Notes under the pieces: generated by a model
Databases searched by the model: none
Seen by the model: only the letters and a program-made list of their open reading frames with translations
What the model was told of the DNA's origin: nothing
Position numbers and translations under genes: made by a program
From: Chryseosolibacter histidinae
GTDB lineage: Bacteria; Bacteroidota; Bacteroidia; Cytophagales; Cyclobacteriaceae
Assembly: GCF_018598225.1 (NCBI RefSeq)
Contig: NZ_JAHESF010000005.1
Span: forward strand, 124,001-188,000
Reading direction: 5' to 3'
Length of the DNA stretch: 64,000 nucleotides
Shown here: piece after piece, positions 1 through 64,000 of the stretch
Layout: every line of letters begins with the position of its first letter
Position numbering within the stretch: the stretch's first letter is position 1

Positions 1-431
1 CCGCGGATGCTGATCGCGTTTGTCTTTTGAGAAGAGAAGCCATTGATCCTGATCGGCGGATAACCATCTTTCTCCAGGTACGCGATGTCAACTCCTAACG
101 AACGTAAGGCGTTGACGAGGATGCCGATCGGGCGTTCCTTCATACGCGCGGTGCCGGTAAGGATCTTTTTCTGATTGGTGATAGAAAAGTAAGCAGTGAG
201 AAAACGCATGGTAGTGCCCGCATCCTCTACATCGATCTCTGTTTCAGGAGAGTTTACGAGCCGCAACATTAGCTGCGTATCGTTGGCATCGGAAAGATTG
301 TGCAATGCTGACTCGCTTTTTGCCAGCGCCTTCATGATGAGCACGCGGTTGGCGATACTTTTTGACGCAGGCAGGGCGGAGGCGGTGCCGCGCAGAGATG
401 ATTTTTGTGTGATGGATAACGTTGAGTTCAA
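1..431 (-). CDS. aroA: 3-phosphoshikimate 1-carboxyvinyltransferase (EPSP synthase), N-terminal part, runs off left edge
   Basis: The enzyme joins phosphoenolpyruvate to shikimate 3-phosphate in the cytoplasmic shikimate pathway. The reverse-strand reading shows the family's N-terminal landmarks: LPASKSIANR for substrate binding, DAGTTMRFLTAYF, and LTGTARMKERPIGILVNALR. The frame is closed upstream by a TAA. No ATG lies between that stop and the conserved ASKS motif, so the start is probably the TTG at 429-431, which leaves about the usual number of residues before the motif. The only early ATG (codon 333-335) would remove the ASKS motif. The rest of the gene lies outside the window. aroB, of the same pathway, lies close by on the same strand. 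Confidence 0.93.
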   Translation of the reverse strand, partial: MNSTLSITQKSSLRGTASALPASKSIANRVLIMKALAKSESALHNLSDANDTQLMLRLVNSPETEIDVEDAGTTMRFLTAYFSITNQKKILTGTARMKERPIGILVNALRSLGVDIAYLEKDGYPPIRINGFSSQKTNAISIR

Positions 432-526
432 AGCAAAAAGTTTATGCCGGGCAAATTACACGATCGAAAAGATTTTTTTAAAACGTGATGTAACATTTCC
501 GTCGAAAAACAAGTTATTTGTACTAT

Positions 527-724
527 ATGAGTACAACCAGCAAAATAGCAATTGGAGTAGGCTTGGCGTCTGGTGCTTTATTGGCAGCCTGGTTACTAAC
601 AGGCACTCGTAAGGAAAAGACCAAAAAGTTGATCACAAAAGGAACAGCACGCCTGAAGCAAACTCTCAAAACGGAACCGCGTGAACAGCGTGTCTTTGAC
701 GATTCAGAGGTACACTACGTTTAG
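527..724 (+). CDS. small YtxH-like single-pass membrane protein
   Basis: This 65-residue protein starts at an ATG just downstream of an in-frame TTG; I prefer the ATG. One hydrophobic segment (about residues 6-24, IAIGVGLASGALLAAWLL) is followed by a lysine-rich tail (TGTRKEKTKKLITKGTARLKQ). This resembles small YtxH/gas-vesicle-like membrane proteins of Bacteroidota, but I cannot assign a function. The stop codon overlaps the convergent aroB stop by four bases. The gene is divergent from aroA across a roughly 95-bp gap that must hold both promoters. Confidence 0.6.
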   Translation: MSTTSKIAIGVGLASGALLAAWLLTGTRKEKTKKLITKGTARLKQTLKTEPREQRVFDDSEVHYV

Positions 725-1755
725 GCCGAACGGTAAAATGAAAGAGCACTTTTTACCTCTTCTGCACTAATTTCACAATCCCAACGGGCTTTTCCCACAC
801 CTTCGAGAAGCACGCAGAGAATCCTATTCCCTTTATTTTTCTTGTCTTGCAACGCCAGCTGAATGATGGTGTCGTCATCCTTCACGTGAAGCGTAACCTT
901 TCCAAACACCTGGAGAATGTAACGCGTAATCTCATCCAGTGATGTTTGCGATAACAGTCCGCGTTTATGAGCAATGTATGCTTCCGCGATAAGCCCCACA
1001 GCGATCGCTTCCCCGTGCAAAACCTTGTTGCCCGAGTTCAGCAGATGACTCTCTACAGCATGACCGATGGTATGGCCTGCGTTCAGGATCTTCCGGAGCC
1101 CTTTTTCTTTGGGATCTTCTGTTACCACATATGATTTGAAATCGACCGAATGCCGGGTCAGCTTTTCCCAATCCTGTTGCTCGAAGGCCCGTGACCTCAC
1201 CTCGTTCCACATAGCCTCATCCGAGATCAGCGTATGTTTGATGATCTCCGCAAAACCTGACCGGAGCTCGGCTTTGGGCAGCGTCTTTAAAAACCCGCTG
1301 TGCAGCAGGGTGAAGACGGGTAACTGGAAAACGCCGATGTGGTTCTTGAAATGGTTGAAATCGATGCCCAGCTTTCCGCCGATGCTGGAATCCACCTGCG
1401 ATAATAACGTGGTCGAGATCAGAATAAAGTCAATGCCGCGTTTATAGGTGGCAGCGCAAAAACCGCCCATATCTCCCAGCACACCACCCCCGATCACCAC
1501 CATGGCCGAATGCCTGTCGAGCGCCTGGTCTGTCATGGCCTGCCAGATGTAGGCCGAGGTCTCCAGGTTCTTGTGCTCTTCGCCGCTTTTGACCGTGATC
1601 ACCTCATGGGCGGGCAATGCCGGCGCCAGCAACGGATAGCAGTGGCGGAAGGTGTTCTCGTCCGTAAGCACGGCTAGTTTGCTGTATTTTTTCGCGTCCA
1701 GGAAGCTTTTCAGGTCTGCCGCCGGGGCTGACGAAAAAAGAATGTTATCGGGCAT
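721..1755 (-). CDS. aroB: 3-dehydroquinate synthase
   Basis: The enzyme converts DAHP to 3-dehydroquinate, the second step of the shikimate pathway, using NAD and a divalent metal. The 344 residues match the usual length. Visible motifs are the NAD-binding glycine run GGGVLGDMGGF (about 89-99), STTLLSQVDSSIGGKLGID, and the metal ligands E170 (in GFAEIIKH), H228 (in NAGHT) and H247 (in HGEA). The loop between the two histidines is two residues longer than I recall for E. coli AroB. It shares strand and pathway with aroA, with one small convergent gene between them. Confidence 0.97.
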   Translation of the reverse strand: MPDNILFSSAPAADLKSFLDAKKYSKLAVLTDENTFRHCYPLLAPALPAHEVITVKSGEEHKNLETSAYIWQAMTDQALDRHSAMVVIGGGVLGDMGGFCAATYKRGIDFILISTTLLSQVDSSIGGKLGIDFNHFKNHIGVFQLPVFTLLHSGFLKTLPKAELRSGFAEIIKHTLISDEAMWNEVRSRAFEQQDWEKLTRHSVDFKSYVVTEDPKEKGLRKILNAGHTIGHAVESHLLNSGNKVLHGEAIAVGLIAEAYIAHKRGLLSQTSLDEITRYILQVFGKVTLHVKDDDTIIQLALQDKKNKGNRILCVLLEGVGKARWDCEISAEEVKSALSFYRSA

Positions 1756-1857
1756 CCGTTTATCAAATAATAGGTTTGAAAGTTATCAAAAAACAACGCC
1801 TGTTTGCAATCTGGCGTAATTCTGGAAACGATTTCGCGGCCGAATAATTGCAATTTT

Positions 1858-1865
1858 TATATTTG
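1858..1865 (+). promoter_or_regulatory. candidate -7 promoter element TATATTTG
   Basis: The octamer fits the Bacteroidota TAnnTTTG box and lies 15 bases before the proline dehydrogenase ATG. I see no clear -33 TTG at normal spacing, so the call is tentative and would imply a very short leader. Confidence 0.35.
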
Positions 1866-1880
1866 CGCACCTTTTGCATT

Positions 1881-3065
1881 ATGGAACCCGAGCCGAAAAT
1901 CTCTTTTGAAGACACCGCGATAGCATTCTCTTACAAATCGAACGCTGAGCTGCGAAAAGCCAACTTCATCTTCTCAACCGTTAACCATCCCTGGATCTCA
2001 GCCGCCGCCACGGGAATGGTGAAATTCGCCCTCAACCTGCGACTACCGATCGAGGGGATCATTAAAAAAACCGTATTCGATCACTTTTGCGGAGGCGTAA
2101 GCATCGAAAAAAGCGATGCGGCCATAAACAAGCTCGGAGCTTTCGGGGTAGGCACCATCCTGGACTATTCCGTGGAAGGCGAAGAATCGGAAGAAGACTT
2201 CGATAAAACCCTGGCCGAGCTGCTGCGTACCATCGACAAAGCCAAAACCTCCAAACATATCCCGTTTTCCGTGTTCAAGGTCACGGGCCTGGCCTCCACC
2301 GCCCTGCTGGAGAAAGTTCAGCGCGGCGACAAGCTTTCAGACGAAGAGCAGACAGCCTACACCCGCGTGAAAGCCCGGGTCGATGCCATCTGCCGCAAAG
2401 CTTATGAGCATAAAGTACCTGTGCTGGTAGATGCCGAAGAGACCTGGATCCAGGAACCCATAGACGCCATGGCCGATGAGATGATGGCCAGATATAACAA
2501 GGAAAAGGCGATCGTCTTTAACACGTATCAGCTTTACCGCACAGAGACCCTGGCCAACCTCAGGCATGCCCATAAAAAAGCCCTCGACAATAATTATTTT
2601 CTCGGTGCCAAGCTGGTGCGCGGCGCCTATATGGAAAAAGAACGCGCGCGGGCAGAGAGCCAGGGATATCCCAGTCCCATCCAGCCCGACAAAGAAGCCA
2701 CAGACAAGGCGTTCAACGACGGCCTGCTCTTCTGCATTCAGCATATAGATCGTGTCAGCCTCATGTGTGGCTCGCACAACGAGCAAAGCAATCACCTGCT
2801 GGTGAGGCTCATGGCCGAGAACGGGATCAAGGCCGACGACCCCCGCGTGTGGTTTGCCCAGCTTTATGGCATGAGCGATAACATTTCTTTCAACCTCGCC
2901 AAGGCAGGCTACAGAGTGGCCAAATATGTTCCTTATGGTCCCGTGAGGGCGGTGATGCCTTATCTTTTCAGGAGGGCAGCAGAAAATACATCCGTTGCGG
3001 GGCAGAGCAGCCGCGAATTGTTGCTCATCCGCAAGGAATTAAGGCGCAGAAGAGCCTCCAGATAG
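1881..3065 (+). CDS. proline dehydrogenase
   Basis: This FAD enzyme oxidises proline to pyrroline-5-carboxylate, the first step of proline catabolism. It is the stand-alone Bacteroidota type of 394 residues, not a PutA fusion. Family motifs are LVDAEETW, LGAKLVRGAYMEKER, SHNEQS, and the C-terminal KYVPYGPVRAVMPYLFRRA followed by EN. An upstream in-frame start at 1848 would add 11 unconserved residues that overlap the promoter-like box, so the ATG at 1881 is preferred. The gene is divergent from aroB and lies 62 bases before lysS. Confidence 0.93.
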   Translation: MEPEPKISFEDTAIAFSYKSNAELRKANFIFSTVNHPWISAAATGMVKFALNLRLPIEGIIKKTVFDHFCGGVSIEKSDAAINKLGAFGVGTILDYSVEGEESEEDFDKTLAELLRTIDKAKTSKHIPFSVFKVTGLASTALLEKVQRGDKLSDEEQTAYTRVKARVDAICRKAYEHKVPVLVDAEETWIQEPIDAMADEMMARYNKEKAIVFNTYQLYRTETLANLRHAHKKALDNNYFLGAKLVRGAYMEKERARAESQGYPSPIQPDKEATDKAFNDGLLFCIQHIDRVSLMCGSHNEQSNHLLVRLMAENGIKADDPRVWFAQLYGMSDNISFNLAKAGYRVAKYVPYGPVRAVMPYLFRRAAENTSVAGQSSRELLLIRKELRRRRASR

Positions 3066-3075
3066 CCGTTCCGCA

Positions 3076-3106
3076 TTTTTACCTCCGCTTTATTCCATTA
3101 TTTTTG
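3076..3106 (+). promoter_or_regulatory. candidate lysS promoter
   Basis: TATTTTTG at 3099-3106 matches TAnnTTTG exactly. A T-rich TTTTTA at 3076-3081 could be the -33 element, with a spacer of about 17 bases. The box sits 21 bases before the lysS ATG. Confidence 0.5.
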
Positions 3107-3127
3107 CCCCTGCAAAATTGAGAAACT

Positions 3128-4858
3128 ATGGCGTTAAGCGAACAGGAAAGCATCCGCAGACAAAAGCTTCAGGAACTTGAAAAGTTGGGGATCAATCCTT
3201 ATCCGGCAGAATTATTTGAGGTCAACGCTTCGGCTGCCGAAATCCTCGAGAATTACGAACGCCAGAAGAGTGACTATCGTCAGATCTCGATCGCTGGCCG
3301 TGTGATGAGCATGCGGATCCAGGGCTCTGCCGGTTTTGCGGAGATCCAGGATGAAACAGGCCGGATCCAGATCTACCTGAGAAGAGACGACCTGTGCCCG
3401 GGCGAGGATAAAACTTTGTACAACACCGTTGTTAAAAAGCTTACCGATATCGGAGACATTATCGGTATAAAAGGATATGGCTTTACAACACAAACAGGAG
3501 AAATATCCATTCACGTTACCGCATTCAAATTGTTGTCGAAGGCACTCAGACCGCTGCCGATCGTTAAACAAACAAAAGACGAGCAGGGTAACGTTGTGCT
3601 GCACGATGCTTTCAGCGATCCCGAGCAACGGTACCGTCAGCGTTATGTAGACCTGATTGTCAATCCTCAGGTACGCGATACATTCAGAAAGCGTACAAAG
3701 CTGGTCAATTCTATGCGGGAATATCTGAATGCCAAAGATTATCTCGAGGTGGAAACCCCCATTCTTCAACCGTTGTATGGCGGTGCAGCAGCGAGGCCGT
3801 TCAAAACGCATCACAATACACTCGACATGACGTTGTATTTGCGTATTGCGAATGAGTTGTATTTGAAACGATTGATCGTTGGCGGCTTCCCTGGCGTATA
3901 CGAATTTTCGAAAGACTTCCGCAATGAAGGCATGTCGCGCTTTCACAATCCTGAGTTCACACAGATAGAGCTGTACGTTGCGTACAAGGACTACTACTGG
4001 ATGATGGACCTGGTGGAGGAAATGATCGAAAAAGTGGCGCTAGACCTGCACGGCACCACCGAGGTGAAAGTAGGAGAGAACATCATCGACTTCCGCAGGC
4101 CGTGGAAACGGTTTACCATGTTCGAAGCCATTCAACATTTTACAGGCGTAGACATCTCGAATATGAACGAGCAGGAGCTGCGCGACACGTGCCGCAAGCT
4201 TCATGTGCCGATGGACGATACCATGGGCAAAGGCAAGCTGATCGACCAGATCTTCGGAGAGAAATGTGAGCCGAACCTGATCCAGCCTACATTCATTACT
4301 GATTATCCGATAGAGATGTCGCCGCTGGCCAAGAAGCACCGCAGCAAGCCGGGACTGGTAGAACGTTTCGAAGCCATTTGTAACCGTAAGGAGATCGCCA
4401 ACTCGTTCTCCGAGCTGAACGACCCCATCGATCAGCGCCAGCGTTTCGAAGAGCAGCTCGAGCTCGGCAAACGCGGCGATGAAGAAGCGATGACCCTCGA
4501 CGAAGATTTTCTGCGCGCCCTTGAATACGGAATGCCGCCTACCGCAGGGCTGGGCATCGGCATCGACAGGCTCTCCATGATCATGACCAACTCGGCTTCG
4601 ATCCAGGATGTGCTGTTCTTCCCGCAGATGAAACCTGAAAAAGCATTTTCAGCAGCGCCCGAACAGGAGTTCGAGCAGGCTGGTGTGCGGGCAGACCTGG
4701 TACCCATACTGCAGAAGCTCGGCATCAACTCCATGGCCCAGATGAAAGAGATGAAAGCATCCAAGCTCTTCAACGACGTGTGCGGCATGCGCAAAAAGAT
4801 GAAGCTTGAAAATGTTCAGAATCCCACCTTACAAGAGGTTGAAGGCTGGCTGAAGTAG
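3128..4858 (+). CDS. lysS: lysyl-tRNA synthetase, class II
   Basis: The enzyme charges tRNA-Lys with lysine in the cytoplasm. An N-terminal OB-fold anticodon-binding domain (about residues 55-170) precedes the class II catalytic core. Motif 1 is in [21 protein letters not shown], motif 2 is [18 protein letters not shown], and motif 3 is [11 protein letters not shown]. The 576 residues exceed the roughly 500 of E. coli LysS because of a C-terminal extension (about residues 500-576, with [21 protein letters not shown]), which I believe is common in Bacteroidota. The gene converges on the next one across a repeat-rich gap. Confidence 0.97.
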
Positions 4859-4861
4859 TTG

Positions 4862-4962
4862 AAGGTACGAGGTACGTCCCGATAGCCATCGGGATACGAA
4901 GGACGATAGCTTCGAATTGCCTACTGCTCCCGATTTATCGGTCCCGATAGCTATCGGGATGC
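4862..4962. repeat. intergenic repeat cluster: GTACGA units and two TCCCGAT...ATCGGGA palindromes
   Basis: The gap between the convergent lysS and the next gene holds a GGTACGAGGTACG unit, an imperfect palindrome TCCCGATAGCCATCGGGA (4877-4894), the inverted pair TCCCGAT/ATCGGT, a perfect palindrome TCCCGATAGCTATCGGGA (4942-4959), and CCTACTGC units. The same palindrome and GTACGA units recur at 50.2 and 54.1 kb. The stems could also act as bidirectional terminators. Confidence 0.8.
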
Positions 4963-4969
4963 CTACTGC

Positions 4970-6880
4970 CTACTTTTTAAAACTGAGCTCGTATTCTAGT
5001 TTGTCTTTCGTGTTGATCTCAACCACGTAACATTCCTTGTGGCCACCCCGCGTTGAAATAACGTCGTTCAGTTTTTTTACTTTGGCGCCGGGTCCAATGC
5101 TGATGGTCATAGTGCCTTTCCCACTTTGCAGGATGATGCTGTTATCAGTGCAGCGGATAGCGTCGGCGTTATCGGCCAGCAACGGGAGAACTTCCGTGAA
5201 GGAGCCCTGGTGCAGTACTGTGACCTTGATCTTTTCAGGAAGGAACTCAATGGTCTTTGTTCCTGATCTCAGCGGATACTTCACGCCGATATTTCCTTTC
5301 GGCTGATTTTTTCCTTCCGCAGCTTCCCAGCGCTTTCCGTCAAGGGTGAAAGTTGCAGCAACGTCGCCTGCTTCATAAACCTGTTCACTTCCATCGGCCT
5401 TCGTGCCCCACGCCGCTACTGATGAGTTGGACTGTGATTGCAGCACGGCACCCGTTGCAGGATTCCAGATCAGTCCAAGGCCATATCGCTGCAGCGATGT
5501 CAGTATCGATCCTGAATTGAAGGCGACATAATACGCTGGCCGCCTCACAAACGTATACACTGTGTTGTTTCGGTTGTCTTTTCGCACTTCATTAAAGTTC
5601 TCGCGCCTCAGGTAGGGAAGGTTGCCCACGGATTTATTTTTCTCAGCGTTAGAAGGCAACCACATTGCCAGGTCGTTGTGCAGAAAGGCATAAGGCGAAA
5701 ATGACCAGAACTGTCCTTGCCTGAGCTCATCCACCTGAGGATACTGGTTGCGCATCCGCTGATAGAGCTTCTCTGTGGCCGAAGCATATTCTTCTTTGCT
5801 CAAGGTAAAAGCGCGGGCAGCGGGAATAAATTCGGCTTGTGGTGTCCACCTTGCCGCTGAAGGATTTTCAAGCGTATCGGTTAGCACTGACCATTTTTGC
5901 TGACGTGTTTCCACTGCCTTGTTGATGTAGTAGCGCGATTCACCGGGTTCCTTTACAGCATTGTAAGTAAACCAGTCGTACCATTTTTCAGTTTTATCAA
6001 CGATATAGTGCTGCAGCGGTGTACCTTTTACGTAATGCCAGGCCACGTGCAGATCGCTGTGGTGCGTGCTGAGATTGTATCCCCAATCCGGTCCGTTCTT
6101 TTCATAAAAGTAGCCGCATGGACTTTGAAACTCTTTCATGCTGGCATCCAGGCGCTGATGGAACAATTTTTCAATTTCCGCATCGGGATATTGCCGGAGA
6201 TACATGAGCACACCGCCCCAGAGGTTTTCGTACTGGTTGGTGAAGTTGCGTCCGTGCTCCCAGGTTTTTGCGTCGGTGAAGCTGATGTAAAAAGCTTTGC
6301 GCAGTGCTTGTTGAGTACGCTTCATGATGGAGGGGTCGATGGCGGGCCCATCATGTAACAGGAAGAGTGCCCTGCCAACAAATTTGGTGGCGAAAGCGGT
6401 GGGCGCAAGACTCCATTGCTGGGGTGCATACTCGCTGAACCTGCCGTCGTCATTTTGCATGTTACACCAGAAGGTGAGCGCGGCTTCGAGCCGGGCTTTC
6501 AATGCCGGGTCTCCGTAATAGACATTCCATGGCCGCTGATGCGTATAGAACCACGCGAGGCTCAGAACACTTTCCATGATGCGCGCATTGTAAGGTTTGT
6601 TTACATCGGGCGTACGCCATACAACAATATCGATAAACCCCCTGTTAGGCCCTTTGGATACAACGCTGTTGGCTACTGCTGCAAAGTTTTTAAGATAATA
6701 AGGCACGTACCACTCCTCCTGCGTGAACAGGGACGGATCGATCGTAGCCAGATCGACAGTTCTTACCAATGGCAGATCGTCATGATTACCATCCTGGCTG
6801 TAAACCGGAAGCAGAAAAAAATGTGTGATCAGTGTGAGGAGCGCTGCCCGTAAAGCGGACTGTATAGAAGCACGTTTCAT
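4970..6880 (-). CDS. secreted polysaccharide lyase/heparinase-like protein
   Basis: A signal peptide (residues 1-29, ending at VYSQ) sends this 636-residue protein out of the cytoplasm. The N-terminal 400 residues look like an all-helical (alpha/alpha) toroid rich in W, Y and H (for example SLAWFYTHQRPW, GYNLSTHHSDLHVAWHYV). The C-terminal 230 residues look like a beta-sandwich. This layout fits heparinase II/III-type polysaccharide lyases and related glycan enzymes. I cannot assign a numbered family or catalytic residues with confidence. It is a single gene, with no SusC/SusD pair nearby. Confidence 0.55.
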   Translation of the reverse strand: MKRASIQSALRAALLTLITHFFLLPVYSQDGNHDDLPLVRTVDLATIDPSLFTQEEWYVPYYLKNFAAVANSVVSKGPNRGFIDIVVWRTPDVNKPYNARIMESVLSLAWFYTHQRPWNVYYGDPALKARLEAALTFWCNMQNDDGRFSEYAPQQWSLAPTAFATKFVGRALFLLHDGPAIDPSIMKRTQQALRKAFYISFTDAKTWEHGRNFTNQYENLWGGVLMYLRQYPDAEIEKLFHQRLDASMKEFQSPCGYFYEKNGPDWGYNLSTHHSDLHVAWHYVKGTPLQHYIVDKTEKWYDWFTYNAVKEPGESRYYINKAVETRQQKWSVLTDTLENPSAARWTPQAEFIPAARAFTLSKEEYASATEKLYQRMRNQYPQVDELRQGQFWSFSPYAFLHNDLAMWLPSNAEKNKSVGNLPYLRRENFNEVRKDNRNNTVYTFVRRPAYYVAFNSGSILTSLQRYGLGLIWNPATGAVLQSQSNSSVAAWGTKADGSEQVYEAGDVAATFTLDGKRWEAAEGKNQPKGNIGVKYPLRSGTKTIEFLPEKIKVTVLHQGSFTEVLPLLADNADAIRCTDNSIILQSGKGTMTISIGPGAKVKKLNDVISTRGGHKECYVVEINTKDKLEYELSFKK

Positions 6881-7095
6881 GAGAGGAGAATTAAGGTGAG
6901 TATTTTAATGATGGACGAAGCCTGGCCCTCCATTCCTGACAAGCTTTCTCTATTCACCCGAAGCATTACATATATGGATACTCCGCCTGATCTGCGGTCT
7001 GTAATGTTATATTCCTGACATGGCTTCGGCCTTGTTTTGCAGTGTTATGTTTCTCCTGAAATTTAAAACCATCTAGGTGAAAATAATACACTTCC

Positions 7096-7128
7096 AACCG
7101 GCCATCCGGAAACCGGCAACTGGCAACA
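7096..7128. repeat. CCGGCAACTGGCAAC-type quasi-tandem repeat
   Basis: Units of CCGGCAACTGGCAAC and near copies fill this stretch upstream of mobA. The same family appears at 31.1, 36.9 and 37.05 kb. A longer mobA reading frame would run through it, which argues against starts before 7176. Confidence 0.75.
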
Positions 7129-7148
7129 ATTTACTGTTCCATAAGTCT

Positions 7149-7156
7149 TACTTTTG
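7149..7156 (+). promoter_or_regulatory. candidate mobA -7 promoter element TACTTTTG
   Basis: The octamer matches TAnnTTTG exactly and lies 20 bases before the mobA ATG. The -33 element is not obvious. Confidence 0.45.
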
Positions 7157-7175
7157 CCAGAACACCGATCTAATT

Positions 7176-7739
7176 ATGGACATCGCATCTAACCTTTACG
7201 GCCTCGTACTATCGGGCGGAAAAAGCAGCCGCATGGGTATGGACAAAGGATTGATCTCATACCATGGCAAACCGCAGCGTGAGCATTTGTTTGATCTGCT
7301 ATCGCGATGTTGTGCCAGGGTCTTTACTTCATGCAATGCTGAACAGCAGGTCCCGGAAAACCTGAATCCCATCGTTGATCAATTCGATCTTCAAAGCCCG
7401 CTCAATGGCATCCTCACAGCTTTCAAAAAATTTCCGGATAAAGCGTGGCTTACCGTGGCGGTGGATATGCCCTACGTTGACGATCACGTACTCAATACAC
7501 TGATCGCACATCGCGATAGCAATAAGGTTGCCACCTGTTTTTACAATGCATCTGAAAAACTTCCCGACCCGCTGCTCACCATCTGGGAACCTGCTGCTTA
7601 TCCGCTGTTGCTGAAGTTCACCGAACAGGGAAGGATTAGTCCCAGGGATTTCCTCTCGACGCATCATGCTCACATGATCCATCCCCCTAACGACAAAACA
7701 TTGTTAAACATCAACACTCCTGGTGACATCCCCCTGTAG
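7176..7739 (+). CDS. mobA: molybdenum cofactor guanylyltransferase
   Basis: MobA adds GMP to molybdopterin, forming the bis-MGD cofactor used by nitrate reductases of the DMSO-reductase family. The nucleotide-binding motif LVLSGGKSSRMGMDKGLI sits at residues 10-27, and the metal-binding VAVDMPYVD follows near residue 92. The 187 residues are typical. The start is placed after the intergenic repeat and just after a TAnnTTTG box. It opens the nitrate island and fits the large molybdoenzyme gene at 25.8 kb. Confidence 0.9.
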   Translation: MDIASNLYGLVLSGGKSSRMGMDKGLISYHGKPQREHLFDLLSRCCARVFTSCNAEQQVPENLNPIVDQFDLQSPLNGILTAFKKFPDKAWLTVAVDMPYVDDHVLNTLIAHRDSNKVATCFYNASEKLPDPLLTIWEPAAYPLLLKFTEQGRISPRDFLSTHHAHMIHPPNDKTLLNINTPGDIPL

Positions 7740-7756
7740 TAGGATTATGGCCTTCA

Positions 7757-7967
7757 TTCTGAACGGAGGATAATGTGCTGGTGGTGTGAGTGAAGAATTC
7801 CCGAATATCAATGCGCATTTACTTCGAGCGCATATCTTGCCATGCGCACTCCGCGTCATGGGGATGCTTCGCTACCCGACCGCCTTGCACACACGCCTCG
7901 CTCAGCATGACGGAACTGTCGATGATTTTCCCGCCCCTCCTTACTCCTGGCTCCTTACTCCTTTTCC
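7757..7967. other. intergenic stretch with repeat-like DNA, no gene supported
   Basis: This gap between convergent genes holds words of the 'ATGCTTCGCTACC ... CTCGCTCAGCATGACGG' type, which resemble a common dispersed intergenic repeat, followed by CTCCTGGCTCCTTACTCC units (7945-7962) of the GGAGTCA family. Two overlapping short reading frames here have no protein-like features. Confidence 0.5.
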
Positions 7968-8435
7968 TCAGTCCACCAACTCAAACTCCCTCATCGCTTT
8001 CGGGAAATTCTTGTTCTCGTGTCCAGGATAGCTGAGCTTGAGCAATGCGAACCGCTGCAGGTCACTGAGCTTCTGCCATTGCTGAAGGGAGATGGCCCAG
8101 TTGAATTCCTGGAGCTTCTCTTGTAAGGGGAAAGGAATTTCATCCAGCATCGACCACGCCGGATTTTCCATCACGGGCAATTCCGTAGCTGTGTTGCCGG
8201 TGCGTGTATAGATCAATTGTTGCAGGTAGTAGCGGTATTGGCTGATCTCCTCATCCGTTTCACAGGGAAGATTGGCTAGATTTTCCCGTTCGTGAACATT
8301 CATCCGGCTCCATTCGGCAAGCTTCAGTTTGATACCACATGCATCCAGCTTGAACCTGACGATCATGGGAATGCACCGCACATTGTTTTCAACGAAGTCT
8401 TCTTCGAAAAGGAAATAATTCTTCACAGCTACCAT
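7968..8435 (-). CDS. nitrate reductase-associated protein
   Basis: This 155-residue soluble protein matches my memory of the conserved nitrate-reductase-associated family, known mainly from cyanobacteria and Bacteroidota: an N-terminal FLFEEDFVENNVRCIPMIVR, then KLDACGIKL and a helical rest. The molecular function is not established. It lies 42 bases downstream of cobA on the same strand, so the two probably form one transcript that starts in the TACGTA-rich divergent region. Confidence 0.75.
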   Translation of the reverse strand: MVAVKNYFLFEEDFVENNVRCIPMIVRFKLDACGIKLKLAEWSRMNVHERENLANLPCETDEEISQYRYYLQQLIYTRTGNTATELPVMENPAWSMLDEIPFPLQEKLQEFNWAISLQQWQKLSDLQRFALLKLSYPGHENKNFPKAMREFELVD

Positions 8436-8477
8436 ATTCGTACATATTTGGGTTATTCAATTCAGGTAAATAAAAGT

Positions 8478-9260
8478 TCAAAACCGATTACCGATCACCG
8501 CATACCGATTACCAGCTTCACCGGCTACCGCTTCCAGCACGCTTCTTTCATCTACCACCTTGCCGATCACGATCACCGCGGGCGAGACGATGCCATGGTC
8601 TTGCGCCAGTTGTACAATATCGGCAGGGGTGCCGGTAACGATCTTTTGTTGTGGCAACGTAGCCTCCTGGATCAGGGCCATAGGCTCGGCTGCCGAACGT
8701 TCTTTCATAAAGAGTGCAGCGATCTCCTTCAGGTGCGAGACGCCCATTAAAATGATCACGGTGGCAGAAGATCTCGCGGCAAGCTGAATATCGTGCGACA
8801 TTTCACCTGACGACAATGTGCCGGTGATCACCCAGAAGCTTTCATTCACGCCCCGTTTCGTCAACGGTATGCCTGCTGCCGTGGGCGCTGCAATGGCGCT
8901 GGAAATACCGGGGATCACTTCCACTTCCACACCCGCGCGCATGGCGTATGTCAGCTCCTCATGCCCGCGCCCAAAAACATTCGGGTCGCCTCCCTTCAGC
9001 CTCACCACGTGTTCGTACCGCATGGCATAGAATACCAGCAGCCTGTTGATCTCTTCCTGGGCAAATTCCTTTTTGCCTTTTCGCTTGCCTACATAAACCA
9101 GCTTGCATCCCTGGGGAGCATAATCCAGCAGCGCTTTAGAAACCAATGCGTCGTAAAGGATCACACTGGCTTGCTGTATAACTTTCATGCCTTTGACCGA
9201 GATCAGCTCGGCATCTCCTGGCCCGGCACCAACAAGGGTCAACTTCCCGCTTCTTTTCAT
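8478..9260 (-). CDS. cobA: uroporphyrinogen-III C-methyltransferase (sirohaem branch)
   Basis: The SAM-dependent enzyme methylates uroporphyrinogen III to precorrin-2, the first step towards the sirohaem needed by NirB. The 260 residues carry LVGAGPGDAELIS (residues 9-21), VRLKGGDPNVFGRG, VIPGISSAIAAPTAAGIPLT and a late VIVIGKVV. It is a stand-alone SumT/CobA, not a CysG fusion. The last eleven residues (GNRYAVIGNRF) are encoded by an intergenic-type repeat that has run into the 3' end. It is divergent from nirB across a shared operator region. Confidence 0.94.
   Translation of the reverse strand: MKRSGKLTLVGAGPGDAELISVKGMKVIQQASVILYDALVSKALLDYAPQGCKLVYVGKRKGKKEFAQEEINRLLVFYAMRYEHVVRLKGGDPNVFGRGHEELTYAMRAGVEVEVIPGISSAIAAPTAAGIPLTKRGVNESFWVITGTLSSGEMSHDIQLAARSSATVIILMGVSHLKEIAALFMKERSAAEPMALIQEATLPQQKIVTGTPADIVQLAQDHGIVSPAVIVIGKVVDERSVLEAVAGEAGNRYAVIGNRF
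8479..8515. repeat. ACCGATTACCGATCACCGC-type repeat overlapping the cobA 3' end
   Basis: Near-tandem units ACCGATTACCGATCACCGC and ATACCGATTACC overlap the last codons of cobA. They resemble the other low-complexity intergenic families of this window. Confidence 0.6.
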
Positions 9261-9274
9261 AATCGTAGATAGGT

Positions 9275-9335
9275 TACGTAGTAAATTTACGTAAATTTGA
9301 CTTGACCGCTGAATATTTTTACGTATAATTACTTA
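9275..9335. promoter_or_regulatory. TACGTA operator cluster between cobA and nirB
   Basis: Three perfect TACGTA palindromes lie at 9275-9280, 9288-9293 and 9320-9325. The last is part of TACGTAT-AA-TTACTTA (9320-9335), a near-perfect inverted 7-2-7 arrangement of the kind NarL uses. The cluster is placed to act on both divergent genes. The same motif is clustered before narX and narK. Confidence 0.65.
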
Positions 9336-9368
9336 AAAAATGGTCAAAACATACTTAAATCGTTTGCA

Positions 9369-11870
9369 ATGAAGCGTGTAGTAGTCGTCGGAAATGGAAT
9401 GGTAGGTTATAAGTTTTGCGAAAAACTACGTAACCGCACGTCAGATCATGAACTCATTATATATGGAGAAGAGCCGCGGCCTGCATATGACCGGGTACAC
9501 CTCAGCAGCTACTTTTCCGGAAAGACCGCCGATGACTTGTTGATGGCGCCGGCATCATGGTACCAGGAGAACAATGTTACGCTGTTCACCGGTGAGCTGG
9601 TAACAGAAATTGACAGGAAGCACAAGACCATCAGAACCCATACCGGCAAAACCGACCACTACGATTACCTGGTGCTGGCCACTGGCTCCAGTGCATTTGT
9701 TCCCTCCATCGAAGGTGCAGAGCGCGATGGTGTTTTTGTTTACCGCACCATTGAAGACCTGAACCAGATCATGAGCTACGGCAAAAAGATCAAAAAAGCT
9801 GCCGTGATGGGTGGAGGACTGCTTGGCCTCGAAGCTGCTAAAGCGCTGATCGACCTGGGCCTGGAGACTCACGTGGTTGAATTTGCACAACGCCTCATGC
9901 CCCGCCAGCTTGACGATGCTGGTGCTGCGATCCTGGCATACAAACTTTCGCAGCTGGGCATCGCCATCAACACAGGAAAGAGCACTTCCAAGATCGAAGG
10001 TAACGGAAAGCTTGAAGCCCTTTATTTTACAGATGGCACTGTGTTGCCGGTAGAAATGCTGGTGATCTCTGCGGGTATCCGCCCCCGCGATGAAGTGGCA
10101 AAATCCTGCGGACTGAACGTTCATGCCCGCGGTGGTGTAATTGTCGACGACTCGCTGCGTACCAGTGATGAAAATATCTTTGCCATTGGCGAGGTGGCTG
10201 TCCATAACAATATGGTGTACGGACTTGTGGCGCCGGGCTATGACATGGCGGAGTGTGTGGTGCGCGAGATCGTGGGAGAGACTCCTAAATTGTTTACTGG
10301 ATATGATATGTCTACCAAGCTCAAGCTGATCGGTGTGGACGTAGGCAGCTTTGGTGATGTTTTCGGAGACACTCCTGGTAGTATTCCCATCGCCTTCCAG
10401 GATAAACGCAACGGTGTTTATAAGCGCATCAACATCTCGGCCGATGGAAAATATCTGCTGGGTGGAATTTTGGTAGGCGATGCCGCGCAGTATAACCTCT
10501 TTCACCAGATGGTGGTGAACAAGATGCCCCTGCCCGCGCAACCGGAATCGCTCATCATCGGCACACCGGGAAAAGCGGCAGAAGGTGCCGGCGTAAAAAG
10601 TCTTCCGGGCACGGCGCAGATCTGCTCCTGCGAAAATGTGTGCAAGGACGACCTTGTGACGCAGATCACCGAAAAAGGTGTTAAGACCATTCAGGAGCTG
10701 AAGAAAAATACGAAAGCGTGTACAGGCTGCGGCGGATGTACACCCATGGTCAACGACATTCTGAAGATCACGCTTGAATCCATGGGCTTCAAGGTGAAGA
10801 AGAACCTCTGCGAGCACTTTGATTACACACGCCAGGAGCTGTACGATATCATTCGCGTGAAGGGTATCAAAGATTACGAAGCGCTGCTCAACAGCCACGG
10901 CAAAGGTGATGGCTGTGAGGTGTGCAAGCCTGCTGTGGCGTCGCTGCTGGCCAGCATCTGGAATGAGCTGATCTCGGAGCAGGACACCATTCAGGATACC
11001 AACGACCGCTTTCTGGCCAACATTCAGCGCGGCGGAACATACTCGGTGGTTCCGCGCATCGCAGGTGGCGAGATCACACCGGCCAAGCTCATGGCCATCG
11101 GCAGGATCGCTGAAAAATATAACCTCTATACGAAGATCACCGGGGGCCAGCGCATCGATATGTTCGGCGCGCGGGTAGACCAGCTCCCCGACATCTGGCA
11201 GGAGCTGATCGCCGAAGGTTTTGAAAGTGGTCACGCTTATGGCAAAGCGCTGCGTACCGTCAAAAGTTGTGTAGGCTCCACGTGGTGCCGCTTCGGTGTT
11301 CAGGACTCGGTTTCATTTGCCATCTTCGTCGAAGACCGTTACAAAGGCCTGCGCGCACCGCACAAGCTCAAAGGTGCCGTGTCAGGCTGCATCCGCGAAT
11401 GCGCCGAAGCACAATCCAAAGACTTCGGCATCATCGCCACAGAAAAAGGATGGAACCTGTATGTCTGCGGAAACGGTGGATCACATCCCCAACACGCCAA
11501 ATTGTTGGTGTCGGATGTTGACACGGATACCTGCGTGAAGCTGATAGACCGTTTCCTGATGTTCTACATCCGCACCGCCGATCCGCTCACCCGCACGGCA
11601 ACCTGGCTCAACAAAATGGAAGGCGGCCTCGAATACCTGCGTGACGTGATCGTGAACGACTCGCTCGGCATCGGCGAAGACCTCGAAAAAGAAATGCAGG
11701 GCCTCATCGACAACTACCAGTGCGAATGGAAAAAAGTGGTGGAAACACCCGAGCTCCGCGCACGCTTCAGGCACTTTGTGAACGACGAGAGCGCAGACGA
11801 AACACTTTCATTTGTGGATATGCGCGGACAGAAATGCCCTCCCGATTGGAATACAAAAACTACCAGATAA
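9369..11870 (+). CDS. nirB: NADH-dependent nitrite reductase, large subunit
   Basis: NirB reduces nitrite to ammonium in the cytoplasm with six electrons from NAD(P)H. Domains in order are an FAD/NAD-binding reductase (about 1-400, VVVVGNGMVGYKF at the start), a BFD-like [2Fe-2S] domain (CSCENVC near 417, then CTGCGGC), a nitrite/sulfite reductase ferredoxin-like half (about 550-620), and the sirohaem/[4Fe-4S] domain. The latter has the four ligands C634, C640, C674 and C678 in C-x5-C and C-x3-C spacing. The 833 residues are normal. nirD follows after 12 bases. Confidence 0.97.
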   Translation: MKRVVVVGNGMVGYKFCEKLRNRTSDHELIIYGEEPRPAYDRVHLSSYFSGKTADDLLMAPASWYQENNVTLFTGELVTEIDRKHKTIRTHTGKTDHYDYLVLATGSSAFVPSIEGAERDGVFVYRTIEDLNQIMSYGKKIKKAAVMGGGLLGLEAAKALIDLGLETHVVEFAQRLMPRQLDDAGAAILAYKLSQLGIAINTGKSTSKIEGNGKLEALYFTDGTVLPVEMLVISAGIRPRDEVAKSCGLNVHARGGVIVDDSLRTSDENIFAIGEVAVHNNMVYGLVAPGYDMAECVVREIVGETPKLFTGYDMSTKLKLIGVDVGSFGDVFGDTPGSIPIAFQDKRNGVYKRINISADGKYLLGGILVGDAAQYNLFHQMVVNKMPLPAQPESLIIGTPGKAAEGAGVKSLPGTAQICSCENVCKDDLVTQITEKGVKTIQELKKNTKACTGCGGCTPMVNDILKITLESMGFKVKKNLCEHFDYTRQELYDIIRVKGIKDYEALLNSHGKGDGCEVCKPAVASLLASIWNELISEQDTIQDTNDRFLANIQRGGTYSVVPRIAGGEITPAKLMAIGRIAEKYNLYTKITGGQRIDMFGARVDQLPDIWQELIAEGFESGHAYGKALRTVKSCVGSTWCRFGVQDSVSFAIFVEDRYKGLRAPHKLKGAVSGCIRECAEAQSKDFGIIATEKGWNLYVCGNGGSHPQHAKLLVSDVDTDTCVKLIDRFLMFYIRTADPLTRTATWLNKMEGGLEYLRDVIVNDSLGIGEDLEKEMQGLIDNYQCEWKKVVETPELRARFRHFVNDESADETLSFVDMRGQKCPPDWNTKTTR

Positions 11871-11882
11871 CGCAAGAAACGG

Positions 11883-12266
11883 ATGGAACAATTGAACGAA
11901 TTGAAGATCGCAACCACAGTGGAGACAGACAATCACACCTGGTTCAGGGCGGCACGTGTTGAAGATTTTCCGGCAAATGGTGGCGCCTGTGTGAAATATG
12001 GTGACCAGCAGATTGCTGTTTTTAACTTCACCAGACGCAACGAATGGTATGCCTGCCAGAATTTGTGTCCTCATAAAATGCAGATGGCCCTATCGCGCGG
12101 CATGATCGGCTCCCAAGAAGGCGAGCCCAAAGTTGCCTGCCCGTTCCATAAAAAAACTTTCTCTCTACGCAATGGCCAGTGCCTCAACGCCGAAGAGCAA
12201 AACATCACCGTATACCCGGTTAGGATCGAAAACGGCTTCGTTTACATCGGCGTCGCCAAACCCTAA
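11883..12266 (+). CDS. nirD: nitrite reductase small subunit, Rieske-type
   Basis: NirD partners NirB in assimilatory nitrite reduction. The 127-residue protein has a Rieske-like fold with C62-P-H64 (LCPHKMQMAL) and C86-P-F-H89 (ACPFHKKTF), so all four [2Fe-2S] ligands look present. To my knowledge, some enterobacterial NirD proteins have lost them. It is co-transcribed with nirB, and a perfect hairpin follows its stop codon. Confidence 0.94.
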   Translation: MEQLNELKIATTVETDNHTWFRAARVEDFPANGGACVKYGDQQIAVFNFTRRNEWYACQNLCPHKMQMALSRGMIGSQEGEPKVACPFHKKTFSLRNGQCLNAEEQNITVYPVRIENGFVYIGVAKP

Positions 12267-12267
12267 A

Positions 12268-12287
12268 CCTCCACCTGAAGGTGGAGG
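12268..12287 (+). terminator. perfect hairpin after nirD
   Basis: CCTCCACC-TGAA-GGTGGAGG is an 8-bp perfect stem with a four-base loop directly after the nirD stop. There is no T-run, so it may stabilise the 3' end or act as a weak terminator. Confidence 0.45.
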
Positions 12288-12317
12288 ACACTAAAATGCC
12301 AGGTCTCAACCCTGCAT

Positions 12318-12385
12318 TTTATCCTGTTCATCCTGTAAATCCTTTAATACTGGTGTTTTAATCCTGTACATCCTATTAATCATTT
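12318..12385. repeat. ATCCTGTAAATCC-type quasi-tandem repeat
   Basis: Units such as ATCCTGTTCATCCTGTAAATCC recur several times with small changes. The same unit occurs inside the 5' end of the PHP-family gene at 50.4 kb. Confidence 0.75.
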
Positions 12386-12394
12386 AAATCAGAG

Positions 12395-12412
12395 TACGTA
12401 AATTGCTACGTA
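12395..12412. promoter_or_regulatory. two TACGTA palindromes abutting the narX start codon
   Basis: TACGTA at 12395-12400 and 12407-12412 are 12 bases apart. The second ends one base before the ATG at 12414. This position suggests repression or autoregulation, or that translation starts further downstream than called. Confidence 0.55.
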
Positions 12413-12413
12413 A

Positions 12414-14261
12414 ATGAACTTAGATTTCATTTCTGAGAACAAACTGAAGTTCAACCGGTTCAGTAAACTGGGGATGTGGTATATCCTTGCCCTGAGCGTG
12501 ATCGCCACCATCGCCATTGTAGGGCAGGTGCTGATCCAGCGTCACCTGCACAGTCAGGTAAGTGATTCGCGGGTGGTGAACCTGGCCGGTACCCAGCGTT
12601 ATAAAAGCCAGTGGATCGTCAAGATGTCACTGCTGCTTACCGCAGACCTGGAGCACAAACATTTTCCCGATAAGATCAAAACGCTGGAGAACCTGCTTGA
12701 GCAGTGGAAGCGCGGCCACTATGGACTGCAACATGGCGATGAGGGGCTGAACCTTCCGGGCGATAACAGCGAGCAGATAACGCAGATGTTCAGCGACCTC
12801 GAACCTTATTTTCAGCAGGTTTACAACAGCGCCACGGCCATCATCCAATACAAAAAAGAAGCACACCCTGACACCGCGGCGCTGCATCAGGCCATGCGCA
12901 CCCTGCTCGACAATGAAACGGTGTTCCTGCAGAAGATGGACCACATCGTTTTTCAGTACGACCAGGAGGCGCGCCAGAAAGTAGCCATGCTCAGCAAGCT
13001 TGAATATTTTTTGCTTGGCATCTCCATTCTGGTGATCGGCCTGGAGATCCTTTTTGTTTTCCGACCCACTACGGTTCAGGTGAACCGCACCATCAACCAG
13101 CTGATGTCTTCCGAAAAAAATGCGCGCAAATTGTCGAAAGAGATCGGCGCGCTGTATACATCACTGGAAAAATCATATGAGCAGATCTCCATCGTGAACC
13201 AGCCGGTGGAGAACCCGAGGCTTTACGCGAAAGCCGACAAGGGTGGGAACGTGACCTTTATTACGGAAGCGCTGGCTACACTTTCCGGGCAAAAGGCCAT
13301 TGAAGCCAACATGCGCCTGTCGGACCTTTTTCCAGGTATGAACAATCCTGATGAGTGGATGGACGAGATCGTGGACGTGCTCTCCGAAGGCGGAACCTGG
13401 CAGGGCGAGATCCGATTTGAAGGCCCCCGCGAAAAGATCTGCTGGGTAGAGGTGATCATCACGCCGGTATATCACAACCACGACAACAGCATTGAAGAGC
13501 TGGTGCTGATGGGGGCTGACATCACCAAACGTAAGGAAGCGGAGCAGAACATGAACCGCAAGAACAGGGCGGAGATCGAGAAGAAGATCAACCAGCAGAA
13601 GTTTCGCTCGGTGCTGATCCTGGAAGGGCAGGAAGAAGAGCGCAAGCGCATCGCCATGGACATCCATGACGGTATTGGCCAGATGCTCACGTCCCTGAAA
13701 TTCCAGATCGAGTCCATCGACCTGAAAGAAGGTGCGCAGGCACAGCAGAAGATCGGTGAGATCGAGCAGCTGATCAAGGAGGTGATCAAGGAAGTACGCA
13801 GGGTGACCTTCAACCTGAAGCCTACTGTACTCGGTGACTATGGACTGCAGGCGGCGCTGAATGTCTTCATCCAGGAAATTGGCAAGCTGACAGATATCAA
13901 ACTGGTGTATCGAACCTCAGGCGAGATCGAGAGGCTCCCCCAAAAAACAGAAGACAATATCTTCCGCATTATTCAGGAGGCGATCAACAACGCTATCAAA
14001 TATTCCGGCGCCGAAGTGATCACGGTAGACCTGAAGAAAACAGGCAACGACCTGTTGATCACCGTGCACGACGAGGGCAGGGGGTTTGATACGAAGCTGG
14101 TGGAGGCAAGGAATATGAACATTGAATCGGGCCGCGGATTTTTCAATATGTACGAGCGTACAGAATACATCAACGGAAATTTGACGATAGACTCAGCGCC
14201 CGGCAAAGGGACCACCGTGTTGCTGACGGTACCCGTAAGAAGTTTGGCAACAGCAGAATGA
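12414..14261 (+). CDS. NarX-like nitrate/nitrite sensor histidine kinase
   Basis: This is a membrane sensor of 615 residues. TM1 spans about 21-40 and TM2 about 196-216, enclosing a periplasmic helical domain of the PilJ/NarX type. Just after TM1, VVNLAGTQRYKSQ (54-66) closely resembles the NarX P-box that binds nitrate. A PAS domain (about 265-385) leads to a HisKA_3 dimerisation domain, with phospho-accepting H418 in MDIHDGIGQ, and a HATPase_c domain (about 500-610, with DEGRGFD and GRGFFNMYERT). It is followed after 10 bases by its likely partner, a NarL-type regulator. Confidence 0.9.
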   Translation: MNLDFISENKLKFNRFSKLGMWYILALSVIATIAIVGQVLIQRHLHSQVSDSRVVNLAGTQRYKSQWIVKMSLLLTADLEHKHFPDKIKTLENLLEQWKRGHYGLQHGDEGLNLPGDNSEQITQMFSDLEPYFQQVYNSATAIIQYKKEAHPDTAALHQAMRTLLDNETVFLQKMDHIVFQYDQEARQKVAMLSKLEYFLLGISILVIGLEILFVFRPTTVQVNRTINQLMSSEKNARKLSKEIGALYTSLEKSYEQISIVNQPVENPRLYAKADKGGNVTFITEALATLSGQKAIEANMRLSDLFPGMNNPDEWMDEIVDVLSEGGTWQGEIRFEGPREKICWVEVIITPVYHNHDNSIEELVLMGADITKRKEAEQNMNRKNRAEIEKKINQQKFRSVLILEGQEEERKRIAMDIHDGIGQMLTSLKFQIESIDLKEGAQAQQKIGEIEQLIKEVIKEVRRVTFNLKPTVLGDYGLQAALNVFIQEIGKLTDIKLVYRTSGEIERLPQKTEDNIFRIIQEAINNAIKYSGAEVITVDLKKTGNDLLITVHDEGRGFDTKLVEARNMNIESGRGFFNMYERTEYINGNLTIDSAPGKGTTVLLTVPVRSLATAE

Positions 14262-14271
14262 AACGACAACT

Positions 14272-14931
14272 ATGGATAAAATAAATATTGTGCTTGCAGA
14301 TGACCACGTGCTGGTGCGTAAGGGCATTAAGGCGATGCTTGAGTCGGAAGCCGATATCAACGTGATCGGTGAAGCGGGCAATGGTAACGAGGCGCTGGAG
14401 TCGGCCCGCTCGCTGAAGCCCGACATCCTGGTGCTCGATATCCGCATGCCTGAGATGACGGGCCTGGAAGCCGCGGCCAGGCTGAAGCAATATGCCCCCG
14501 ATACCAAAGCCGTGATCCTCTCCATGCACGATTCAGAAGAGTACGTGCTGCAGGCGCTCGATGCCGGCGCGTATGGCTACCTGCTGAAGGATACAGACAA
14601 GCATGAATTTGTGAAGGCGCTGAAGCAGATCCATGGCGGCAGCAAATATTTCAGCGGCGCTGTCTCTAACATACTGGCCAACCAGTTGCTCAATGCAAAG
14701 CCTCATGTGGTTCGCAACACCGCGCCTGCAGAAGACCCCTACCGCCTCACCCGCCGAGAAAAAGAAATTTTGCGCATGGTGATCGACGGAAAGCACAACA
14801 AAGAGATCGCCGACACGTTCTCGAAGAGTGTGCGCACCATCGAAACCCACCGCTTCAACATCATGAAAAAGCTCGATGTCAACAACGCCATCGACATGGT
14901 GAACAAAGCCGTGAAAGAAAATCTGGTGTGA
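14272..14931 (+). CDS. NarL/FixJ-family response regulator
   Basis: A receiver domain (residues 4-120, phospho-acceptor D56 in LVLDIRMPEM, K105 region LLKDTDKHEF) is joined to a LuxR/NarL-type HTH domain (about 155-213, LTRREKEILRMVIDGKHNKE then TIETHRFNIMKKL). The 219 residues are standard. It is co-transcribed with the NarX-like kinase and sits amid nitrate genes. It is the best candidate to bind the nearby TACGTA clusters. Confidence 0.92.
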   Translation: MDKINIVLADDHVLVRKGIKAMLESEADINVIGEAGNGNEALESARSLKPDILVLDIRMPEMTGLEAAARLKQYAPDTKAVILSMHDSEEYVLQALDAGAYGYLLKDTDKHEFVKALKQIHGGSKYFSGAVSNILANQLLNAKPHVVRNTAPAEDPYRLTRREKEILRMVIDGKHNKEIADTFSKSVRTIETHRFNIMKKLDVNNAIDMVNKAVKENLV

Positions 14932-14941
14932 CAGCCAGGTT

Positions 14942-14975
14942 CCCGCAGATCACGCGGATGACGCTGATTTGATGA
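14942..14975. repeat. CCCGCAGATCACGCGGATGACGCTGATT-type repeat
   Basis: The gap after the regulator holds a CCGCAGATCACGC unit followed by GGATGACGCTGATT. A related copy in longer form lies at 52.09-52.15 kb. Confidence 0.6.
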
Positions 14976-15009
14976 TCGCAGTAGTTTTTCTGGGATGCTG
15001 TGTAAATAA

Positions 15010-15252
15010 ATGTCTCAGACCAATAACATGAAACTCAAAAAGATCCTGTTCACCGCGCTGCTCTCCGCCGCGTCCTACTTCTCAGGAACGTACCTAGTAT
15101 CCATCTACGGCCTTGATCCTCCGTACGGTTATTACTACACCGGAACCATCCTCATCCTTGTTTCATACCTGATGATGGTGGTGACCGTCGTATTGCTAAT
15201 GATCTCCTGTTATCGCTATTGGCGAACGGGAGCCCGGACCAACAACCGCTGA
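15010..15252 (+). CDS. small two-pass membrane protein, unknown
   Basis: This 80-residue protein has two hydrophobic segments (about 11-30 and 43-66) and a basic C-terminus (YRYWRTGARTNNR). A second in-frame ATG at 15028 (MKLKKILF) is an equally good start. I do not recognise the family. It lies downstream of the narXL-like pair after a repeat and may be unrelated to nitrate. Confidence 0.45.
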   Translation: MSQTNNMKLKKILFTALLSAASYFSGTYLVSIYGLDPPYGYYYTGTILILVSYLMMVVTVVLLMISCYRYWRTGARTNNR

Positions 15253-15300
15253 TTCACCTTCTCGCACCCATTTTCAAATTCAGAAGACTACTCATCAATG

Positions 15301-15321
15301 GCCACGGGTTTCAACCGTGGC
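15301..15321. repeat. hairpin GCCACGG...CCGTGGC of the dispersed hairpin family
   Basis: A 7-bp perfect stem with loop GTTTCAA lies before the ABC-F gene. The word pattern (ACGGGTTTCAACCGTGG) matches the dispersed hairpins at 18.4, 43.1, 45.7 and 54.7 kb. Confidence 0.55.
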
Positions 15322-15343
15322 TCCAATACAACAAAAAATTTCA

Positions 15344-15351
15344 TATCTTTG
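15344..15351 (+). promoter_or_regulatory. candidate ABC-F promoter -7 element TATCTTTG
   Basis: It matches TAnnTTTG exactly. A start just downstream would leave a leader of about 100 bases before the ABC-F ATG, long enough for translation-linked control, which is known for some ABC-F genes. Confidence 0.45.
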
Positions 15352-15457
15352 CACCACACCAAACAAGTCCGTTTAATGTAGGATGTAATTTCTCTCATAA
15401 GAATAACAGGATAGCCCAAGACGGCTTTCCCTCATTGTTTACTTCTAAAGAGGAATT

Positions 15458-17044
15458 ATGCTTACAATACAGGATATCACCTACGGACATCCGGGCCAGG
15501 ATGTGCTGTTCGACAACATCAGTTTCACCATCAACAAACACGAGAAGGTTGCTCTCGTTGGCAACAACGGCGTTGGAAAATCCACGCTGCTGAAAATTAT
15601 TGCCGGTACTTTGCAACCATCGGGCGGACGGGTGGAGCGAACCTCAACACCGTATTACATTCCACAACTGTTCGGACAATTCAACGACCTCACCATTGGT
15701 CAGGCGCTTCAGATCGATCAAAAATTAAAGGCGCTGAACGAGATCCTCGACGGCCACGCCACAGAATCGAACCTGGCGCTGCTCGATGATGACTGGACCA
15801 TCGAATCGCGGTGTCACGAAGCCTTAACCTATTGGGGACTTTCAGACCTTGACCTCATACAGAAAATGGGGTCATTGAGCGGTGGACAAAAAACAAAAGT
15901 GTTCCTGGCTGGTATCCTCATTCATCAGCCTGAGATCGTGCTGCTGGACGAACCCAGCAATCACCTCGACACCGGCAGTCGCGAGCGCTTATACAATTTT
16001 GTACGATCTGCGTCCGCTACCCTGGTGGTGGTGAGTCACGACAGAACATTGCTGAACCTGCTTGACACCGTTTACGAGCTCAGGAGGCAGGGTATTACCA
16101 TGTATGGCGGTAACTATGATTTTTACGCAGAACAAAAGCAGGTTGAACGCAATGCCTTGCATGAGGACGTGAGAAGCAAGGAAAAAGAATTGCGCAAGGC
16201 AAAGGAGGTTGAGCGCGAAACCGCCGAGAGAAAGCAGAAGCTCGATGCGCGTGGAAAGAAAAAGCAGGAGAGAGAAGGGCTTCCTACCATCTCCATGAAC
16301 ACGTTCAGGAACAATGCCGAAAAGAGCACGGCGCGTCTCAAAGGTGCCCATGCCGACAAAGTGCAGGGCATAGCACAGGCGCTGAACGAATTACGAAGCA
16401 CACTTCCCGGCACAGAAAAGATGAAGTTCGGCTTTGACGACTCGTCGCTTCACAGCGGCAAGGTGCTGGTGGAAGCGGACGCCATAAACTTTGGATACAA
16501 CGGTCAGATGTTGTGGAACGCGCCGATGAGCTTTCAGGTAACCAGTGGCGAACGCATCGTCCTTAAAGGTTCGAACGGTTCAGGCAAAACAACGCTGATC
16601 AAAATAATGCTGGGAGAAATGGAGCCGACGGCCGGTACCATCCGCCGTGTGGTGGACAGAGCGGTGTACATCGACCAGGATTATTCATTGATCAATGATC
16701 AGCTCAGCGTCTATGACCAGGCGCTGACATTCAACTTCACGGCATTACAAGAGCACGAGGTGAAGATCAGGCTGAACCGGTTCCTGTTCACAAAAGATTT
16801 CTGGGACAAACCCTGCAGCACCCTGAGCGGTGGCGAGAAGATGCGGCTGATGCTCTGCTGCCTCACCATCGGCAACCAGGCCCCTGACATCATTGTGCTG
16901 GACGAGCCCACCAACAACCTCGACATCCAGAACACGGAGATTCTCACCGGCGCCATCAATGAATACAGCGGAACACTCATCGTGGTGTCGCATGACCAGC
17001 ATTTTCTGAAGGAGATCAATGTAAAACGAGTAATAGAACTCTAA
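15458..17044 (+). CDS. ABC-F family ATPase (ribosome-associated)
   Basis: The 528-residue protein has two ABC ATPase domains and no membrane segments. Walker A motifs are GNNGVGKST (about 34) and GSNGSGKTT (about 371). Signature motifs are LSGGQKTKV and LSGGEKMRL, and Walker B/D-loop motifs are LLDEPSNHLD and VLDEPTNNLD. The charged linker of about residues 225-275 (EKELRKAKEVERETAERKQK) matches the ABC-F P-site tRNA interaction motif region. Family members act in translation or antibiotic resistance by ribosome protection; which role applies here is not visible. A 13-bp hairpin follows the gene. Confidence 0.93.
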   Translation: MLTIQDITYGHPGQDVLFDNISFTINKHEKVALVGNNGVGKSTLLKIIAGTLQPSGGRVERTSTPYYIPQLFGQFNDLTIGQALQIDQKLKALNEILDGHATESNLALLDDDWTIESRCHEALTYWGLSDLDLIQKMGSLSGGQKTKVFLAGILIHQPEIVLLDEPSNHLDTGSRERLYNFVRSASATLVVVSHDRTLLNLLDTVYELRRQGITMYGGNYDFYAEQKQVERNALHEDVRSKEKELRKAKEVERETAERKQKLDARGKKKQEREGLPTISMNTFRNNAEKSTARLKGAHADKVQGIAQALNELRSTLPGTEKMKFGFDDSSLHSGKVLVEADAINFGYNGQMLWNAPMSFQVTSGERIVLKGSNGSGKTTLIKIMLGEMEPTAGTIRRVVDRAVYIDQDYSLINDQLSVYDQALTFNFTALQEHEVKIRLNRFLFTKDFWDKPCSTLSGGEKMRLMLCCLTIGNQAPDIIVLDEPTNNLDIQNTEILTGAINEYSGTLIVVSHDQHFLKEINVKRVIEL

Positions 17045-17060
17045 CCACGAACCGAGATAA

Positions 17061-17094
17061 AACCCTTTGAGGGCTCTTAACCCCTCAAAGGGTT
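17061..17094 (+). terminator. strong hairpin after the ABC-F gene
   Basis: AACCCTTTGAGGG pairs perfectly with CCCTCAAAGGGTT across an 8-base loop. The T-run after it is weak (ATTAAG). A similar AACCCTT...AAGGGTT hairpin follows the gene ending at 19503. Confidence 0.6.
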
Positions 17095-17239
17095 ATTAAG
17101 TAGGGTCGCCGGTTTCCGGGTGACATCGGAGTCTCCGGTCTCCGGGACTCCGCGTTCTTGGGTGAACTAGGCTATGTATGATAATGTGCTTATCTTGAAT
17201 AAGATGTTACATTGAAAACGATAGTTGAATTTAACTGGA

Positions 17240-18259
17240 ATGAAACGATATATCTTCAGTATTTTTTTTGCCATTGTCATCGTCGGGTTGTACCACTTTG
17301 TTAATATCAATCTCTTCAGCCTGGATTTGACGAAGCGGACGAGAGAAGCGCTATTCGTTGTCAGAAACGAACCCGATATAGACGATGCACTGTTGTTACT
17401 TAACATCGGACGACTTGAACCCGATGAGCTTGCCGCTAAAATTGACTCCTTATTGATTACCGGAGTGCCGAGAATAGGGGTCAACCTTTGCCATTTTGAT
17501 AAAGTGCCTAAAGGTCTTATTGCACGATACAGGGAAAACGACCGGGTCATATTTGCAAATTGTGATAGCTCCCAGCCCGGAGCACTTAGTCAGATCGTTG
17601 GCGACGGTAATGCCGTCACACATTTTAAGACTGACAGATCTGATTATTTTGAATTGCAGCTAACAGGATTTACGGGCAGGGGAAATGACTGGGAACGAAT
17701 TAATTACGGAGTAAGATTGGATTATAGGCTTAAAGGCGAACTGAACAATTCTTATTATTGGTTCGATCCCGATTACCTGGAGAACAAGACTGTCCTTCTC
17801 GGTTATATGGGAGAATACGTAACGGACGAGATCTATTATTTCAAAAATTGCAGAATAACACCGCTGAATCCATATTATGGAGCGGAGGAGGATGTACTGC
17901 CTGATATGTATGATATCGAGATTACGGCCAATATCATTAGAACAATTCACCATAACGATTTTATTAATGAGGTTAACCAGGTAGTCAGAGTTCTCATTGT
18001 GTTGGCTATCTGTATGATTAACGTCATCGTTCTTACATACGCAAAAACAAGATGGATAGTCGTCAATCTTGTGATAGCAACAGTTCTTTTTGTACTGTTA
18101 ACAGGAGCCGCGTCATTCCTTCTGGTGTACATGTTCGATAAAAGATATTTTTTGTCTCTGGATGAGCTCCCGTTAATCCTGTTGGTGACTACTTTTTTTA
18201 CAGTTGCGTTGAATATCAGCCAAAAACCGTTCGAAACTCCCGAAACATCAAAGGGTTAG
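17240..18259 (+). CDS. CHASE2-like membrane protein
   Basis: The protein has 339 residues from the ATG at 17240; an in-frame TTG at 17225 is less likely. A single N-terminal TM (about 4-22), an extracytoplasmic domain of some 230 residues, and three closely spaced C-terminal TMs (about 250-270, 275-303 and 312-332) give the layout of CHASE2 sensory modules. No cytoplasmic output domain follows, so it is either a stand-alone sensor/structural protein or a partner of another protein. The DNA looks more A+T-rich than its nitrate-gene neighbours. Confidence 0.6.
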   Translation: MKRYIFSIFFAIVIVGLYHFVNINLFSLDLTKRTREALFVVRNEPDIDDALLLLNIGRLEPDELAAKIDSLLITGVPRIGVNLCHFDKVPKGLIARYRENDRVIFANCDSSQPGALSQIVGDGNAVTHFKTDRSDYFELQLTGFTGRGNDWERINYGVRLDYRLKGELNNSYYWFDPDYLENKTVLLGYMGEYVTDEIYYFKNCRITPLNPYYGAEEDVLPDMYDIEITANIIRTIHHNDFINEVNQVVRVLIVLAICMINVIVLTYAKTRWIVVNLVIATVLFVLLTGAASFLLVYMFDKRYFLSLDELPLILLVTTFFTVALNISQKPFETPETSKG

Positions 18260-18351
18260 AAAAAAAACTGCCAATGAAACTGCACAAGGTCAGCCCAATC
18301 CTCTGGACAAAGGATCTCCACCAAAGCCATCATGTTGAGCGCTTCGAATAA

Positions 18352-18398
18352 CCCCGACAGGGGTTTGTCATCGCTAGCACCGGGTTTTAACCCGGTGC
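18352..18398. repeat. two hairpins in the 18260-18579 gap
   Basis: CCCC-GACA-GGGG (18352-18363) is followed by GCACCGGGTT-TT-AACCCGGTGC (18377-18398). The rest of this 320-base gap shows no gene or clear promoter. The hairpins belong to the dispersed 'CCCGAnnGGG ... CGGGTTTTAACCCG' family. Confidence 0.6.
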
Positions 18399-18579
18399 GG
18401 CGTTGACGTGACGTTTTAAAGGTACTAGCAGAGTCTCCCACGCTCCGGAACTCCGTCGCCCTTCGAAGCCGCCAGTTGGTACCTTCTTGTTTTTGTAGCA
18501 TATTCCTAAAAAATTCATGACAGCTATCGCCGGTTTTCGGATCATTGACATCATCATCATTCTAAATTCCAGTTTGACC

Positions 18580-19503
18580 ATGTATTCTCAGGACCACGAA
18601 ATCCAGGAGCTGTATGAAAAAGCAACCCGGAAAATTTCCCAGCAGCAAGTACTTGGCGGCTATGAAAAACCCGAGGGGTTGATCAAACTCGAAGAGCTTT
18701 CGGAGCGCAAAGTTGTCAACCTGGAAACGATCGGTTTCTTTCTTCACACTACAAAGCCTTATTTCCCGGCACCGGTTGATATTATTCCTTTTGCTTCAAC
18801 AGGAGGTGACGGATGTTATTTTGCGTTCGTAACGGATTTTACCAGTCAGCCCGATCTCGAAAATGCGCCGGTGCTTTTTGTCAGCCCAACAGATTTTGAC
18901 ACTAACAGGCCCAAGCAGTCCAATATTCTTTTTGCCGGGAATTTTAACGATTTCCTCAGCATCATGACAATGATATGGAATGCTGAGATCATCCGTTTCA
19001 AGGACGTTACGCAAATGAATTTCGATGAGGAAATAAAACGGATTCGCCATGGGTCCGGAGATGATGACGAGCGCGAGAAGACGATTCAGCTTCTTCACAA
19101 GAATTTTGCGCTAAAGAAGATCACCAACCTCAATCAGTACTACCGGTCACTCTACGAAGAAAGAGAAGCAGGCTATTTCATTAAAACCATCGATGGGATA
19201 GGTATCCGTTGCAAGCATGTGCCGGCAATAACCCCAAACGTTATCACCGCACCGGTCGACATTCAATCGCTGAGCGCAACTTTAGAAAAATTATCACCTG
19301 ACGAAAAGCTCCGGTTCTACAGAGAGGCGGCATACTTATATCCTTACCACGAAGATAGTTTTCTCAACATCCTCGAGATCATTTCAGGTCAGATGAAAAA
19401 AGACGGCTTGAACAGAGAGGCCGGCATCATTGATTTCGAAATTGCACAGACAAGGAACTTCAACGAATACCTCAAAGCGCAAAACAAAAAGCAGAAACGG
19501 TAG
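18580..19503 (+). CDS. unknown soluble protein, possibly SUKH-like
   Basis: The protein has 307 residues from MYSQDHE; an upstream ATG at 18517 would add a hydrophobic stretch but overlaps nothing conserved. The segment DIIPFASTGGDGCYFAFVTD followed by APVLFVSP and a NFNDFLSIM helix resembles the core of SMI1/KNR4 (SUKH) immunity-type proteins. I see no toxin gene beside it, so this is only a hint. The C-terminal half is helical and charged. A hairpin follows the stop. Confidence 0.55.
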   Translation: MYSQDHEIQELYEKATRKISQQQVLGGYEKPEGLIKLEELSERKVVNLETIGFFLHTTKPYFPAPVDIIPFASTGGDGCYFAFVTDFTSQPDLENAPVLFVSPTDFDTNRPKQSNILFAGNFNDFLSIMTMIWNAEIIRFKDVTQMNFDEEIKRIRHGSGDDDEREKTIQLLHKNFALKKITNLNQYYRSLYEEREAGYFIKTIDGIGIRCKHVPAITPNVITAPVDIQSLSATLEKLSPDEKLRFYREAAYLYPYHEDSFLNILEIISGQMKKDGLNREAGIIDFEIAQTRNFNEYLKAQNKKQKR

Positions 19504-19536
19504 AACCCTTCGAGGGTTTTAAACCTTCAAAGGGTT
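19504..19536. terminator. AACCCTT...AAGGGTT hairpin; start of a 359-base gap
   Basis: A 7-bp outer stem with an imperfect inner stem directly follows the stop of the preceding gene. The rest of the gap to 19862 holds no credible gene: one 80-codon frame beginning with TTG is proline-rich and featureless. It also holds one isolated TACGTA at 19592 and the operator cluster described next. Confidence 0.45.
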
Positions 19537-19766
19537 GTCCGAAACGAAGGGGCCAGTCTTCTATTCTCGCAAGGTCCCGAACAAAGGCATCTACGTAAGT
19601 CACACCTTCCCAATAACCCTACATAAACCTGACAAGCCAGCTACGATACAGCTACCATTTACCTACTGTCAGATAAATACGGTCCCCTTGAAACTTTGTC
19701 AGCCCCCAAATCAGCCCGGAAACGCAGAAAACCCCGAAATCACTCCATTATCTGCAATCGATTTTC

Positions 19767-19857
19767 TACGTAATTAAATCCGTTTCGTAAATTATTTTAC
19801 GTATAAATACGTAATTAAACACCTATTTACTTACTTTTATTACGTAACAAATACGTA
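19767..19857. promoter_or_regulatory. TACGTA operator cluster before narK, with a perfect 7-2-7 site
   Basis: Five perfect TACGTA palindromes (19767, 19798, 19808, 19841 and 19852) lie within 91 bases. Positions 19798-19813 read TACGTAT-AA-ATACGTA, an exact inverted 7-2-7 repeat. Positions 19841-19857 read TACGTAA-CAA-ATACGTA, a 7-3-7 version. The last palindrome ends five bases before the narK ATG. Confidence 0.7.
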
Positions 19858-19862
19858 GTAAA

Positions 19863-21221
19863 ATGACGCTTCAGGAATCAGGAAAAGCCACGAAAATCAA
19901 CCTGCTGGACTTCAAAACCACCCCCATGAAGGCCTTCCATATTACCTGGATCACCTTCTTTCTCTGCTTTTTCGGGTGGTTCGGTATCGCACCCCTGATG
20001 CCTGTAGTGCGTGAAGACCTTAACCTCACCAAAACGCAGATCGGCAACATCATCATTGCCTCGGTGGCCATCACCATTTTTGCGCGGTTGCTCTTCGGCT
20101 GGCTTTGTGATAAGATCGGTCCGCGCATCTCTTATTCCGTGTTGCTCATCCTGGGCTCAATCCCTGTTATGTGCATCGGCTTCAGCAACAGCTACGAAAC
20201 CTTTCTGCTGTTCAGGCTCGCCATCGGTGTGATCGGCGCTTCATTCGTGATCACCCAATATCACACCTCTGTCATGTTCGCGCCTAACGTAGTGGGTACG
20301 GCTAACGCTACTGCTGCTGGCTGGGGTAACATGGGCGGCGGCGCAACCCTCATCGTGATGCCGCTGATCTTTGCAGCATTCGTCGGTGCCGGTTATGCCA
20401 GCGCAGAAGCCTGGCGTTACAGCATGGTGGTGCCAGGGGCGGCCCTCTTCATCATGGGCTTCGTATATTATTTCTTCACAAAAGATACGCCGTCAGGAAA
20501 CATCACGTCACGTAAGGCCGAAGCTGTTGCAAAAGATAATTCGAAAGAAGGAAACTTCTGGGGCGTCTGCAAAGACTACAGGGTGTGGACCTTGTTCCTG
20601 GCTTACGGCGCCTGCTTCGGCATCGAGATCACCATCGACAACATTGCAACACTTTATTTTGTCGACAACTTCAAGCTTGGCATCGCCGAGGCAGGATTGA
20701 TCGCCGGCCTTTTCGGCATGATGAACATCTTCGCCCGCGCACTGGGTGGCATCTTCGGAGACAAGGCCGGTAAAAAATTCGGACTGCAGGGAAGGATCAT
20801 CACACTCAGCGCGTTCCTGCTGCTCGAAGGGTTGGGTATCATCATATTCTCCAACATGAGCACGCTGCCCTGGGCCATCGCCACCATGCTCATCTTTGCA
20901 CTGTTCCTCAAGATGTCAAACGGGGCCACGTATTCTGTGGTGCCTTTCATTAACAAACGTGCCATCGGTGTGGTGTCGGGTATTGTGGGCGCCGGCGGAA
21001 ATGTGGGTGCAGTGCTGGCGGGTATGTTGTTCACTTCCGAAGACCTCTCTTATCGCGAAAGCCTTTTCATTATTGGGGTCACAGTGATCGTTGTGTCTGT
21101 GATCTCTTTCTTATTAAGCCTGAGCAGGCGATCTGCGCAGGAGATCCTGTCGCCGGAATTTCACCCAGACACTTTGGGCGTGAAAGAGTCATTGGCTGTT
21201 ACTTCCCTTCGTAAACCTTAA
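19863..21221 (+). CDS. narK: nitrate/nitrite transporter, MFS NNP family
   Basis: This inner-membrane transporter has 452 residues and about twelve TM segments. The two family signature regions are visible: TAAGWGNMGGGATLIVMP in the first half and GIVGAGGNVGAVLAG in the second. The motif GWLCDKIGPRI after TM2 is MFS-typical. It heads the uptake and reduction genes that run to 30.9 kb. Import or exchange of nitrate and nitrite is known for the family; whether this copy is NarK1-like (symport) or an antiporter cannot be read from the sequence. Confidence 0.94.
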   Translation: MTLQESGKATKINLLDFKTTPMKAFHITWITFFLCFFGWFGIAPLMPVVREDLNLTKTQIGNIIIASVAITIFARLLFGWLCDKIGPRISYSVLLILGSIPVMCIGFSNSYETFLLFRLAIGVIGASFVITQYHTSVMFAPNVVGTANATAAGWGNMGGGATLIVMPLIFAAFVGAGYASAEAWRYSMVVPGAALFIMGFVYYFFTKDTPSGNITSRKAEAVAKDNSKEGNFWGVCKDYRVWTLFLAYGACFGIEITIDNIATLYFVDNFKLGIAEAGLIAGLFGMMNIFARALGGIFGDKAGKKFGLQGRIITLSAFLLLEGLGIIIFSNMSTLPWAIATMLIFALFLKMSNGATYSVVPFINKRAIGVVSGIVGAGGNVGAVLAGMLFTSEDLSYRESLFIIGVTVIVVSVISFLLSLSRRSAQEILSPEFHPDTLGVKESLAVTSLRKP

Positions 21222-21297
21222 CCCGCATGCACCTGTAAAAAAGAGATCATACAGCCTCGGGGAAAAAGTTACCAGGTAATGGATTCCTAAAACAAAA

Positions 21298-21332
21298 GTC
21301 CCCTTTCAGAACCACGAATTCTTCCAGGGGAC
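21298..21332. other. weak hairpin between narK and the porin gene
   Basis: GTCCCCT pairs with AGGGGAC over a 21-base loop without a T-run. It may mark a processing point in the transcript rather than a terminator. Confidence 0.3.
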
Positions 21333-21366
21333 AAGCAATTAGTTGTTTCACTAATCCTCGAAATTT

Positions 21367-22746
21367 ATGAAGAAGAACATTTACATACAATTGCTGATTG
21401 TATTTTGTTGCCTCTGCAGCGTAAGCGAGCTGCGCGCGCAATTTACTTTTTCTGGCCAGATCAGAACGCGCTCAGAATTGCGCGATGGCCAGGGCACACC
21501 TTCCCTAAAAGATACAGTTCCCGCTTTTTTCACTTCTCAACGCACACGCCTTAATTTCGGATACAGCGCTTACCGCTTCAAGATCTACGCTTCGGTACAG
21601 GACGTTCGCGTGTGGGGACAGGATGCGTCTTCTATCAACCGCATTACCACAGATACTTACGATGGCTTTATGTTGCATGAGGCCTGGGGCGAGATCAGCC
21701 TTGTAGACACGGGCAAGGTTGTGAAGAACTTTACGTTGAAGATCGGTCGCCAGGAGCTGGTCTATGACGACGTGCGGCTGCTGGGCAACCTCGACTGGCT
21801 GCAACAGGCCAGAAGACACGACGCTGCCTTGCTGAAATTCGAGCACAACAACTGGACCGCCCACCTCGGCGTGGCGTACAACCAGAACGCTGAGCGCAAA
21901 TCGAATACAATATATAACGGTGTGCCCACAGGATACACCGCCAGCACCAACGGTCTGGGTGCCATGTATAAGTCGATGCAATTTTTGTACGTGGCGAAGA
22001 AGCTGCACTTCGGCAACATCTCGTTCCTCGCCTTCAAGGATGATTTCAGCAAATTCCATTTCGCTGAGACTGACGTGGAAAAGAAAACACCCATCTACGA
22101 CAGATCTGTATGGAGCCGTTTCACGGGAGGCACACACATCACCGGCACGGCGCTCCGGAAAATTGCTTTTACAGCCAGCGCATTTTACCAGGGCGGCAAG
22201 TTCAGGGAAGGAACGTCGCTTGACGAATACCTGCTCTCCGCTTCGGCGATGTACTCGGTTGGCAGAAAGCTCACGGTCGGCCCCGGCATCGATGTTACCT
22301 CGGGCAACAATGGCTCCGATCCAACAAAGAAATTTCAAAGGTTCGATCCGCTGTATGGTACGCCGCACAAGTTCTGGGGATACATGGACTACTTCTATGT
22401 GGCCGATGGTTTTGGCTCCAACGGATTGGTGGACGCTTACCTGAGAACAAAGTATAAAGCGAAGGATAACCTGACGCTGTCGCTGGATGCCCACCAGTTC
22501 TCATTGCCCAACTCAGTAACCGACGAAGCTGGTGTTGTGCTTGAGAAGACACTGGGGCAGGAGCTCGACTTCGTATTTAACTACGCGCTAACCAAAATGG
22601 TCAGCATTGAAGGAGGATATTCCACCATGTTCTCTACGGCTACGCTCACTTCGTCTAAAGTGAAAAACGTGCGCAATGCCGACACCACTTCTCAGTGGGC
22701 CTACCTGATGATCTCTATCAAACCCGAGTTCTCCATCAAAAACTGA
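21367..22746 (+). CDS. alginate-export-family outer-membrane porin
   Basis: A signal peptide (residues 1-25, ending LRAQ) precedes a beta-barrel of alternating strands typical of the alginate-export (AlgE-like) porin family. Its characteristic segment, LKIGRQELVYDDVRLLGN then LDWLQQARRHDAALLKF, lies at about residues 120-158. The 459 residues end in a hydrophobic strand (YLMISIKPEFSIKN) as barrels do. Its place between narK and nrtA suggests passage of nitrate or nitrite across the outer membrane, which is inference. Confidence 0.82.
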   Translation: MKKNIYIQLLIVFCCLCSVSELRAQFTFSGQIRTRSELRDGQGTPSLKDTVPAFFTSQRTRLNFGYSAYRFKIYASVQDVRVWGQDASSINRITTDTYDGFMLHEAWGEISLVDTGKVVKNFTLKIGRQELVYDDVRLLGNLDWLQQARRHDAALLKFEHNNWTAHLGVAYNQNAERKSNTIYNGVPTGYTASTNGLGAMYKSMQFLYVAKKLHFGNISFLAFKDDFSKFHFAETDVEKKTPIYDRSVWSRFTGGTHITGTALRKIAFTASAFYQGGKFREGTSLDEYLLSASAMYSVGRKLTVGPGIDVTSGNNGSDPTKKFQRFDPLYGTPHKFWGYMDYFYVADGFGSNGLVDAYLRTKYKAKDNLTLSLDAHQFSLPNSVTDEAGVVLEKTLGQELDFVFNYALTKMVSIEGGYSTMFSTATLTSSKVKNVRNADTTSQWAYLMISIKPEFSIKN

Positions 22747-22754
22747 ACGTTCCC

Positions 22755-23987
22755 ATGAAAACATTGACAATCAATATCAAGAGCCTGATGCGCTGGATCA
22801 CGATCCCGGTGCTGCTGCTTATGCTGACGGCTTCCGCGCCCATTGTTGCCGATAAAGAGCCGATCCGCCTTGGATACATTCCGCTTACAGATTGTGCACC
22901 CCTGGTGATGGCCAAAGAGCTGGGCCTGTTTGAAAAATACGGTGTAGACGTTGAAGTGATCAAGGAAGCTTCGTGGGCCAACGTGCGCGATAAGCTGCTC
23001 ACCGGCGAGCTGGACGGCGCACACTGTTTATTCAGCATGCCATTTTCAGTCTATACAGGCGTGGGTGGCAAAGAAGGTTCTGAAATGAAAATTGCCCTGG
23101 TGCTCAACAACAACGGGCAGGCTATTACACTTTCTAAAGATTTTTGTGGCAAAGTAGGGTTCAAACAGACACCGAAAGTTGCACCCGTAGTAGCGGCGAA
23201 GCTGAAGGCAGAGAAAGAAGTGACGTTTGCCATGACGTTTCCCGGCGGCACCCACGACATCTGGCTGCGCTACTGGCTGGCCGCTGCCGGCGTCAATCAG
23301 AAAACCTCCAAGATCATCACCATTCCTCCGCCGCAGATGGTAGCCAACATGAAGGTGGGTAACATGGATGGATATTGTGTAGGCGAACCGTGGAATGGTG
23401 TAGCTGTGAAGCAGGACATTGGGTTCACCGAGATCTCCACGCAGGACATCTGGAAACACCATCCGGAGAAAGCGCTGGTGGTGAACAAAAAATTCAGCGA
23501 AGCCAGAAGAGAAGAGCTCAAGCAGGTGATGAAGGCCGTGCTGGAAGCGTGCAAGTGGCTCGACAACCGCGCCAACCGCAAGAAAGCATCGGGTGTGGTA
23601 GGCAAGTACATCAACGCGCCCGCCGATGTGATCGAAGCCAGGCTCATGGGCGATTATAACCTCGGATGCAACCAGGGAACGGAGATCTACACCGATGACT
23701 ATATGCTGTTCCACCGCGGTGGCGAAACAAACTTCCCCAGGAGATCGCACGCCATCTGGTTCATGTCGCAATACGTACGGTTCGACTACCTGAAAGAAGC
23801 GCCTGACTACAAAGCTGTGGCCGACAAGATCATCATGCAGGACCTCTACAAAGAAGTTGCCGCCAGCATGAAGATCAAAGTACCTGACGACGACATGAAA
23901 CCTTTTGTGCTTGACCTCGACAAGGTAAAATTCGACCCTAACAACCCGGGCGAATATCTGAAGTCAGTCAATGCCATTAACCAGTAA
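22755..23987 (+). CDS. nrtA: nitrate ABC transporter, substrate-binding protein
   Basis: The 410-residue protein belongs to the NrtA/CmpA/SsuA-like binding proteins. It has an N-terminal hydrophobic export signal (about 14-34) without a lipobox cysteine. The early segment IRLGYIPLTDCAPLVMAKEL and later FPGGTHDIWLRYWLAAAG and GYCVGEPWNG are family landmarks for nitrate/bicarbonate binders. It starts 8 bases after the porin, and its stop TAA overlaps the nrtB ATG by one base, so translation is probably coupled. Confidence 0.92.
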   Translation: MKTLTINIKSLMRWITIPVLLLMLTASAPIVADKEPIRLGYIPLTDCAPLVMAKELGLFEKYGVDVEVIKEASWANVRDKLLTGELDGAHCLFSMPFSVYTGVGGKEGSEMKIALVLNNNGQAITLSKDFCGKVGFKQTPKVAPVVAAKLKAEKEVTFAMTFPGGTHDIWLRYWLAAAGVNQKTSKIITIPPPQMVANMKVGNMDGYCVGEPWNGVAVKQDIGFTEISTQDIWKHHPEKALVVNKKFSEARREELKQVMKAVLEACKWLDNRANRKKASGVVGKYINAPADVIEARLMGDYNLGCNQGTEIYTDDYMLFHRGGETNFPRRSHAIWFMSQYVRFDYLKEAPDYKAVADKIIMQDLYKEVAASMKIKVPDDDMKPFVLDLDKVKFDPNNPGEYLKSVNAINQ

Positions 23988-24841
23988 TGATCATGGCTAT
24001 AACAACAACATTGACTGGCACAGAAAAGGAAACTGTGAAAGATCCGAAGCCCGGCATGCTGCTAAAGCGCACGATGGAAGTGTTTGTGAACCTTGCCTAC
24101 AGCGTTTCCGGTTTCGGGTTGCTGATCGCACTCTGGTATATCATTACTGTAGCTTCCGGTGGAGAGCTGCCTTCGCCGGCAGCTACCTTCACTGTGTTCT
24201 GGGACCTGGTAAAAGATCCGTTCTACGATCTGGGACCTAACGACAAGGGTATTGCCCTTCAGTTGCTGAGCTCGCTCACCCGTGTGTTCACCGGTTTTCT
24301 GCTTGGATCGTTCGTAGCCATACCGGTGGGATTGGTTATGGGTGCCAGCAACATAGCGCGAAGGATCTTTTATCCCATCGTGCAGGTGCTGAAACCAGTT
24401 TCACCCCTGGCATGGTTTCCCATCGGCCTGGTGGCATTCCAGTCTGCCGCCGATGCAACCATCTTCATCATTGTGATCACATCGCTGTGGCCAACGCTGA
24501 TCAACACTGCGTTCGGTGTTTCTTCCATTCCTGATGACCACCGTAACGTGGCGAAAGCGTTCGGTTTTTCACGATGGAAGTACCTCACCAAAGTACTGAT
24601 ACCTTTCAGTTTGCCGCACATTATCACGGGGCTGCGTCTCAGCATCGGTGTGGCGTGGCTGGTGATCGTTGCAGGCGAAATGCTCTCTGGCGGCATGGGC
24701 ATCGGCTTCTTCGTTTGGGATAGCTGGAACGCGCTGAGCCTCGAGAAAGTGATCTCGGCCATCCTCATCATCGGCCTGGTTGGCCTGCTGCTCGACAGGG
24801 GATTCGCAGCGTTGGAGAAAAGAGTTACGTATGCAGCTTAA
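23987..24841 (+). CDS. nrtB: nitrate ABC transporter, permease
   Basis: This inner-membrane subunit has 284 residues and about six TM helices. The EAA loop that contacts the ATPase is seen in AKAFGFSRWKYLTKVLIPF followed by LPHIITGLRLSIGVAWL and VIVAGEM (about residues 185-230). The start overlaps the nrtA stop; a second ATG six bases on is equally possible. It works with NrtA and the following ATPase for high-affinity nitrate uptake. Confidence 0.92.
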   Translation: MIMAITTTLTGTEKETVKDPKPGMLLKRTMEVFVNLAYSVSGFGLLIALWYIITVASGGELPSPAATFTVFWDLVKDPFYDLGPNDKGIALQLLSSLTRVFTGFLLGSFVAIPVGLVMGASNIARRIFYPIVQVLKPVSPLAWFPIGLVAFQSAADATIFIIVITSLWPTLINTAFGVSSIPDDHRNVAKAFGFSRWKYLTKVLIPFSLPHIITGLRLSIGVAWLVIVAGEMLSGGMGIGFFVWDSWNALSLEKVISAILIIGLVGLLLDRGFAALEKRVTYAA

Positions 24842-24851
24842 CACAGAAATC

Positions 24852-25670
24852 ATGAGCTACCTGAAAATTGAAGATCTAGAGATCGCCTTTAAAACACCCA
24901 AAGGCCGATACGTTGCTGTGCAGAACATTAACCTTGACGTTGATAAAGGGGAGATCATTTCCATCATCGGCCACTCAGGCTGTGGAAAGTCTACCATCCT
25001 CAACGCCGTTGCCGGCATGGTACAGCCCACGGGAGGAAGTGTGTTGCTGAACGGAAAAAAAGTAAAAGGCCCGGGCCCTGACCGTGGAATTGTTTTCCAG
25101 AACTACTCCCTGCTGCCTTGGCTGTGTGTTTACCAGAATATTTATCAGGCGGTGGATGCTGCGCTGAAGACAGAAGACAAGGCTGATAAACATGCCCGTG
25201 TTGAGCAGTACCTGAAGATGGTGGGCCTTTGGGATCACCGTGAGAAATATCCAAAGCAGATCTCCGGCGGTATGAAGCAGCGCGTAGCCATTGCCCGCGC
25301 TTTTGCCATCGACCCTGAGGTGCTGCTGCTCGATGAACCTTTCGGTGCCCTGGATGCGCTGACCAAATCGTCGCTGCACATAGAGCTGCTGAAGATGTGG
25401 AACCTCACGCAACGCAGTAAAACCATCATCATGGTAACACACGATATCGAAGAAGCGATCTTCCTTTCAGACCGGATCGTGGTGATGAACAACGGCCCGG
25501 CATCCACCATCCGCGAAATAGAAAACGTTCACCTGCCAAGACCCAGAAATAAAAAGGAGACCGTGAACATGCCCGAATACAAAGTGATCCGCGAACGCCT
25601 GCTGAACCTGCTGGTGGATAAAGTGGTGATCGATGACTCGGAGTTGTATAAGGAGGAACAGGCAGCTTGA
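24852..25670 (+). CDS. nrtC: nitrate ABC transporter, ATP-binding protein
   Basis: This is a single ABC ATPase of 272 residues, like NrtD or the N-terminal half of cyanobacterial NrtC. Walker A GHSGCGKST (about 39-47), Q-loop FQNYSLLPW, signature ISGGMKQRVAIARA and Walker B LLLDEPFGALD are all intact. There is no C-terminal NrtA-like regulatory domain. I chose the ATG at 24852, 10 bases past nrtB; an in-frame ATG at 24831 would overlap nrtB by 11 bases. Confidence 0.92.
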   Translation: MSYLKIEDLEIAFKTPKGRYVAVQNINLDVDKGEIISIIGHSGCGKSTILNAVAGMVQPTGGSVLLNGKKVKGPGPDRGIVFQNYSLLPWLCVYQNIYQAVDAALKTEDKADKHARVEQYLKMVGLWDHREKYPKQISGGMKQRVAIARAFAIDPEVLLLDEPFGALDALTKSSLHIELLKMWNLTQRSKTIIMVTHDIEEAIFLSDRIVVMNNGPASTIREIENVHLPRPRNKKETVNMPEYKVIRERLLNLLVDKVVIDDSELYKEEQAA

Positions 25671-25676
25671 GAAATA

Positions 25677-25843
25677 GTTGACAATTTGACAAGGGGCAAT
25701 TGACAAATTAATGGACAGTTAACAAGATAACAATTGACAACAGACAAAATCAAAGTGAAAAAGGATATGCTACGAATCGGAGGAGAATCTATGATGTATA
25801 CACAACACGTTGTCAACTGTTTCATTGTCAACTGTCAACTTTT
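25677..25843. repeat. TTGACAA repeat array with inverted copies before the nitrate reductase gene
   Basis: The left part holds repeated TTGACAA/TTGACAATT units (25677-25745). The right end holds the inverted TTGTCAACTG units (25811-25840). Together they could form a long imperfect hairpin in the transcript between nrtC and the nitrate reductase gene. Confidence 0.7.
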
Positions 25844-25846
25844 CAA

Positions 25847-28800
25847 ATGAGGTCAACGCACGATACGAGTTACAAAACCACCTGTTCCTACTGCGGCGTG
25901 GGTTGTGGGATAGTGATCAGGAAAGACCGGAAGAACAACCTGGTGCTGGAAGGCAATCCTGATCATCCTGTGAACAAGGGTATGCTGTGCTCCAAGGGCA
26001 TGAACCTTCATTATGCCATGCAGGACATGAGCGACAGATTGCTGTTTCCCGAAATGCGATGGAGCCGGAACCACCCGTTGCAGCGTGTGAGCTGGAGCGA
26101 CGCGATGAAAAGGGCCGCTGCCGTCTTCAGCGCCATGATCAAAACGTATGGCCCGGACTCCGTCGGTTTCTATGTTTCAGGACAATGCCTCACCGAAGAA
26201 TACTACGTGGCTAACAAGTTGGTGAAAGGTTTTTTAGGCACCAATAACATCGACACCAACTCCCGACTCTGCATGAGCAGCGCTGTTGCAGGGTATGCGC
26301 AGATGTTGGGTGAGGATGCTGTACCCGTAGCGTACGAAGATATCGAGCTGTCGGATTGCTTTTTGATTGCCGGAGCCAATCCCGCATGGTGTCATCCCAT
26401 TCTCTTCCGGAGGATCGAAGCACACAAACAGAAGAATCCGGAGGTGAAGCTTATTGTTGTTGACCCGCGACGAACACAGACGTGTGCTCTGGCAGACCTG
26501 CACTTACAGATCAATCCCGGCACCGACATCTATTTGTACAATGCCATTGTCCGCGTGCTCATCGAAAACGGCGAGGTGGATTACAATTTTGTTCGCGGTC
26601 ATACCGAACAATTCGAGCAGTACCGCGACTCAGTGTTTCAGCACACGGTAGAAGAGGCGGCAGAGAAATGTGATGTAAGCATTCACGATATTCAGCTGGC
26701 GGCGTCTTACATTGCTGCTGCCAAAGGTTTTCTCACCTTGTGGGCCATGGGTTTGAACCAGAGTGCTATTGGCGTGAAGAAGAATCATGCGCTCATCAGC
26801 CTGAATCTCGTCACAGGCCATATTGGTAAACCAGGCTCTGGTCCGTTCTCGCTCACCGGCCAGCCCAACGCCATGGGGGGCAGAGAGGTAGGAGGACTGG
26901 CCACGATGCTGGCAGCGCATCGCAGCCTCGCCAACGCACAGCACCGTGAAGAGGTGGCAAAGTTCTGGGGTGTTGATTCTATTTCAAGTAGACCGGGATA
27001 CACCGCCACCCAAATGATCGAAGCGCTGGAACGCGGCGAGCTCAAAGCCCTGTGGATCATCTGCACCAACCCGCTGGTGAGCTGGCCCGATGCGCGGCGT
27101 GCAGAGGCAGCGTTGGCCAATGCAAAATTTGTGGTCGTGCAAGATATTTCCCGCCGCTCCGACACGCTTCAGTTTGCAGACCTCATTCTTCCTGCGGCAG
27201 GTCACTTCGAGAAAGAAGGTACCATGACCAATTCCGAAAGGCGCATTACCCACCTCGATAAGATCGTCGACCCTCCCGGCGAAGCGCTTCCCGATGCAGA
27301 GATCCTTTGCCGGTTCGCGAAGGCCATGGGCTTCAAAGGTTTCGATTACACATCGGTGGAGGAGATCTATGCAGAACATTGCCGCCTAACGAAAGGAACG
27401 AATATCGATATCAGTGGACTCTCGTATGCGCGTCTACGGGCAGAAGGCTCTATGCAATGGCCGGTGCCTGAAGCAACGCATAGCGGCACCACGCGACTGT
27501 TCGCCGACCACGCATTTTATACGCCATCGCGCAAAGCAAAATTCTATCCCATCGATGCGGAGAACCTTTCGGCAGTACCCACACCGGAGCTACCGCTGAT
27601 CCTGACTACGGGAAGGATACGCGATCAGTGGCATACCATGACCAAAACTGGTAAGGTGAATCGCCTGCGTCAGCACATCGATAAACCATTCCTGGAGATC
27701 CATCCTGATGATGCGGCTGCCAGGAACATCGGCGAAGACGACGTTGTGGTGATCAGGAACGAGCAGGGCGATGTGCGCGTGCGTGCCCGCATCTCTGCCG
27801 AGATCAAAAGAGGTGTGGTCTTCCTGCCCATGCACTGGGGACGGATGCTAATGAAAGACGCCGCGCGCGCCAACAACCTCACCACCATGCTGGTCGATCC
27901 GGTCTCAAAAGAGCCCGATTTCAAATTCTCACGTGTGGAGGTTGAGCTATACCGGAAACCTGCCGAGAAGATCATCATCGCCGGTGCAGGAGCAGCGAGC
28001 TATCGTTTTTTGTGCAGCTACCGATCCCTGAACAGCGATGACGAGCTGCTGGTGATCTCTAAAGAAAAAGACCCGTTCTACAACCGTGTGCTGTTGCCTG
28101 AATATGTGAATGATACACTGTCGTGGGAAAAACTTCAGAAATTCAGGTCAGGAGAATTTGAAGCGCTCGATGTGTCGATGCAGCTCGAGAACGAGATCGT
28201 GGCCATCAACCGCGCAGAGAAATACATCATAGACAAGCGTGGCCAGAAACATGGTTATGACAAGCTCATCCTCGCCACCGGCAGCAGGGCCCACATTCCC
28301 AATGACGCGCCCATTCATCTGCCGGGCGTTTTCACGATGCGCACCCGGTATGATGCAGACCGCCTGAAGAATTACCTCAGTCCCAACGGACAGGTTTTGA
28401 TCATCGGTGGTGGATTGCTCGGACTTGAGCTTGCAGTATCGCTCCGCGACATCGACGTGCAGGTCTCCATTCTCCAGCTCGGCAGCAGGCTGATGGAACG
28501 GCAGATCGACAACCTCGCCGGACAGCTGCTGCTGGATTTTATTGAAGAGAAAAATATTACGGTATACATCAACGACCAGATGCAATCCGTGGAACAAGAC
28601 ATTGCCACCGGCAAGCTCAGCGCCTCGTTCCGCAGTGGTAAGATCATTCGTATAGACGCCATTGTATATGCGGTAGGTACAAGACCCAACATCGAGTTTG
28701 CACAGGAAGCCGGTGTTGAAACAGCGCGTGGTATTATTGTGAACGATCATCTTCAGACCAACGATCCCGACATTTTCGCCATGGGCGAGATCGCCGAACA

Positions 28801-29356
28801 CCGCGGCAAGGCCCTGGGCATCACATCGGCCGCTGAAAAACAGGCCGACATCCTCGCACGCTTTATCCATGGCGATATGCAGAGCCTTTACGATGGCGCT
28901 GTGCCCATGAACATCCTCAAGCTGTCGGGCCTGGACCTCTGCTCCATCGGCATCGCGGAGATCCCCGCAGATGATGACGACTATGAAGAGATCCTGTTCA
29001 TCGACAAATCGAAACGGTATTACAAAAAATGTATCATCAAGGACGACCGGCTTGTAGGTGCCATTCTGATCGGCGACAAGAGCGAGTTTGCCGAGTTCAA
29101 AACGCTGATCGAAGACAAGATCGAACTGTCCGAGCGCAGAATGCAGCTGCTGCGGTCAGGCAAAAAAACAGAGCCCATGCTGGGTAAGCTGGTCTGCTCC
29201 TGTAACCAGGTGGGCGCAGGCAACCTGCAGAAGCTGCTTGACGACGGTTGTACCGAGCTGGGCGACATCTGCCGGCGTTCAGGCGCAGGGCTGGGCTGCG
29301 GAAGCTGCAAGCCCGAGATCCAGCAGATGATCAGGGAAAGTTTAGTGAAAGTGTAA
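25847..29356 (+). CDS. fused assimilatory nitrate reductase (molybdo-catalytic + FAD/NAD(P)H reductase + BFD domain)
   Basis: This 1169-residue chain should reduce nitrate to nitrite in the cytoplasm. Residues 1-700 are a bis-MGD catalytic domain of the DMSO-reductase family, with [4Fe-4S] ligands C13, C16, C20 and C48 and the likely Mo ligand C142 (NSRLCMSS). Residues 703-1080 are an FAD/NAD(P)H-dependent reductase like NasB and the NirB N-terminus (KIIIAGAGAASYRFL; VLIIGGGLLGLELAVSL). Residues 1113-1160 are a BFD-like [2Fe-2S] domain (LVCSCNQVGAG ... GLGCGSCKPE). In many bacteria these functions are split between NasC and NasB. The gene ends three bases before the next one. Confidence 0.94.
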   Translation: MRSTHDTSYKTTCSYCGVGCGIVIRKDRKNNLVLEGNPDHPVNKGMLCSKGMNLHYAMQDMSDRLLFPEMRWSRNHPLQRVSWSDAMKRAAAVFSAMIKTYGPDSVGFYVSGQCLTEEYYVANKLVKGFLGTNNIDTNSRLCMSSAVAGYAQMLGEDAVPVAYEDIELSDCFLIAGANPAWCHPILFRRIEAHKQKNPEVKLIVVDPRRTQTCALADLHLQINPGTDIYLYNAIVRVLIENGEVDYNFVRGHTEQFEQYRDSVFQHTVEEAAEKCDVSIHDIQLAASYIAAAKGFLTLWAMGLNQSAIGVKKNHALISLNLVTGHIGKPGSGPFSLTGQPNAMGGREVGGLATMLAAHRSLANAQHREEVAKFWGVDSISSRPGYTATQMIEALERGELKALWIICTNPLVSWPDARRAEAALANAKFVVVQDISRRSDTLQFADLILPAAGHFEKEGTMTNSERRITHLDKIVDPPGEALPDAEILCRFAKAMGFKGFDYTSVEEIYAEHCRLTKGTNIDISGLSYARLRAEGSMQWPVPEATHSGTTRLFADHAFYTPSRKAKFYPIDAENLSAVPTPELPLILTTGRIRDQWHTMTKTGKVNRLRQHIDKPFLEIHPDDAAARNIGEDDVVVIRNEQGDVRVRARISAEIKRGVVFLPMHWGRMLMKDAARANNLTTMLVDPVSKEPDFKFSRVEVELYRKPAEKIIIAGAGAASYRFLCSYRSLNSDDELLVISKEKDPFYNRVLLPEYVNDTLSWEKLQKFRSGEFEALDVSMQLENEIVAINRAEKYIIDKRGQKHGYDKLILATGSRAHIPNDAPIHLPGVFTMRTRYDADRLKNYLSPNGQVLIIGGGLLGLELAVSLRDIDVQVSILQLGSRLMERQIDNLAGQLLLDFIEEKNITVYINDQMQSVEQDIATGKLSASFRSGKIIRIDAIVYAVGTRPNIEFAQEAGVETARGIIVNDHLQTNDPDIFAMGEIAEHRGKALGITSAAEKQADILARFIHGDMQSLYDGAVPMNILKLSGLDLCSIGIAEIPADDDDYEEILFIDKSKRYYKKCIIKDDRLVGAILIGDKSEFAEFKTLIEDKIELSERRMQLLRSGKKTEPMLGKLVCSCNQVGAGNLQKLLDDGCTELGDICRRSGAGLGCGSCKPEIQQMIRESLVKV

Positions 29357-29359
29357 GGC

Positions 29360-30937
29360 ATGAGCAGCTCAAATCACAACAGCGCGGTCACCGGAAAAAA
29401 CGGGGCGTATACTTTTAAGCGGGAGAAAAAGTTAACTTACCAGCGCGAACCCGAGCCTGGTATGGATCAACCCGTTGAAAATAAAAAAAGCGACCTGATC
29501 AGGGCCTTTGTAAAGGGAGGATTTTTATCGCCCGCAGGCCTGCTGAAGATCATGGAGCTTTCGCGCAGCCTCGGAAATAAATACGTGCTCTTTGGCTCGC
29601 GGCAGGACATCATGTTTCCCTCGCATGGTGCCAACGAGTCTGAGTTGAGCGATGCGTTCAAAGCTATTCACATCGAGTATGAGCTCGGCAGCGACCAGTC
29701 TGTATTTCAAAACATCGTTTCTTCGTACGTGGCGGTGAACGTGGTGGAAACCACCAGCTGGGTGAAGGAAGATACCTACAACGTGCTCATCGATAGCTTC
29801 GACTACAAACCGAAGCTCAAGATCAACATTGTGGACCCGCTTCAGAGTCTGGTGCCGCTATTTACCGGTGAGCTCAACTTCATTGCGTCACGGGAAGAGA
29901 ACTATTGGTACCTGTACATCCGTGATCCCCGTAAGGGCAACGTGATCGAATGCTGGCCGCGACTCATCTTCGGCCAGGATATTCCCAGGATCGCCCGGGA
30001 ACTTGAGAAGATCTTCCTGGAGTTCCTTCCGTTCACGGCCGAAGAGCTTCACCTGGTGCTCAAGAATAACTATGTGCGCATCAACTACAAGCCCATCCAG
30101 GAGAAGCTGAAGTTTCATGAAACCACCTTCCCGTATTACGAAGGGCTCAACGCCATGCTCAACAACCAGTACTGGCTGGGATTGTACTGGCGCAACAATC
30201 AGTACGATATAGATTTTATGAGCGCTGCCTGCAAGCTGTGCCAGGAAACCAACATCAGTAACATCAACATCATTCCCTGGAAAGCTTTTATCATCAAAGG
30301 TATCAAGGCTGCAGACCGGCTGCGCTGGGAAAAGCTGATGGGTAAATTCGGTATCAACGAGCGCCACTCATCGCTGGAGCTCAACTGGCACTTGCCCGTG
30401 ATCGACTCAGAGGCGCTGGCACTGAAACGGTTCCTGGTGCGTGAGCTCGATCAGCAGGACATCAGCACACACGGCCTCACTTTCGCCATCAAAACAAACC
30501 GCGATACTTTTCATTTTACGTCCATCGTCATTGAAAAGATAAATCCGACCGGTGCGGCATCCGGAGACCGATACAACATTTTGTATGCGAAGAATTTTAA
30601 TCCCACCAACATCACCTATTACACATACGCGAAAGCTGTTAAGAAAGAGCTGATCCCCACGTTGCTGATAGAATTGAGCAAGCTGTACTTCCGCCAGCTG
30701 AACCCTGAGCGTGAGCAGGTGCACGAAGTAAAAACGGATACCCCACCCGTGAGCGGACCCGTCACCAGCTATCAATGCACCAACTGCCTCACCGTTTACG
30801 ACAGACGATACGGCGATCCCGCCTCGAACATTCCACCCGGCGTACCCTTTGAAGAACTACCGGATAGTTACGTCTGCCATGTATGTGAAACACCCAAGAA
30901 AGACTTCGTTCCCGTCACCTCGTCGTCTGACCACTGA
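29360..30937 (+). CDS. rubredoxin-tailed protein with degenerate nitrite/sulfite-reductase fold
   Basis: The C-terminal 50 residues (about 467-518) are a rubredoxin: YQCTNC ... GDPASNIPPGVPFEELPDSYVCHVC, with both C-x2-C pairs. The first 450 residues show two copies of the ferredoxin-like half typical of sirohaem reductases (GGFLSPAGLLKIMELSR then YVLFGSRQDIMFP near 55-87; NISNINIIPWKAFIIKGI near 295-312). The C-x5-C and C-x3-C ligands of the sirohaem/[4Fe-4S] site are absent, so the domain is unlikely to be a catalytic nitrite reductase. It is tightly coupled to the nitrate reductase gene, which suggests electron transfer or assembly for that enzyme. Confidence 0.8.
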   Translation: MSSSNHNSAVTGKNGAYTFKREKKLTYQREPEPGMDQPVENKKSDLIRAFVKGGFLSPAGLLKIMELSRSLGNKYVLFGSRQDIMFPSHGANESELSDAFKAIHIEYELGSDQSVFQNIVSSYVAVNVVETTSWVKEDTYNVLIDSFDYKPKLKINIVDPLQSLVPLFTGELNFIASREENYWYLYIRDPRKGNVIECWPRLIFGQDIPRIARELEKIFLEFLPFTAEELHLVLKNNYVRINYKPIQEKLKFHETTFPYYEGLNAMLNNQYWLGLYWRNNQYDIDFMSAACKLCQETNISNINIIPWKAFIIKGIKAADRLRWEKLMGKFGINERHSSLELNWHLPVIDSEALALKRFLVRELDQQDISTHGLTFAIKTNRDTFHFTSIVIEKINPTGAASGDRYNILYAKNFNPTNITYYTYAKAVKKELIPTLLIELSKLYFRQLNPEREQVHEVKTDTPPVSGPVTSYQCTNCLTVYDRRYGDPASNIPPGVPFEELPDSYVCHVCETPKKDFVPVTSSSDH

Positions 30938-31104
30938 CCCGCGCGCGGACCCCATGCGCAGCGGTCTGACGACTATCCCCGTTCGCCTGCGGACGCCCTT
31001 GTTCACCAGCGAAGACTAACGCACAACACCAGATCTCATAATAGCCTGTAACTACATCCAATTCAACGTTTTGCACGAATGGCACTATATTCGTAAAGGG
31101 TTTA

Positions 31105-31171
31105 ACCGGCAACCGGTAACTGGCAACCGGCAACTTGAAACGTCTAACTTTAAACTTCAAACTTCAAACTC
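31105..31171. repeat. CCGGCAAC and AACTTCAAACTTCAAA repeats upstream of the permease
   Basis: ACCGGCAACCGGTAACTGGCAAC-type units are followed by AACTTTAAACTTCAAACTTC units right up to the start codon at 31173. The repeats are in frame with the gene and would code for a spurious leader if an earlier start were used. Confidence 0.75.
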
Positions 31172-31172
31172 A

Positions 31173-33587
31173 ATGCTCCGAAACTATCTCCGCATCGCCT
31201 ACCGCAACCTGTTAAAGAGCAAAGTTTTTTCCGCTGTGAACATTGCCGGGCTGGCAGTGGGCATCGCCGCTTTTCTCTTCATTATCCAGTATGTGCGTTT
31301 TGAAAGGAGCTACGAAAGCTTCAACCCTAACGCAGACAATGTTTACCGGGTCACCATCGACCTGTACAATGGCGCTGAGTATGTGGTGACCGACTGCGAG
31401 ACCTATGGTGTGCTGGGCCCAATGCTGAAGGAAAAGATGCCGGAGGTGATCGATTTTGTAAGGATGTATCACAACGATGGCCTCCAGGAGCTGGAAGCGG
31501 GAAGCCGGAAATTTTTAGACGAAGGCCTTTATTATGCAGACCCTTCGGCGTTCAATATATTTTCCGTCAGCGTCATCCAGGGCAATCCGAAGGCGGCGCT
31601 GTCGGAGCCATTCCAGATCGTGTTAAACGAGACCATGGCAAAGAAATATTTTGGCCGCACAGACATCGTAGGTGAAACAGTGAAGGTGCAGGGTACGCTG
31701 TATCATGTCACGGCTGTAATGGCCGACCTGCCGCCCAATACACATCTCAAGTTCAATGCGCTGTTATCGCACGAGACCATTGTGAAGACGCGGCCGCGAT
31801 ACACGAGTGAGCCCTGGTCGGGCAACAATGAATATACGTACCTGCTCATGCAGCCGGGAACAGACCTGGCGGCCTTTAATGATAAGCTCGCGCAGCTCTC
31901 GATATCACTGAAGGATAAGGTCGGTAATGAGCGCTTTAAAGCTGAGCCGGTGAAAGACATTCACCTCTACTCCAATAAAACGTACGAGCCGGAGGTGAAT
32001 GGCAACGCGAGGGTGGTTTATTTTCTGCTGATCATCGCCATCTTTATCATTGCCCTTGCCTGGGTGAACTATATCAATCTTTCCACGGCACGGGCCCTGG
32101 ATCGCGCGCGTGAGGTGGGCATCCGCAAGGTGATGGGATCGTTGCGTCGTCAGCTCGTATTTCAGTTTTTGTCTGAGTCGGTGATGGTGAATGTGATCGC
32201 AGCCTTTCTTGCCTTCGGGTTGTTTCAAATGGGGCTGCCGTTATTCCGCGGTCTTACGGGACAGCCGCTGCCACTCGACTTTGTTCAGGACATCAGCTTC
32301 TGGAAATTATTCTTTAGCCTGATCGCTGCCGGATCTTTGTTATCGGGCCTTTATCCTGCTTTTGTGCTCTCGGCGTTCAGGCCCGCAGAAGTACTGAAAG
32401 GAAAATTCAGGTCGTCTTCACATGGTCAGCGACTGCGCCAGGGATTGGTGATCTTCCAGTTTTCGTCTACCGTCATACTCATGGTGTGTATGTCTGCCGT
32501 TTACCTGCAGATCAGCTACCTGCGAAACTATGACCTTGGCATGGAGATCGACCAGACCGTTGCGCTGCGGGTGCCCGAGCTTGACATGCCCGACTCTCTT
32601 TACCGCGCCAGGTACCAAAGCCTGAAGACGGAGCTGCTTCGTAATCCTGCGATCCGATACGTAGCCCAGTCGGAAAGTTTACCGGGATTGAGCCTTCACG
32701 AGCTGAGCTCCACCTCAAGCATCTGGCGGCTGGGCCAGGAGCAGAATGACGACAGCTACACCTATTACGTGATCGCTATAGATGCCGATTTTGCCAGGGC
32801 GCTCAATATGACGTTTGTTGCCGGCCGCAATTTTCAGGAAGGTGTACGAAACGATGACCAGGTCATCATCAACGAAGAGGCGGTGAGCAAGCTCGGCTTT
32901 TCAAGCCCGGAAGAAGCAATCGGTTCAAAGATCACCTATAAGACCCGCCGGAATGGAGAGTCGTCCACGGTGATCGGTGTGCTGAAGAATTTTTACCAGC
33001 GCTCGCCCAAAGAGCCGCACATTCCCATGGTGTTCCCTTACGGAAGCGATGCGAGCTATTTTTCCATCCGGTTGCAGACAGAAGATGTGCACAGCGCCGT
33101 GGCATCAGTGAAGAAAGTATGGGATGAAGTATTTCCCGGCACGATCTTCCATTATTTTTTCATCAATGAAAGATATGATCAGCAATACCAGGCCGATGCG
33201 CAGTTCGGAAAAGTGGTGGCCAGCTTTTCAGTGCTGGCGGTATTTATCGCCTCCCTCGGATTATTCGGACTTTCGTCTTTCACCATCGTGCAGCGCACCA
33301 AAGAGATCGGTATCCGCAAGGTGCTCGGCGCATCCGTGTTCCAGATCGTGAACCTGCTCTCAAAAGATTTCACCAAAGTGATCCTGATCGCCGCTGTGCT
33401 GGCGCTACCGGTGGCCTACTTCGCCATGGAGCAATGGCTGTCCACCTACGCCACCCGCATCAGCCTGAACGTTTGGATCTTCATGCTCCCCGTAATAGTG
33501 ATATTGATGATCGCGCTGCTCACGGTCAGCTTCCAGACCATCAAAACCGCGCTCTCAAATCCGACCAATGCATTGAAACAGGAATAA
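31173..33587 (+). CDS. MacB/FtsX-type ABC transporter permease
   Basis: This inner-membrane protein has 804 residues. A TM near residues 20-40 (VNIAGLAVGIAAFLFII) precedes a periplasmic MacB_PCD domain and a three-TM FtsX block (about 285-420). A second periplasmic domain and a C-terminal FtsX block (about 680-800) follow. It has the duplicated layout common in Bacteroidota export systems. The motif DRAREVGIRKVMGS and its second copy RTKEIGIRKVLGAS are FtsX coupling regions. No ATPase gene is adjacent. The substrate is unknown. Confidence 0.9.
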   Translation: MLRNYLRIAYRNLLKSKVFSAVNIAGLAVGIAAFLFIIQYVRFERSYESFNPNADNVYRVTIDLYNGAEYVVTDCETYGVLGPMLKEKMPEVIDFVRMYHNDGLQELEAGSRKFLDEGLYYADPSAFNIFSVSVIQGNPKAALSEPFQIVLNETMAKKYFGRTDIVGETVKVQGTLYHVTAVMADLPPNTHLKFNALLSHETIVKTRPRYTSEPWSGNNEYTYLLMQPGTDLAAFNDKLAQLSISLKDKVGNERFKAEPVKDIHLYSNKTYEPEVNGNARVVYFLLIIAIFIIALAWVNYINLSTARALDRAREVGIRKVMGSLRRQLVFQFLSESVMVNVIAAFLAFGLFQMGLPLFRGLTGQPLPLDFVQDISFWKLFFSLIAAGSLLSGLYPAFVLSAFRPAEVLKGKFRSSSHGQRLRQGLVIFQFSSTVILMVCMSAVYLQISYLRNYDLGMEIDQTVALRVPELDMPDSLYRARYQSLKTELLRNPAIRYVAQSESLPGLSLHELSSTSSIWRLGQEQNDDSYTYYVIAIDADFARALNMTFVAGRNFQEGVRNDDQVIINEEAVSKLGFSSPEEAIGSKITYKTRRNGESSTVIGVLKNFYQRSPKEPHIPMVFPYGSDASYFSIRLQTEDVHSAVASVKKVWDEVFPGTIFHYFFINERYDQQYQADAQFGKVVASFSVLAVFIASLGLFGLSSFTIVQRTKEIGIRKVLGASVFQIVNLLSKDFTKVILIAAVLALPVAYFAMEQWLSTYATRISLNVWIFMLPVIVILMIALLTVSFQTIKTALSNPTNALKQE

Positions 33588-33592
33588 AAAAG

Positions 33593-33624
33593 GAGCCAGA
33601 AGTCAGAAGCCAGGAGTCAGGAGG
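33593..33624. repeat. AGTCAGAAGCCAGGAGTCAGG repeat
   Basis: Quasi-tandem GGAGCCAGAAGTCAGAAG units directly follow the permease stop. The same family appears after the genes ending at 42976 and 54094 and near 7.95 kb. Confidence 0.7.
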
Positions 33625-33714
33625 GTAAATTCCCTGGAACTGAGATGTGGTGTCATTGAGCCGACTTGGGCTTGTATAATGAGACAAAATAATAGCAGTA
33701 ATACCTTCAGTGTG

Positions 33715-33835
33715 AAATAAAGGCCTGAAGGGCGTAATTGTGCATTGGTATTCTACACGTGCCACAGGTGATTTACACGAGAGAGCATTTTTTGGCACGT
33801 AACGCACGCGCCTGATCAGGGCACGTGAAAAAATA
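33715..33835. repeat. composite hairpin element, degenerate copy
   Basis: The 33588-33907 gap holds a copy of the dispersed element: CCTGAAGGGCGTAAT, then ACGTGCCACAGGTG (33758 on), then TTTTGGCACGTAACGC, and finally GGCACGTG. The inner CAATATCC stem seen in the other copies is eroded here. The end of the gap (33872-33898, TTTG then TACTTTTA) may be the promoter of the next gene. Confidence 0.65.
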
Positions 33836-33907
33836 CCGGCTTACGATCAGGACTCTTTTCAAAAACACGTCTTTGTATTGGGTAACGGCATACTTTTACC
33901 TCATACT

Positions 33908-36898
33908 ATGAACAAGACATTCCTGCTGGTTGCACTGTGTTGCATCATCATACTTCGGGCTACCGCTTCTACGGGAGATAAACCCAAATACCCCGCTGAA
34001 ATTACCGCCGGTAAAAACGCCACCCATATCGGCCGCATCTCGGGCGATACCCTGGTGGTTGTTGGCGGAACCACCTATGCATTCACCGTGGATACTCCTG
34101 AAGATCAAGGGCTGGTGTCTACCAAACCCAGTGTAGCCGCACTCCTCCTCCAGGTGAGCGCAAAAGATGCATCGACACAGAAATACCAGGTCACCGGCAA
34201 AGATGACGTTGCCAAAAACGAAGGCGAGCTTGCAAGCGGAGACCGGCTCGTGGTCACTTCGCAAGACGGTAAAGCCACCAAAACCTACACCATCCTTGTA
34301 AAACCCATGGCCGTGGGCGGTGTGCTTCGCTTGCTGCAACAGGAGATCACCGCGAACACTTCACGCGACCTTACACTCTTTTTCACCGCAGGACAGCGCA
34401 GTCCTGCTGCCACGGTGAACATATACCTGCCCGCCGGCATCACACCAACGATGGACAACACTACCGTGAATGTGATCGGCCGTGGTGCTGTTAAACTGAG
34501 TGGTCTGGCCACACAATCCATCGGACGTGTTGGCACAAAATACACTTACAGCAAGGTGGGCGATGTGAAGATCACAAAAGCTGCCGATGGAGGTACTGTT
34601 CTTACGTTCAGCAACCTCGACCTGCGGCCTGCTAATGGCCCCGACCTCACGATCGTGATCAGTGGCGTGAACCTGGCGAAAATTGGCAATTATATTTTCA
34701 GCGCAAACTATACCACGTCGAAACCCGAGACCCTTACCAGTCCCGGCCTGGGTGCAGAGACAACAACCCTCAAAGTGATGAACACCATTTCTGATTTTGA
34801 AAGAGTGGTGAATCGTGAAGACACCTACAACGCATCACCGGATAGCTACACGCGCGCTTCTTTCCGGTGGACCGCTGCTGACAGGACTTCCGGTGCTCAG
34901 CTGATGCAATCGACGGATCAGGGAAAAAGCTGGAGTGCCGCCGTGGCATCCATTGACGTGCAGCGATCCACGGCAACAGTTTCAGGTTTAACGCCCGACA
35001 AGCTGTACGCGTTCAGGCTTGCCTTGAAGGATGGCGCGGGCAAAGGGACTTCTAACACCGCGTATTTTTATTCCGGAAGAATGGACCTCAAAAGCTTCGG
35101 GGTGAGCGGTGACGGCGCCGGTGACGACACACAAAAGATCAATGAGGCCATCGAATATCTTGCGCAGCTGGGCGGAGGCACACTGCTCTTCAGCGCCGGA
35201 GTCTACAATGTGAGAACCGTTCACCTGAAAAGTAATGTCTGGCTTTACGTCGATAAAAGTGCCGTTATTAAAGCTTTGAAAGGTGCCGATGCTCCGGAGA
35301 CTACGTGGTTCAGCGATAAAAAGTATCGCTCGGGATTATCTCCTACCGATGCGGGACCTTATGCCGATCCGGAGAACTACCTTACCAAGCAGGATGTGGG
35401 CCACCATTATTTCAGGAACTGCATGTTCTTCGCGGAGCGGCAGGATAATATCAAAATTATCGGCAATGGTCTTATCACGGGCAACGGCAACCTGGTAACG
35501 GGAGATCGCGTGATGAACAACACCCCTGATAACCGGGCTGACAAAATGTTCACCTTCAAGTTGTGCACCAACATCGAGATCGGCGGCCTTTACCGTGGCG
35601 ATGACCTTTGGTACGACCGTGACAAGGATGAGCCGTATTACATCGGCAAGAACGATGCGAAAGATTTCGATGTAAGCAACATGCTGCAGATCGATCGCGC
35701 GGGTCACTTTGTATTGCTCGCCACCGGCACGGATGGCATTCATGTGCACAACACTTATTTCGGCAAAGAGAACAGTGGCAATGCCCGTGATATTTACGAC
35801 TTCATGGCCTGCAACAATGTTACCGTCACCAATATCTATTCGAAAGTAAGCTCCGACGACATTGTGAAACCAGGCTCCGATTGCTCATTGGGTTTCACCC
35901 GGCCGGCGCGTAACTATAAAGTACGCAACATCATCGGCGACACCAACTGCAACCTGTTCCAGATCGGCTCGGAGACCGCTGATGATATCATGGATATTCA
36001 CGTCGACAACATTTACGTGCTGGGCGCCAACAAAGCGGGGTTCTCCATCTCCACCAACGATGGCGCGCACATCAAAGACATTCACCTCAACTGCGGGCAC
36101 ACCGGCAAGATCCACACGCGGTCGGTCATGTACCGTACGTTTGCACCGTTCTTTATTTCCATCTCCAACCGTGGCCGCATCCTGGGCGCTGAAGTGGGCA
36201 AGTACGCGTTCACTGACAATGGCGAAAAGCACAACGAGCTGCTGGTGAAGAATGTGAACATCGGGCAGGTAGAGAACATCATTCTCAATGGCATTGATGT
36301 TTACGAAGTGTATGCCGGAAGCTCATATGGAAGCAAAAGCGAGCGGTGGAAAGAATATGACGGCTCGCAACGAAGAGCAACCCCCATCATTGCCGGATAC
36401 AGCCTGCCGGCAACTGCGGCGGTAGAAGGGGGCCTCGATTTTAAACTTCCCAATGGTAAGCATACAGGCTACATTACCAATGTGGTGTTCAGCGATATGA
36501 AAGTGCTGGTGAAGGGAGGCAACCCGGCATCGGACACAACCCAGGCACCACCTGAGCTTGGGGTGGGGCAGTACAACGTTTCCAATTTGAAGGTACAGCC
36601 TTCGTACGGGATCTGGGCGCGACACGTTCAGGGCCTTACACTAAAAGATTGCTCCTTCAGTTTTGAAAAGCGCGACAGCCGTTACGCCATCTTCCTCGAC
36701 GATGTTTTCGGTGCCCGCTTCTCCGATCTGAAAGTGATCCGCCCAAAAGACAACGGCTCCGTCATCCGCCTGAAAAACTCCTCCGATGTAACCATCGGCA
36801 ATGTGATCTACTACAACGACGAATGGGGAAGCGCACCCACCACGCTACGAACAGCGGGACCAGTTGTTGGAGGAGATGTCAGCATTCCGAAGAAGTAA
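33908..36898 (+). CDS. secreted GH28-like beta-helix protein with fibronectin-III-like domain
   Basis: This 996-residue protein has a signal peptide (1-20), an N-terminal beta-rich region (about 20-285), an Fn3-like domain (about 290-385, TVSGLTPDKLYAFRLALKDG), and a right-handed beta-helix (about 391-985). The helix begins MDLKSFGVSGDGAGDDTQ, as in pectate-lyase/GH28 proteins. SSDDIVKPGSD matches the GH28 catalytic DD region, but where GHG would be expected I see NLFQIGSE. It probably acts on a plant or algal polysaccharide; the substrate is unknown. Confidence 0.75.
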   Translation: MNKTFLLVALCCIIILRATASTGDKPKYPAEITAGKNATHIGRISGDTLVVVGGTTYAFTVDTPEDQGLVSTKPSVAALLLQVSAKDASTQKYQVTGKDDVAKNEGELASGDRLVVTSQDGKATKTYTILVKPMAVGGVLRLLQQEITANTSRDLTLFFTAGQRSPAATVNIYLPAGITPTMDNTTVNVIGRGAVKLSGLATQSIGRVGTKYTYSKVGDVKITKAADGGTVLTFSNLDLRPANGPDLTIVISGVNLAKIGNYIFSANYTTSKPETLTSPGLGAETTTLKVMNTISDFERVVNREDTYNASPDSYTRASFRWTAADRTSGAQLMQSTDQGKSWSAAVASIDVQRSTATVSGLTPDKLYAFRLALKDGAGKGTSNTAYFYSGRMDLKSFGVSGDGAGDDTQKINEAIEYLAQLGGGTLLFSAGVYNVRTVHLKSNVWLYVDKSAVIKALKGADAPETTWFSDKKYRSGLSPTDAGPYADPENYLTKQDVGHHYFRNCMFFAERQDNIKIIGNGLITGNGNLVTGDRVMNNTPDNRADKMFTFKLCTNIEIGGLYRGDDLWYDRDKDEPYYIGKNDAKDFDVSNMLQIDRAGHFVLLATGTDGIHVHNTYFGKENSGNARDIYDFMACNNVTVTNIYSKVSSDDIVKPGSDCSLGFTRPARNYKVRNIIGDTNCNLFQIGSETADDIMDIHVDNIYVLGANKAGFSISTNDGAHIKDIHLNCGHTGKIHTRSVMYRTFAPFFISISNRGRILGAEVGKYAFTDNGEKHNELLVKNVNIGQVENIILNGIDVYEVYAGSSYGSKSERWKEYDGSQRRATPIIAGYSLPATAAVEGGLDFKLPNGKHTGYITNVVFSDMKVLVKGGNPASDTTQAPPELGVGQYNVSNLKVQPSYGIWARHVQGLTLKDCSFSFEKRDSRYAIFLDDVFGARFSDLKVIRPKDNGSVIRLKNSSDVTIGNVIYYNDEWGSAPTTLRTAGPVVGGDVSIPKK

Positions 36899-36906
36899 TT
36901 GGGTGC

Positions 36907-37082
36907 GGTTGCTAGTTGCCGGTTGCCAGTTTGGTGGTATAACTAAGCATTTAGGGTTTCAAACTCCAGAAAAAAAGATATGAGACCTAAGAAACGAAAC
37001 ATCTCATGTCTCAAATCTCAAGTCTCATATCTCATATCTGAGGCCTCACAACCGGCTACCCGGCAACTGGCAACCGGCAACA
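36907..37082. repeat. CCGGTTGCCAGT and CTCATATCTCAAGTCTC repeats
   Basis: TTGCTAGTTGCCGGTTGCCAG (36907-36937) and GGCAACTGGCAACCGGCAAC (37060-37082) form an inverted pair. They enclose a second array of TCTCAAATCTCAAGTCTCA-type units (37000-37045). This fills the gap between convergent genes. Confidence 0.75.
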
Positions 37083-37084
37083 AT

Positions 37085-38482
37085 TCAAACTTTCACCTCT
37101 TTCCACTTCCCCTTCTTAAAATAATACCACGCCACCAGCGCAATCACCGTTTCTGCTGCCGGGATAGCGATGAAGACTCCGGTTGACTTCAGGTCTAATC
37201 CCTTCGCCAGGAAATAAGCGAGGGGCACCTGGAAGAGCCAGAAGCATATAAAGTTAATGACTGTAGGTGTTCTGGTGTCGCCAGCGCCATTCAAAGCCTG
37301 GATCATCACCATGCCAAGGCCATAAAAAATATAACCCGAACCGATGATCTGTAAAGAAAGTGCACCATAACGCACCACGGTGTCATCCTGCGTAAAGATC
37401 CTGACAATGGGTGTGGCAAAGAACAGGAACAGCAGCATCACGAAGGTCATGAAAATGGCATTGTACTTCGCGGTAAGCAAAACACTTTGCTCAGCTCTTT
37501 CCAGTTGCTTGGCGCCGAGGTTCTGACCTACAAGCGTTGCCGCCGCGTTGCTCAATCCCCATGCGGGAAGGATGAAGAACACAAAATTGCGGAAGGCGAT
37601 CTGATAACCCGCCGATGCTGACGTTCCACCTGTTTCCGCTACCAGCCTGGTGAGCACGATCCAGCTGCCGCTGGCGATGATGAACTGGAAGGTAGCTGGC
37701 CACGCAATGTTCACGATCGACTTCACGATGCCGGTGTTGAAGTTAAAGTAACGGCCGTGGAACTTCAGAATACCACTGCCTTTGAACAGGTGGTAACACT
37801 GGTACAACACACCCGAGCTGCGGCCGAAGACCGTGGCGATGGCGGCACCTTTTAATCCGAAGAAATGAATACAAATAGGGCACAGGATGATGTTGATGAG
37901 GCTGGCGATCCACAGGCTCTTCATGGCCATGGCGGCGTCACCAGCACCCCGGAAGATACCGTTGATCAGGAAGAGCAACATAATGGCCGCGCTGCTGCCC
38001 AACATGATGCGGGCAAACGTTGTACCTTCAGCCACAACTTCATTGCTGGCACCCATGATGGTAAGGATGTCGCCTGCGAAGATCACACCAGGGATGCTTA
38101 ACAGAAGCGTTACGATCAGGGCCACCACCAGTGACTGTGCGCCGGCATGCGCTGCGGCGTCGGGATTTTTTTCTCCGATCCTGCGGGCAACGATGGCCGT
38201 GGCTGCCGTGCTCAGACCGATGGCCACCGAATAAATGATGGTGATCACCGATTCAGTCAGCCCTACCGTTGCAATGGCATTCTCGCCAAGCTTGCTCACA
38301 AAGAACATGTCCACCACCGCGAACACGCTCTCGAGGCTGAGCTCGAGGATCATGGGGATGGCCAGTAAAAATACGGCTTTGGGAATGCTGCCCTGGGTGT
38401 AATCCTGCTGCTCTCCCTTGAGAGACTGCTTGATCACGGTAAATATTTTACTAATAGTAAGAGTGTTGTTCTGGGTAGTCAT
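37085..38482 (-). CDS. MATE-family efflux transporter
   Basis: This 465-residue inner-membrane protein has about twelve TM helices. Both halves show the MATE pattern: LAIPMILELSLESVFAVVDMFFVSKLG near the N-terminus and WPATFQFIIASGSWIVLTRL in the second half. Members export cationic drugs or metabolites using Na+ or H+ gradients; the substrate here is not predictable. It reads away from the following VOC gene, with a GTACGA repeat upstream of its start. Confidence 0.92.
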   Translation of the reverse strand: MTTQNNTLTISKIFTVIKQSLKGEQQDYTQGSIPKAVFLLAIPMILELSLESVFAVVDMFFVSKLGENAIATVGLTESVITIIYSVAIGLSTAATAIVARRIGEKNPDAAAHAGAQSLVVALIVTLLLSIPGVIFAGDILTIMGASNEVVAEGTTFARIMLGSSAAIMLLFLINGIFRGAGDAAMAMKSLWIASLINIILCPICIHFFGLKGAAIATVFGRSSGVLYQCYHLFKGSGILKFHGRYFNFNTGIVKSIVNIAWPATFQFIIASGSWIVLTRLVAETGGTSASAGYQIAFRNFVFFILPAWGLSNAAATLVGQNLGAKQLERAEQSVLLTAKYNAIFMTFVMLLFLFFATPIVRIFTQDDTVVRYGALSLQIIGSGYIFYGLGMVMIQALNGAGDTRTPTVINFICFWLFQVPLAYFLAKGLDLKSTGVFIAIPAAETVIALVAWYYFKKGKWKEVKV

Positions 38483-38495
38483 ATTAAAAGTTAAA

Positions 38496-38569
38496 AGGTA
38501 CGCGGTACGAAGAACGAGGTACGAAGTGTCGAAGGCGAACCCCCGTACCCCGTACCTCTTACCTCGTAC
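38496..38569. repeat. GGTACGA/CGTACC repeat
   Basis: GGTACGCGGTACGAAGAACG units are followed by their inverted form (CGTACCCCGTACCTCTTACC), making an imperfect inverted repeat between two minus-strand genes. Confidence 0.7.
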
Positions 38570-38995
38570 CTATTTTTGGTAGGTGTAGTTTACCATCCAC
38601 AAGACGCCATACTTATCGGAGAACATTCCGAAAAGCGCGCCCCAGAATGTCTTTTCAAGCGGCATCACTACTTTGCCGCCTGCGGACAGTCCGTCGAAGA
38701 GCCGTTTCGCCTCCTCTTCACTGTCAGGGCTGATCGCAAGGTGCACATTGTTACCCTGGTTCAAGGTATGGCCCATAGAAGGCATCGTGTCAGATCCCAT
38801 GAGCGTGCCGCTTTTACCGATCGGTAACGATACGTGCATCACCCTGTTCTGCTCATTCGGAGGATACTGGTCTCCGCCAGGTATTTCCTTGATCCGCTGA
38901 AAGGTGTCGAACTCGCCACCGAAAACTGATTTATAAAAGTTGAACGCTTCTTCGGTCTTACCGTCAAAGTTCAGATATGGATTTAAAGCTGCCAT
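38570..38995 (-). CDS. VOC-family (PhnB/glyoxalase-like) protein
   Basis: This 141-residue protein begins MAALNPYLNFDGKTEEAFNF; an upstream ATG would add 17 unlikely residues. The pattern YKSVFGGEF, LMGSD and a closing WGALFGMFSDKYGVLWMVNY is typical of PhnB-like VOC proteins. The enzyme activity is unknown. It is the last gene of an ArsR-SRPBCC-VOC operon, a combination often seen in Bacteroidota. Confidence 0.88.
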   Translation of the reverse strand: MAALNPYLNFDGKTEEAFNFYKSVFGGEFDTFQRIKEIPGGDQYPPNEQNRVMHVSLPIGKSGTLMGSDTMPSMGHTLNQGNNVHLAISPDSEEEAKRLFDGLSAGGKVVMPLEKTFWGALFGMFSDKYGVLWMVNYTYQK

Positions 38996-39029
38996 GGTAT
39001 GAGTGTTTAAGTGTTGAAGGTATATCGTT

Positions 39030-39569
39030 TTATTTTTCAAGAACACCTTTGAGGTTGTTCAGGCTTATCTCCAGGTCTTTTCCCAATAGCTCGGGGATGT
39101 TGATGAACAGCAGCATGGCATTCATCGGGTAGGGCATTTTGCCGTTGAACCCCCACCTTACCTTGGTGGTGCTGTCCGCCACTGTTTCTGTTGTCATGTA
39201 GGCAGGCGATATGCTCTTGAAAGGCTTCACGAAACGGATCTCGAGGTCCATCCTTTCACCTTCTTTCAGGTTTTTGATCTCCTGCTCGCCTTTCCCTACG
39301 TCTTTGATGTCACTGTCCCACGCGGCAACAAAGCCAACCGTTCCGTCGGTGCCCCGGTAATCCCTCCGTACGTTGGGATCCATCATCACCCATTTGCTAT
39401 ACTGCTCCTGGTTCTTTAAGAACCTGATGTAGTCGAAAACTTTCTGGCGTGGCTTGTTGATGATGATCTGTCGCTCAACAGCATATTCTTTTTTGGAGAA
39501 CAATGCGATGATCAGGATCAGTGCTATCAGGCCTGCAATGACGAATAGAATTGCTAACAGAATATCCAT
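39030..39569 (-). CDS. SRPBCC-domain membrane-anchored protein
   Basis: This 179-residue protein has one N-terminal TM (about 3-25) followed by a START/Bet v1-like SRPBCC domain with the typical start (EYAVERQIIINKPRQKVFDYI) and a helix near the end. These proteins bind hydrophobic ligands; the ligand is unknown. It lies between the ArsR-type repressor and the VOC gene on the same strand. Confidence 0.85.
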   Translation of the reverse strand: MDILLAILFVIAGLIALILIIALFSKKEYAVERQIIINKPRQKVFDYIRFLKNQEQYSKWVMMDPNVRRDYRGTDGTVGFVAAWDSDIKDVGKGEQEIKNLKEGERMDLEIRFVKPFKSISPAYMTTETVADSTTKVRWGFNGKMPYPMNAMLLFINIPELLGKDLEISLNNLKGVLEK

Positions 39570-39634
39570 ACGCTTTATCAGTTATATTGGTTTTGGAAAT
39601 ATTTGCTTTTTACAGACGGTTCGCGCCCCTGTGC

Positions 39635-39976
39635 TTATGATTTTTTCTTCCCGTACTTCTTCTTTTTAGCCTCCAGCTTTCCAAGATAAGCTTCCAGTGA
39701 ATCAAATTTCGCCTCCCACAAACTGCGGTACCGTTCCACCCAGTCTGATACTTTGCTGAGCTTTTTCAGCCTTGCTTCGCAATACCGTTCGCGCCCCTGC
39801 TGCCTGACCACTACAAGCCCGCATTCCGTCAGGATCTTGATGTGCTTGTAGATGGCCGTGCGGCTTACCTCGAAATTCGCAGCTACTGAATTAACATTCA
39901 ATGATTTATGTGCGATCATGTTGAGGATCTCGCGCCGGGTGGGATCCGCTATTCCCTGAAATACATCTCTTCGCAT
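39635..39976 (-). CDS. ArsR-family transcriptional regulator
   Basis: This 113-residue winged-helix protein has the ArsR core GIADPTRREILNMI ... VSRTAIYKHIKILTECGLV and then RQQGRERYCEA. A lysine-rich tail (LEAKKKKYGKKKS) ends it. No metal-binding cysteine motif is visible, as usual for the subgroup paired with SRPBCC genes. Two AACC-N4-GGTT palindromes directly before its start are likely its own operators. Confidence 0.92.
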   Translation of the reverse strand: MRRDVFQGIADPTRREILNMIAHKSLNVNSVAANFEVSRTAIYKHIKILTECGLVVVRQQGRERYCEARLKKLSKVSDWVERYRSLWEAKFDSLEAYLGKLEAKKKKYGKKKS

Positions 39977-39984
39977 ATTTATGT

Positions 39985-40022
39985 AACCTTATGGTTGCAA
40001 ATATAAAAGAAACCTTTTGGTT
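39985..40022. promoter_or_regulatory. twin AACC-N4-GGTT operators of the ArsR operon
   Basis: AACCTTATGGTT (39985-39996) and AACCTTTTGGTT (40011-40022), each followed by GCA, are perfect-arm palindromes 26 bases apart. They lie 9 to 46 bases upstream of the ArsR start. Their position fits autorepression. Confidence 0.65.
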
Positions 40023-40103
40023 GCAGGGGTTGTAGTTCCGACTTTCAGCAGGGTTAATTGCGACATTATTTTATTGTTAATGATCCGGCAGTCGCAATTT
40101 AAA

Positions 40104-40727
40104 CTACAGAATGGTGTGCGCATCCCCATCGATCATCAGCGCCTGGGTGTCGCCGAGCAGCACGGTATTGTATCCGGCCTGCTCGAGCTGCTGGTTGGCA
40201 AGTTTTGTGTCTTCTGCAAAATCGCGGTTGTCGAGGTGCGGTACGGGCACCACATGCGTGAGATGGAGCCCATCCGTGATCACTTCGGGCAGCCCGTCAG
40301 GATTGTCCATGGTCTCGAAATACCGCAAAGTAGGTCCGGCTACAAGCGCGCCGGCACTCCAGCCCGCATATACTTTTCCATTGCTTACAAGCTCCCGGAT
40401 GCTGTTATCTGCACCGGTATCTTTGAGGATCCAGCGCAGGTAATAGGTATGGCCTCCGCCGACCCAGATCACGTCCTTGCTGGCCAGCTTCTGATGCAAC
40501 GCTTTCTGCTTCCCGCGCCAGTTTCTCAGGTCCACGCGCTCGAGGCGGTAGCCGTTATATTGCAACATGTCGCGAAAACCTCCCAGCCAGTCCCTGGAAT
40601 TGGGCACAACATCCGCCGCATTTTCAATGAGTGCGAAAGAAATGTCTTCCGGGTCCTTGCCGACTAACTTTGTGAGGTAGGTGGCCTGCTCTGCGGAAAT
40701 TGCCAGCGAATAAAGAAACAGTTTCAC
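40104..40727 (-). CDS. peptidase S51 (dipeptidase E-like) family protein
   Basis: This 207-residue protein has the class I amidotransferase-like fold. VIWVGGGHTYYLRW (about 88-101) and AGWSAGALVAG, with the likely nucleophilic serine (about 124), are hallmarks of peptidase E, which cleaves Asp-X dipeptides. The late VPHLDNRDF region would hold the catalytic histidine. It is cytoplasmic and appears to be a single gene. Confidence 0.85.
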   Translation of the reverse strand: MKLFLYSLAISAEQATYLTKLVGKDPEDISFALIENAADVVPNSRDWLGGFRDMLQYNGYRLERVDLRNWRGKQKALHQKLASKDVIWVGGGHTYYLRWILKDTGADNSIRELVSNGKVYAGWSAGALVAGPTLRYFETMDNPDGLPEVITDGLHLTHVVPVPHLDNRDFAEDTKLANQQLEQAGYNTVLLGDTQALMIDGDAHTIL

Positions 40728-40772
40728 GTGATGGTTTGTGGTTAAGATCCCGTCAGGGCATTTTTTATTTTC

Positions 40773-40988
40773 TTATGGCAGCACTTCTGCGCTGAACCCA
40801 TGGCCTTCCAGCAGGTTGATCAGCAGGGAAGGCTGTACCGACCCCGTTGTGCATCTCACGCGAAGGATCCTGTCACAATCCTCCAGGTCGAAATTGGCAT
40901 TGTAATCCTCAAAGACCTTGTGGATCTGATCCACCAGCATGTTTGCATGATCACGGTCTTTAACATTGGTCTTAAAAACTTCTATCAT
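40773..40988 (-). CDS. small conserved protein, ferredoxin-like fold possible
   Basis: The 71 residues begin MIEVFKTNVKDRDHANMLVD and end LINLLEGHGFSAEVLP. The beta-alpha-beta pattern resembles HMA-type small proteins but lacks the C-x2-C metal site. I know similar unannotated proteins in Bacteroidota but no function. It sits between two unrelated minus-strand genes. Confidence 0.65.
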   Translation of the reverse strand: MIEVFKTNVKDRDHANMLVDQIHKVFEDYNANFDLEDCDRILRVRCTTGSVQPSLLINLLEGHGFSAEVLP

Positions 40989-41028
40989 TCTTTACAAACT
41001 TTGAGTCGTTACCTGGGTTCTATCAAAT

Positions 41029-41050
41029 CGTACCTCGTACTTCGTACCTT
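41029..41050. repeat. CGTACCTCGTACTTCGTACC repeat
   Basis: This inverted-orientation copy of the GTACGA family sits immediately before the stop of the hydrolase gene. Confidence 0.65.
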
Positions 41051-41051
41051 C

Positions 41052-41627
41052 TTAGTTGAGGTTCATGATCACATGGCCCGACAGGCTTGTGATATCACTC
41101 ACCATTTCCGGCAGCCCGTTGCCGAATTCATGCTCACTTCCGTTGATCTTGCGTATGGTTGCCTGGGGAAATTTTTTGGCGTACCGGGCAAGGTGCCCGA
41201 AAGGTACCCATTCATCGTCGCGGCTATGGTAAAGAAAGATCTTCGGAATGGGAGGCAGTTTCGGCACGAAGTCTTCCCGCAGCACAAATTCATCTATCTC
41301 CCATCCTTTTTTGCCCCAATACGGTGCGGCGATCAGGAACAGGCCTGTGATGGATCGTTTGCACGGCTCTTCCGACAGGTATTTCAGCACCACAGAAGCA
41401 CCCAGTGAATGCGCGACAAGGATCAGCTCGCCGCCGGGCACACCGAGCTCGCGATAGATCGCCTCTTTCCAGGCTTCGTACCGCGGATTTTCCGGTTCAG
41501 GCATGGCGGGACAACGGAGTTGGTATGCTGCATCCAAAATTGTGTGCAGATAGGCCACCAGTTTGCTGCTGCCTTCATCAGGCCCTTGCGGCCCCGCGCT
41601 GTGTATAAAAAGTATTTCCTTTTTCAT
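41052..41627 (-). CDS. alpha/beta hydrolase (RBBP9/YdeN-like)
   Basis: This 191-residue protein has an early FIHSAGPQG oxyanion region, a nucleophile elbow AHSLGAS (about residue 88), FLYHSRDDEWVPFG with the acid residue, and a late histidine (SEHEFG, about 165). Length and order match the RBBP9/YdeN serine hydrolases. The substrate is unknown. Its start overlaps the stop of a possible small upstream frame by four bases (ATGA). Confidence 0.85.
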   Translation of the reverse strand: MKKEILFIHSAGPQGPDEGSSKLVAYLHTILDAAYQLRCPAMPEPENPRYEAWKEAIYRELGVPGGELILVAHSLGASVVLKYLSEEPCKRSITGLFLIAAPYWGKKGWEIDEFVLREDFVPKLPPIPKIFLYHSRDDEWVPFGHLARYAKKFPQATIRKINGSEHEFGNGLPEMVSDITSLSGHVIMNLN

Positions 41628-41806
41628 GCCGTGGCTTTATACCGCTCAACACTGAAAAAAACACTGCCATAAGGTATCAGAACCGCCGCCGGATAATTCG
41701 CAAAGCTGCTTTTCGCAGATCCGTTGGCGGAATAAGCTGGCCTAATCGCCATGGGAAGCGAAATGCTGCCAGCTTTGGGATCGTTGTTCAGGTTATAAGG
41801 TTCCAT
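41624..41806 (-). CDS. possible small protein coupled to the hydrolase
   Basis: This 60-codon frame starts at MEPYNLNNDPKAGSISLPMAI and ends with TGA inside the ATGA that starts the hydrolase. The overlap is the main support; the protein has no recognisable domain. It could equally be a chance frame in the leader. Confidence 0.3.
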   Translation of the reverse strand: MEPYNLNNDPKAGSISLPMAIRPAYSANGSAKSSFANYPAAVLIPYGSVFFSVERYKATA

Positions 41807-41887
41807 AAAAGGCGCTGCTTGATTGACTTTACAAACGTACTATCATTGGTCCTGGCAAACGCTGTGCAAATGCGACAATCGAGGGGG

Positions 41888-41918
41888 TTGATTACGACAC
41901 CATATCTTTTTAGTTTTG
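41888..41918 (+). promoter_or_regulatory. candidate promoter of the GlxA-type regulator
   Basis: TAGTTTTG (41911-41918) matches TAnnTTTG, and TTG at 41888-41890 lies 20 bases upstream. The leader to the ATG would be about 70 bases. Confidence 0.5.
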
Positions 41919-41995
41919 TTTTACGGAACCCGGCGTTCCCTTTCCCCGGCAGCAACGCCGGTTCACAGAGACCAGGCTAAAACTTAAGATACCAA

Positions 41996-42976
41996 ATGAG
42001 ACACATTTCAATTTTAGTTCCCAAGGGAGCTGTTTTAGGAAGCATCGAAGGACCACGTCAGCTGTTCACGCAGGTGAACCAGTTTTTCAAAGCGAAAGGC
42101 GAACCCCCTGTGTTCAAGGTGCAGTTGGTGGGTCTCGAAAAAGAAACACCGCTGTGTGGCGGATTGGTGACCATCCACGCCGATACCTTGCTGAACGACG
42201 TGGAAAAAACAGATCTGGTGATCATCCCTGCTGTTGATGGCGAAATGAAAGCCGCGCTGGAAGCCAACAAGGAATTTATTCCCTGGATCACCAAACAATA
42301 TAAAGCAGGCGCTGAAGTGGCAAGCCTCTGCCTGGGCGCCTTTATCCTGGCTTCTACCGGCCTGCTCAATGGAAGGAAAGCTGCCACGCACTGGCTGGCG
42401 GCCAACGACTTCAGGAAGATGTTCCCCGAAGTAAACCTGATGGCGGAAAAAGTGATCACCGATGAACGCGGCCTCTATTCCAGCGGTGGTGCTTACTCGT
42501 ACCTCAACCTTGTTTTGTATCTGATCGAAAAATATGTCGGCCGTGAGATGGCCATTCTCAACGCCAAGGTATTCGCCATCGAAATAGAGCGCGAAAGCCA
42601 GTCGCCTTTTATCATCTTCCAGGGACAGAAAGAACACGAAGATGAGCCCATCAAAAAGGCGCAGGAATTCATCGAGAATAATTTTCAGGAAAAGATCACC
42701 GTTGACCAGCTCGCCTCCATGCTCGCACTGGGCCGCCGCAACCTGGAGCGGAGATTCAAAAAAGCCACTTCCAACACACTGGTAGAATACATCCAGCGCG
42801 TCAAGATCGAAGCTGCCAAAATGAGCCTCGAAACATCACGCGAAAACGTGAACGAGGTCATGTACAAAGTTGGCTACACCGATACAAAAGCATTCCGCAC
42901 CACCTTCAAGCGCATCACCGGCCTGTCACCCATTGAATACAGGAACAAGTACAACAGGGAAATGATCGCGGCTTAA
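41996..42976 (+). CDS. GlxA-family transcriptional regulator (DJ-1/PfpI + AraC HTH)
   Basis: The 326-residue protein has an amidase-like DJ-1/PfpI domain (about 1-190), with VASLCLGAFILASTGLL around the position of the elbow cysteine. An AraC-type pair of HTH motifs follows (about 225-320; LASMLALGRRNLERRF and GYTDTKAFRTTFKRITGLSP). Such regulators respond to small amine or amide ligands; the ligand and targets are unknown here. Start at MRHISILVPKG. Confidence 0.92.
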   Translation: MRHISILVPKGAVLGSIEGPRQLFTQVNQFFKAKGEPPVFKVQLVGLEKETPLCGGLVTIHADTLLNDVEKTDLVIIPAVDGEMKAALEANKEFIPWITKQYKAGAEVASLCLGAFILASTGLLNGRKAATHWLAANDFRKMFPEVNLMAEKVITDERGLYSSGGAYSYLNLVLYLIEKYVGREMAILNAKVFAIEIERESQSPFIIFQGQKEHEDEPIKKAQEFIENNFQEKITVDQLASMLALGRRNLERRFKKATSNTLVEYIQRVKIEAAKMSLETSRENVNEVMYKVGYTDTKAFRTTFKRITGLSPIEYRNKYNREMIAA

Positions 42977-42977
42977 A

Positions 42978-43012
42978 CAGGAGTCAGAAGCCAGGAGTAA
43001 GGAGTCAGGAGG
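42978..43012. repeat. AGGAGTCAGAAGCCAGGAG repeat
   Basis: Quasi-tandem GGAGTCA/GAAGCCA units directly follow the stop of the regulator gene. Confidence 0.7.
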
Positions 43013-43080
43013 GTACGTCAATGTGTTAAAGAGACGGAGTCAGCAAAAGTATAAATTCCATCAAAGTCAGATGCATGTAA

Positions 43081-43201
43081 GCCCTGAAAGGGCGTAATGT
43101 CAATATCCATGGGTGAAGCCCATGGATATTGCGTTTTTAGTATTTACGTGCCACAGGTAAGACATCAGGCGTTGCACGTTTTGGCACGTAACAGGAATAC
43201 T
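43081..43201. repeat. composite hairpin element, best-preserved copy
   Basis: Three perfect stems lie in series: GCCCT-GAA-AGGGC (43081-43093), CAATATCCATGGG-TGAAG-CCCATGGATATTG (43101-43131), and TTACGTGCCA paired with TGGCACGTAA (43144-43153 with 43192-43201). Copies occur at 33.7, 45.7 (partial) and 54.7 kb (inverted). Confidence 0.85.
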
Positions 43202-43221
43202 CGATCAAGGCGCATCACCCA

Positions 43222-45573
43222 TCACTCATTTCGTAAAATATCCGCTGGATTCATACGCGTGATCTCCACAAACTTCTTCAGCAGCGTCAGCAACATCGTC
43301 ACGATCACCAGGAGATAGGCGATAATAAATGATGCCGGGCCGATCTCCATCCTGTACGTATAAAAACTGTCGAGCACCGCGGTGAGAATAAGATAACTGA
43401 CCGGTGTGGCTACCAGCGCCGACACCGTGAGCAGCACCAGGAAATGCCCGTTCACGAGCAGGATCGCTTTCACCTGGGGGATCCCGAAGATCTTACGGAT
43501 GCAAAGCTCTTTCATTTTGCTCAGCGCGCGTTGCGCTGCCAGGCCAAACAAACCCACACATGACATCAGCAGTGCCAGCACCGTTGTGAACGTGAAGATC
43601 CGCAGCAGTCCGTTGCTGTTCTCGTACATTTCATCGAAGGCCTGGTCCTGGAAAAAATAATGAAAGGCAACATCGGGGAAGTCATGCTTCCAGGCACTGT
43701 TCAACGAAGCGCTCGCCTGTGCTGCTGATCCCGGTGCGGTTCGCATCACCAGGTACGTGAACTGTGATTCATCGCCCAGCCTGAAGACGAGCGGCTCGAT
43801 GTCGTTCTGAAAAGAGTCGTGGTGAAAATCCCTGACGACACCTGTTACGGCGTACGTGGTGCTGTCGATCACGATGGTACGACCTTCACCTGTTTCCCAC
43901 CCGAATTGCCTGGCGAAAAGTTCGTTCACAACCACTTCACTACGAGTGCCGGGAGATCTGCCCGACGTCAGGTGAAAACCCATTGTCTCGAGATAATGAT
44001 TGCCTACTTCAAAAACGATGGCGTGAGATTGTGCCTCACCCGCTGTTACGTTCATCTCGGTGCGGTAGATGCCGGCATGTTGTTTGGCGCCCGCTACGCT
44101 CAGCACTTGCGATTGCTCCAGGGCGGTTTTATACATCCGGTTGTATTGTTCCGGTGACTTGACCTTTACCACGAGGATGTTCTCATGGTCATAACCCCAG
44201 TCGCGATTTTTCAGGTCTATCAGGTTGAGCGTAAGGCCAACGCTCGCCATCATGGTCACAAAGGCGAGCACAAACTGGAACGACAACAGGAACTGCATGA
44301 ACCTGTTCTTCGACCCGAACCGGAGGCGGTCACGTAAGATGACAACGGGTTTGAAGGAAGCGATGTAGAGTGCCGGATATAGGCCAGACACTACGCCCAC
44401 CAGCACCAGCAATGCGCCCATGTACAGCCAGAGGTTGATGCGCAGCGAAAAGTCCATGATGAGCCCGTTGCCGAAGATGTTGTTGAATGCCGGGAGCAGG
44501 AAGCTGCCGGTGAGGGCTACGGCGATTATAAAAGCCGCGAGGCAAACCACAACATTTTCTGTGAGGAACTGGAAGATGAGCTGAAGCTTGTTGCCGCCGA
44601 TCACTTTGCGGATGCCAATTTCTTTTAACCGGGTGCCGGCTGCGGCCATTGAAATGTTGATGAAGTTGAAGCATGAGAGCAACAGCAGCAAGGTGGCGAT
44701 GGAAGAGAACATGATCACACCCTGCCAGGAGAGTTTTCGTCCTGCGATGGAATTTTTTACGTTGCCCACATTGCGTTTGATGTCAAGCAGGTTTTCGAAG
44801 ATAAATGCTTTTACAGGTGTGTTCGTTTTGTCGGCAGCGTTTTGCAGTGTGATGAAAGGTTTCATCTGCGACGCTACACGGGCGATATCCGCAGGGTTGT
44901 CAACCTGGATGAAGGTAGCCTGGGTCAGGTTGTTCCAGTCGTCGGAATGTGTAGAGCCCGTTTCAAAACGGTTCTCGTACGACATGAAGATCGAAAACTC
45001 CACACAGCTCTGGCTGGGAATATGTTCGGTAACGCCCCGCACCACAAATGACCGTTCTGCCTGATCCTGGAGTTTGATCTGAAGGGTGCGGCCGATCGCG
45101 TTCTCCTCGCCAAAATATTTTCTGGCCAGATCCTGCGAAAGGAACACAGCATTTTTATCACGGAGTGCGCTGGAATTTCCGTCCACCAGGGGCAGCGTGA
45201 ACATGTCCATAAAGCCCGGGTCTACCAGCCGGATGCGTTCATCAAACTCGTTGCCACCGGAAAGGATCGTGGCTTGCGAAATGGCGACGCGCACCGTTCT
45301 TACCACAGGAGCAAGATCAGTCATGGCAGGCCCCAGCGGGGTAGGCGTGGTGCCGTAAGTATACAGGTCGCCTTCTTCCCTGGCCTGTCGCTCGACTAAA
45401 AAGATCTTCTCTGCGTTGGCGTGATACCATTCACGGTTAACATGGTTATCAACGAACAGGTACGCCACAATGCTGCAGCCCACGGCCACTGACAGACAGG
45501 CAACGTTGATGAACAGGGTGATCTTTTGGCGGAGCAGGTTCCGGAGCGCGGTTTTGAAATAATTCCTGAGCAT
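43222..45573 (-). CDS. MacB/FtsX-type ABC transporter permease
   Basis: The 783-residue protein has the same duplicated MacB_PCD-FtsX layout as the permease at 31.2 kb. It has an N-terminal TM (about 18-40), a periplasmic domain, a three-TM block with RLKEIGIRKVIGGN, a second periplasmic domain, and a C-terminal three-TM block with MKELCIRKIFGIP. Sequence similarity to the other two copies in the window seems modest. There is no adjacent ATPase. The composite hairpin elements flank it on both sides. Confidence 0.9.
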   Translation of the reverse strand: MLRNYFKTALRNLLRQKITLFINVACLSVAVGCSIVAYLFVDNHVNREWYHANAEKIFLVERQAREEGDLYTYGTTPTPLGPAMTDLAPVVRTVRVAISQATILSGGNEFDERIRLVDPGFMDMFTLPLVDGNSSALRDKNAVFLSQDLARKYFGEENAIGRTLQIKLQDQAERSFVVRGVTEHIPSQSCVEFSIFMSYENRFETGSTHSDDWNNLTQATFIQVDNPADIARVASQMKPFITLQNAADKTNTPVKAFIFENLLDIKRNVGNVKNSIAGRKLSWQGVIMFSSIATLLLLLSCFNFINISMAAAGTRLKEIGIRKVIGGNKLQLIFQFLTENVVVCLAAFIIAVALTGSFLLPAFNNIFGNGLIMDFSLRINLWLYMGALLVLVGVVSGLYPALYIASFKPVVILRDRLRFGSKNRFMQFLLSFQFVLAFVTMMASVGLTLNLIDLKNRDWGYDHENILVVKVKSPEQYNRMYKTALEQSQVLSVAGAKQHAGIYRTEMNVTAGEAQSHAIVFEVGNHYLETMGFHLTSGRSPGTRSEVVVNELFARQFGWETGEGRTIVIDSTTYAVTGVVRDFHHDSFQNDIEPLVFRLGDESQFTYLVMRTAPGSAAQASASLNSAWKHDFPDVAFHYFFQDQAFDEMYENSNGLLRIFTFTTVLALLMSCVGLFGLAAQRALSKMKELCIRKIFGIPQVKAILLVNGHFLVLLTVSALVATPVSYLILTAVLDSFYTYRMEIGPASFIIAYLLVIVTMLLTLLKKFVEITRMNPADILRNE

Positions 45574-45702
45574 ACTGATCTTCTTTTAGGTGAGGTTATG
45601 ACCGTATACCCAACTTGAATGCCACATCCGCAGAACGCGTAAAACATCATAAAATGACAGTTGCCCCATCTCGAAACGGACGATCACCGTTCGCATGCGA
45701 CC

Positions 45703-45753
45703 AGCCCTGAAAGGCTGAATGTCAATAGCCACAGGTGAAGCCCGTGGCTATTG
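45703..45753. repeat. composite hairpin element, partial copy
   Basis: AGCCCTGAAAGGCT and CAATAGCCACAGG-TGAAG-CCCGTGGCTATTG (one mismatch in a 13-bp stem) match the first two stems of the element at 43.1 kb. The third stem is missing. Confidence 0.75.
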
Positions 45754-45777
45754 AGCGAGGTGACAAACGTCGGAACC

Positions 45778-46890
45778 TCAATTCATATTCGGCACCGTAA
45801 CGGTAACGCTAGTGCCAACGCCATGTGTGGATTCAATTTCAATAGTACCCCTCAGCTTCGAAACAGTTTCTTTCGCGATATACAAGCCGAGCCCTGCACC
45901 CTGGCTCAACTCCGTGCCGCGATAGAACATATTGAAAACATGGGGTTTGATATCATCCTTGATGCCGATGCCATTGTCTTTGATGGTGATGGTGGCAGTC
46001 TTCTCGGAGGTGAGCACGTCGATGTTCACAACGGCGTCCCTGTTCTTATCCCTGTATAAAATGGCGTTGGAGAGCAGGTTGATGAAGATGATGCCGAGGC
46101 GACCGGCATCTGAGGTGAACGGCACATCGGTCTGAAGCCGGATATGTTTCTCCACCTTGCCACCCTTGTCGAGATACTCGAGCTTCGAGAGGCTGGCTTC
46201 GATGGTCCTGAGCCAGTCCACCTTTCCCGGTTGAAGCTCACCCCTGGCGTTGCGTGAATATTCCAGAATTTCTTTCAGGGTATCTTCCAGCTTGTTCATG
46301 CTGCAGCTCATCATGTCATGCACCTGCACGAGTCGCTGGTCCTTATCTTCATCTTTGGCTATGTGCAGCAATCCCATCAGTGATGCCAGTGGTCCGCGCA
46401 GGTTATGCGATACACTGTATACAAAACTGTCGAGCTCGCGGTTTGCCTTCAGCAGCTCTTCATTCTGTTTTCTCAGCGCATGCCTCGCCTCACGTTTCAA
46501 CTTTTCGAGCTTGCGTTTCTTCACGGCACCCCTGATGGCGGCAGGAAGTCGCGAAAGGTTCGATTTCAGAATATAGTCGTCAGCGCCGTCGCGCAGGCAG
46601 GCAATGGCATAGTCTTCAGAAACTGTACCGGTCACCAATATAAATGGAGTGGAGGATCGCTCCTTTAAACAGATCTTCAAAGCCTCGCGCGAGTTGAACC
46701 CGGGCAGGCCGTGATCTGACAACACCACGTCGGGCTGAAATCTGCGGATGGCCTCGTTGAATTCATCGCGGGTGTCAACACATTCCTTAACAAAAGACAG
46801 GTTGTCTTTGCGGAGTACACGTTCGATCAGAAACACATCGTCCTTGCTGTCTTCCAGCATCAGGATCTTCAATTGTTTTTCATCTTGCAT
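45778..46890 (-). CDS. receiver-histidine kinase fusion
   Basis: The 370-residue soluble protein starts with a receiver domain (about 7-125, phospho-acceptor D59 in VVLSDHGLPG). A coiled-coil linker (about 125-155), a HisKA domain with H162 (SVSHNLRGPL; N replaces the usual D after H), and a HATPase_c domain (about 255-368; NLLSNAI, DNGIGI and GAGLGLYIAKE) follow. A receiver before the kinase is the layout of phosphorelay intermediates that take input from another kinase. It is divergent from the padR-like gene. Confidence 0.92.
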   Translation of the reverse strand: MQDEKQLKILMLEDSKDDVFLIERVLRKDNLSFVKECVDTRDEFNEAIRRFQPDVVLSDHGLPGFNSREALKICLKERSSTPFILVTGTVSEDYAIACLRDGADDYILKSNLSRLPAAIRGAVKKRKLEKLKREARHALRKQNEELLKANRELDSFVYSVSHNLRGPLASLMGLLHIAKDEDKDQRLVQVHDMMSCSMNKLEDTLKEILEYSRNARGELQPGKVDWLRTIEASLSKLEYLDKGGKVEKHIRLQTDVPFTSDAGRLGIIFINLLSNAILYRDKNRDAVVNIDVLTSEKTATITIKDNGIGIKDDIKPHVFNMFYRGTELSQGAGLGLYIAKETVSKLRGTIEIESTHGVGTSVTVTVPNMN

Positions 46891-47178
46891 AATACGTTGT
46901 TAAGTGCTCGGGATTCTTTCTGAGACGTCGTCCAACAGGCCTGACGTGAAAACTGGAATACCTAAATTAATATAATCGCGCGAATTATCGTAGAGGTCAT
47001 CGCGTGCCGGGCTGACGAATTTATTCCACAACGCTCCGCAACAGCGTAAAACCCTTGTTATCAGCATGATTTCGCAGATTCCAGAGAGAGATTTCCCACG
47101 CTGAGAAAAAAATATTTATCCATCATGCAACCTTTCCCGGTTTGCCGGGTATATTTAGGCAAAGGTGAAACAAATACG

Positions 47179-47517
47179 ATGAAAGGAACCTACATAGGAG
47201 AGTTCGAAGAGCTGGTGCTGCTCACCGTCGGGATCTTGTTCGACGATGCGTATGGCCTGGCCATTGTAGACGAGCTGGAGAAGCAAACCGGCCGCAACGT
47301 GATGATGAGTGCTGTGCATAAGGCGCTCGTGCGGCTCGAAGACAAAGGCTATCTGCGGTCACGCATGGGCGGTGCTACCGAAACCCGCGGGGGCAGGGAC
47401 AAACGCCTGTACACCCTCACGCAGGCAGGCACCAAGGTGCTGAACCAGTCGCGTGAAATGCGCAACAGCATGTGGAAGCAGGTTCCGAAGATCGTTTGGG
47501 AGGGCGGTAAAATATGA
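47179..47517 (+). CDS. PadR-family transcriptional regulator
   Basis: The 112-residue protein MKGTYIGEFEELVLLTVGIL has the PadR winged helix (YGLAIVDELEKQTGRNV ... ALVRLEDKGYLRS ... TLTQAGTKVL). An upstream frame from 47125 would add 18 residues and is less likely. Its last codons overlap the permease start (ATGA). This PadR-permease pairing is common in Bacteroidota and suggests that the regulator controls its own transporter. Confidence 0.92.
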   Translation: MKGTYIGEFEELVLLTVGILFDDAYGLAIVDELEKQTGRNVMMSAVHKALVRLEDKGYLRSRMGGATETRGGRDKRLYTLTQAGTKVLNQSREMRNSMWKQVPKIVWEGGKI

Positions 47518-50174
47518 AGCAGAGGCGTTTGCATAACGAAGGGGCTCCCGGGTGGGCTATCCGCTTTTTTTACTGGTACTGCAACGATCACCTGTGCGAG
47601 GCGGTAATGGGTGACATGCTCGAGCTGTACAGGCGACGGCGTTCCAGGTTGGGCAAAAAAAGAGCAGACCTGCTCTTCATCTTTAATGTGCTGCATTTCC
47701 TGCAGCCGTTTGCTATCCGTAAAAGATCACATTCCACAATCAATCATATTGCTATGTTCAAAAATTATTTCATCATCGCCTGGCGGACCATGTCGCGGCA
47801 GAAGATGTACACGGCCATCAAGATCGGAGGGTTTGCCCTCGGCCTGGCTACCTGCATGATCATCTTCCTTTTTATCAGGCATGAAATCAGCTACGATAAG
47901 TATTATACCGACAGCAACCGGCTCTTCCGCATGTACAACCAGTATAAGGGTGGTGACGACAGCGGAAACTGGACATCCTTTCCTGCACCTGTTGCCCAGA
48001 TCCTCAGAACCGATTTCCCGGACATCGAGAAGGCAGGCAGGCTGATCCCGTACAATTGGTACAATGCCGGAAACAATCTTTTCAGGAGACAAGACCAGAT
48101 TGAGAGCACATACGAGGAAGGTTTTGCTTATGCAGATCCTGAGATCATCGACATCCTGCAGATCCCGCTGGTCTATGGCAATCCGCGTCATGCGCTGGAC
48201 CAACCGAACACCATTGTTATCTCGAAACGTAAAGCCGACAAATATTTTCCGGGTGAAGATCCCGTTGGCAAGACCGTTATCTTTAACGAGGATAAATCAA
48301 GACCTTATACCATTGGTGGTGTGATGAAGGAGTTTCCTGTCAACTCGCACCTTCAGTATGATTTTCTCATCACGCTCACGCAGGAAGAATTCTGGAAGGG
48401 CGAGCAGACCAGCTGGTGTTGCTGGAACTACAACATCTATCTCAGGCTCAGGCCTGATGCCGACCCCGCGCAGCTCGAGAAGAAGCTGCTCTCTGTGAGG
48501 GATACCCACTATGTCGGTTATCTGAAAGAGATGGGCGACAAGAGCCTGGAGGATGTGCGCAAGTATCACTCGTTCCGGTTGCAGCCTGTGAGCGATATCT
48601 ACCTGCAGGAGGAAGTTATCTGGGACAATCTCCGGCATGGCGACGTCAGGTATGTATGGCTTTTCGGTGGGGTTGCCTTTTTTATCCTGGCACTGGCCTG
48701 TATCAATTTTATCAACCTCTCCACCGCTAAATCGGCCAACCGCGCGAAAGAAGTGGGCCTGAGAAAAGTGGTGGGCTCCGTTCGTGGTTACCTGGTGCGG
48801 CAGTTCCTGACAGAGTCTGTACTTTACAGCCTGGTGTCTTTTGCGCTTGCCATTGTCATTGTATGCCTCGCGATGCCGTATTTCAACGGCCTGGCTGGTC
48901 GCACATTGTCTATTCCGTGGTCGGCATGGTGGTTGTTCCCGCTGCTCCTGCTTTCTGTTTTGGTGATCGGTTTTATGGCGGGCGTCTATCCTTCATTCTA
49001 TCTCTCCGCCTTCAAGCCCATCGATGTGCTGAAGGGCAGCATCAGCCGTGGCACCCGGAATTCGAAAATGAGAAGCGTCATGGTGGTCTTTCAGTTTACC
49101 ACTTCCATCATCCTGGTCATCGGCACTTTCATTATTTACCGTCAGATGAACTACATCTTGAATACGAAGGTCGGTTTTGACAAAGAGCAGGTGATCATGG
49201 TACAGGGGGCGAACACACTGCCCAATCAGAAGACATTTAAAGATGAGCTGAGGAAGCTTCCGGGGGTGGAAGATGTTACGGTGAGCTCTTATCTGCCGGT
49301 GGAAGGTACAAAACGCGACCAGAACTCTTTCTGGAGAGAAGGAAAATCGAAAGAGGAAAAATCCATCGGCGCGCAGAAATGGTATGTCGATGAAGATTTT
49401 ATCGGCACCATGGGCATGAAGCTGGTGGCGGGAAGGAATTTTATGCAAGAGATGGCATCCGATTCACAGTCCATTATCATCAATGAGGCCATGGCCAAAG
49501 AGTTTGGATTCAAGAACCCTGTCGGTGAGCGCATCATGACCTGGGAAGTTTTTACGGTGATCGGCGTGGTGGAAGATTTTAACTTTGAATCAATGAAAGG
49601 AGAGATCGGTCCGCTCGCCTTTGTGCGGGGTGGATGGGGATCCATTGCTGCCGTAAAAGTAAAGACGGAAGATATGGCCGGCATGATCGCACAGGTTACC
49701 AACGTATGGGACAAAGTCATGCCCCATCAGCCCATACGTTACACATTCCTTGACGAGAGTTACGCACGCATGTATGACGACGTTCAGCGCATGGGCCAGA
49801 TCTTCGCCAGCTTTGCTGTATTGGCCATTGTTGTTGCCTGCCTCGGTTTGTTTGCGCTTTCTGCCTTCATGGTAGAGCAGCGCAACAAAGAGATCAGCAT
49901 CCGCCTGGTGTTGGGTGCATCTGTCAACAGCATCTTCAGGCTGCTGACCCAGAACTTTGTGATGCTGGTGCTGATCTCGTTTGTGGTGGCCGCGCCCCTC
50001 GCATGGTACCTGATGCAGGAGTGGCTTAAAGATTATGCTTACAGGATCGACATCACGTGGGATGTGTTCGCCTTGTCTGGCCTGCTTTCAGTGCTGGTGG
50101 CATTGCTCACCGTGAGCTACCAGTCAGTTCGCGCCGCTATGGTGAATCCCGCGACTCGTTTGCGGTCCGAATAA
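47514..50174 (+). CDS. ABC transporter permease with N-terminal prefix domain
   Basis: The 886-residue protein begins with a helical 'permease prefix' domain (about 1-75, with YWYCNDHLCEAVMGDMLELY) that is found only on PadR-linked FtsX permeases. The usual duplicated MacB_PCD/FtsX layout follows (TM about 100-120; coupling segments RAKEVGLRKVVGS and RNKEISIRLVLGA; C-terminal TMs to 880). The prefix domain may contact the PadR regulator, but that is inference. Confidence 0.92.
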   Translation: MKQRRLHNEGAPGWAIRFFYWYCNDHLCEAVMGDMLELYRRRRSRLGKKRADLLFIFNVLHFLQPFAIRKRSHSTINHIAMFKNYFIIAWRTMSRQKMYTAIKIGGFALGLATCMIIFLFIRHEISYDKYYTDSNRLFRMYNQYKGGDDSGNWTSFPAPVAQILRTDFPDIEKAGRLIPYNWYNAGNNLFRRQDQIESTYEEGFAYADPEIIDILQIPLVYGNPRHALDQPNTIVISKRKADKYFPGEDPVGKTVIFNEDKSRPYTIGGVMKEFPVNSHLQYDFLITLTQEEFWKGEQTSWCCWNYNIYLRLRPDADPAQLEKKLLSVRDTHYVGYLKEMGDKSLEDVRKYHSFRLQPVSDIYLQEEVIWDNLRHGDVRYVWLFGGVAFFILALACINFINLSTAKSANRAKEVGLRKVVGSVRGYLVRQFLTESVLYSLVSFALAIVIVCLAMPYFNGLAGRTLSIPWSAWWLFPLLLLSVLVIGFMAGVYPSFYLSAFKPIDVLKGSISRGTRNSKMRSVMVVFQFTTSIILVIGTFIIYRQMNYILNTKVGFDKEQVIMVQGANTLPNQKTFKDELRKLPGVEDVTVSSYLPVEGTKRDQNSFWREGKSKEEKSIGAQKWYVDEDFIGTMGMKLVAGRNFMQEMASDSQSIIINEAMAKEFGFKNPVGERIMTWEVFTVIGVVEDFNFESMKGEIGPLAFVRGGWGSIAAVKVKTEDMAGMIAQVTNVWDKVMPHQPIRYTFLDESYARMYDDVQRMGQIFASFAVLAIVVACLGLFALSAFMVEQRNKEISIRLVLGASVNSIFRLLTQNFVMLVLISFVVAAPLAWYLMQEWLKDYAYRIDITWDVFALSGLLSVLVALLTVSYQSVRAAMVNPATRLRSE

Positions 50175-50230
50175 GCGTTTTGGGTTAAGGGGGAAGCGGG
50201 TTACAAGCGGCTCGCTTCCACCCCTTTTAG

Positions 50231-50282
50231 AAGGTACGAGGTACGATCCCGATAGCTATCGGGAACGACGTACGAAGTGCGG
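50231..50282. repeat. GTACGA repeat enclosing the TCCCGATAGCTATCGGGA palindrome
   Basis: AAGGTACGAGGTACGA is followed by the perfect 18-bp palindrome (50247-50264), then ACGACGTACGAAGTGCG. The structure is the same as at 54.1 kb. Confidence 0.8.
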
Positions 50283-50325
50283 GTAGTGACTTTTCACTAT
50301 ATTGTCAGGCATTTACTTTGCCCGT

Positions 50326-51543
50326 ATGACAACTTCCTATTTATCACTGCTCCTCAGCACCTTGTTACTCCTCACCAATCCTGAAAATCCTGTTAATCCT
50401 AAAAATCCTGGTCAAAATCCTGGTCAAACGAAGCGTTGGTTTAAAGGCAATCTGCACACCCACTCTTACTGGAGTGACGGCGATGAATTTCCGGAGATGA
50501 TCCTGGACTGGTACAAAACGCATGGCTATGATTTTGTGGCGCTCTCTGATCATAACACCATGGCCCGTGGCGAGAAGTGGATCAAGGTTGTGAAAAGCAG
50601 GATGTATGCGGAAGCATTCGACAGGTATCTCGCCAAGTTCGGTCCTGAATGGGTGACCTATAAAGTAGACTCGGGGCGTACCCATGTGAAGCTCAAGACG
50701 TATCCCGAATACAAGAAACGTTTCGAAGATAAAAATTTTCTCATCGTGCCTGCAGAAGAGATCACGGACCGTTTTGAAGGCAAGCCGATCCACCTTTGTG
50801 CTACCAATCTACAAAATGTGTTGCCGCCCCAGGGTGGAAGCAGTGTGATGGAGACCATGCAGCGCAACGTAGATGCCGTGCTGGCGCAGCGCAAGGAGAC
50901 CGGCATCCCGATGTTTCCGCACATCAACCATCCTAACTTTTATTACGCCATCACCACACAGGATATGATCGGCTTGCACGGCGAACGGTTCTTTGAAGTA
51001 TACAATGGCCATCCGCTGGTGCACAACGAGGGCGATTCGCTTCACCCCGGCACGGAGCAGATGTGGGATGAGATCAACGTCGCTTATTTCAAAAGACAAC
51101 AACCCCTGCTGCTGGGATTGGGCAGTGATGACAGCCACAGCTACCATCAGTTTGGTACCGCTTACAGTAATGCAGGCCGCGGGTGGGTGATGGTGTACGC
51201 CACTTCGCTTGAAGCCGGCGCGCTGATAGAGGCGATGGAGCGTGGTGATTTTTATTCGTCGTCAGGCGTGACCCTGAAAGATGTATCGGTTCAGAAGAAA
51301 ACACTTTCGGTAGAAGTGGCAGGGGAGGCCGGCGTTACGTATACCATTGAGTTCATCGGCGCTACAACGGATGACGAACAGGCAAAGGTGCTCAAAACTG
51401 TCACGGGAACGAAAGCAAGTTTTCAGCTCACGGCACAACACCTGTTTGTTCGCGCGCGCATTACTTCCAGCAAAATGAAACCAAATCCCTACCGGGAAAA
51501 TGAAGTGGAGATGGCATGGACCCAGCCGGTGTTGTACCGGTAA
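50326..51543 (+). CDS. secreted PHP-domain metallohydrolase-like protein
   Basis: A signal sequence (residues 1-17) leads to a PHP-type metal site: GNLHTHSYWSDGD (first H-x-H and D), FVALSDHN, VPAEEI, FPHINHPNF and GSDDSHSYH, in the usual order. The 405 residues fit CehA/McbA-like PHP proteins, which are phosphoesterase-like or carbamate hydrolases. The substrate is unknown. Residues 25-40 are an Asn-Pro-rich stretch (NPENPVNPKNPGQNPG) encoded by an AATCCT-type intergenic repeat that lies inside the gene. Confidence 0.78.
   Translation: MTTSYLSLLLSTLLLLTNPENPVNPKNPGQNPGQTKRWFKGNLHTHSYWSDGDEFPEMILDWYKTHGYDFVALSDHNTMARGEKWIKVVKSRMYAEAFDRYLAKFGPEWVTYKVDSGRTHVKLKTYPEYKKRFEDKNFLIVPAEEITDRFEGKPIHLCATNLQNVLPPQGGSSVMETMQRNVDAVLAQRKETGIPMFPHINHPNFYYAITTQDMIGLHGERFFEVYNGHPLVHNEGDSLHPGTEQMWDEINVAYFKRQQPLLLGLGSDDSHSYHQFGTAYSNAGRGWVMVYATSLEAGALIEAMERGDFYSSSGVTLKDVSVQKKTLSVEVAGEAGVTYTIEFIGATTDDEQAKVLKTVTGTKASFQLTAQHLFVRARITSSKMKPNPYRENEVEMAWTQPVLYR
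50375..50428. repeat. AATCCTG repeat inside a coding region
   Basis: CAATCCTGAAAATCCTG, TTAATCCTAAAAATCCTG and GTCAAAATCCTG units lie within the 5' part of the PHP-family gene. They match the intergenic array at 12.3 kb. Confidence 0.75.
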
Positions 51544-51579
51544 AACAAACATCATCTTCTGATACTTATTCAACCTGCG

Positions 51580-52059
51580 ATGACACCAAGAATCGAAACC
51601 CTCAAAGAAAAGAAGCTGATCGGCAAACAGTTACGGATGTCGTTATCCAATAACAGAACGGGTGAGCTGTGGCGCAGCTTTATGCAGAACCGGAGATCGA
51701 TCACAAATAATATCGGATCGGAGCTTTATTCCATGCAGATTTATGATCCTTCTTATTTCCGGAATTTTAATCCGGCCACCGAGTTTCAGAAATGGGCTGC
51801 GATAGAGGTTGTTGATCATAACACAGTGCCCGAAGGTATGGAGACTGTGACTTTGCCGGGAGGACTTTACGCCGTATTCTTTCACAAAGGAGACGCCAGC
51901 ACAGGCCCCCAGGTGTTTCAGTATATTTTCGGCACGTGGTTGCCAGGTTCAGATTACGTGCTCGATAACCGGCCGCACTTCGAGCTGCTCGGCGAGAAAT
52001 ACAAAAACGGCGATCCCGCTTCTGAAGAAGAGTTCTGGATTCCCGTAAGGCCAAAATAG
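51580..52059 (+). CDS. GyrI/AraC effector-binding-like protein
   Basis: The 159-residue protein starts MTPRIETLKEKKLIGKQLRM, the usual first strand of GyrI-like/SOUL-type effector-binding domains. It has WAAIEVVDHNTVPEGMETV, GGLYAVFFHKG and a closing EEFWIPVRPK. These domains bind small hydrophobic ligands, either alone or as part of regulators; this copy has no DNA-binding domain. It follows the PHP-family gene after 36 bases. Confidence 0.8.
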   Translation: MTPRIETLKEKKLIGKQLRMSLSNNRTGELWRSFMQNRRSITNNIGSELYSMQIYDPSYFRNFNPATEFQKWAAIEVVDHNTVPEGMETVTLPGGLYAVFFHKGDASTGPQVFQYIFGTWLPGSDYVLDNRPHFELLGEKYKNGDPASEEEFWIPVRPK

Positions 52060-52088
52060 AAGCACCACTTTCTCAAAATCCTGAAAAT

Positions 52089-52153
52089 TTTCCCGCAGAT
52101 CACGCTGATTAAATTCAATTACCATCTGCGCTCATCTGCGCAATCAGCGGGAA
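52089..52153. repeat. CCCGCAGATCACGCTGATT / AATCAGCGGGA inverted repeat
   Basis: TCCCGCAGATCACGCTGATT (52090 on) faces its inverted form CATCTGCGCAATCAGCGGGA (ending 52153). Together they form a large hairpin in the gap before the AraC gene. A half copy lies at 14.94 kb. Confidence 0.7.
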
Positions 52154-52214
52154 CAAAACCCCATATGCTTCAAAGCAAATCTTGTTTTTACCCGTACAGT
52201 TTATTTTTCGCTTT

Positions 52215-52231
52215 GTTCCGTTTTGTACAAT
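52215..52231. promoter_or_regulatory. 17-nt site GTTCCGTTTTGTACAAT, upstream copy
   Basis: The identical 17-mer occurs at 53141-53157, just after the AraC gene. This copy is about 25 bases upstream of the AraC promoter, a usual place for an AraC activator site. Confidence 0.6.
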
Positions 52232-52255
52232 TCCGGCAGGGATCGCTTGCATAAG

Positions 52256-52283
52256 TTTGAGACAACGCATTTTTGTATCTTTG
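52256..52283 (+). promoter_or_regulatory. promoter of the AraC-family gene
   Basis: TTTG (52256-52259), a 16-base spacer and TATCTTTG (52276-52283) match the Bacteroidota -33/-7 consensus well. The ATG lies 38 bases on. Confidence 0.6.
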
Positions 52284-52321
52284 TTTTCCGCTATCAGGTT
52301 TTGCAGTAAAATCGCACGTTT

Positions 52322-53137
52322 ATGAAGTACCAGGAAATAGTGCCGGGCAGCAGGCTGAAGCCGTATGTGAAATGTTATTACATCTACGAGGCTGATTCCA
52401 CGGCGTCGTTCGAGGATACCGTTTTTCCCAGCGGATGTATGGAGATCATTTTCAACCTGGGTACGGGCCACTGGCAGACCGCTGCCGCTGGCGATTTTGT
52501 TACCACGCCCTCCATTGAGCTGTGGGGCCAGATCACAAAGCCGTTGATGGTCAAATCTGTCGGAAAGAACACCATGCTGGGCATCCGTTTCTTTCCACAT
52601 GCCGCGGCTTATTTCCTGAAAGAGAACATCGAACAGTTCAACAACCAGATCGTTGATCTGATGGATGTTTCCGGCAGTATGGTGAACGCGCTCCATACAA
52701 GATTGCTCGAAACCGCCGAATGGAATAAAAGGATCAGCCTTGTTGAAGAATTTTTATTACAGAAGCTTTCGCCGGTAGAAAGAAGACATAACAAGGTAGC
52801 CATGGTCAGTGACATCATGCACGAGATCAAACGTGAAGATTTTTTCGACAAGATCGAAGACATCGCCACACGGTATGGCATCACCTCACGTTACCTGCAG
52901 AAATTGTTTTTACAATATACCGGACTCACTCCGAAGCTCTACAGCAAGATCAACCGCTTTCAGAATAGCCTCCGCCTGGTCACCAGAAAGGATTCATCGC
53001 TTACCTCCATCGCTTACGACTGCGGATATTTTGATCAATCACATTTTATCTGGGAGTTCAAATCTTTTACAGGCCTTACACCTTCAGGTTATGCGTCTGA
53101 AAATTCTCCGCTCACCGTTGCCCTCGTAAATAATTAA
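52322..53137 (+). CDS. AraC-family transcriptional regulator
   Basis: The 271-residue protein has an N-terminal beta-rich sensor domain of the DUF6597-like type (about 1-150; MKYQEIVPGSRLKPYVKCYY, VFPSGCMEIIFNLG and LGIRFFPHAA). An AraC HTH pair follows (about 165-262; IATRYGITSRYLQKLFLQYTG and IAYDCGYFDQSHFIWEFK). The identical 17-nt elements before and after it make autoregulation and control of the next gene likely. Confidence 0.92.
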   Translation: MKYQEIVPGSRLKPYVKCYYIYEADSTASFEDTVFPSGCMEIIFNLGTGHWQTAAAGDFVTTPSIELWGQITKPLMVKSVGKNTMLGIRFFPHAAAYFLKENIEQFNNQIVDLMDVSGSMVNALHTRLLETAEWNKRISLVEEFLLQKLSPVERRHNKVAMVSDIMHEIKREDFFDKIEDIATRYGITSRYLQKLFLQYTGLTPKLYSKINRFQNSLRLVTRKDSSLTSIAYDCGYFDQSHFIWEFKSFTGLTPSGYASENSPLTVALVNN

Positions 53138-53140
53138 GCA

Positions 53141-53157
53141 GTTCCGTTTTGTACAAT
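53141..53157. promoter_or_regulatory. 17-nt site GTTCCGTTTTGTACAAT, downstream copy
   Basis: This exact copy of the element at 52215-52231 lies 3 bases after the AraC stop and 160 bases before the PEP-mutase-family gene. It could serve that gene's promoter. Confidence 0.6.
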
Positions 53158-53317
53158 GAATGCCCTCCATGGCATTCTACCTTTGTTTCACACACAGCAA
53201 GAGATCATCAAATGATGTGATCTGTACGCCAGGCACTCAGTTGCGCGATGCCTATCGTTGTTTCTGAATTGTATGGATCTGTGTGAATAATATTTAACAA
53301 ATTAAAAACAAAACGGT

Positions 53318-54094
53318 ATGTCGTCACAGTTTAAAAAATTCAAAGCCCTCCATCAGGCGGATAGCTTGTTTGTGTTGCCCAATGTGTGGAATGCGAAGAG
53401 CGCCATGGTCTTCCAGGAGAAACAGTTTCAGGCCGTAGGTACCTCGAGTGCCGCGGTCGCGAGTAGCCTGGGATATGAGGATGGCGAGCAGATGCAATTT
53501 TCAGATTACCTCTTTGTGATCGGTCGCGTTCTGGCATCGGTAAAAATTCCAGTGACCGTAGATCTCGAAACCGGTTATGGCCGCACGAACGATGAGATCG
53601 CGGCAAATGTAGTAAAGCTTGCCGACATGGGAGTGGCAGGTATCAACATCGAGGACTCCGTCATCAGCGGATCGAAACGTTCGTTACAGAAAGCGGATAC
53701 ATTCGCAAAAACCGTAGAAGCCATCAAGAACGCATTGGAGAAAAGGAAAACAGGCCTGTTCGTCAACATCCGCTGCGACACGTATATCCTGGACGTTAAG
53801 AATAAACAGCAGGAAACTGCGGCACGTCTGGAAATATACGGGAACACCGGTGCCGACGGGATCTTTCTGCCGTGCATCAGCCATGCGCAGGATATCACAG
53901 AAGCGTTGAACAATACCAGCTTACCACTCAATGTCATGTGTATCCCCGGGCTTCCCTGCCTCGATACCCTGAACGGCCTGGGTGTAAAACGCGCAAGCAT
54001 GGGGCCGTTCCTCTTTAATAAGGTGTATACTCAAGCAGGTGAGCTCTCACAGGCAGTTCTCGCGGACAAAAGTTTTGCGCCACTTTTTTCGTAA
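53318..54094 (+). CDS. isocitrate lyase/PEP mutase family enzyme
   Basis: The 258-residue cytoplasmic TIM-barrel protein has the family order: LPNVWNAKSAMVF, TSSAAVASSLGYEDGE, VTVDLETGYG (metal-binding D and E), AGINIEDSVI, NIRCDTYI, GADGIFLPC and the late LGVKRASMGP. It resembles the 2-methylisocitrate lyase/phosphonomutase-like proteins, often annotated only as family members. The reaction is not predictable. Control by the adjacent AraC regulator is likely. Confidence 0.88.
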   Translation: MSSQFKKFKALHQADSLFVLPNVWNAKSAMVFQEKQFQAVGTSSAAVASSLGYEDGEQMQFSDYLFVIGRVLASVKIPVTVDLETGYGRTNDEIAANVVKLADMGVAGINIEDSVISGSKRSLQKADTFAKTVEAIKNALEKRKTGLFVNIRCDTYILDVKNKQQETAARLEIYGNTGADGIFLPCISHAQDITEALNNTSLPLNVMCIPGLPCLDTLNGLGVKRASMGPFLFNKVYTQAGELSQAVLADKSFAPLFS

Positions 54095-54116
54095 GAATTT
54101 CTTTCACCAGCAAGAC

Positions 54117-54214
54117 AGGTACGAAGTACGATCCCGATAGCTATCGGGAACGAGGTATGAGTCAGGTCTCCGATCGAAGGCCTCCTGGCTCCTTACTCCT
54201 GACTCCTGGCTTCT
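54117..54214. repeat. GTACGA + TCCCGATAGCTATCGGGA + CTCCTGACTCCTGG repeat block
   Basis: Three families are joined here: GGTACGAAGTACGA, the 18-bp palindrome (54132-54149), ACGAGGTATGAG, and then GGCTCCTTACTCCTGACTCCTGGC (54185 on). They fill the gap between two genes. Confidence 0.8.
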
Positions 54215-54255
54215 AGTCTTTGAAACACAATTTTTCAACCATAAAAACAAAAACC

Positions 54256-54636
54256 ATGAATTTACCAAAACGCGCAGAAGATGCGCATGCAACACTCGCA
54301 GCAGCCTTCAACACCGGTAACGTAGCCACCGTACTGAGCATGTATGATGTGAACGGCATCATTGTACCCGAGCCCGGCAAATCGGTTTCAGGCAAAGAAA
54401 AATTTGAAGAAGCCGTAAAAGCGATCCTCTCCATTAAAGGAAAGATGGAGATCAAAACCGTGTATTGTCTCCAGACAGGCAACCTCGCCGTGGGTAGGTC
54501 TGAATGGAACATCACCGATGGCAAAGAAGTGAAAGTAAGTGCCAAAGGTATCGAGGTCATGCGTCAGCAACCCGATGGCACCTGGAAGATAGTGATCGAT
54601 CACGCCTTCGGTGCGCTTGAAGAGCTGGTGGCTTAA
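54256..54636 (+). CDS. SnoaL-like/DUF4440-type protein
   Basis: The 126-residue protein begins MNLPKRAEDAHATLAAAFNT; an in-frame ATG at 54220 would add 12 residues. The pattern AAFNTGNVATVLSMYDVNGIIVPEPG, GKEKFEEAVKAIL and a final W-containing strand (DGTWKIVIDHAF) is the cone-like SnoaL/NTF2 fold. Such proteins are small enzymes or ligand binders; the role is unknown. Confidence 0.82.
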   Translation: MNLPKRAEDAHATLAAAFNTGNVATVLSMYDVNGIIVPEPGKSVSGKEKFEEAVKAILSIKGKMEIKTVYCLQTGNLAVGRSEWNITDGKEVKVSAKGIEVMRQQPDGTWKIVIDHAFGALEELVA

Positions 54637-54668
54637 AAAAGTATCCGTCCACAGATCAAGAGCGCACG

Positions 54669-54929
54669 TTACGTGCCAGAAATTGTATCCCTCGATCCAA
54701 ATTTCTGTGGCACGTGAAATGCCAAACACAATATCCACGGGCTTCACCCGTGGATATTGACATTAACGCCCTCCAGGCCTTTGTTCGCTTCTCGCGTTTC
54801 AATCGGGTTATTAACGGTGAAGGTCAATGGTGTGTGGTTATTGATTCAAACTTCGCCGCTTCGATGCTCATTTCCCAAGCCCCGAGAGGGGCTTAATATT
54901 CATAACCCGCGGTGAAGCCGCGGGTTATG
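54669..54929. repeat. composite hairpin element, inverted copy, plus extra hairpin; 54637-55148 has no gene
   Basis: Compared with 43.1 kb the order is reversed: TTACGTGCCA ... TGGCACGT (54669-54715), CAATATCCACGGG-CTTCA-CCCGTGGATATTG (54729-54759), and CATTAACGCCCT (54760 on). A separate CCCGAGAGGGG and a CATAACCCGCGG-TGAAG-CCGCGGGTTATG stem (54901-54929) follow. I see no credible gene between 54637 and 55148. Confidence 0.8.
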
Positions 54930-55148
54930 GGTGAGATGAGGAACTGCGTCACGCTCGATCGTGATCGGTGCGTAACTTTATCATGGCGCATAGCAGCAAG
55001 CTCGATGATCGAGAGAAATCACTCGCAAAAACTGACCCCACCGATAAAGCATCGTCTACTTACTCAAAAAGGAGTAGATGCATTTTTTATTGTGTTTCCC
55101 TGAAACAGGGATACTTGAAAACCACTATCTTTCATAAAATTAATTTTT

Positions 55149-55271
55149 ATGTATTTCTTAATCTCACTGCTCATTTCAGTTTTTGGCTTGTCAGATGCAG
55201 GCCAGGCTGACCAGGCGGATAAAGGTGTGGTTGTACAACAGGAGAAACCTGGTTCATTTTATCATTCTTAA
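55149..55271 (+). CDS. possible 40-residue leader or secreted peptide
   Basis: ATG to TAA gives a 40-residue peptide with a hydrophobic start (MYFLISLLISVFGLSDAG) that looks like a signal segment, then a polar tail ending in FYHS. There is no cysteine. The stop lies five bases before a terminator-like hairpin. It may be a real small peptide with its own terminator, or a leader peptide for the glycosyltransferase gene that follows. Confidence 0.4.
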   Translation: MYFLISLLISVFGLSDAGQADQADKGVVVQQEKPGSFYHS

Positions 55272-55276
55272 GACCG

Positions 55277-55335
55277 GTTGTCTCAAGGCCATCGTCACTG
55301 CAATGTGGTGATGTGTTTTTGAGACAACTTTTTTT
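55277..55335 (+). terminator. intrinsic-terminator-like hairpin abutting the glycosyltransferase ATG
   Basis: GTTGTCTCAA (55277-55286) pairs with TTGAGACAAC (55319-55328). Inside it, CATCGTCAC pairs with GTGGTGATG (two wobble pairs). Seven T follow (55329-55335). The ATG of the next gene begins at 55339, so no promoter fits between them. Confidence 0.75.
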
Positions 55336-55338
55336 ATC

Positions 55339-56592
55339 ATGTCATCTTCTTCGCGCATCTTTCTTTCTGTTTGTATCCTCACAAAAAATGAAGCGCAGTT
55401 CATCGGCGATTGTATCAACAGTGTAAAACGTGTTGCCGATGAGATCCTTGTTCTCGACTCTTATTCAACAGACGACACTGTAGCGATTGCTACTGCGGCG
55501 GGTTGCCGTGTGACGCAGCAGCCCTGGGTGGATTTCTCTTTTGCCAGGAACACGCTCATCGCACAGGCCCGGGGCAAATGGATCCTCTTCCTGGATGCCG
55601 ACGAAACACTGCACAACGCCGCCTTGCTGAAATTCAGGCTTCGTTACCTGACCGGAAAAAAGACGGGAGGTTTTCTCATGGAGCGTACGGAGATCTTCAG
55701 GCACAAAGACTCCGGCAAGATCGAATCCGTGCCCATCGGCCTGGTGCGGCTATTCAGGAACCATGCCCAGGTCCGGTTTGAGTACACCGTTCATGAAACC
55801 GTGGATGCTTCTATACTGAAAGCCGGATTTGAGATCGGTATACTGAAACGTGCCAGACTGCATCACCGGATCTTTTTATCGGAACGCGCTTACATCGATG
55901 CCAAGCAAAAGAAATACCTGGAGATGATCGAGTCCTACCTCGCAGGAGATGGTGATGATGGCTGGATGCTGCTGCACAAAGCTAAAACACAATGGTACTT
56001 TGAACGCACGGGTGAAGCGCTGGCAACTTACCTGCGCGTTACCCTCTCAGGATGGATACCAACCAATATCAGGGCAACTGCCTGTTGTCATGCCGCATCT
56101 CTCTACGTGCACCATGGCAAACCTGATGAAGCCCTGCTTTTCCTGAAACAAAGCTTCGCGTTCGTAAAAGATCAGTCACTGGCGTGGCTTGTCAAAGGCG
56201 ATCTTCATTTTGCCGCAGGTCATTACAGCGATGCGCTGGCATGTTATCATCGGCTGTTGCCTACCCTGCCATCGAAGTACCAGACGTGCATCTTCAGTTA
56301 TTTGTACACACCGGCGCCTGTGAAATTGTTCAAGATGGGATGCTGCCACCTCGCGCTGGGTAACATTGGGAAAGCATATCTTTTGTTCAAGGCAGGTCTG
56401 CGCATGCAGAAGCGCTCCGCCGAGAACTGGCTTGGCCTTGCGCATTGCTACCATGAACGCAAGGATTATCCGCAGGCGCTTCACGCGGTGATGGAATGTT
56501 TGGCGCTGAATCCTGAGTGGAACCAGGCGCTGACACTGAAGAAAAGAATTGTGTCCAGGGCCTCGGCAGTCAGTAGATCAATTGCTGTATAA
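55339..56592 (+). CDS. glycosyltransferase family 2 with C-terminal TPR-like helices
   Basis: Residues 8-200 form a GT-A domain like WaaE/SunS-type GT2 enzymes: LSVCILTKNEAQFIGDCI, VLDSYSTDDTV and the metal-binding DAD in WILFLDADETL. Residues about 230-400 are repeated helical pairs of TPR type (KPDEALLFLKQSF, HYSDALACYHRLL, NIGKAYLLFKAGL and DYPQALHAVMECL). The total of 417 residues is normal for this fusion. The donor and acceptor are unknown. The 3' end overlaps the convergent GNAT gene by 15 bases. Confidence 0.9.
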   Translation: MSSSSRIFLSVCILTKNEAQFIGDCINSVKRVADEILVLDSYSTDDTVAIATAAGCRVTQQPWVDFSFARNTLIAQARGKWILFLDADETLHNAALLKFRLRYLTGKKTGGFLMERTEIFRHKDSGKIESVPIGLVRLFRNHAQVRFEYTVHETVDASILKAGFEIGILKRARLHHRIFLSERAYIDAKQKKYLEMIESYLAGDGDDGWMLLHKAKTQWYFERTGEALATYLRVTLSGWIPTNIRATACCHAASLYVHHGKPDEALLFLKQSFAFVKDQSLAWLVKGDLHFAAGHYSDALACYHRLLPTLPSKYQTCIFSYLYTPAPVKLFKMGCCHLALGNIGKAYLLFKAGLRMQKRSAENWLGLAHCYHERKDYPQALHAVMECLALNPEWNQALTLKKRIVSRASAVSRSIAV

Positions 56593-57096
56593 AAGCAGCT
56601 CGTCGCCACTGGCGGAGTGGATCTTGTTCCTGAAGCTCAGCCCCAGTTTTTCCAGGAGGCGGATGGACCTGACATTGCCAGGTAGCGTGATGGCGGCGAT
56701 CTTCTGCAATCCTAGTTTCTCTTTCGCATATACCAGCGTAGCCCTGGCTATCTCCAGCGCATAACCCATTCCGCCGAAATCCGGAAGCAAGGCAAACCCG
56801 ATATCGGGGCAATCGAGCGTGTCCCGGTTCAGGATGCCACACATTCCAATTGACAAGGCTGATTTCTCCTCCATGCCATTTTTCTTCTCTACCATATACA
56901 GCCCATAACCGTTTACCCGGTAACTTTTGAACGGGCCGTTTTCGAGGTAATGTTGTGCCTGCTCGCGGTTCCTTACATTTCTGTCGCCAATGAATTGAAG
57001 CCAGCCCGGGCTGTTCAGCAGCTCGATGATGAAGTCGCAGTCGTCGTACGTGAATTCACGCAGCCTCAGTCTTTCGGTTTCCAGTATGTATTTCAT
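56578..57096 (-). CDS. GNAT-family N-acetyltransferase (RimJ/RimL-like)
   Basis: The 172-residue protein starts MKYILETERLRLREFTYDD, the usual RimJ/RimL beginning. It has IGMCGILNRDTLDCPDIGFALLP, the acetyl-CoA loop region GGMGYALEIARA and RSIRLLEKLGLSF. The substrate (a ribosomal N-terminus or a small molecule) cannot be told. It is convergent with the glycosyltransferase gene. Confidence 0.9.
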   Translation of the reverse strand: MKYILETERLRLREFTYDDCDFIIELLNSPGWLQFIGDRNVRNREQAQHYLENGPFKSYRVNGYGLYMVEKKNGMEEKSALSIGMCGILNRDTLDCPDIGFALLPDFGGMGYALEIARATLVYAKEKLGLQKIAAITLPGNVRSIRLLEKLGLSFRNKIHSASGDELLLYSN

Positions 57097-57219
57097 CGCG
57101 CGTGCTTTGGTGTTGGGAGTTTGTGATCCAAAGATCCGGTTTTCTTTTGTCTTCGATTCTGTTTTTCAATGAATGTTGACCAAATTTACCGGGTGGTGAA
57201 GTTATCGCCTGAACGGCCT

Positions 57220-57810
57220 ATGAAGAACCTGGAATTGATCCTTCAGAATATTGCCAAACATATCTCCCTGACGGAAGAAGAAAAACGTTTGTTTACCGGC
57301 ATGCTGGAAGCACGGCATCTGAAAAAGAAGGACGTCATTCTGAAGCAGGGTGAAGTTTGTAAATATTCAACGTTTATCGTCGATGGCGCCTTAAAAGGAT
57401 TTACCGTGGGCAAGGATGGCAGCGAGCACGTGATCAATTTTGCGCTGAAAGACTGGTGGATCGCCGACATGTACAGCCTGATCTCGCAACAACCCGGTAT
57501 GCTGACCATCGAGGCTATTGCCGACTCGGAAGTGTTATTGCTTTCCAAGCAGGACCAGCTGTTGCTTTACGAAAAGGTGCCGAAGTTCGAAAGGTTTTTC
57601 AGGATCCTGGTGGAGAATTCGCTTGTAGCCAGCCAGCAGCGCCTCATCAATAATTTAAGCCTTACCGCCGAGGAACGTTACCGTTTTTTTATGAAGAAGT
57701 ATCCTTTCATCCTGGAATGTGCGCCGCTGCACAGCATTGCATCTTACCTGGGCATCACGCCTGAATTTTTGAGCAAGATCAGGAGGCGAATGGCCGGTAA
57801 GCTCAAATGA
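57220..57810 (+). CDS. Crp/Fnr-family transcriptional regulator
   Basis: The 196-residue protein, counted from MKNLELILQNIAKHI, has a cyclic-nucleotide-binding-like beta-roll (about 25-120; KKDVILKQGEVCKYSTFIVDGAL) and a C-terminal winged helix reduced to SIASYLGITPEFLSKIRRRM. A start at 57169 would add 17 residues. No FNR-type cysteine cluster is present. It lies directly before the dioxygenase operon and could control it. Confidence 0.88.
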   Translation: MKNLELILQNIAKHISLTEEEKRLFTGMLEARHLKKKDVILKQGEVCKYSTFIVDGALKGFTVGKDGSEHVINFALKDWWIADMYSLISQQPGMLTIEAIADSEVLLLSKQDQLLLYEKVPKFERFFRILVENSLVASQQRLINNLSLTAEERYRFFMKKYPFILECAPLHSIASYLGITPEFLSKIRRRMAGKLK

Positions 57811-57899
57811 GCAATGCTTTCTTAACCTAGTTCAAGGCTTTTGGCGATCTTCCGGGAGTAATTTCACGTTATCAACGTAGCAATAAAAAATTACGAATC

Positions 57900-58835
57900 A
57901 TGGAAAACAGGATCACAGGAATACATCATATAACAGCGATTGCCGGAAACGCCAAACGCAACTTCGACTTTTATACCAAAGTGCTCGGTCTCAGGCTGGT
58001 GAAAAAAACAGTGAACTTCGACGACCCCGGTACCTATCACTTTTATTTCGGCGATGAAACAGGAACGCCCGGCACCATTCTCACTTTCTTTCCCTGGGAA
58101 GGGATTCAGCAAGGAAAGACAGGCACCGGCATGGCAACCGACATCGGATATTCCGTGCCCGGAAAAAGCCTCGACTTCTGGAAAGAGCGTTTCAAAAAAT
58201 ACAATGTGAAGGTCACGGATACTGGTAAACGATTTGGCGAAGATTACATCTCTTTCGAGGATCCCGACGGACTGTCACTCACCCTGATCGTTCCCGCTTC
58301 AGCAGACGATCGCAAGCCGTGGGAAACGAGCGAGGTAAAAGCTGATGCTGCTACAAGAGGTTTTCACAGCATCACGCTGAAGCTGCGCAAGGTAGAAGCT
58401 ACTGCCAGCGTGCTGACGAACATCTTCGGTTACACACTGCAGGGCAAAGAGGGTAACCGTTACAGGTATGTGACCGATGCCGTGCCGAATGCTTCAGTTG
58501 TTGACCTGATCGAGGCGCCTGACGAAGCTCCGGCGATCAACGCGGGAGGCACCATCCACCACGTTGCATTCAGGGTAAAGGATGAAGCGACACAAATGGC
58601 GTTCCGTGAAAAAGTTGTGAAGCATGGCCTGAGCATTACGCCGAAGATCGATCGCAACTACTTCTTCTCGCTTTACTTCCGCGAGCCGGGTGGTGTGCTC
58701 TTCGAGATCGCCACAGATAACCCGGGCTTTGCTGTTGATGAACCGGTGAACGAATTGGGCAAGAACCTGAAGCTGCCGCAACAATATGAAAGTCACCGTG
58801 CGAAGATAGAACAAGTATTACCTGTGCTGAACTAA
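57900..58835 (+). CDS. ring-cleaving dioxygenase, VOC family (MhqO/MhqA-like), copy 1
   Basis: The 311-residue protein has two VOC modules. ITGIHHITAIAGNAKRNFDFY with GLRLVKKTVNFDDPGTYHFY opens the first; GGTIHHVAFRVKD and GGVLFEIATDNPGF close the second. The likely metal ligands are the histidines of IHHI and IHHV and the glutamate of LFEI. MhqO-type enzymes are linked to quinone and catechol stress. It is the first gene of a run of four. Confidence 0.9.
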   Translation: MENRITGIHHITAIAGNAKRNFDFYTKVLGLRLVKKTVNFDDPGTYHFYFGDETGTPGTILTFFPWEGIQQGKTGTGMATDIGYSVPGKSLDFWKERFKKYNVKVTDTGKRFGEDYISFEDPDGLSLTLIVPASADDRKPWETSEVKADAATRGFHSITLKLRKVEATASVLTNIFGYTLQGKEGNRYRYVTDAVPNASVVDLIEAPDEAPAINAGGTIHHVAFRVKDEATQMAFREKVVKHGLSITPKIDRNYFFSLYFREPGGVLFEIATDNPGFAVDEPVNELGKNLKLPQQYESHRAKIEQVLPVLN

Positions 58836-58857
58836 GATCCGGTAATAGAAAAAGGTA

Positions 58858-58928
58858 TCGGGCATTGGGGACTTGGAAGATAAAGTGTCAATGCCCAATG
58901 CCCTCCCGATCCTATCGGGATTCCCAAT
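58858..58928. repeat. CAATGCCCAATGCCC repeat with TCCCGAT...ATCGGGA palindrome
   Basis: GGGCATTGGGGACTTGG faces CAATGCCCAATGCCC, and a TCCCGATCCTATCGGGA palindrome (58904-58920) is inserted before TTCCCAATGCCC. It lies between the two dioxygenase genes. Confidence 0.7.
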
Positions 58929-58955
58929 GCCCGAGAACAACATAGTGTTACAAAT

Positions 58956-59909
58956 ATGGAAAAGTTAATCACCGGTATCCACCACGTTACGGCCATCGCT
59001 TCGGATGCACAGCGCAACATCGACTTTTATGCAGGCATCCTGGGCCTGAGGCTGGTAAAGAAGACCGTCAACTTCGATGCGCCCGACGTGTATCATTTTT
59101 ACTACGGCGACGAGCTCGGCCACCCGGGAAGTATCCTTACATTTTTTCCATACAGCGGCCTGATCAGGGGAAGACATGGGACAGGTTTTTTAAATACCAC
59201 CACCTTCTCGCTTCCGATGGCTTCCCTCGATTACTGGATGGCCAGGTTGAAAAAATTCGACATCAATTTCAAGCATCCGCAGGAGCGGTTTCAACGCGAA
59301 GTGGTGGTGTACCTGGAAGATCCGGATGGACTCGGACTGGAGCTGGTCTTTGTGGAAGGCGATCCAAGAAAAGGTTTTACCTACGGCCATATTCCCGTGG
59401 CACACTCCATACGCGGTTTTAACAATGTAGAGATCTGGGAAGAAGGATATGAACGCACCGCGGCCCTGCTTACGGAGCAGCTCGATCACGTGCTGATCGC
59501 CGAGAATGGAAACCGCTTTCGTTTTGCCGCGCAGGATACGCCGGGAAATTATGTTGACATACTGTGTGCGCCCGATAGTCTTAAAGGAAGGAGTGGCAGC
59601 GGCACCGTGCACCACATCGCGTTCAGCACACCCGACAACAAGAGTCAGCTGGCCGTGAGAGAAAAGATCAACGGCAGGATGCTGAACCCAACGCCGGTGC
59701 TGGACAGGCAGTACTTCCGTTCCATTTATTTCAGGGAACCCGGTGGTGTGCTGTTTGAAGTGGCGACAGCAGATGACGGTTTCACCAAAGATGAAGACAA
59801 GGCTCACCTGGGCGAGGCGTTGAAGCTGCCAGCGTGGTTTGAGCCCGATCGTGAAAAAATTGAAAAAAGTGTAACACCCGTTGCACTGAACTTTGAAAAG
59901 TATAAATGA
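58956..59909 (+). CDS. ring-cleaving dioxygenase, VOC family (MhqO/MhqA-like), copy 2
   Basis: This is a 317-residue paralogue of the preceding gene: LITGIHHVTAIASDAQRNIDFY, GLRLVKKTVNFDAPDVYHFY, GTVHHIAFSTPDN and FREPGGVLFEVATADDGF. The ligand positions are conserved. The two copies differ clearly along their length, so the duplication is not recent. The stop is one base before the esterase ATG. Confidence 0.9.
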   Translation: MEKLITGIHHVTAIASDAQRNIDFYAGILGLRLVKKTVNFDAPDVYHFYYGDELGHPGSILTFFPYSGLIRGRHGTGFLNTTTFSLPMASLDYWMARLKKFDINFKHPQERFQREVVVYLEDPDGLGLELVFVEGDPRKGFTYGHIPVAHSIRGFNNVEIWEEGYERTAALLTEQLDHVLIAENGNRFRFAAQDTPGNYVDILCAPDSLKGRSGSGTVHHIAFSTPDNKSQLAVREKINGRMLNPTPVLDRQYFRSIYFREPGGVLFEVATADDGFTKDEDKAHLGEALKLPAWFEPDREKIEKSVTPVALNFEKYK

Positions 59910-59910
59910 T

Positions 59911-60528
59911 ATGCATAAGAAAGAGATCGTTACGGCTGGAAAAAAACTGACGGAAGCCAAGAAGGCGCTGATCATGATCCATGGAAGAGGCGCTACGGCA
60001 GAAGACATCATAGGCCTGAGCAGCTACCTTCAGGTGAAGGACTTCGCGCTGCTGGCACCACAGGCCACCAATTATACCTGGTATCCTTATTCATTTTTGA
60101 TGCCACCCAGGCAAAACGAACCCTGGCTGTCGTCAGCGCTCGCGCTTTTGGGCGACGTGGTTTCAGACGTCAACAAGGCGGGCATCGCGTCAGAGAACAT
60201 ATACTTCCTCGGCTTCTCCCAGGGCGCCTGTCTCACGCTCGAGTTTGTTACCCGCAACGCCAGGCGATGGGGCGGCGTTACAGCGTTCACCGGCGGGCTG
60301 ATCGGTGACAAGATCTACCCGGAGAATTACAAAGGAGATTTTCAGGGAACACCCGTGTTTCTTGGTACCAGCGATCCTGACCCGCATGTTCCCGTTGAAA
60401 GGGTGTATGCCACCACCAACATCCTGAAATCCATGAATGCTGCTGTTACCGAAAAGATCTACCCGGGCATGGGCCACACCATCGACCAGGACGAGATCGA
60501 AACTGCTAACACGCTGATCTTTCAATGA
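59911..60528 (+). CDS. MhqD-like carboxylesterase/phospholipase
   Basis: The 205-residue alpha/beta hydrolase, counted from MHKKEIVTAGK, has ALIMIHGRGATAED, the nucleophile elbow FLGFSQGACLTL (about 100), GTSDPDPHVPVERV with the acid residue, and GMGHTIDQDE with the histidine. Members often sit beside MhqO-type dioxygenases, as here. The gene begins one base after the dioxygenase stop. Confidence 0.88.
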   Translation: MHKKEIVTAGKKLTEAKKALIMIHGRGATAEDIIGLSSYLQVKDFALLAPQATNYTWYPYSFLMPPRQNEPWLSSALALLGDVVSDVNKAGIASENIYFLGFSQGACLTLEFVTRNARRWGGVTAFTGGLIGDKIYPENYKGDFQGTPVFLGTSDPDPHVPVERVYATTNILKSMNAAVTEKIYPGMGHTIDQDEIETANTLIFQ

Positions 60529-60529
60529 T

Positions 60530-60886
60530 ATGTTTACGGTCACCAGAATTTACAGCGACGCCAGGGGCGAGAGTCATTTTGAAGACATGGAGATCCCCCT
60601 GAAAGATGCAGGCATCGTAGGTCGGTTGTCTGATCCTGTGAGCGCGCGGTCGGTGATCTTCAGGGAAGTTGCTCCTTCTTATGATTGGGATTTTCACCCG
60701 GCGCCCCAGCGGCAATATATCGTGTTGCTCGATGGCGAGATCGAGATCGAAACTTCGCTCGGGCATAAACGCAATTTCAGGGGCGGCCAGATCCTGCTGA
60801 TGGAGGACACCACGGGGAAAGGGCACCGGACAAAGAATGTAAGGCCCGAAGCAAGGAAATCGATCTTCATCACGCTGAATGACTGA
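60530..60886 (+). CDS. cupin-domain protein
   Basis: The 118-residue protein MFTVTRIYSDARGESHFEDM has a cupin core: WDFHPAPQRQYIVLLDGEIEIE (motif 1 without the full H-x-H pattern) and FRGGQILLMEDTTGKGHRTKN (motif 2). It follows the esterase after one base and ends the Mhq-like operon. Cupins may be small dioxygenases or ligand binders; the function is unknown. Confidence 0.82.
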   Translation: MFTVTRIYSDARGESHFEDMEIPLKDAGIVGRLSDPVSARSVIFREVAPSYDWDFHPAPQRQYIVLLDGEIEIETSLGHKRNFRGGQILLMEDTTGKGHRTKNVRPEARKSIFITLND

Positions 60887-61101
60887 ATCTTCAGCCGGCC
60901 CGTACTGCCGTAAGGAATCACCCTTTCTGGGTGAAGATTTTCATAAAATGACTCCTCCCGTTGCTTATCTTTACAGATTCTGAAACCTGTACCTATGCAT
61001 CGGTTCCTGTTTTTAACTGCGCGGAAATTTTACTGTGTCCTGGAGGCCCAGGCAGGTACCACGGTGACGTTGGAAGTACCTTTAAAAGTAAGACAATCCG
61101 C

Positions 61102-61848
61102 ATGACCAATCTGACCGCTGTTATTGTAGACGATGAAAGGCGGGGCCGTGAGCTGCTGAACCAGTTGCTGCAGGTGCACTGCCCCGAAGTTGAAGTGCTG
61201 GCACTGGCCGCTACGGTTGACGAAGCCATTGAAGCGGTGAACAGCCACCATCCCGATATACTGTTCCTCGACATCCGCATCGGAAATACTTTCGGGTTCG
61301 ATGTGCTTCCGTCGCTCGTGGAGCCACTACCGGCTATCATTATCACCACAGCGCACGAAGAATATGCCATCAAAGCCGTGAAGGTGCAGGCCACTGACTA
61401 CCTGCTGAAGCCCATCGTGAGCGATGAGCTCAAAAGTGCCGTGCGAAAAGTGATGGAGAAAAAGAAGAGCACAGGCGCCGAACCTGCATCTCCTTCAGGC
61501 GCCGTTGCAGGTGATAAGAAAATAGCCATTGCATCGGCCGAAGGATTGATCTTCATCAAAGCCGATCACATCATCCGCTGCGAGGCTTCCGGCGCCTACA
61601 CCGAGATCTACGTTAAAGAGGGCAGCAAGATCGTGACCAGCACCAACCTGGGTGAGTTTGAAAAGTTATTGCCCGAATCCATGGGCTTCCTGCGCGTTCA
61701 CCATTCCTCGCTGATCAACCTCGCAGAAGTCTCCATGTACGTAAAAGCCGAAGGTGGCAGCGTTGTCATGAGCGATAAAAGCAAAGTGCCCATCTCGCAA
61801 CGAAAAAAGGCTTCCTTCCTCGAAGCCATTAAAAAATACACCAGCTAA
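61102..61848 (+). CDS. LytTR-family response regulator
   Basis: The 248-residue protein MTNLTAVIVDDERRGRELL has a receiver domain (phospho-acceptor D57 in ILFLDIRIG; TDYLLKPI), a linker rich in Ala and Ser (about 122-140), and a LytTR DNA-binding domain (about 150-246; RCEASGAYTEIYV, FLRVHHSSLINLA and VPISQRKKASFLEAI). No partner histidine kinase gene is adjacent. An earlier in-frame start at 60961 would add 47 unconserved residues. Confidence 0.92.
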   Translation: MTNLTAVIVDDERRGRELLNQLLQVHCPEVEVLALAATVDEAIEAVNSHHPDILFLDIRIGNTFGFDVLPSLVEPLPAIIITTAHEEYAIKAVKVQATDYLLKPIVSDELKSAVRKVMEKKKSTGAEPASPSGAVAGDKKIAIASAEGLIFIKADHIIRCEASGAYTEIYVKEGSKIVTSTNLGEFEKLLPESMGFLRVHHSSLINLAEVSMYVKAEGGSVVMSDKSKVPISQRKKASFLEAIKKYTS

Positions 61849-61892
61849 CCTCCCTGGCCAATAACCCGTCCCTAAAAACCCACACTTCCCGG

Positions 61893-61923
61893 CCATGGAC
61901 TATCGACCATGGATTATGGACTT
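61893..61923. repeat. CATGGACTATCGACCATGG repeat
   Basis: Units CCATGGACTATCGACCATGG and ATTATGGACT form a small inverted/direct mix in the gap before the last gene. It has the same character as the other intergenic families. Confidence 0.55.
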
Positions 61924-62062
61924 TTCCAGTTCATCACTTATTCCTCACAACCTGCACTTATCAACCCGGAAGCCCATTCCGCCAAAACGGCCCTTTTTCG
62001 GCGGTCCCCCGGCCATGCTCTTCCGTATAGACTACGGATTAAGCAATTAACATTTATCATTT

Positions 62063-64000
62063 ATGACACAATTTTACAGGCTTTGCGGGGTATGGGCTGC
62101 GGCTTTGTTGCTGGCATTTTCCGCCAGTGCGCAAAGTACGTACTATGTAAAGGCGAACGCGTCGGGAAGTAACAACGGTACCTCCTGGACCAACGCTTTC
62201 ACAGACCTTCAGCGCGCTATCGATGTTGCCGTGAGTGGCGATCAGATCTGGGTGGCGGCTGGAACGTACAAACCTTCTAAAGACATGGCGGGCAGCACAA
62301 CGCCTGCCGATGCGCGTACCAAAACGTTCGTGATCAAAAACGGTGTAAAGCTCTATGGTGGTTTTGCGGGAACAGAGACCACACTGGGTCAAAGAAATGA
62401 GACCGTCAACGCTACGATCCTCAGCGGTGATATCAATGGCAACGATGGCGGCGACTTTGTCAACAACGGTGAAAATGTGTACCACGTGATGGTGGCCAAT
62501 GCCATCACTACTGAAACAGTGCTGGACGGCTTTATCATCACCGGTGGTAATGCCAACCTCACCTCGGCGTTCCTGGGTATGAGCTACGGGCATCAGTATG
62601 GCGGCGGTCTCATATCGAGTCAGGTGAACACAAACCTGGCCGTGACACGTTGTATCTTCAGAGGCAACTATGCAGGTTTCGGCGGCGGAGCCATGCAATT
62701 GTATTATTCGGCGCCCGTCATCAGCGGTTGTGTGTTTGCAGGGAACAGTGTGAGTAACAGCTATGGCGGCGCCATTTATTTTGAGCATGGATCACCCGTG
62801 ATCGCCAGCAGTGTTTTTACGGGCAACAAGTCAGACTACCAGGGTGGTGCACTGTATATTTTTAATTACTCCGATCCTGTGATCGTCAACAGCACATTCA
62901 CCGATAACTATGCCAAGGTGAACGGTGGCGCGATCTACGTAAGAAATAGCTGTACCGTTGATATCAGGAATTCCGTTATCTGGAACAACACCGGTGGCGG
63001 CACACAAGCCGTTGCGAATGAGGGTATTGCCGTGATCGGTGTCACCTACTCTGATGTGCAGGGCGGTTACACAGGCACTGGCAATATCAACATAGATCCT
63101 GCTTTTCACAACGCTTCGGATGCTGACGGCGCAGACAACCTTTGGCGCACTGCAGATGATGGATTGGCGCTGCGTGCTGCTTCACCTTTAGCTAATACGG
63201 GAAGCAACGCCGCCATCCCTGCAGGCGTCACCACCGACATTCTTGGCAATGCGCGGATCCTTAATACCACAGTGAACATGGGCGCTTATGAAGCACTTCT
63301 TCCCGCGGTACGTTACTATGTCAACGGATCGGCATGGGTAAACGGCAACGGATCATCATGGTATAATACTTTCAACAACCTTCAAAGCGCAATTGATGTT
63401 GCCGTGAGTGGCGACGAGATCTGGGTGGCAGCCGGAACATACAAACCTACGAAAGATATCACCGGCTCCGGATTTCCTGCCGATGCACGCACCAGAACCT
63501 TCCTGATCAAAAACGGCGTGAAGCTTTATGGCGGTTTCGCGGGCCTGGAGTCAACGCTCAACGAAAGAGATTTTACGGCTAATCCCACCGTGCTCACCGG
63601 CGATATGTGGGACAATGATGAAAGCAACTTTATCAACAATGGCGAAAATGTTTATCACGTCACGACGGCCAGTGGCATTGTATCGCCCACGGTACTGGAT
63701 GGCTTCATCATTAAGGGCGGCAACGCCAACCTCACCGCGGCATTTCTGGGTATGTCTTACGGACATCAGTACGGTGGCGGTCTCATCTGCAGCCAGGTGA
63801 ACACGAACCTGTCGGTGACGCGTTGTATCTTTAAAGACAACTATGCAGGCTTCGGTGGCGGCGCCATGCAATTATATTATTCAGACCCTGCTATCACCGG
63901 CTGTGTGTTTGCAAATAACAGTGTAAGCAACAGCTATGGTGGTGCAATGTATTTTGATCACGGCTCTCCGGTGATTGCCAACAGTGTTTTCACAGGCAAC
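62063..64000 (+). CDS. large secreted right-handed beta-helix repeat protein, runs off right edge
   Basis: An open frame without a stop reaches the window end (at least 646 residues). A signal peptide (about 1-24, ending SASAQ) precedes a module STYYVKANASGSNNGTSW ... DLQRAIDVAVSGDQIWVAAG, then beta-helix coils with repeated GGGA/GGAIY turns (CIFRGNYAGFGGGAMQLYY, SNSYGGAIYFEHGSP). A second copy of the module begins at about 63310. The offset is exactly 1173 bases (391 residues) at two points checked. Such proteins act at the cell surface or outside; substrate or ligand unknown. Confidence 0.85.
   Translation, partial: MTQFYRLCGVWAAALLLAFSASAQSTYYVKANASGSNNGTSWTNAFTDLQRAIDVAVSGDQIWVAAGTYKPSKDMAGSTTPADARTKTFVIKNGVKLYGGFAGTETTLGQRNETVNATILSGDINGNDGGDFVNNGENVYHVMVANAITTETVLDGFIITGGNANLTSAFLGMSYGHQYGGGLISSQVNTNLAVTRCIFRGNYAGFGGGAMQLYYSAPVISGCVFAGNSVSNSYGGAIYFEHGSPVIASSVFTGNKSDYQGGALYIFNYSDPVIVNSTFTDNYAKVNGGAIYVRNSCTVDIRNSVIWNNTGGGTQAVANEGIAVIGVTYSDVQGGYTGTGNINIDPAFHNASDADGADNLWRTADDGLALRAASPLANTGSNAAIPAGVTTDILGNARILNTTVNMGAYEALLPAVRYYVNGSAWVNGNGSSWYNTFNNLQSAIDVAVSGDEIWVAAGTYKPTKDITGSGFPADARTRTFLIKNGVKLYGGFAGLESTLNERDFTANPTVLTGDMWDNDESNFINNGENVYHVTTASGIVSPTVLDGFIIKGGNANLTAAFLGMSYGHQYGGGLICSQVNTNLSVTRCIFKDNYAGFGGGAMQLYYSDPAITGCVFANNSVSNSYGGAMYFDHGSPVIANSVFTGN

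Follow-up and report, generated by a model that had tools for sequence, protein, structure and literature searches.

The clusters of the word TACGTA in the nitrate island of Chryseosolibacter histidinae are in all likelihood operators of a nitrate-assimilation regulon run by the sensor kinase and response regulator pair encoded at 12414-14931, and the sites very probably are bound by the adjacent NarL-type regulator. Motif, spacing, target genes, and co-occurrence with the kinase were established by comparison of sequences. In the proposed mechanism, the periplasmic PilJ/P-box domain of the kinase would sense nitrate or nitrite as the presumed signal, the kinase would phosphorylate the NarL-type regulator, and dimers of this putative binder would occupy units of the form TAMGTA-N4-TACKTA. 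Half-sites placed at multiples of ~10.7 bp would align neighboring dimers on one side of the helix along the promoter. The window, i.e. the whole stretch of DNA analyzed, has a length of 64 kb, and all positions given without a locus number refer to it.

The nitrate island and its TACGTA sites

The main genes of the island were assigned as in the initial annotation (cobA on the minus strand, nirB, nirD, kinase, NarL-type regulator, and narK), and these assignments held throughout:

8478..9260, minus strand: cobA (uroporphyrinogen-III C-methyltransferase), with a divergent regulatory region common with nirB
9369..11870, plus strand: nirB
11883..12266, plus strand: nirD
12414..14261, plus strand: PilJ-PAS-HisKA_3 sensor kinase (NarX/NarQ-like, P-box VVNLAGTQRYKSQW)
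14272..14931, plus strand: NarL/FixJ-family response regulator, putative binder of the sites
19863..21221, plus strand: narK nitrate/nitrite transporter

Other genes of the island are a mobA-like gene, narM, a gene for an alginate-export-type porin, an nrtA-like gene, nrtB, nrtC, and a gene for a rubredoxin-containing protein. At 25847-29356, a NasC-type nitrate reductase is fused to a NirB-like pyridine-nucleotide reductase half with a BFD domain. Judged by gene families, the content (NasC-type reductase, NirBD, NarM, and NrtABC-like transporter) fits the earlier proposal of assimilation rather than respiration, and we infer that the island represents an assimilatory gene set. The region between narL and narK, on which the initial annotation was silent, contains an ABC-F gene and two unassigned ORFs without clear family (15458-19503). 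It looks like an insertion, because narK directly follows narL in Chryseolinea lacunae (L060).

The kinase carries a PilJ-type sensor domain (PF13675, 36.7 bits; cut-off 26.6) and a G-x-x-R P-box, which was also recognized in 70 of 71 readable orthologues. Among 74 kinases, the P-box was recognized in 64 by pattern and in 6 by eye, 3 were partial matches, and 1 (L058) was without it. By sensor domain and P-box, the protein is a putative nitrate/nitrite-sensing histidine kinase, and its P-box matches the nitrate-binding motif given in PMC8199190. The kinase of L058 is orthologous and lacks the G-x-x-R P-box, yet its locus has TACGTA clusters. For the PAS region, the PAS_9 score of 26.8 bits was just below the cut-off of 27, and an alignment profile matched PAS structures (best E 1.6e-24); no HAMP was found among the domain matches of the kinase up to E 0.001. 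With PAS present and HAMP absent, the kinase belongs to the PAS-bearing, HAMP-less class of nitrate/nitrite-sensing kinases described for Bacteroidetes (Flavobacteriales, Cytophagales) in PMC8199190.

The response regulator is composed of a receiver domain (PF00072, 104.1 bits) and a GerE/LuxR HTH domain (PF00196, 61.1 bits), which places it in the NarL/FixJ family. Its score for the E. coli NarL equivalog NF007935 is 158.4 bits at a cut-off of 250. Its HTH pattern S.RT.E.HRFN.MKK is conserved to at least 90% at each lettered position across 67 orthologues.

A word search of the window recovered each of the ten TACGTA words listed before, with starts at 9275, 9288, and 9320, at 12395 and 12407, and at 19767, 19798, 19808, 19841, and 19852. 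Two extra words adjoin these clusters, one just inside nirB (9427) and one at 19592, in the intergenic region that also contains the narK cluster. The window total is 23 words; base composition predicts 15.1, and Markov models of first and second order predict 4.8 and 9.2, respectively. The former estimate of one word per 4 kb by chance is right for base composition. In 5000 dinucleotide shuffles, the observed count was reached twice for 9261-9368 (3 words) and never for 12267-12413 (2 words) and 19504-19862 (6 words). The following features were assigned in these regions, without strand unless stated:

9275..9280: TACGTA half-site upstream of nirB/cobA; the word recurs before orthologous nirB
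9288..9299, plus strand: TACGTA half-site (9288-9293) and predicted nirB -7 box TAAATTTG (9292-9299), the final TA of the half-site being common to both
9320..9335: dimer TACGTATAATTACTTA (TAMGTA-N4-TACKTA), one of 2 in the 8.04 Mb genome
9352..9357: TACTTA half-site in the nirB leader
12395..12412: two TACGTA half-sites with 12 bp spacing, ending 1 base before the narX start codon; candidate autoregulatory site of narX
19767..19772: TACGTA half-site upstream of narK
19798..19813: perfect dimer TACGTATAAATACGTA upstream of narK, one of 2 TAMGTA-N4-TACKTA in the genome
19828..19857: half-sites TACTTA (19828) and TACGTA (19841 and 19852) upstream of narK

The 7-2-7 arrangement TACGTAT-AA-ATACGTA claimed for 19798-19813 is indeed perfect, and it is the sole exact TACGTAT-N2-ATACGTA in the genome of 8.04 Mb. 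The arrangement at 9320-9335 is also real, with the recurrent variant half-site TACTTA as second arm. With up to 2 mismatches, TACGTAT-N2-ATACGTA was found at 9 places in the genome and the pattern read backwards at 6, so that the looser 7-2-7 pattern alone is hardly enriched genome-wide. The unit TAMGTA-N4-TACKTA has 2 matches in the genome, at 9320 (nirB) and 19798 (narK), both within the nitrate island, and 1 match when read backwards. Before narX, repeats of type AATCCTGTANATCCT were observed at 12300-12390; with 19 occurrences in the genome and 0 for the reversed pattern, this looks like an interspersed repeat.

Conservation of the sites and co-occurrence with the kinase

The kinase served as query against 98 genomes (that of the window plus relatives), and its alignment as query against named genomes (best 80 of more). 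After removal of 2 duplicates from 76 loci, 74 loci with kinase orthologues were obtained from Chryseolinea, Olivibacter, Cyclobacterium, Algoriphagus, Flavobacterium, Polaribacter, Lewinella, and others; gene matches starting after query residue 60 were dropped. TACGTA words were counted within 250 bp before each gene.

The word was present before nirB in 62 of 65 cases, with 148 words in total versus 4.65 expected from base composition, and before cobA, which has its upstream region in common with nirB, in 29 of 30. It was also found before the porin gene (24/30), narK (19/26), narL (28/68), narX (20/71), nasC (12/45), and nrtA (4/23). Most nasC, nrtA, narX, and narL regions are without sites, perhaps because these genes are located inside operons. 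TACGTA was rare before nirD (3/67), nrtC (1/31), and nrtB (1/7), and none was found in the 250 bp before rubR (0/36), mobA (0/7), and narM (0/3) of the 74 loci. This comparison of upstream regions, which the initial annotation had proposed, revealed enrichment before orthologous nirB, narK, porin, narL, and some nasC genes. As for the three nirB regions without TACGTA, those of L072 and L080 carry TAAGTA-N4-TACTTA, and the "nirB" of L064 is a 23% match to another gene.

Clusters of at least two words numbered 134 in the 73 non-window loci, and 115 of them abut a gene of the nitrate set according to automatic labelling, a tally which is biased when taken alone because the loci are centered on the nitrate island. 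The remaining 19 clusters were inspected by eye: 7 are within coding sequence (of nirB, nirD, narL, or rubR), and 12 precede nirB, narK or a NarK-related gene, nasC, moaD, or an FNR-like gene. Of the six NarK-related proteins, two were compared with the NarK model and scored 186 and 190 bits, below the cut-off of 311.7. In three Lewinella relatives (L101:9334, L104:9265, and L106:9268), TACGTATACGTA is located inside the 3′ end of nirD, where it is probably coding and possibly also a site. The next gene after nirD is a DUF4202 gene in L101, and L104 has a similar-looking ORF.

An even draw of 296 genomes of the phylum contained 21 genomes besides the window's with a close nirB. TACGTA preceded nirB in 12 of the 12 kinase-bearing genomes versus 0 of the 9 kinase-less ones, i.e. 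those without a near full-length match (Fisher p = 3e-6); in the 12 positives, the kinase match was near full length in 11 and a partial match of 203 bits in 1 (G272). Among the relatives (29 non-window nirB loci), the corresponding counts were 20/20 and 0/9 (p = 1e-7), and both p-values ignore shared ancestry. Two kinase-negative genomes are common to both sets, resulting in totals of 32/32 versus 0/16, where several of the 16 (e.g. G063, G069, and G087) have a two-part, PAS-less-looking match beside nirB. The dimer was found before nirB in 30 of the 32 kinase-bearing genomes (not in G036 and G272) and in none of the 16 kinase-less ones; upstream of nirB in G122, there are 3 TACGTA words and one dimer. 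Three further kinase-bearing relatives outside the 32 (G034, G039, and G051), which complete a total of 23 such relatives with nirB, have TACGTA before nirB, too. Both positives and negatives (G018 and G032) are found in the window's own family, and several other families contain positives as well. The upstream enrichment, together with the fact that sites and kinase strictly go together among the genomes examined, supports the reading of the sites as NarL-type operators.

In Larkinella soli, Rhabdobacter, and Jiulongibacter, a PAS-less-looking kinase, with the match broken at the PAS region, is encoded beside nirBD, and no TACGTA was found before nirB in these three species. The operator code therefore goes with the PAS-bearing class. 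The kinases of the three species resemble the PAS-less Cytophagales nitrate sensors of PMC8199190, to which class they would presumably be assigned.

Exact TACGTA-N4-TACGTA sites were counted by hand, giving 33 in the 24 kinase-bearing genomes (own included) versus 32 in the other 74, and for the pattern read backwards 9 and 24, respectively. Of the 33 sites, 25 precede nirB/cobA, narK, porin, or nasC; one is found upstream of moaD and four upstream of an FNR-like gene. The other 3 are located inside a transporter-like ORF (L220, by eye), before a fumarate hydratase gene (L222), and before an isocitrate dehydrogenase gene (L223). Ten of the 32 sites in kinase-less genomes were viewed by eye and had no common gene; the 32 are taken as background. 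The isolated exact dimers L222:3001 and L223:3001, from two genomes of one family (G074 and G090), precede genes for class I fumarate hydratase and NADP isocitrate dehydrogenase, and may be due to chance or represent a link to 2-oxoglutarate supply. Six exact sites are present in G013 (L157 and five other places), a genome without near full-length kinase match or close nirB, where another regulator may use the same word.

The FNR-like gene encodes a Crp-family protein with clustered N-terminal cysteines, and four kinase-bearing genomes (L219:6833-7531, L225:2257-2970, L229:3035-3748, and L151:773-1534; the family was checked for L229 only) have a TACGTA dimer where this gene starts. This suggests that the nitrate regulator may have oxygen sensing under its control. 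Because several kinase-bearing genomes have sites next to the FNR-like gene, the sites could also belong to such a protein, or to another regulator travelling with the island, which we consider improbable. The window's genome has the sites but only 28-29% identical matches to the FNR-like protein, and in view of this absence of a close homologue the protein was rejected as binder. Moreover, an intact NarL-type gene could be read in 67 of these 74 loci with the kinase, and the kinase-negative nirB genes examined are without sites.

Proposed operator code and promoter geometry

TACGTA words are preferentially spaced at 10-14, 18-26, 30-34, 41-46, 51-56, and 62-66, and intermediate distances are rare or absent. 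The best spacing period was 10.7 bp (R 0.62), a value reached by 0 of 500 randomizations. Chance or base composition as the origin of the words, for which the A+T-richness of many regions and the 23 words in the window might speak, is hardly conceivable and is refuted by shuffles, cross-genome counts, helical spacing, and co-occurrence. The commonest distance was 10 (40 pairs), which corresponds to inverted heptamers with a 2 bp spacer. The partner 10 bp downstream of TACGTA was TACGTA (40) or TACTTA (35), and the partner 10 bp upstream was TACGTA (40) or TAAGTA (34); therefore, the unit reads TAMGTA-N4-TACKTA. This dimer was found in 57 of 65 nirB, 18 of 30 porin, and 14 of 26 narK regions, and in 0 of 151 regions of nirD, rubR, nrtC, nrtB, mobA, and narM. 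Its exact reversal was absent from the upstream regions of all 13 gene classes.

The E. coli NarL heptamer has the consensus TACYYMT with TAC outermost. The sites described here have G at position 4, and their asymmetric arms run TAAGTA-N4-TACTTA with TAC inside; the opposite order alone was found in 3 regions. Most half-sites give no orientation, as TACGTA itself is palindromic. An engineered E. coli narG 7-2-7 site, TACCCCTAAAGGGGTA, has TAC outside (PMC4549865) and thus the same frame and outer TA, but other inner letters. E. coli-type NarL 7-2-7 sites in which only the heptamer has diverged would account for the 16 bp frame, the TA at both ends, and the 7-2-7 spacing, and the best sequence match of the regulator among solved structures is NarL (1a04, E 4.6e-36), with VraR near-equal (7.4e-36). 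G instead of Y at position 4, the asymmetric arms, the core-promoter placement described below, and the phased arrays make this explanation rather unlikely. Of the "shifted heptamer" suggested initially, the 16 bp frame and the 7-2-7 spacing can be kept, whereas the code differs and consists of helically phased TAMGTA-N4-TACKTA arrays, with opposite polarity in the asymmetric variants.

In Flavobacterium psychrophilum, the -7 box TAnnTTTG extends from -12 to -5 (PMC9723704). TTTG was found at offset 8 from the TACKTA start in 65 cases and at any other offset in 21 cases at most; therefore, the TA of the half-site is the TA of the -7 box, i.e. the -12/-11 TA is shared. In these 65 overlap cases, conservation is seen for the left arm (-26 to -21) and not for a -33 element. 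A TTG located 22-26 bases upstream of the box was present for 5 of 65 target and 21 of 85 other boxes (Fisher p 0.008); the counts at a neutral distance were 3 of 65 and 10 of 85 (p 0.15). Further half-site centers are located around -35, -46, -57, -67, +7, and +20, and also at -24 and -14 (53 promoters, predicted starts).

The overlap of half-site and -7 box was present in 36 of 65 nirB regions overall. It was found for 33 of the 34 nirB genes of L071-L121 (mostly flavobacteria and some others, e.g. Lewinella) and only for 3 of the other 31, which belong to the window and its nearer relatives. From 133 dimers, 39 have the same offset to the -7 box, any other offset occurring at most 4 times, and 66 are without a nearby TAnnTTTG. 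The promoters of the window itself conform less well to this geometry: the half-site at 9288 overlaps the predicted nirB -7 box at 9292, and the best dimer is located downstream of the predicted start; at narK and narX of the window, no TAnnTTTG was seen.

Tentatively, these positions may be explained by a response regulator sitting inside the core promoter, with a dimer at ~-26 to -11 that has two bases in common with the -7 box and replaces the -33 element, and with a ladder of half-sites from ~-67 to +20. To our knowledge, such a core-promoter architecture is not known for NarL-family activators.

Direction of control and relation to known systems

We lean towards activation in response to nitrate, since the offset between dimer and -7 box is fixed in different genes, the -33 element is unconserved, and induction by nitrate is physiologically sensible; the depletion of TTG at -33 lends modest support. 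As the main alternative, the same regulator possibly acts on the same sites as a repressor, and the stacked dimers between ~-67 and +20 would exclude RNA polymerase until nitrate or the phosphatase state of the kinase lifts them. With respect to the predicted start, half-sites are centered at -24, -14, +7, and +20; these positions and the shared -12/-11 TA are consistent with repression, and E. coli NarL represses frdA from near-start sites, including a 7-2-7 site at -4/+6 (PMC4549865). However, the single preferred offset in different genes is more typical of an activator, and the -33 TTG is depleted, though the neutral distance also differs somewhat. In addition, it would be odd if nitrate shut off nitrate assimilation.

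With the enterobacterial NarX/NarQ-NarL/NarP systems, the pair encoded in the window has in common a P-box sensor, a HisKA_3 kinase, and a NarL-family regulator, and its sites are like the enterobacterial 7-2-7 NarL sites in having inverted half-sites in a 16 bp frame and in being connected to nitrate/nitrite gene control. In contrast to NarX/NarQ, the kinase of the window has a PAS-type region and no HAMP match. The sites differ from those of enterobacterial NarL by the unit TAMGTA-N4-TACKTA, by their location at assimilation genes, by the phased arrays, and by the core-promoter overlap in many species. Nitrate-sensor domain, PAS, and missing HAMP are features also of the Bacteroidetes kinases of PMC8199190; this work treats kinases of the PAS-bearing class, and Bacteroidetes operators or a regulon were not found in the available part of it. 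Among the literature matches listed (titles and abstract openings, with subscription journals mostly outside this scope), neither a description of operators of this kinase class nor anything on the control of nitrate use in Bacteroidota was found. Thus, the kinase class was already known, and the operator code proposed for it from sequence data appears to be new as far as we found.

Bacteroidota are major degraders in soil and marine habitats and a phylum with few genetic tools. The outcome of this study is a candidate regulator, an operator code, and a list of targets, all of which are testable in culturable strains, and the sites might provide a nitrate-responsive promoter part for Bacteroidota. 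The overlap of operator and -7 box raises a mechanistic question on the control at Bacteroidota promoters; if the tentative core-promoter arrangement holds true, it would serve nitrate genes across much of a phylum.
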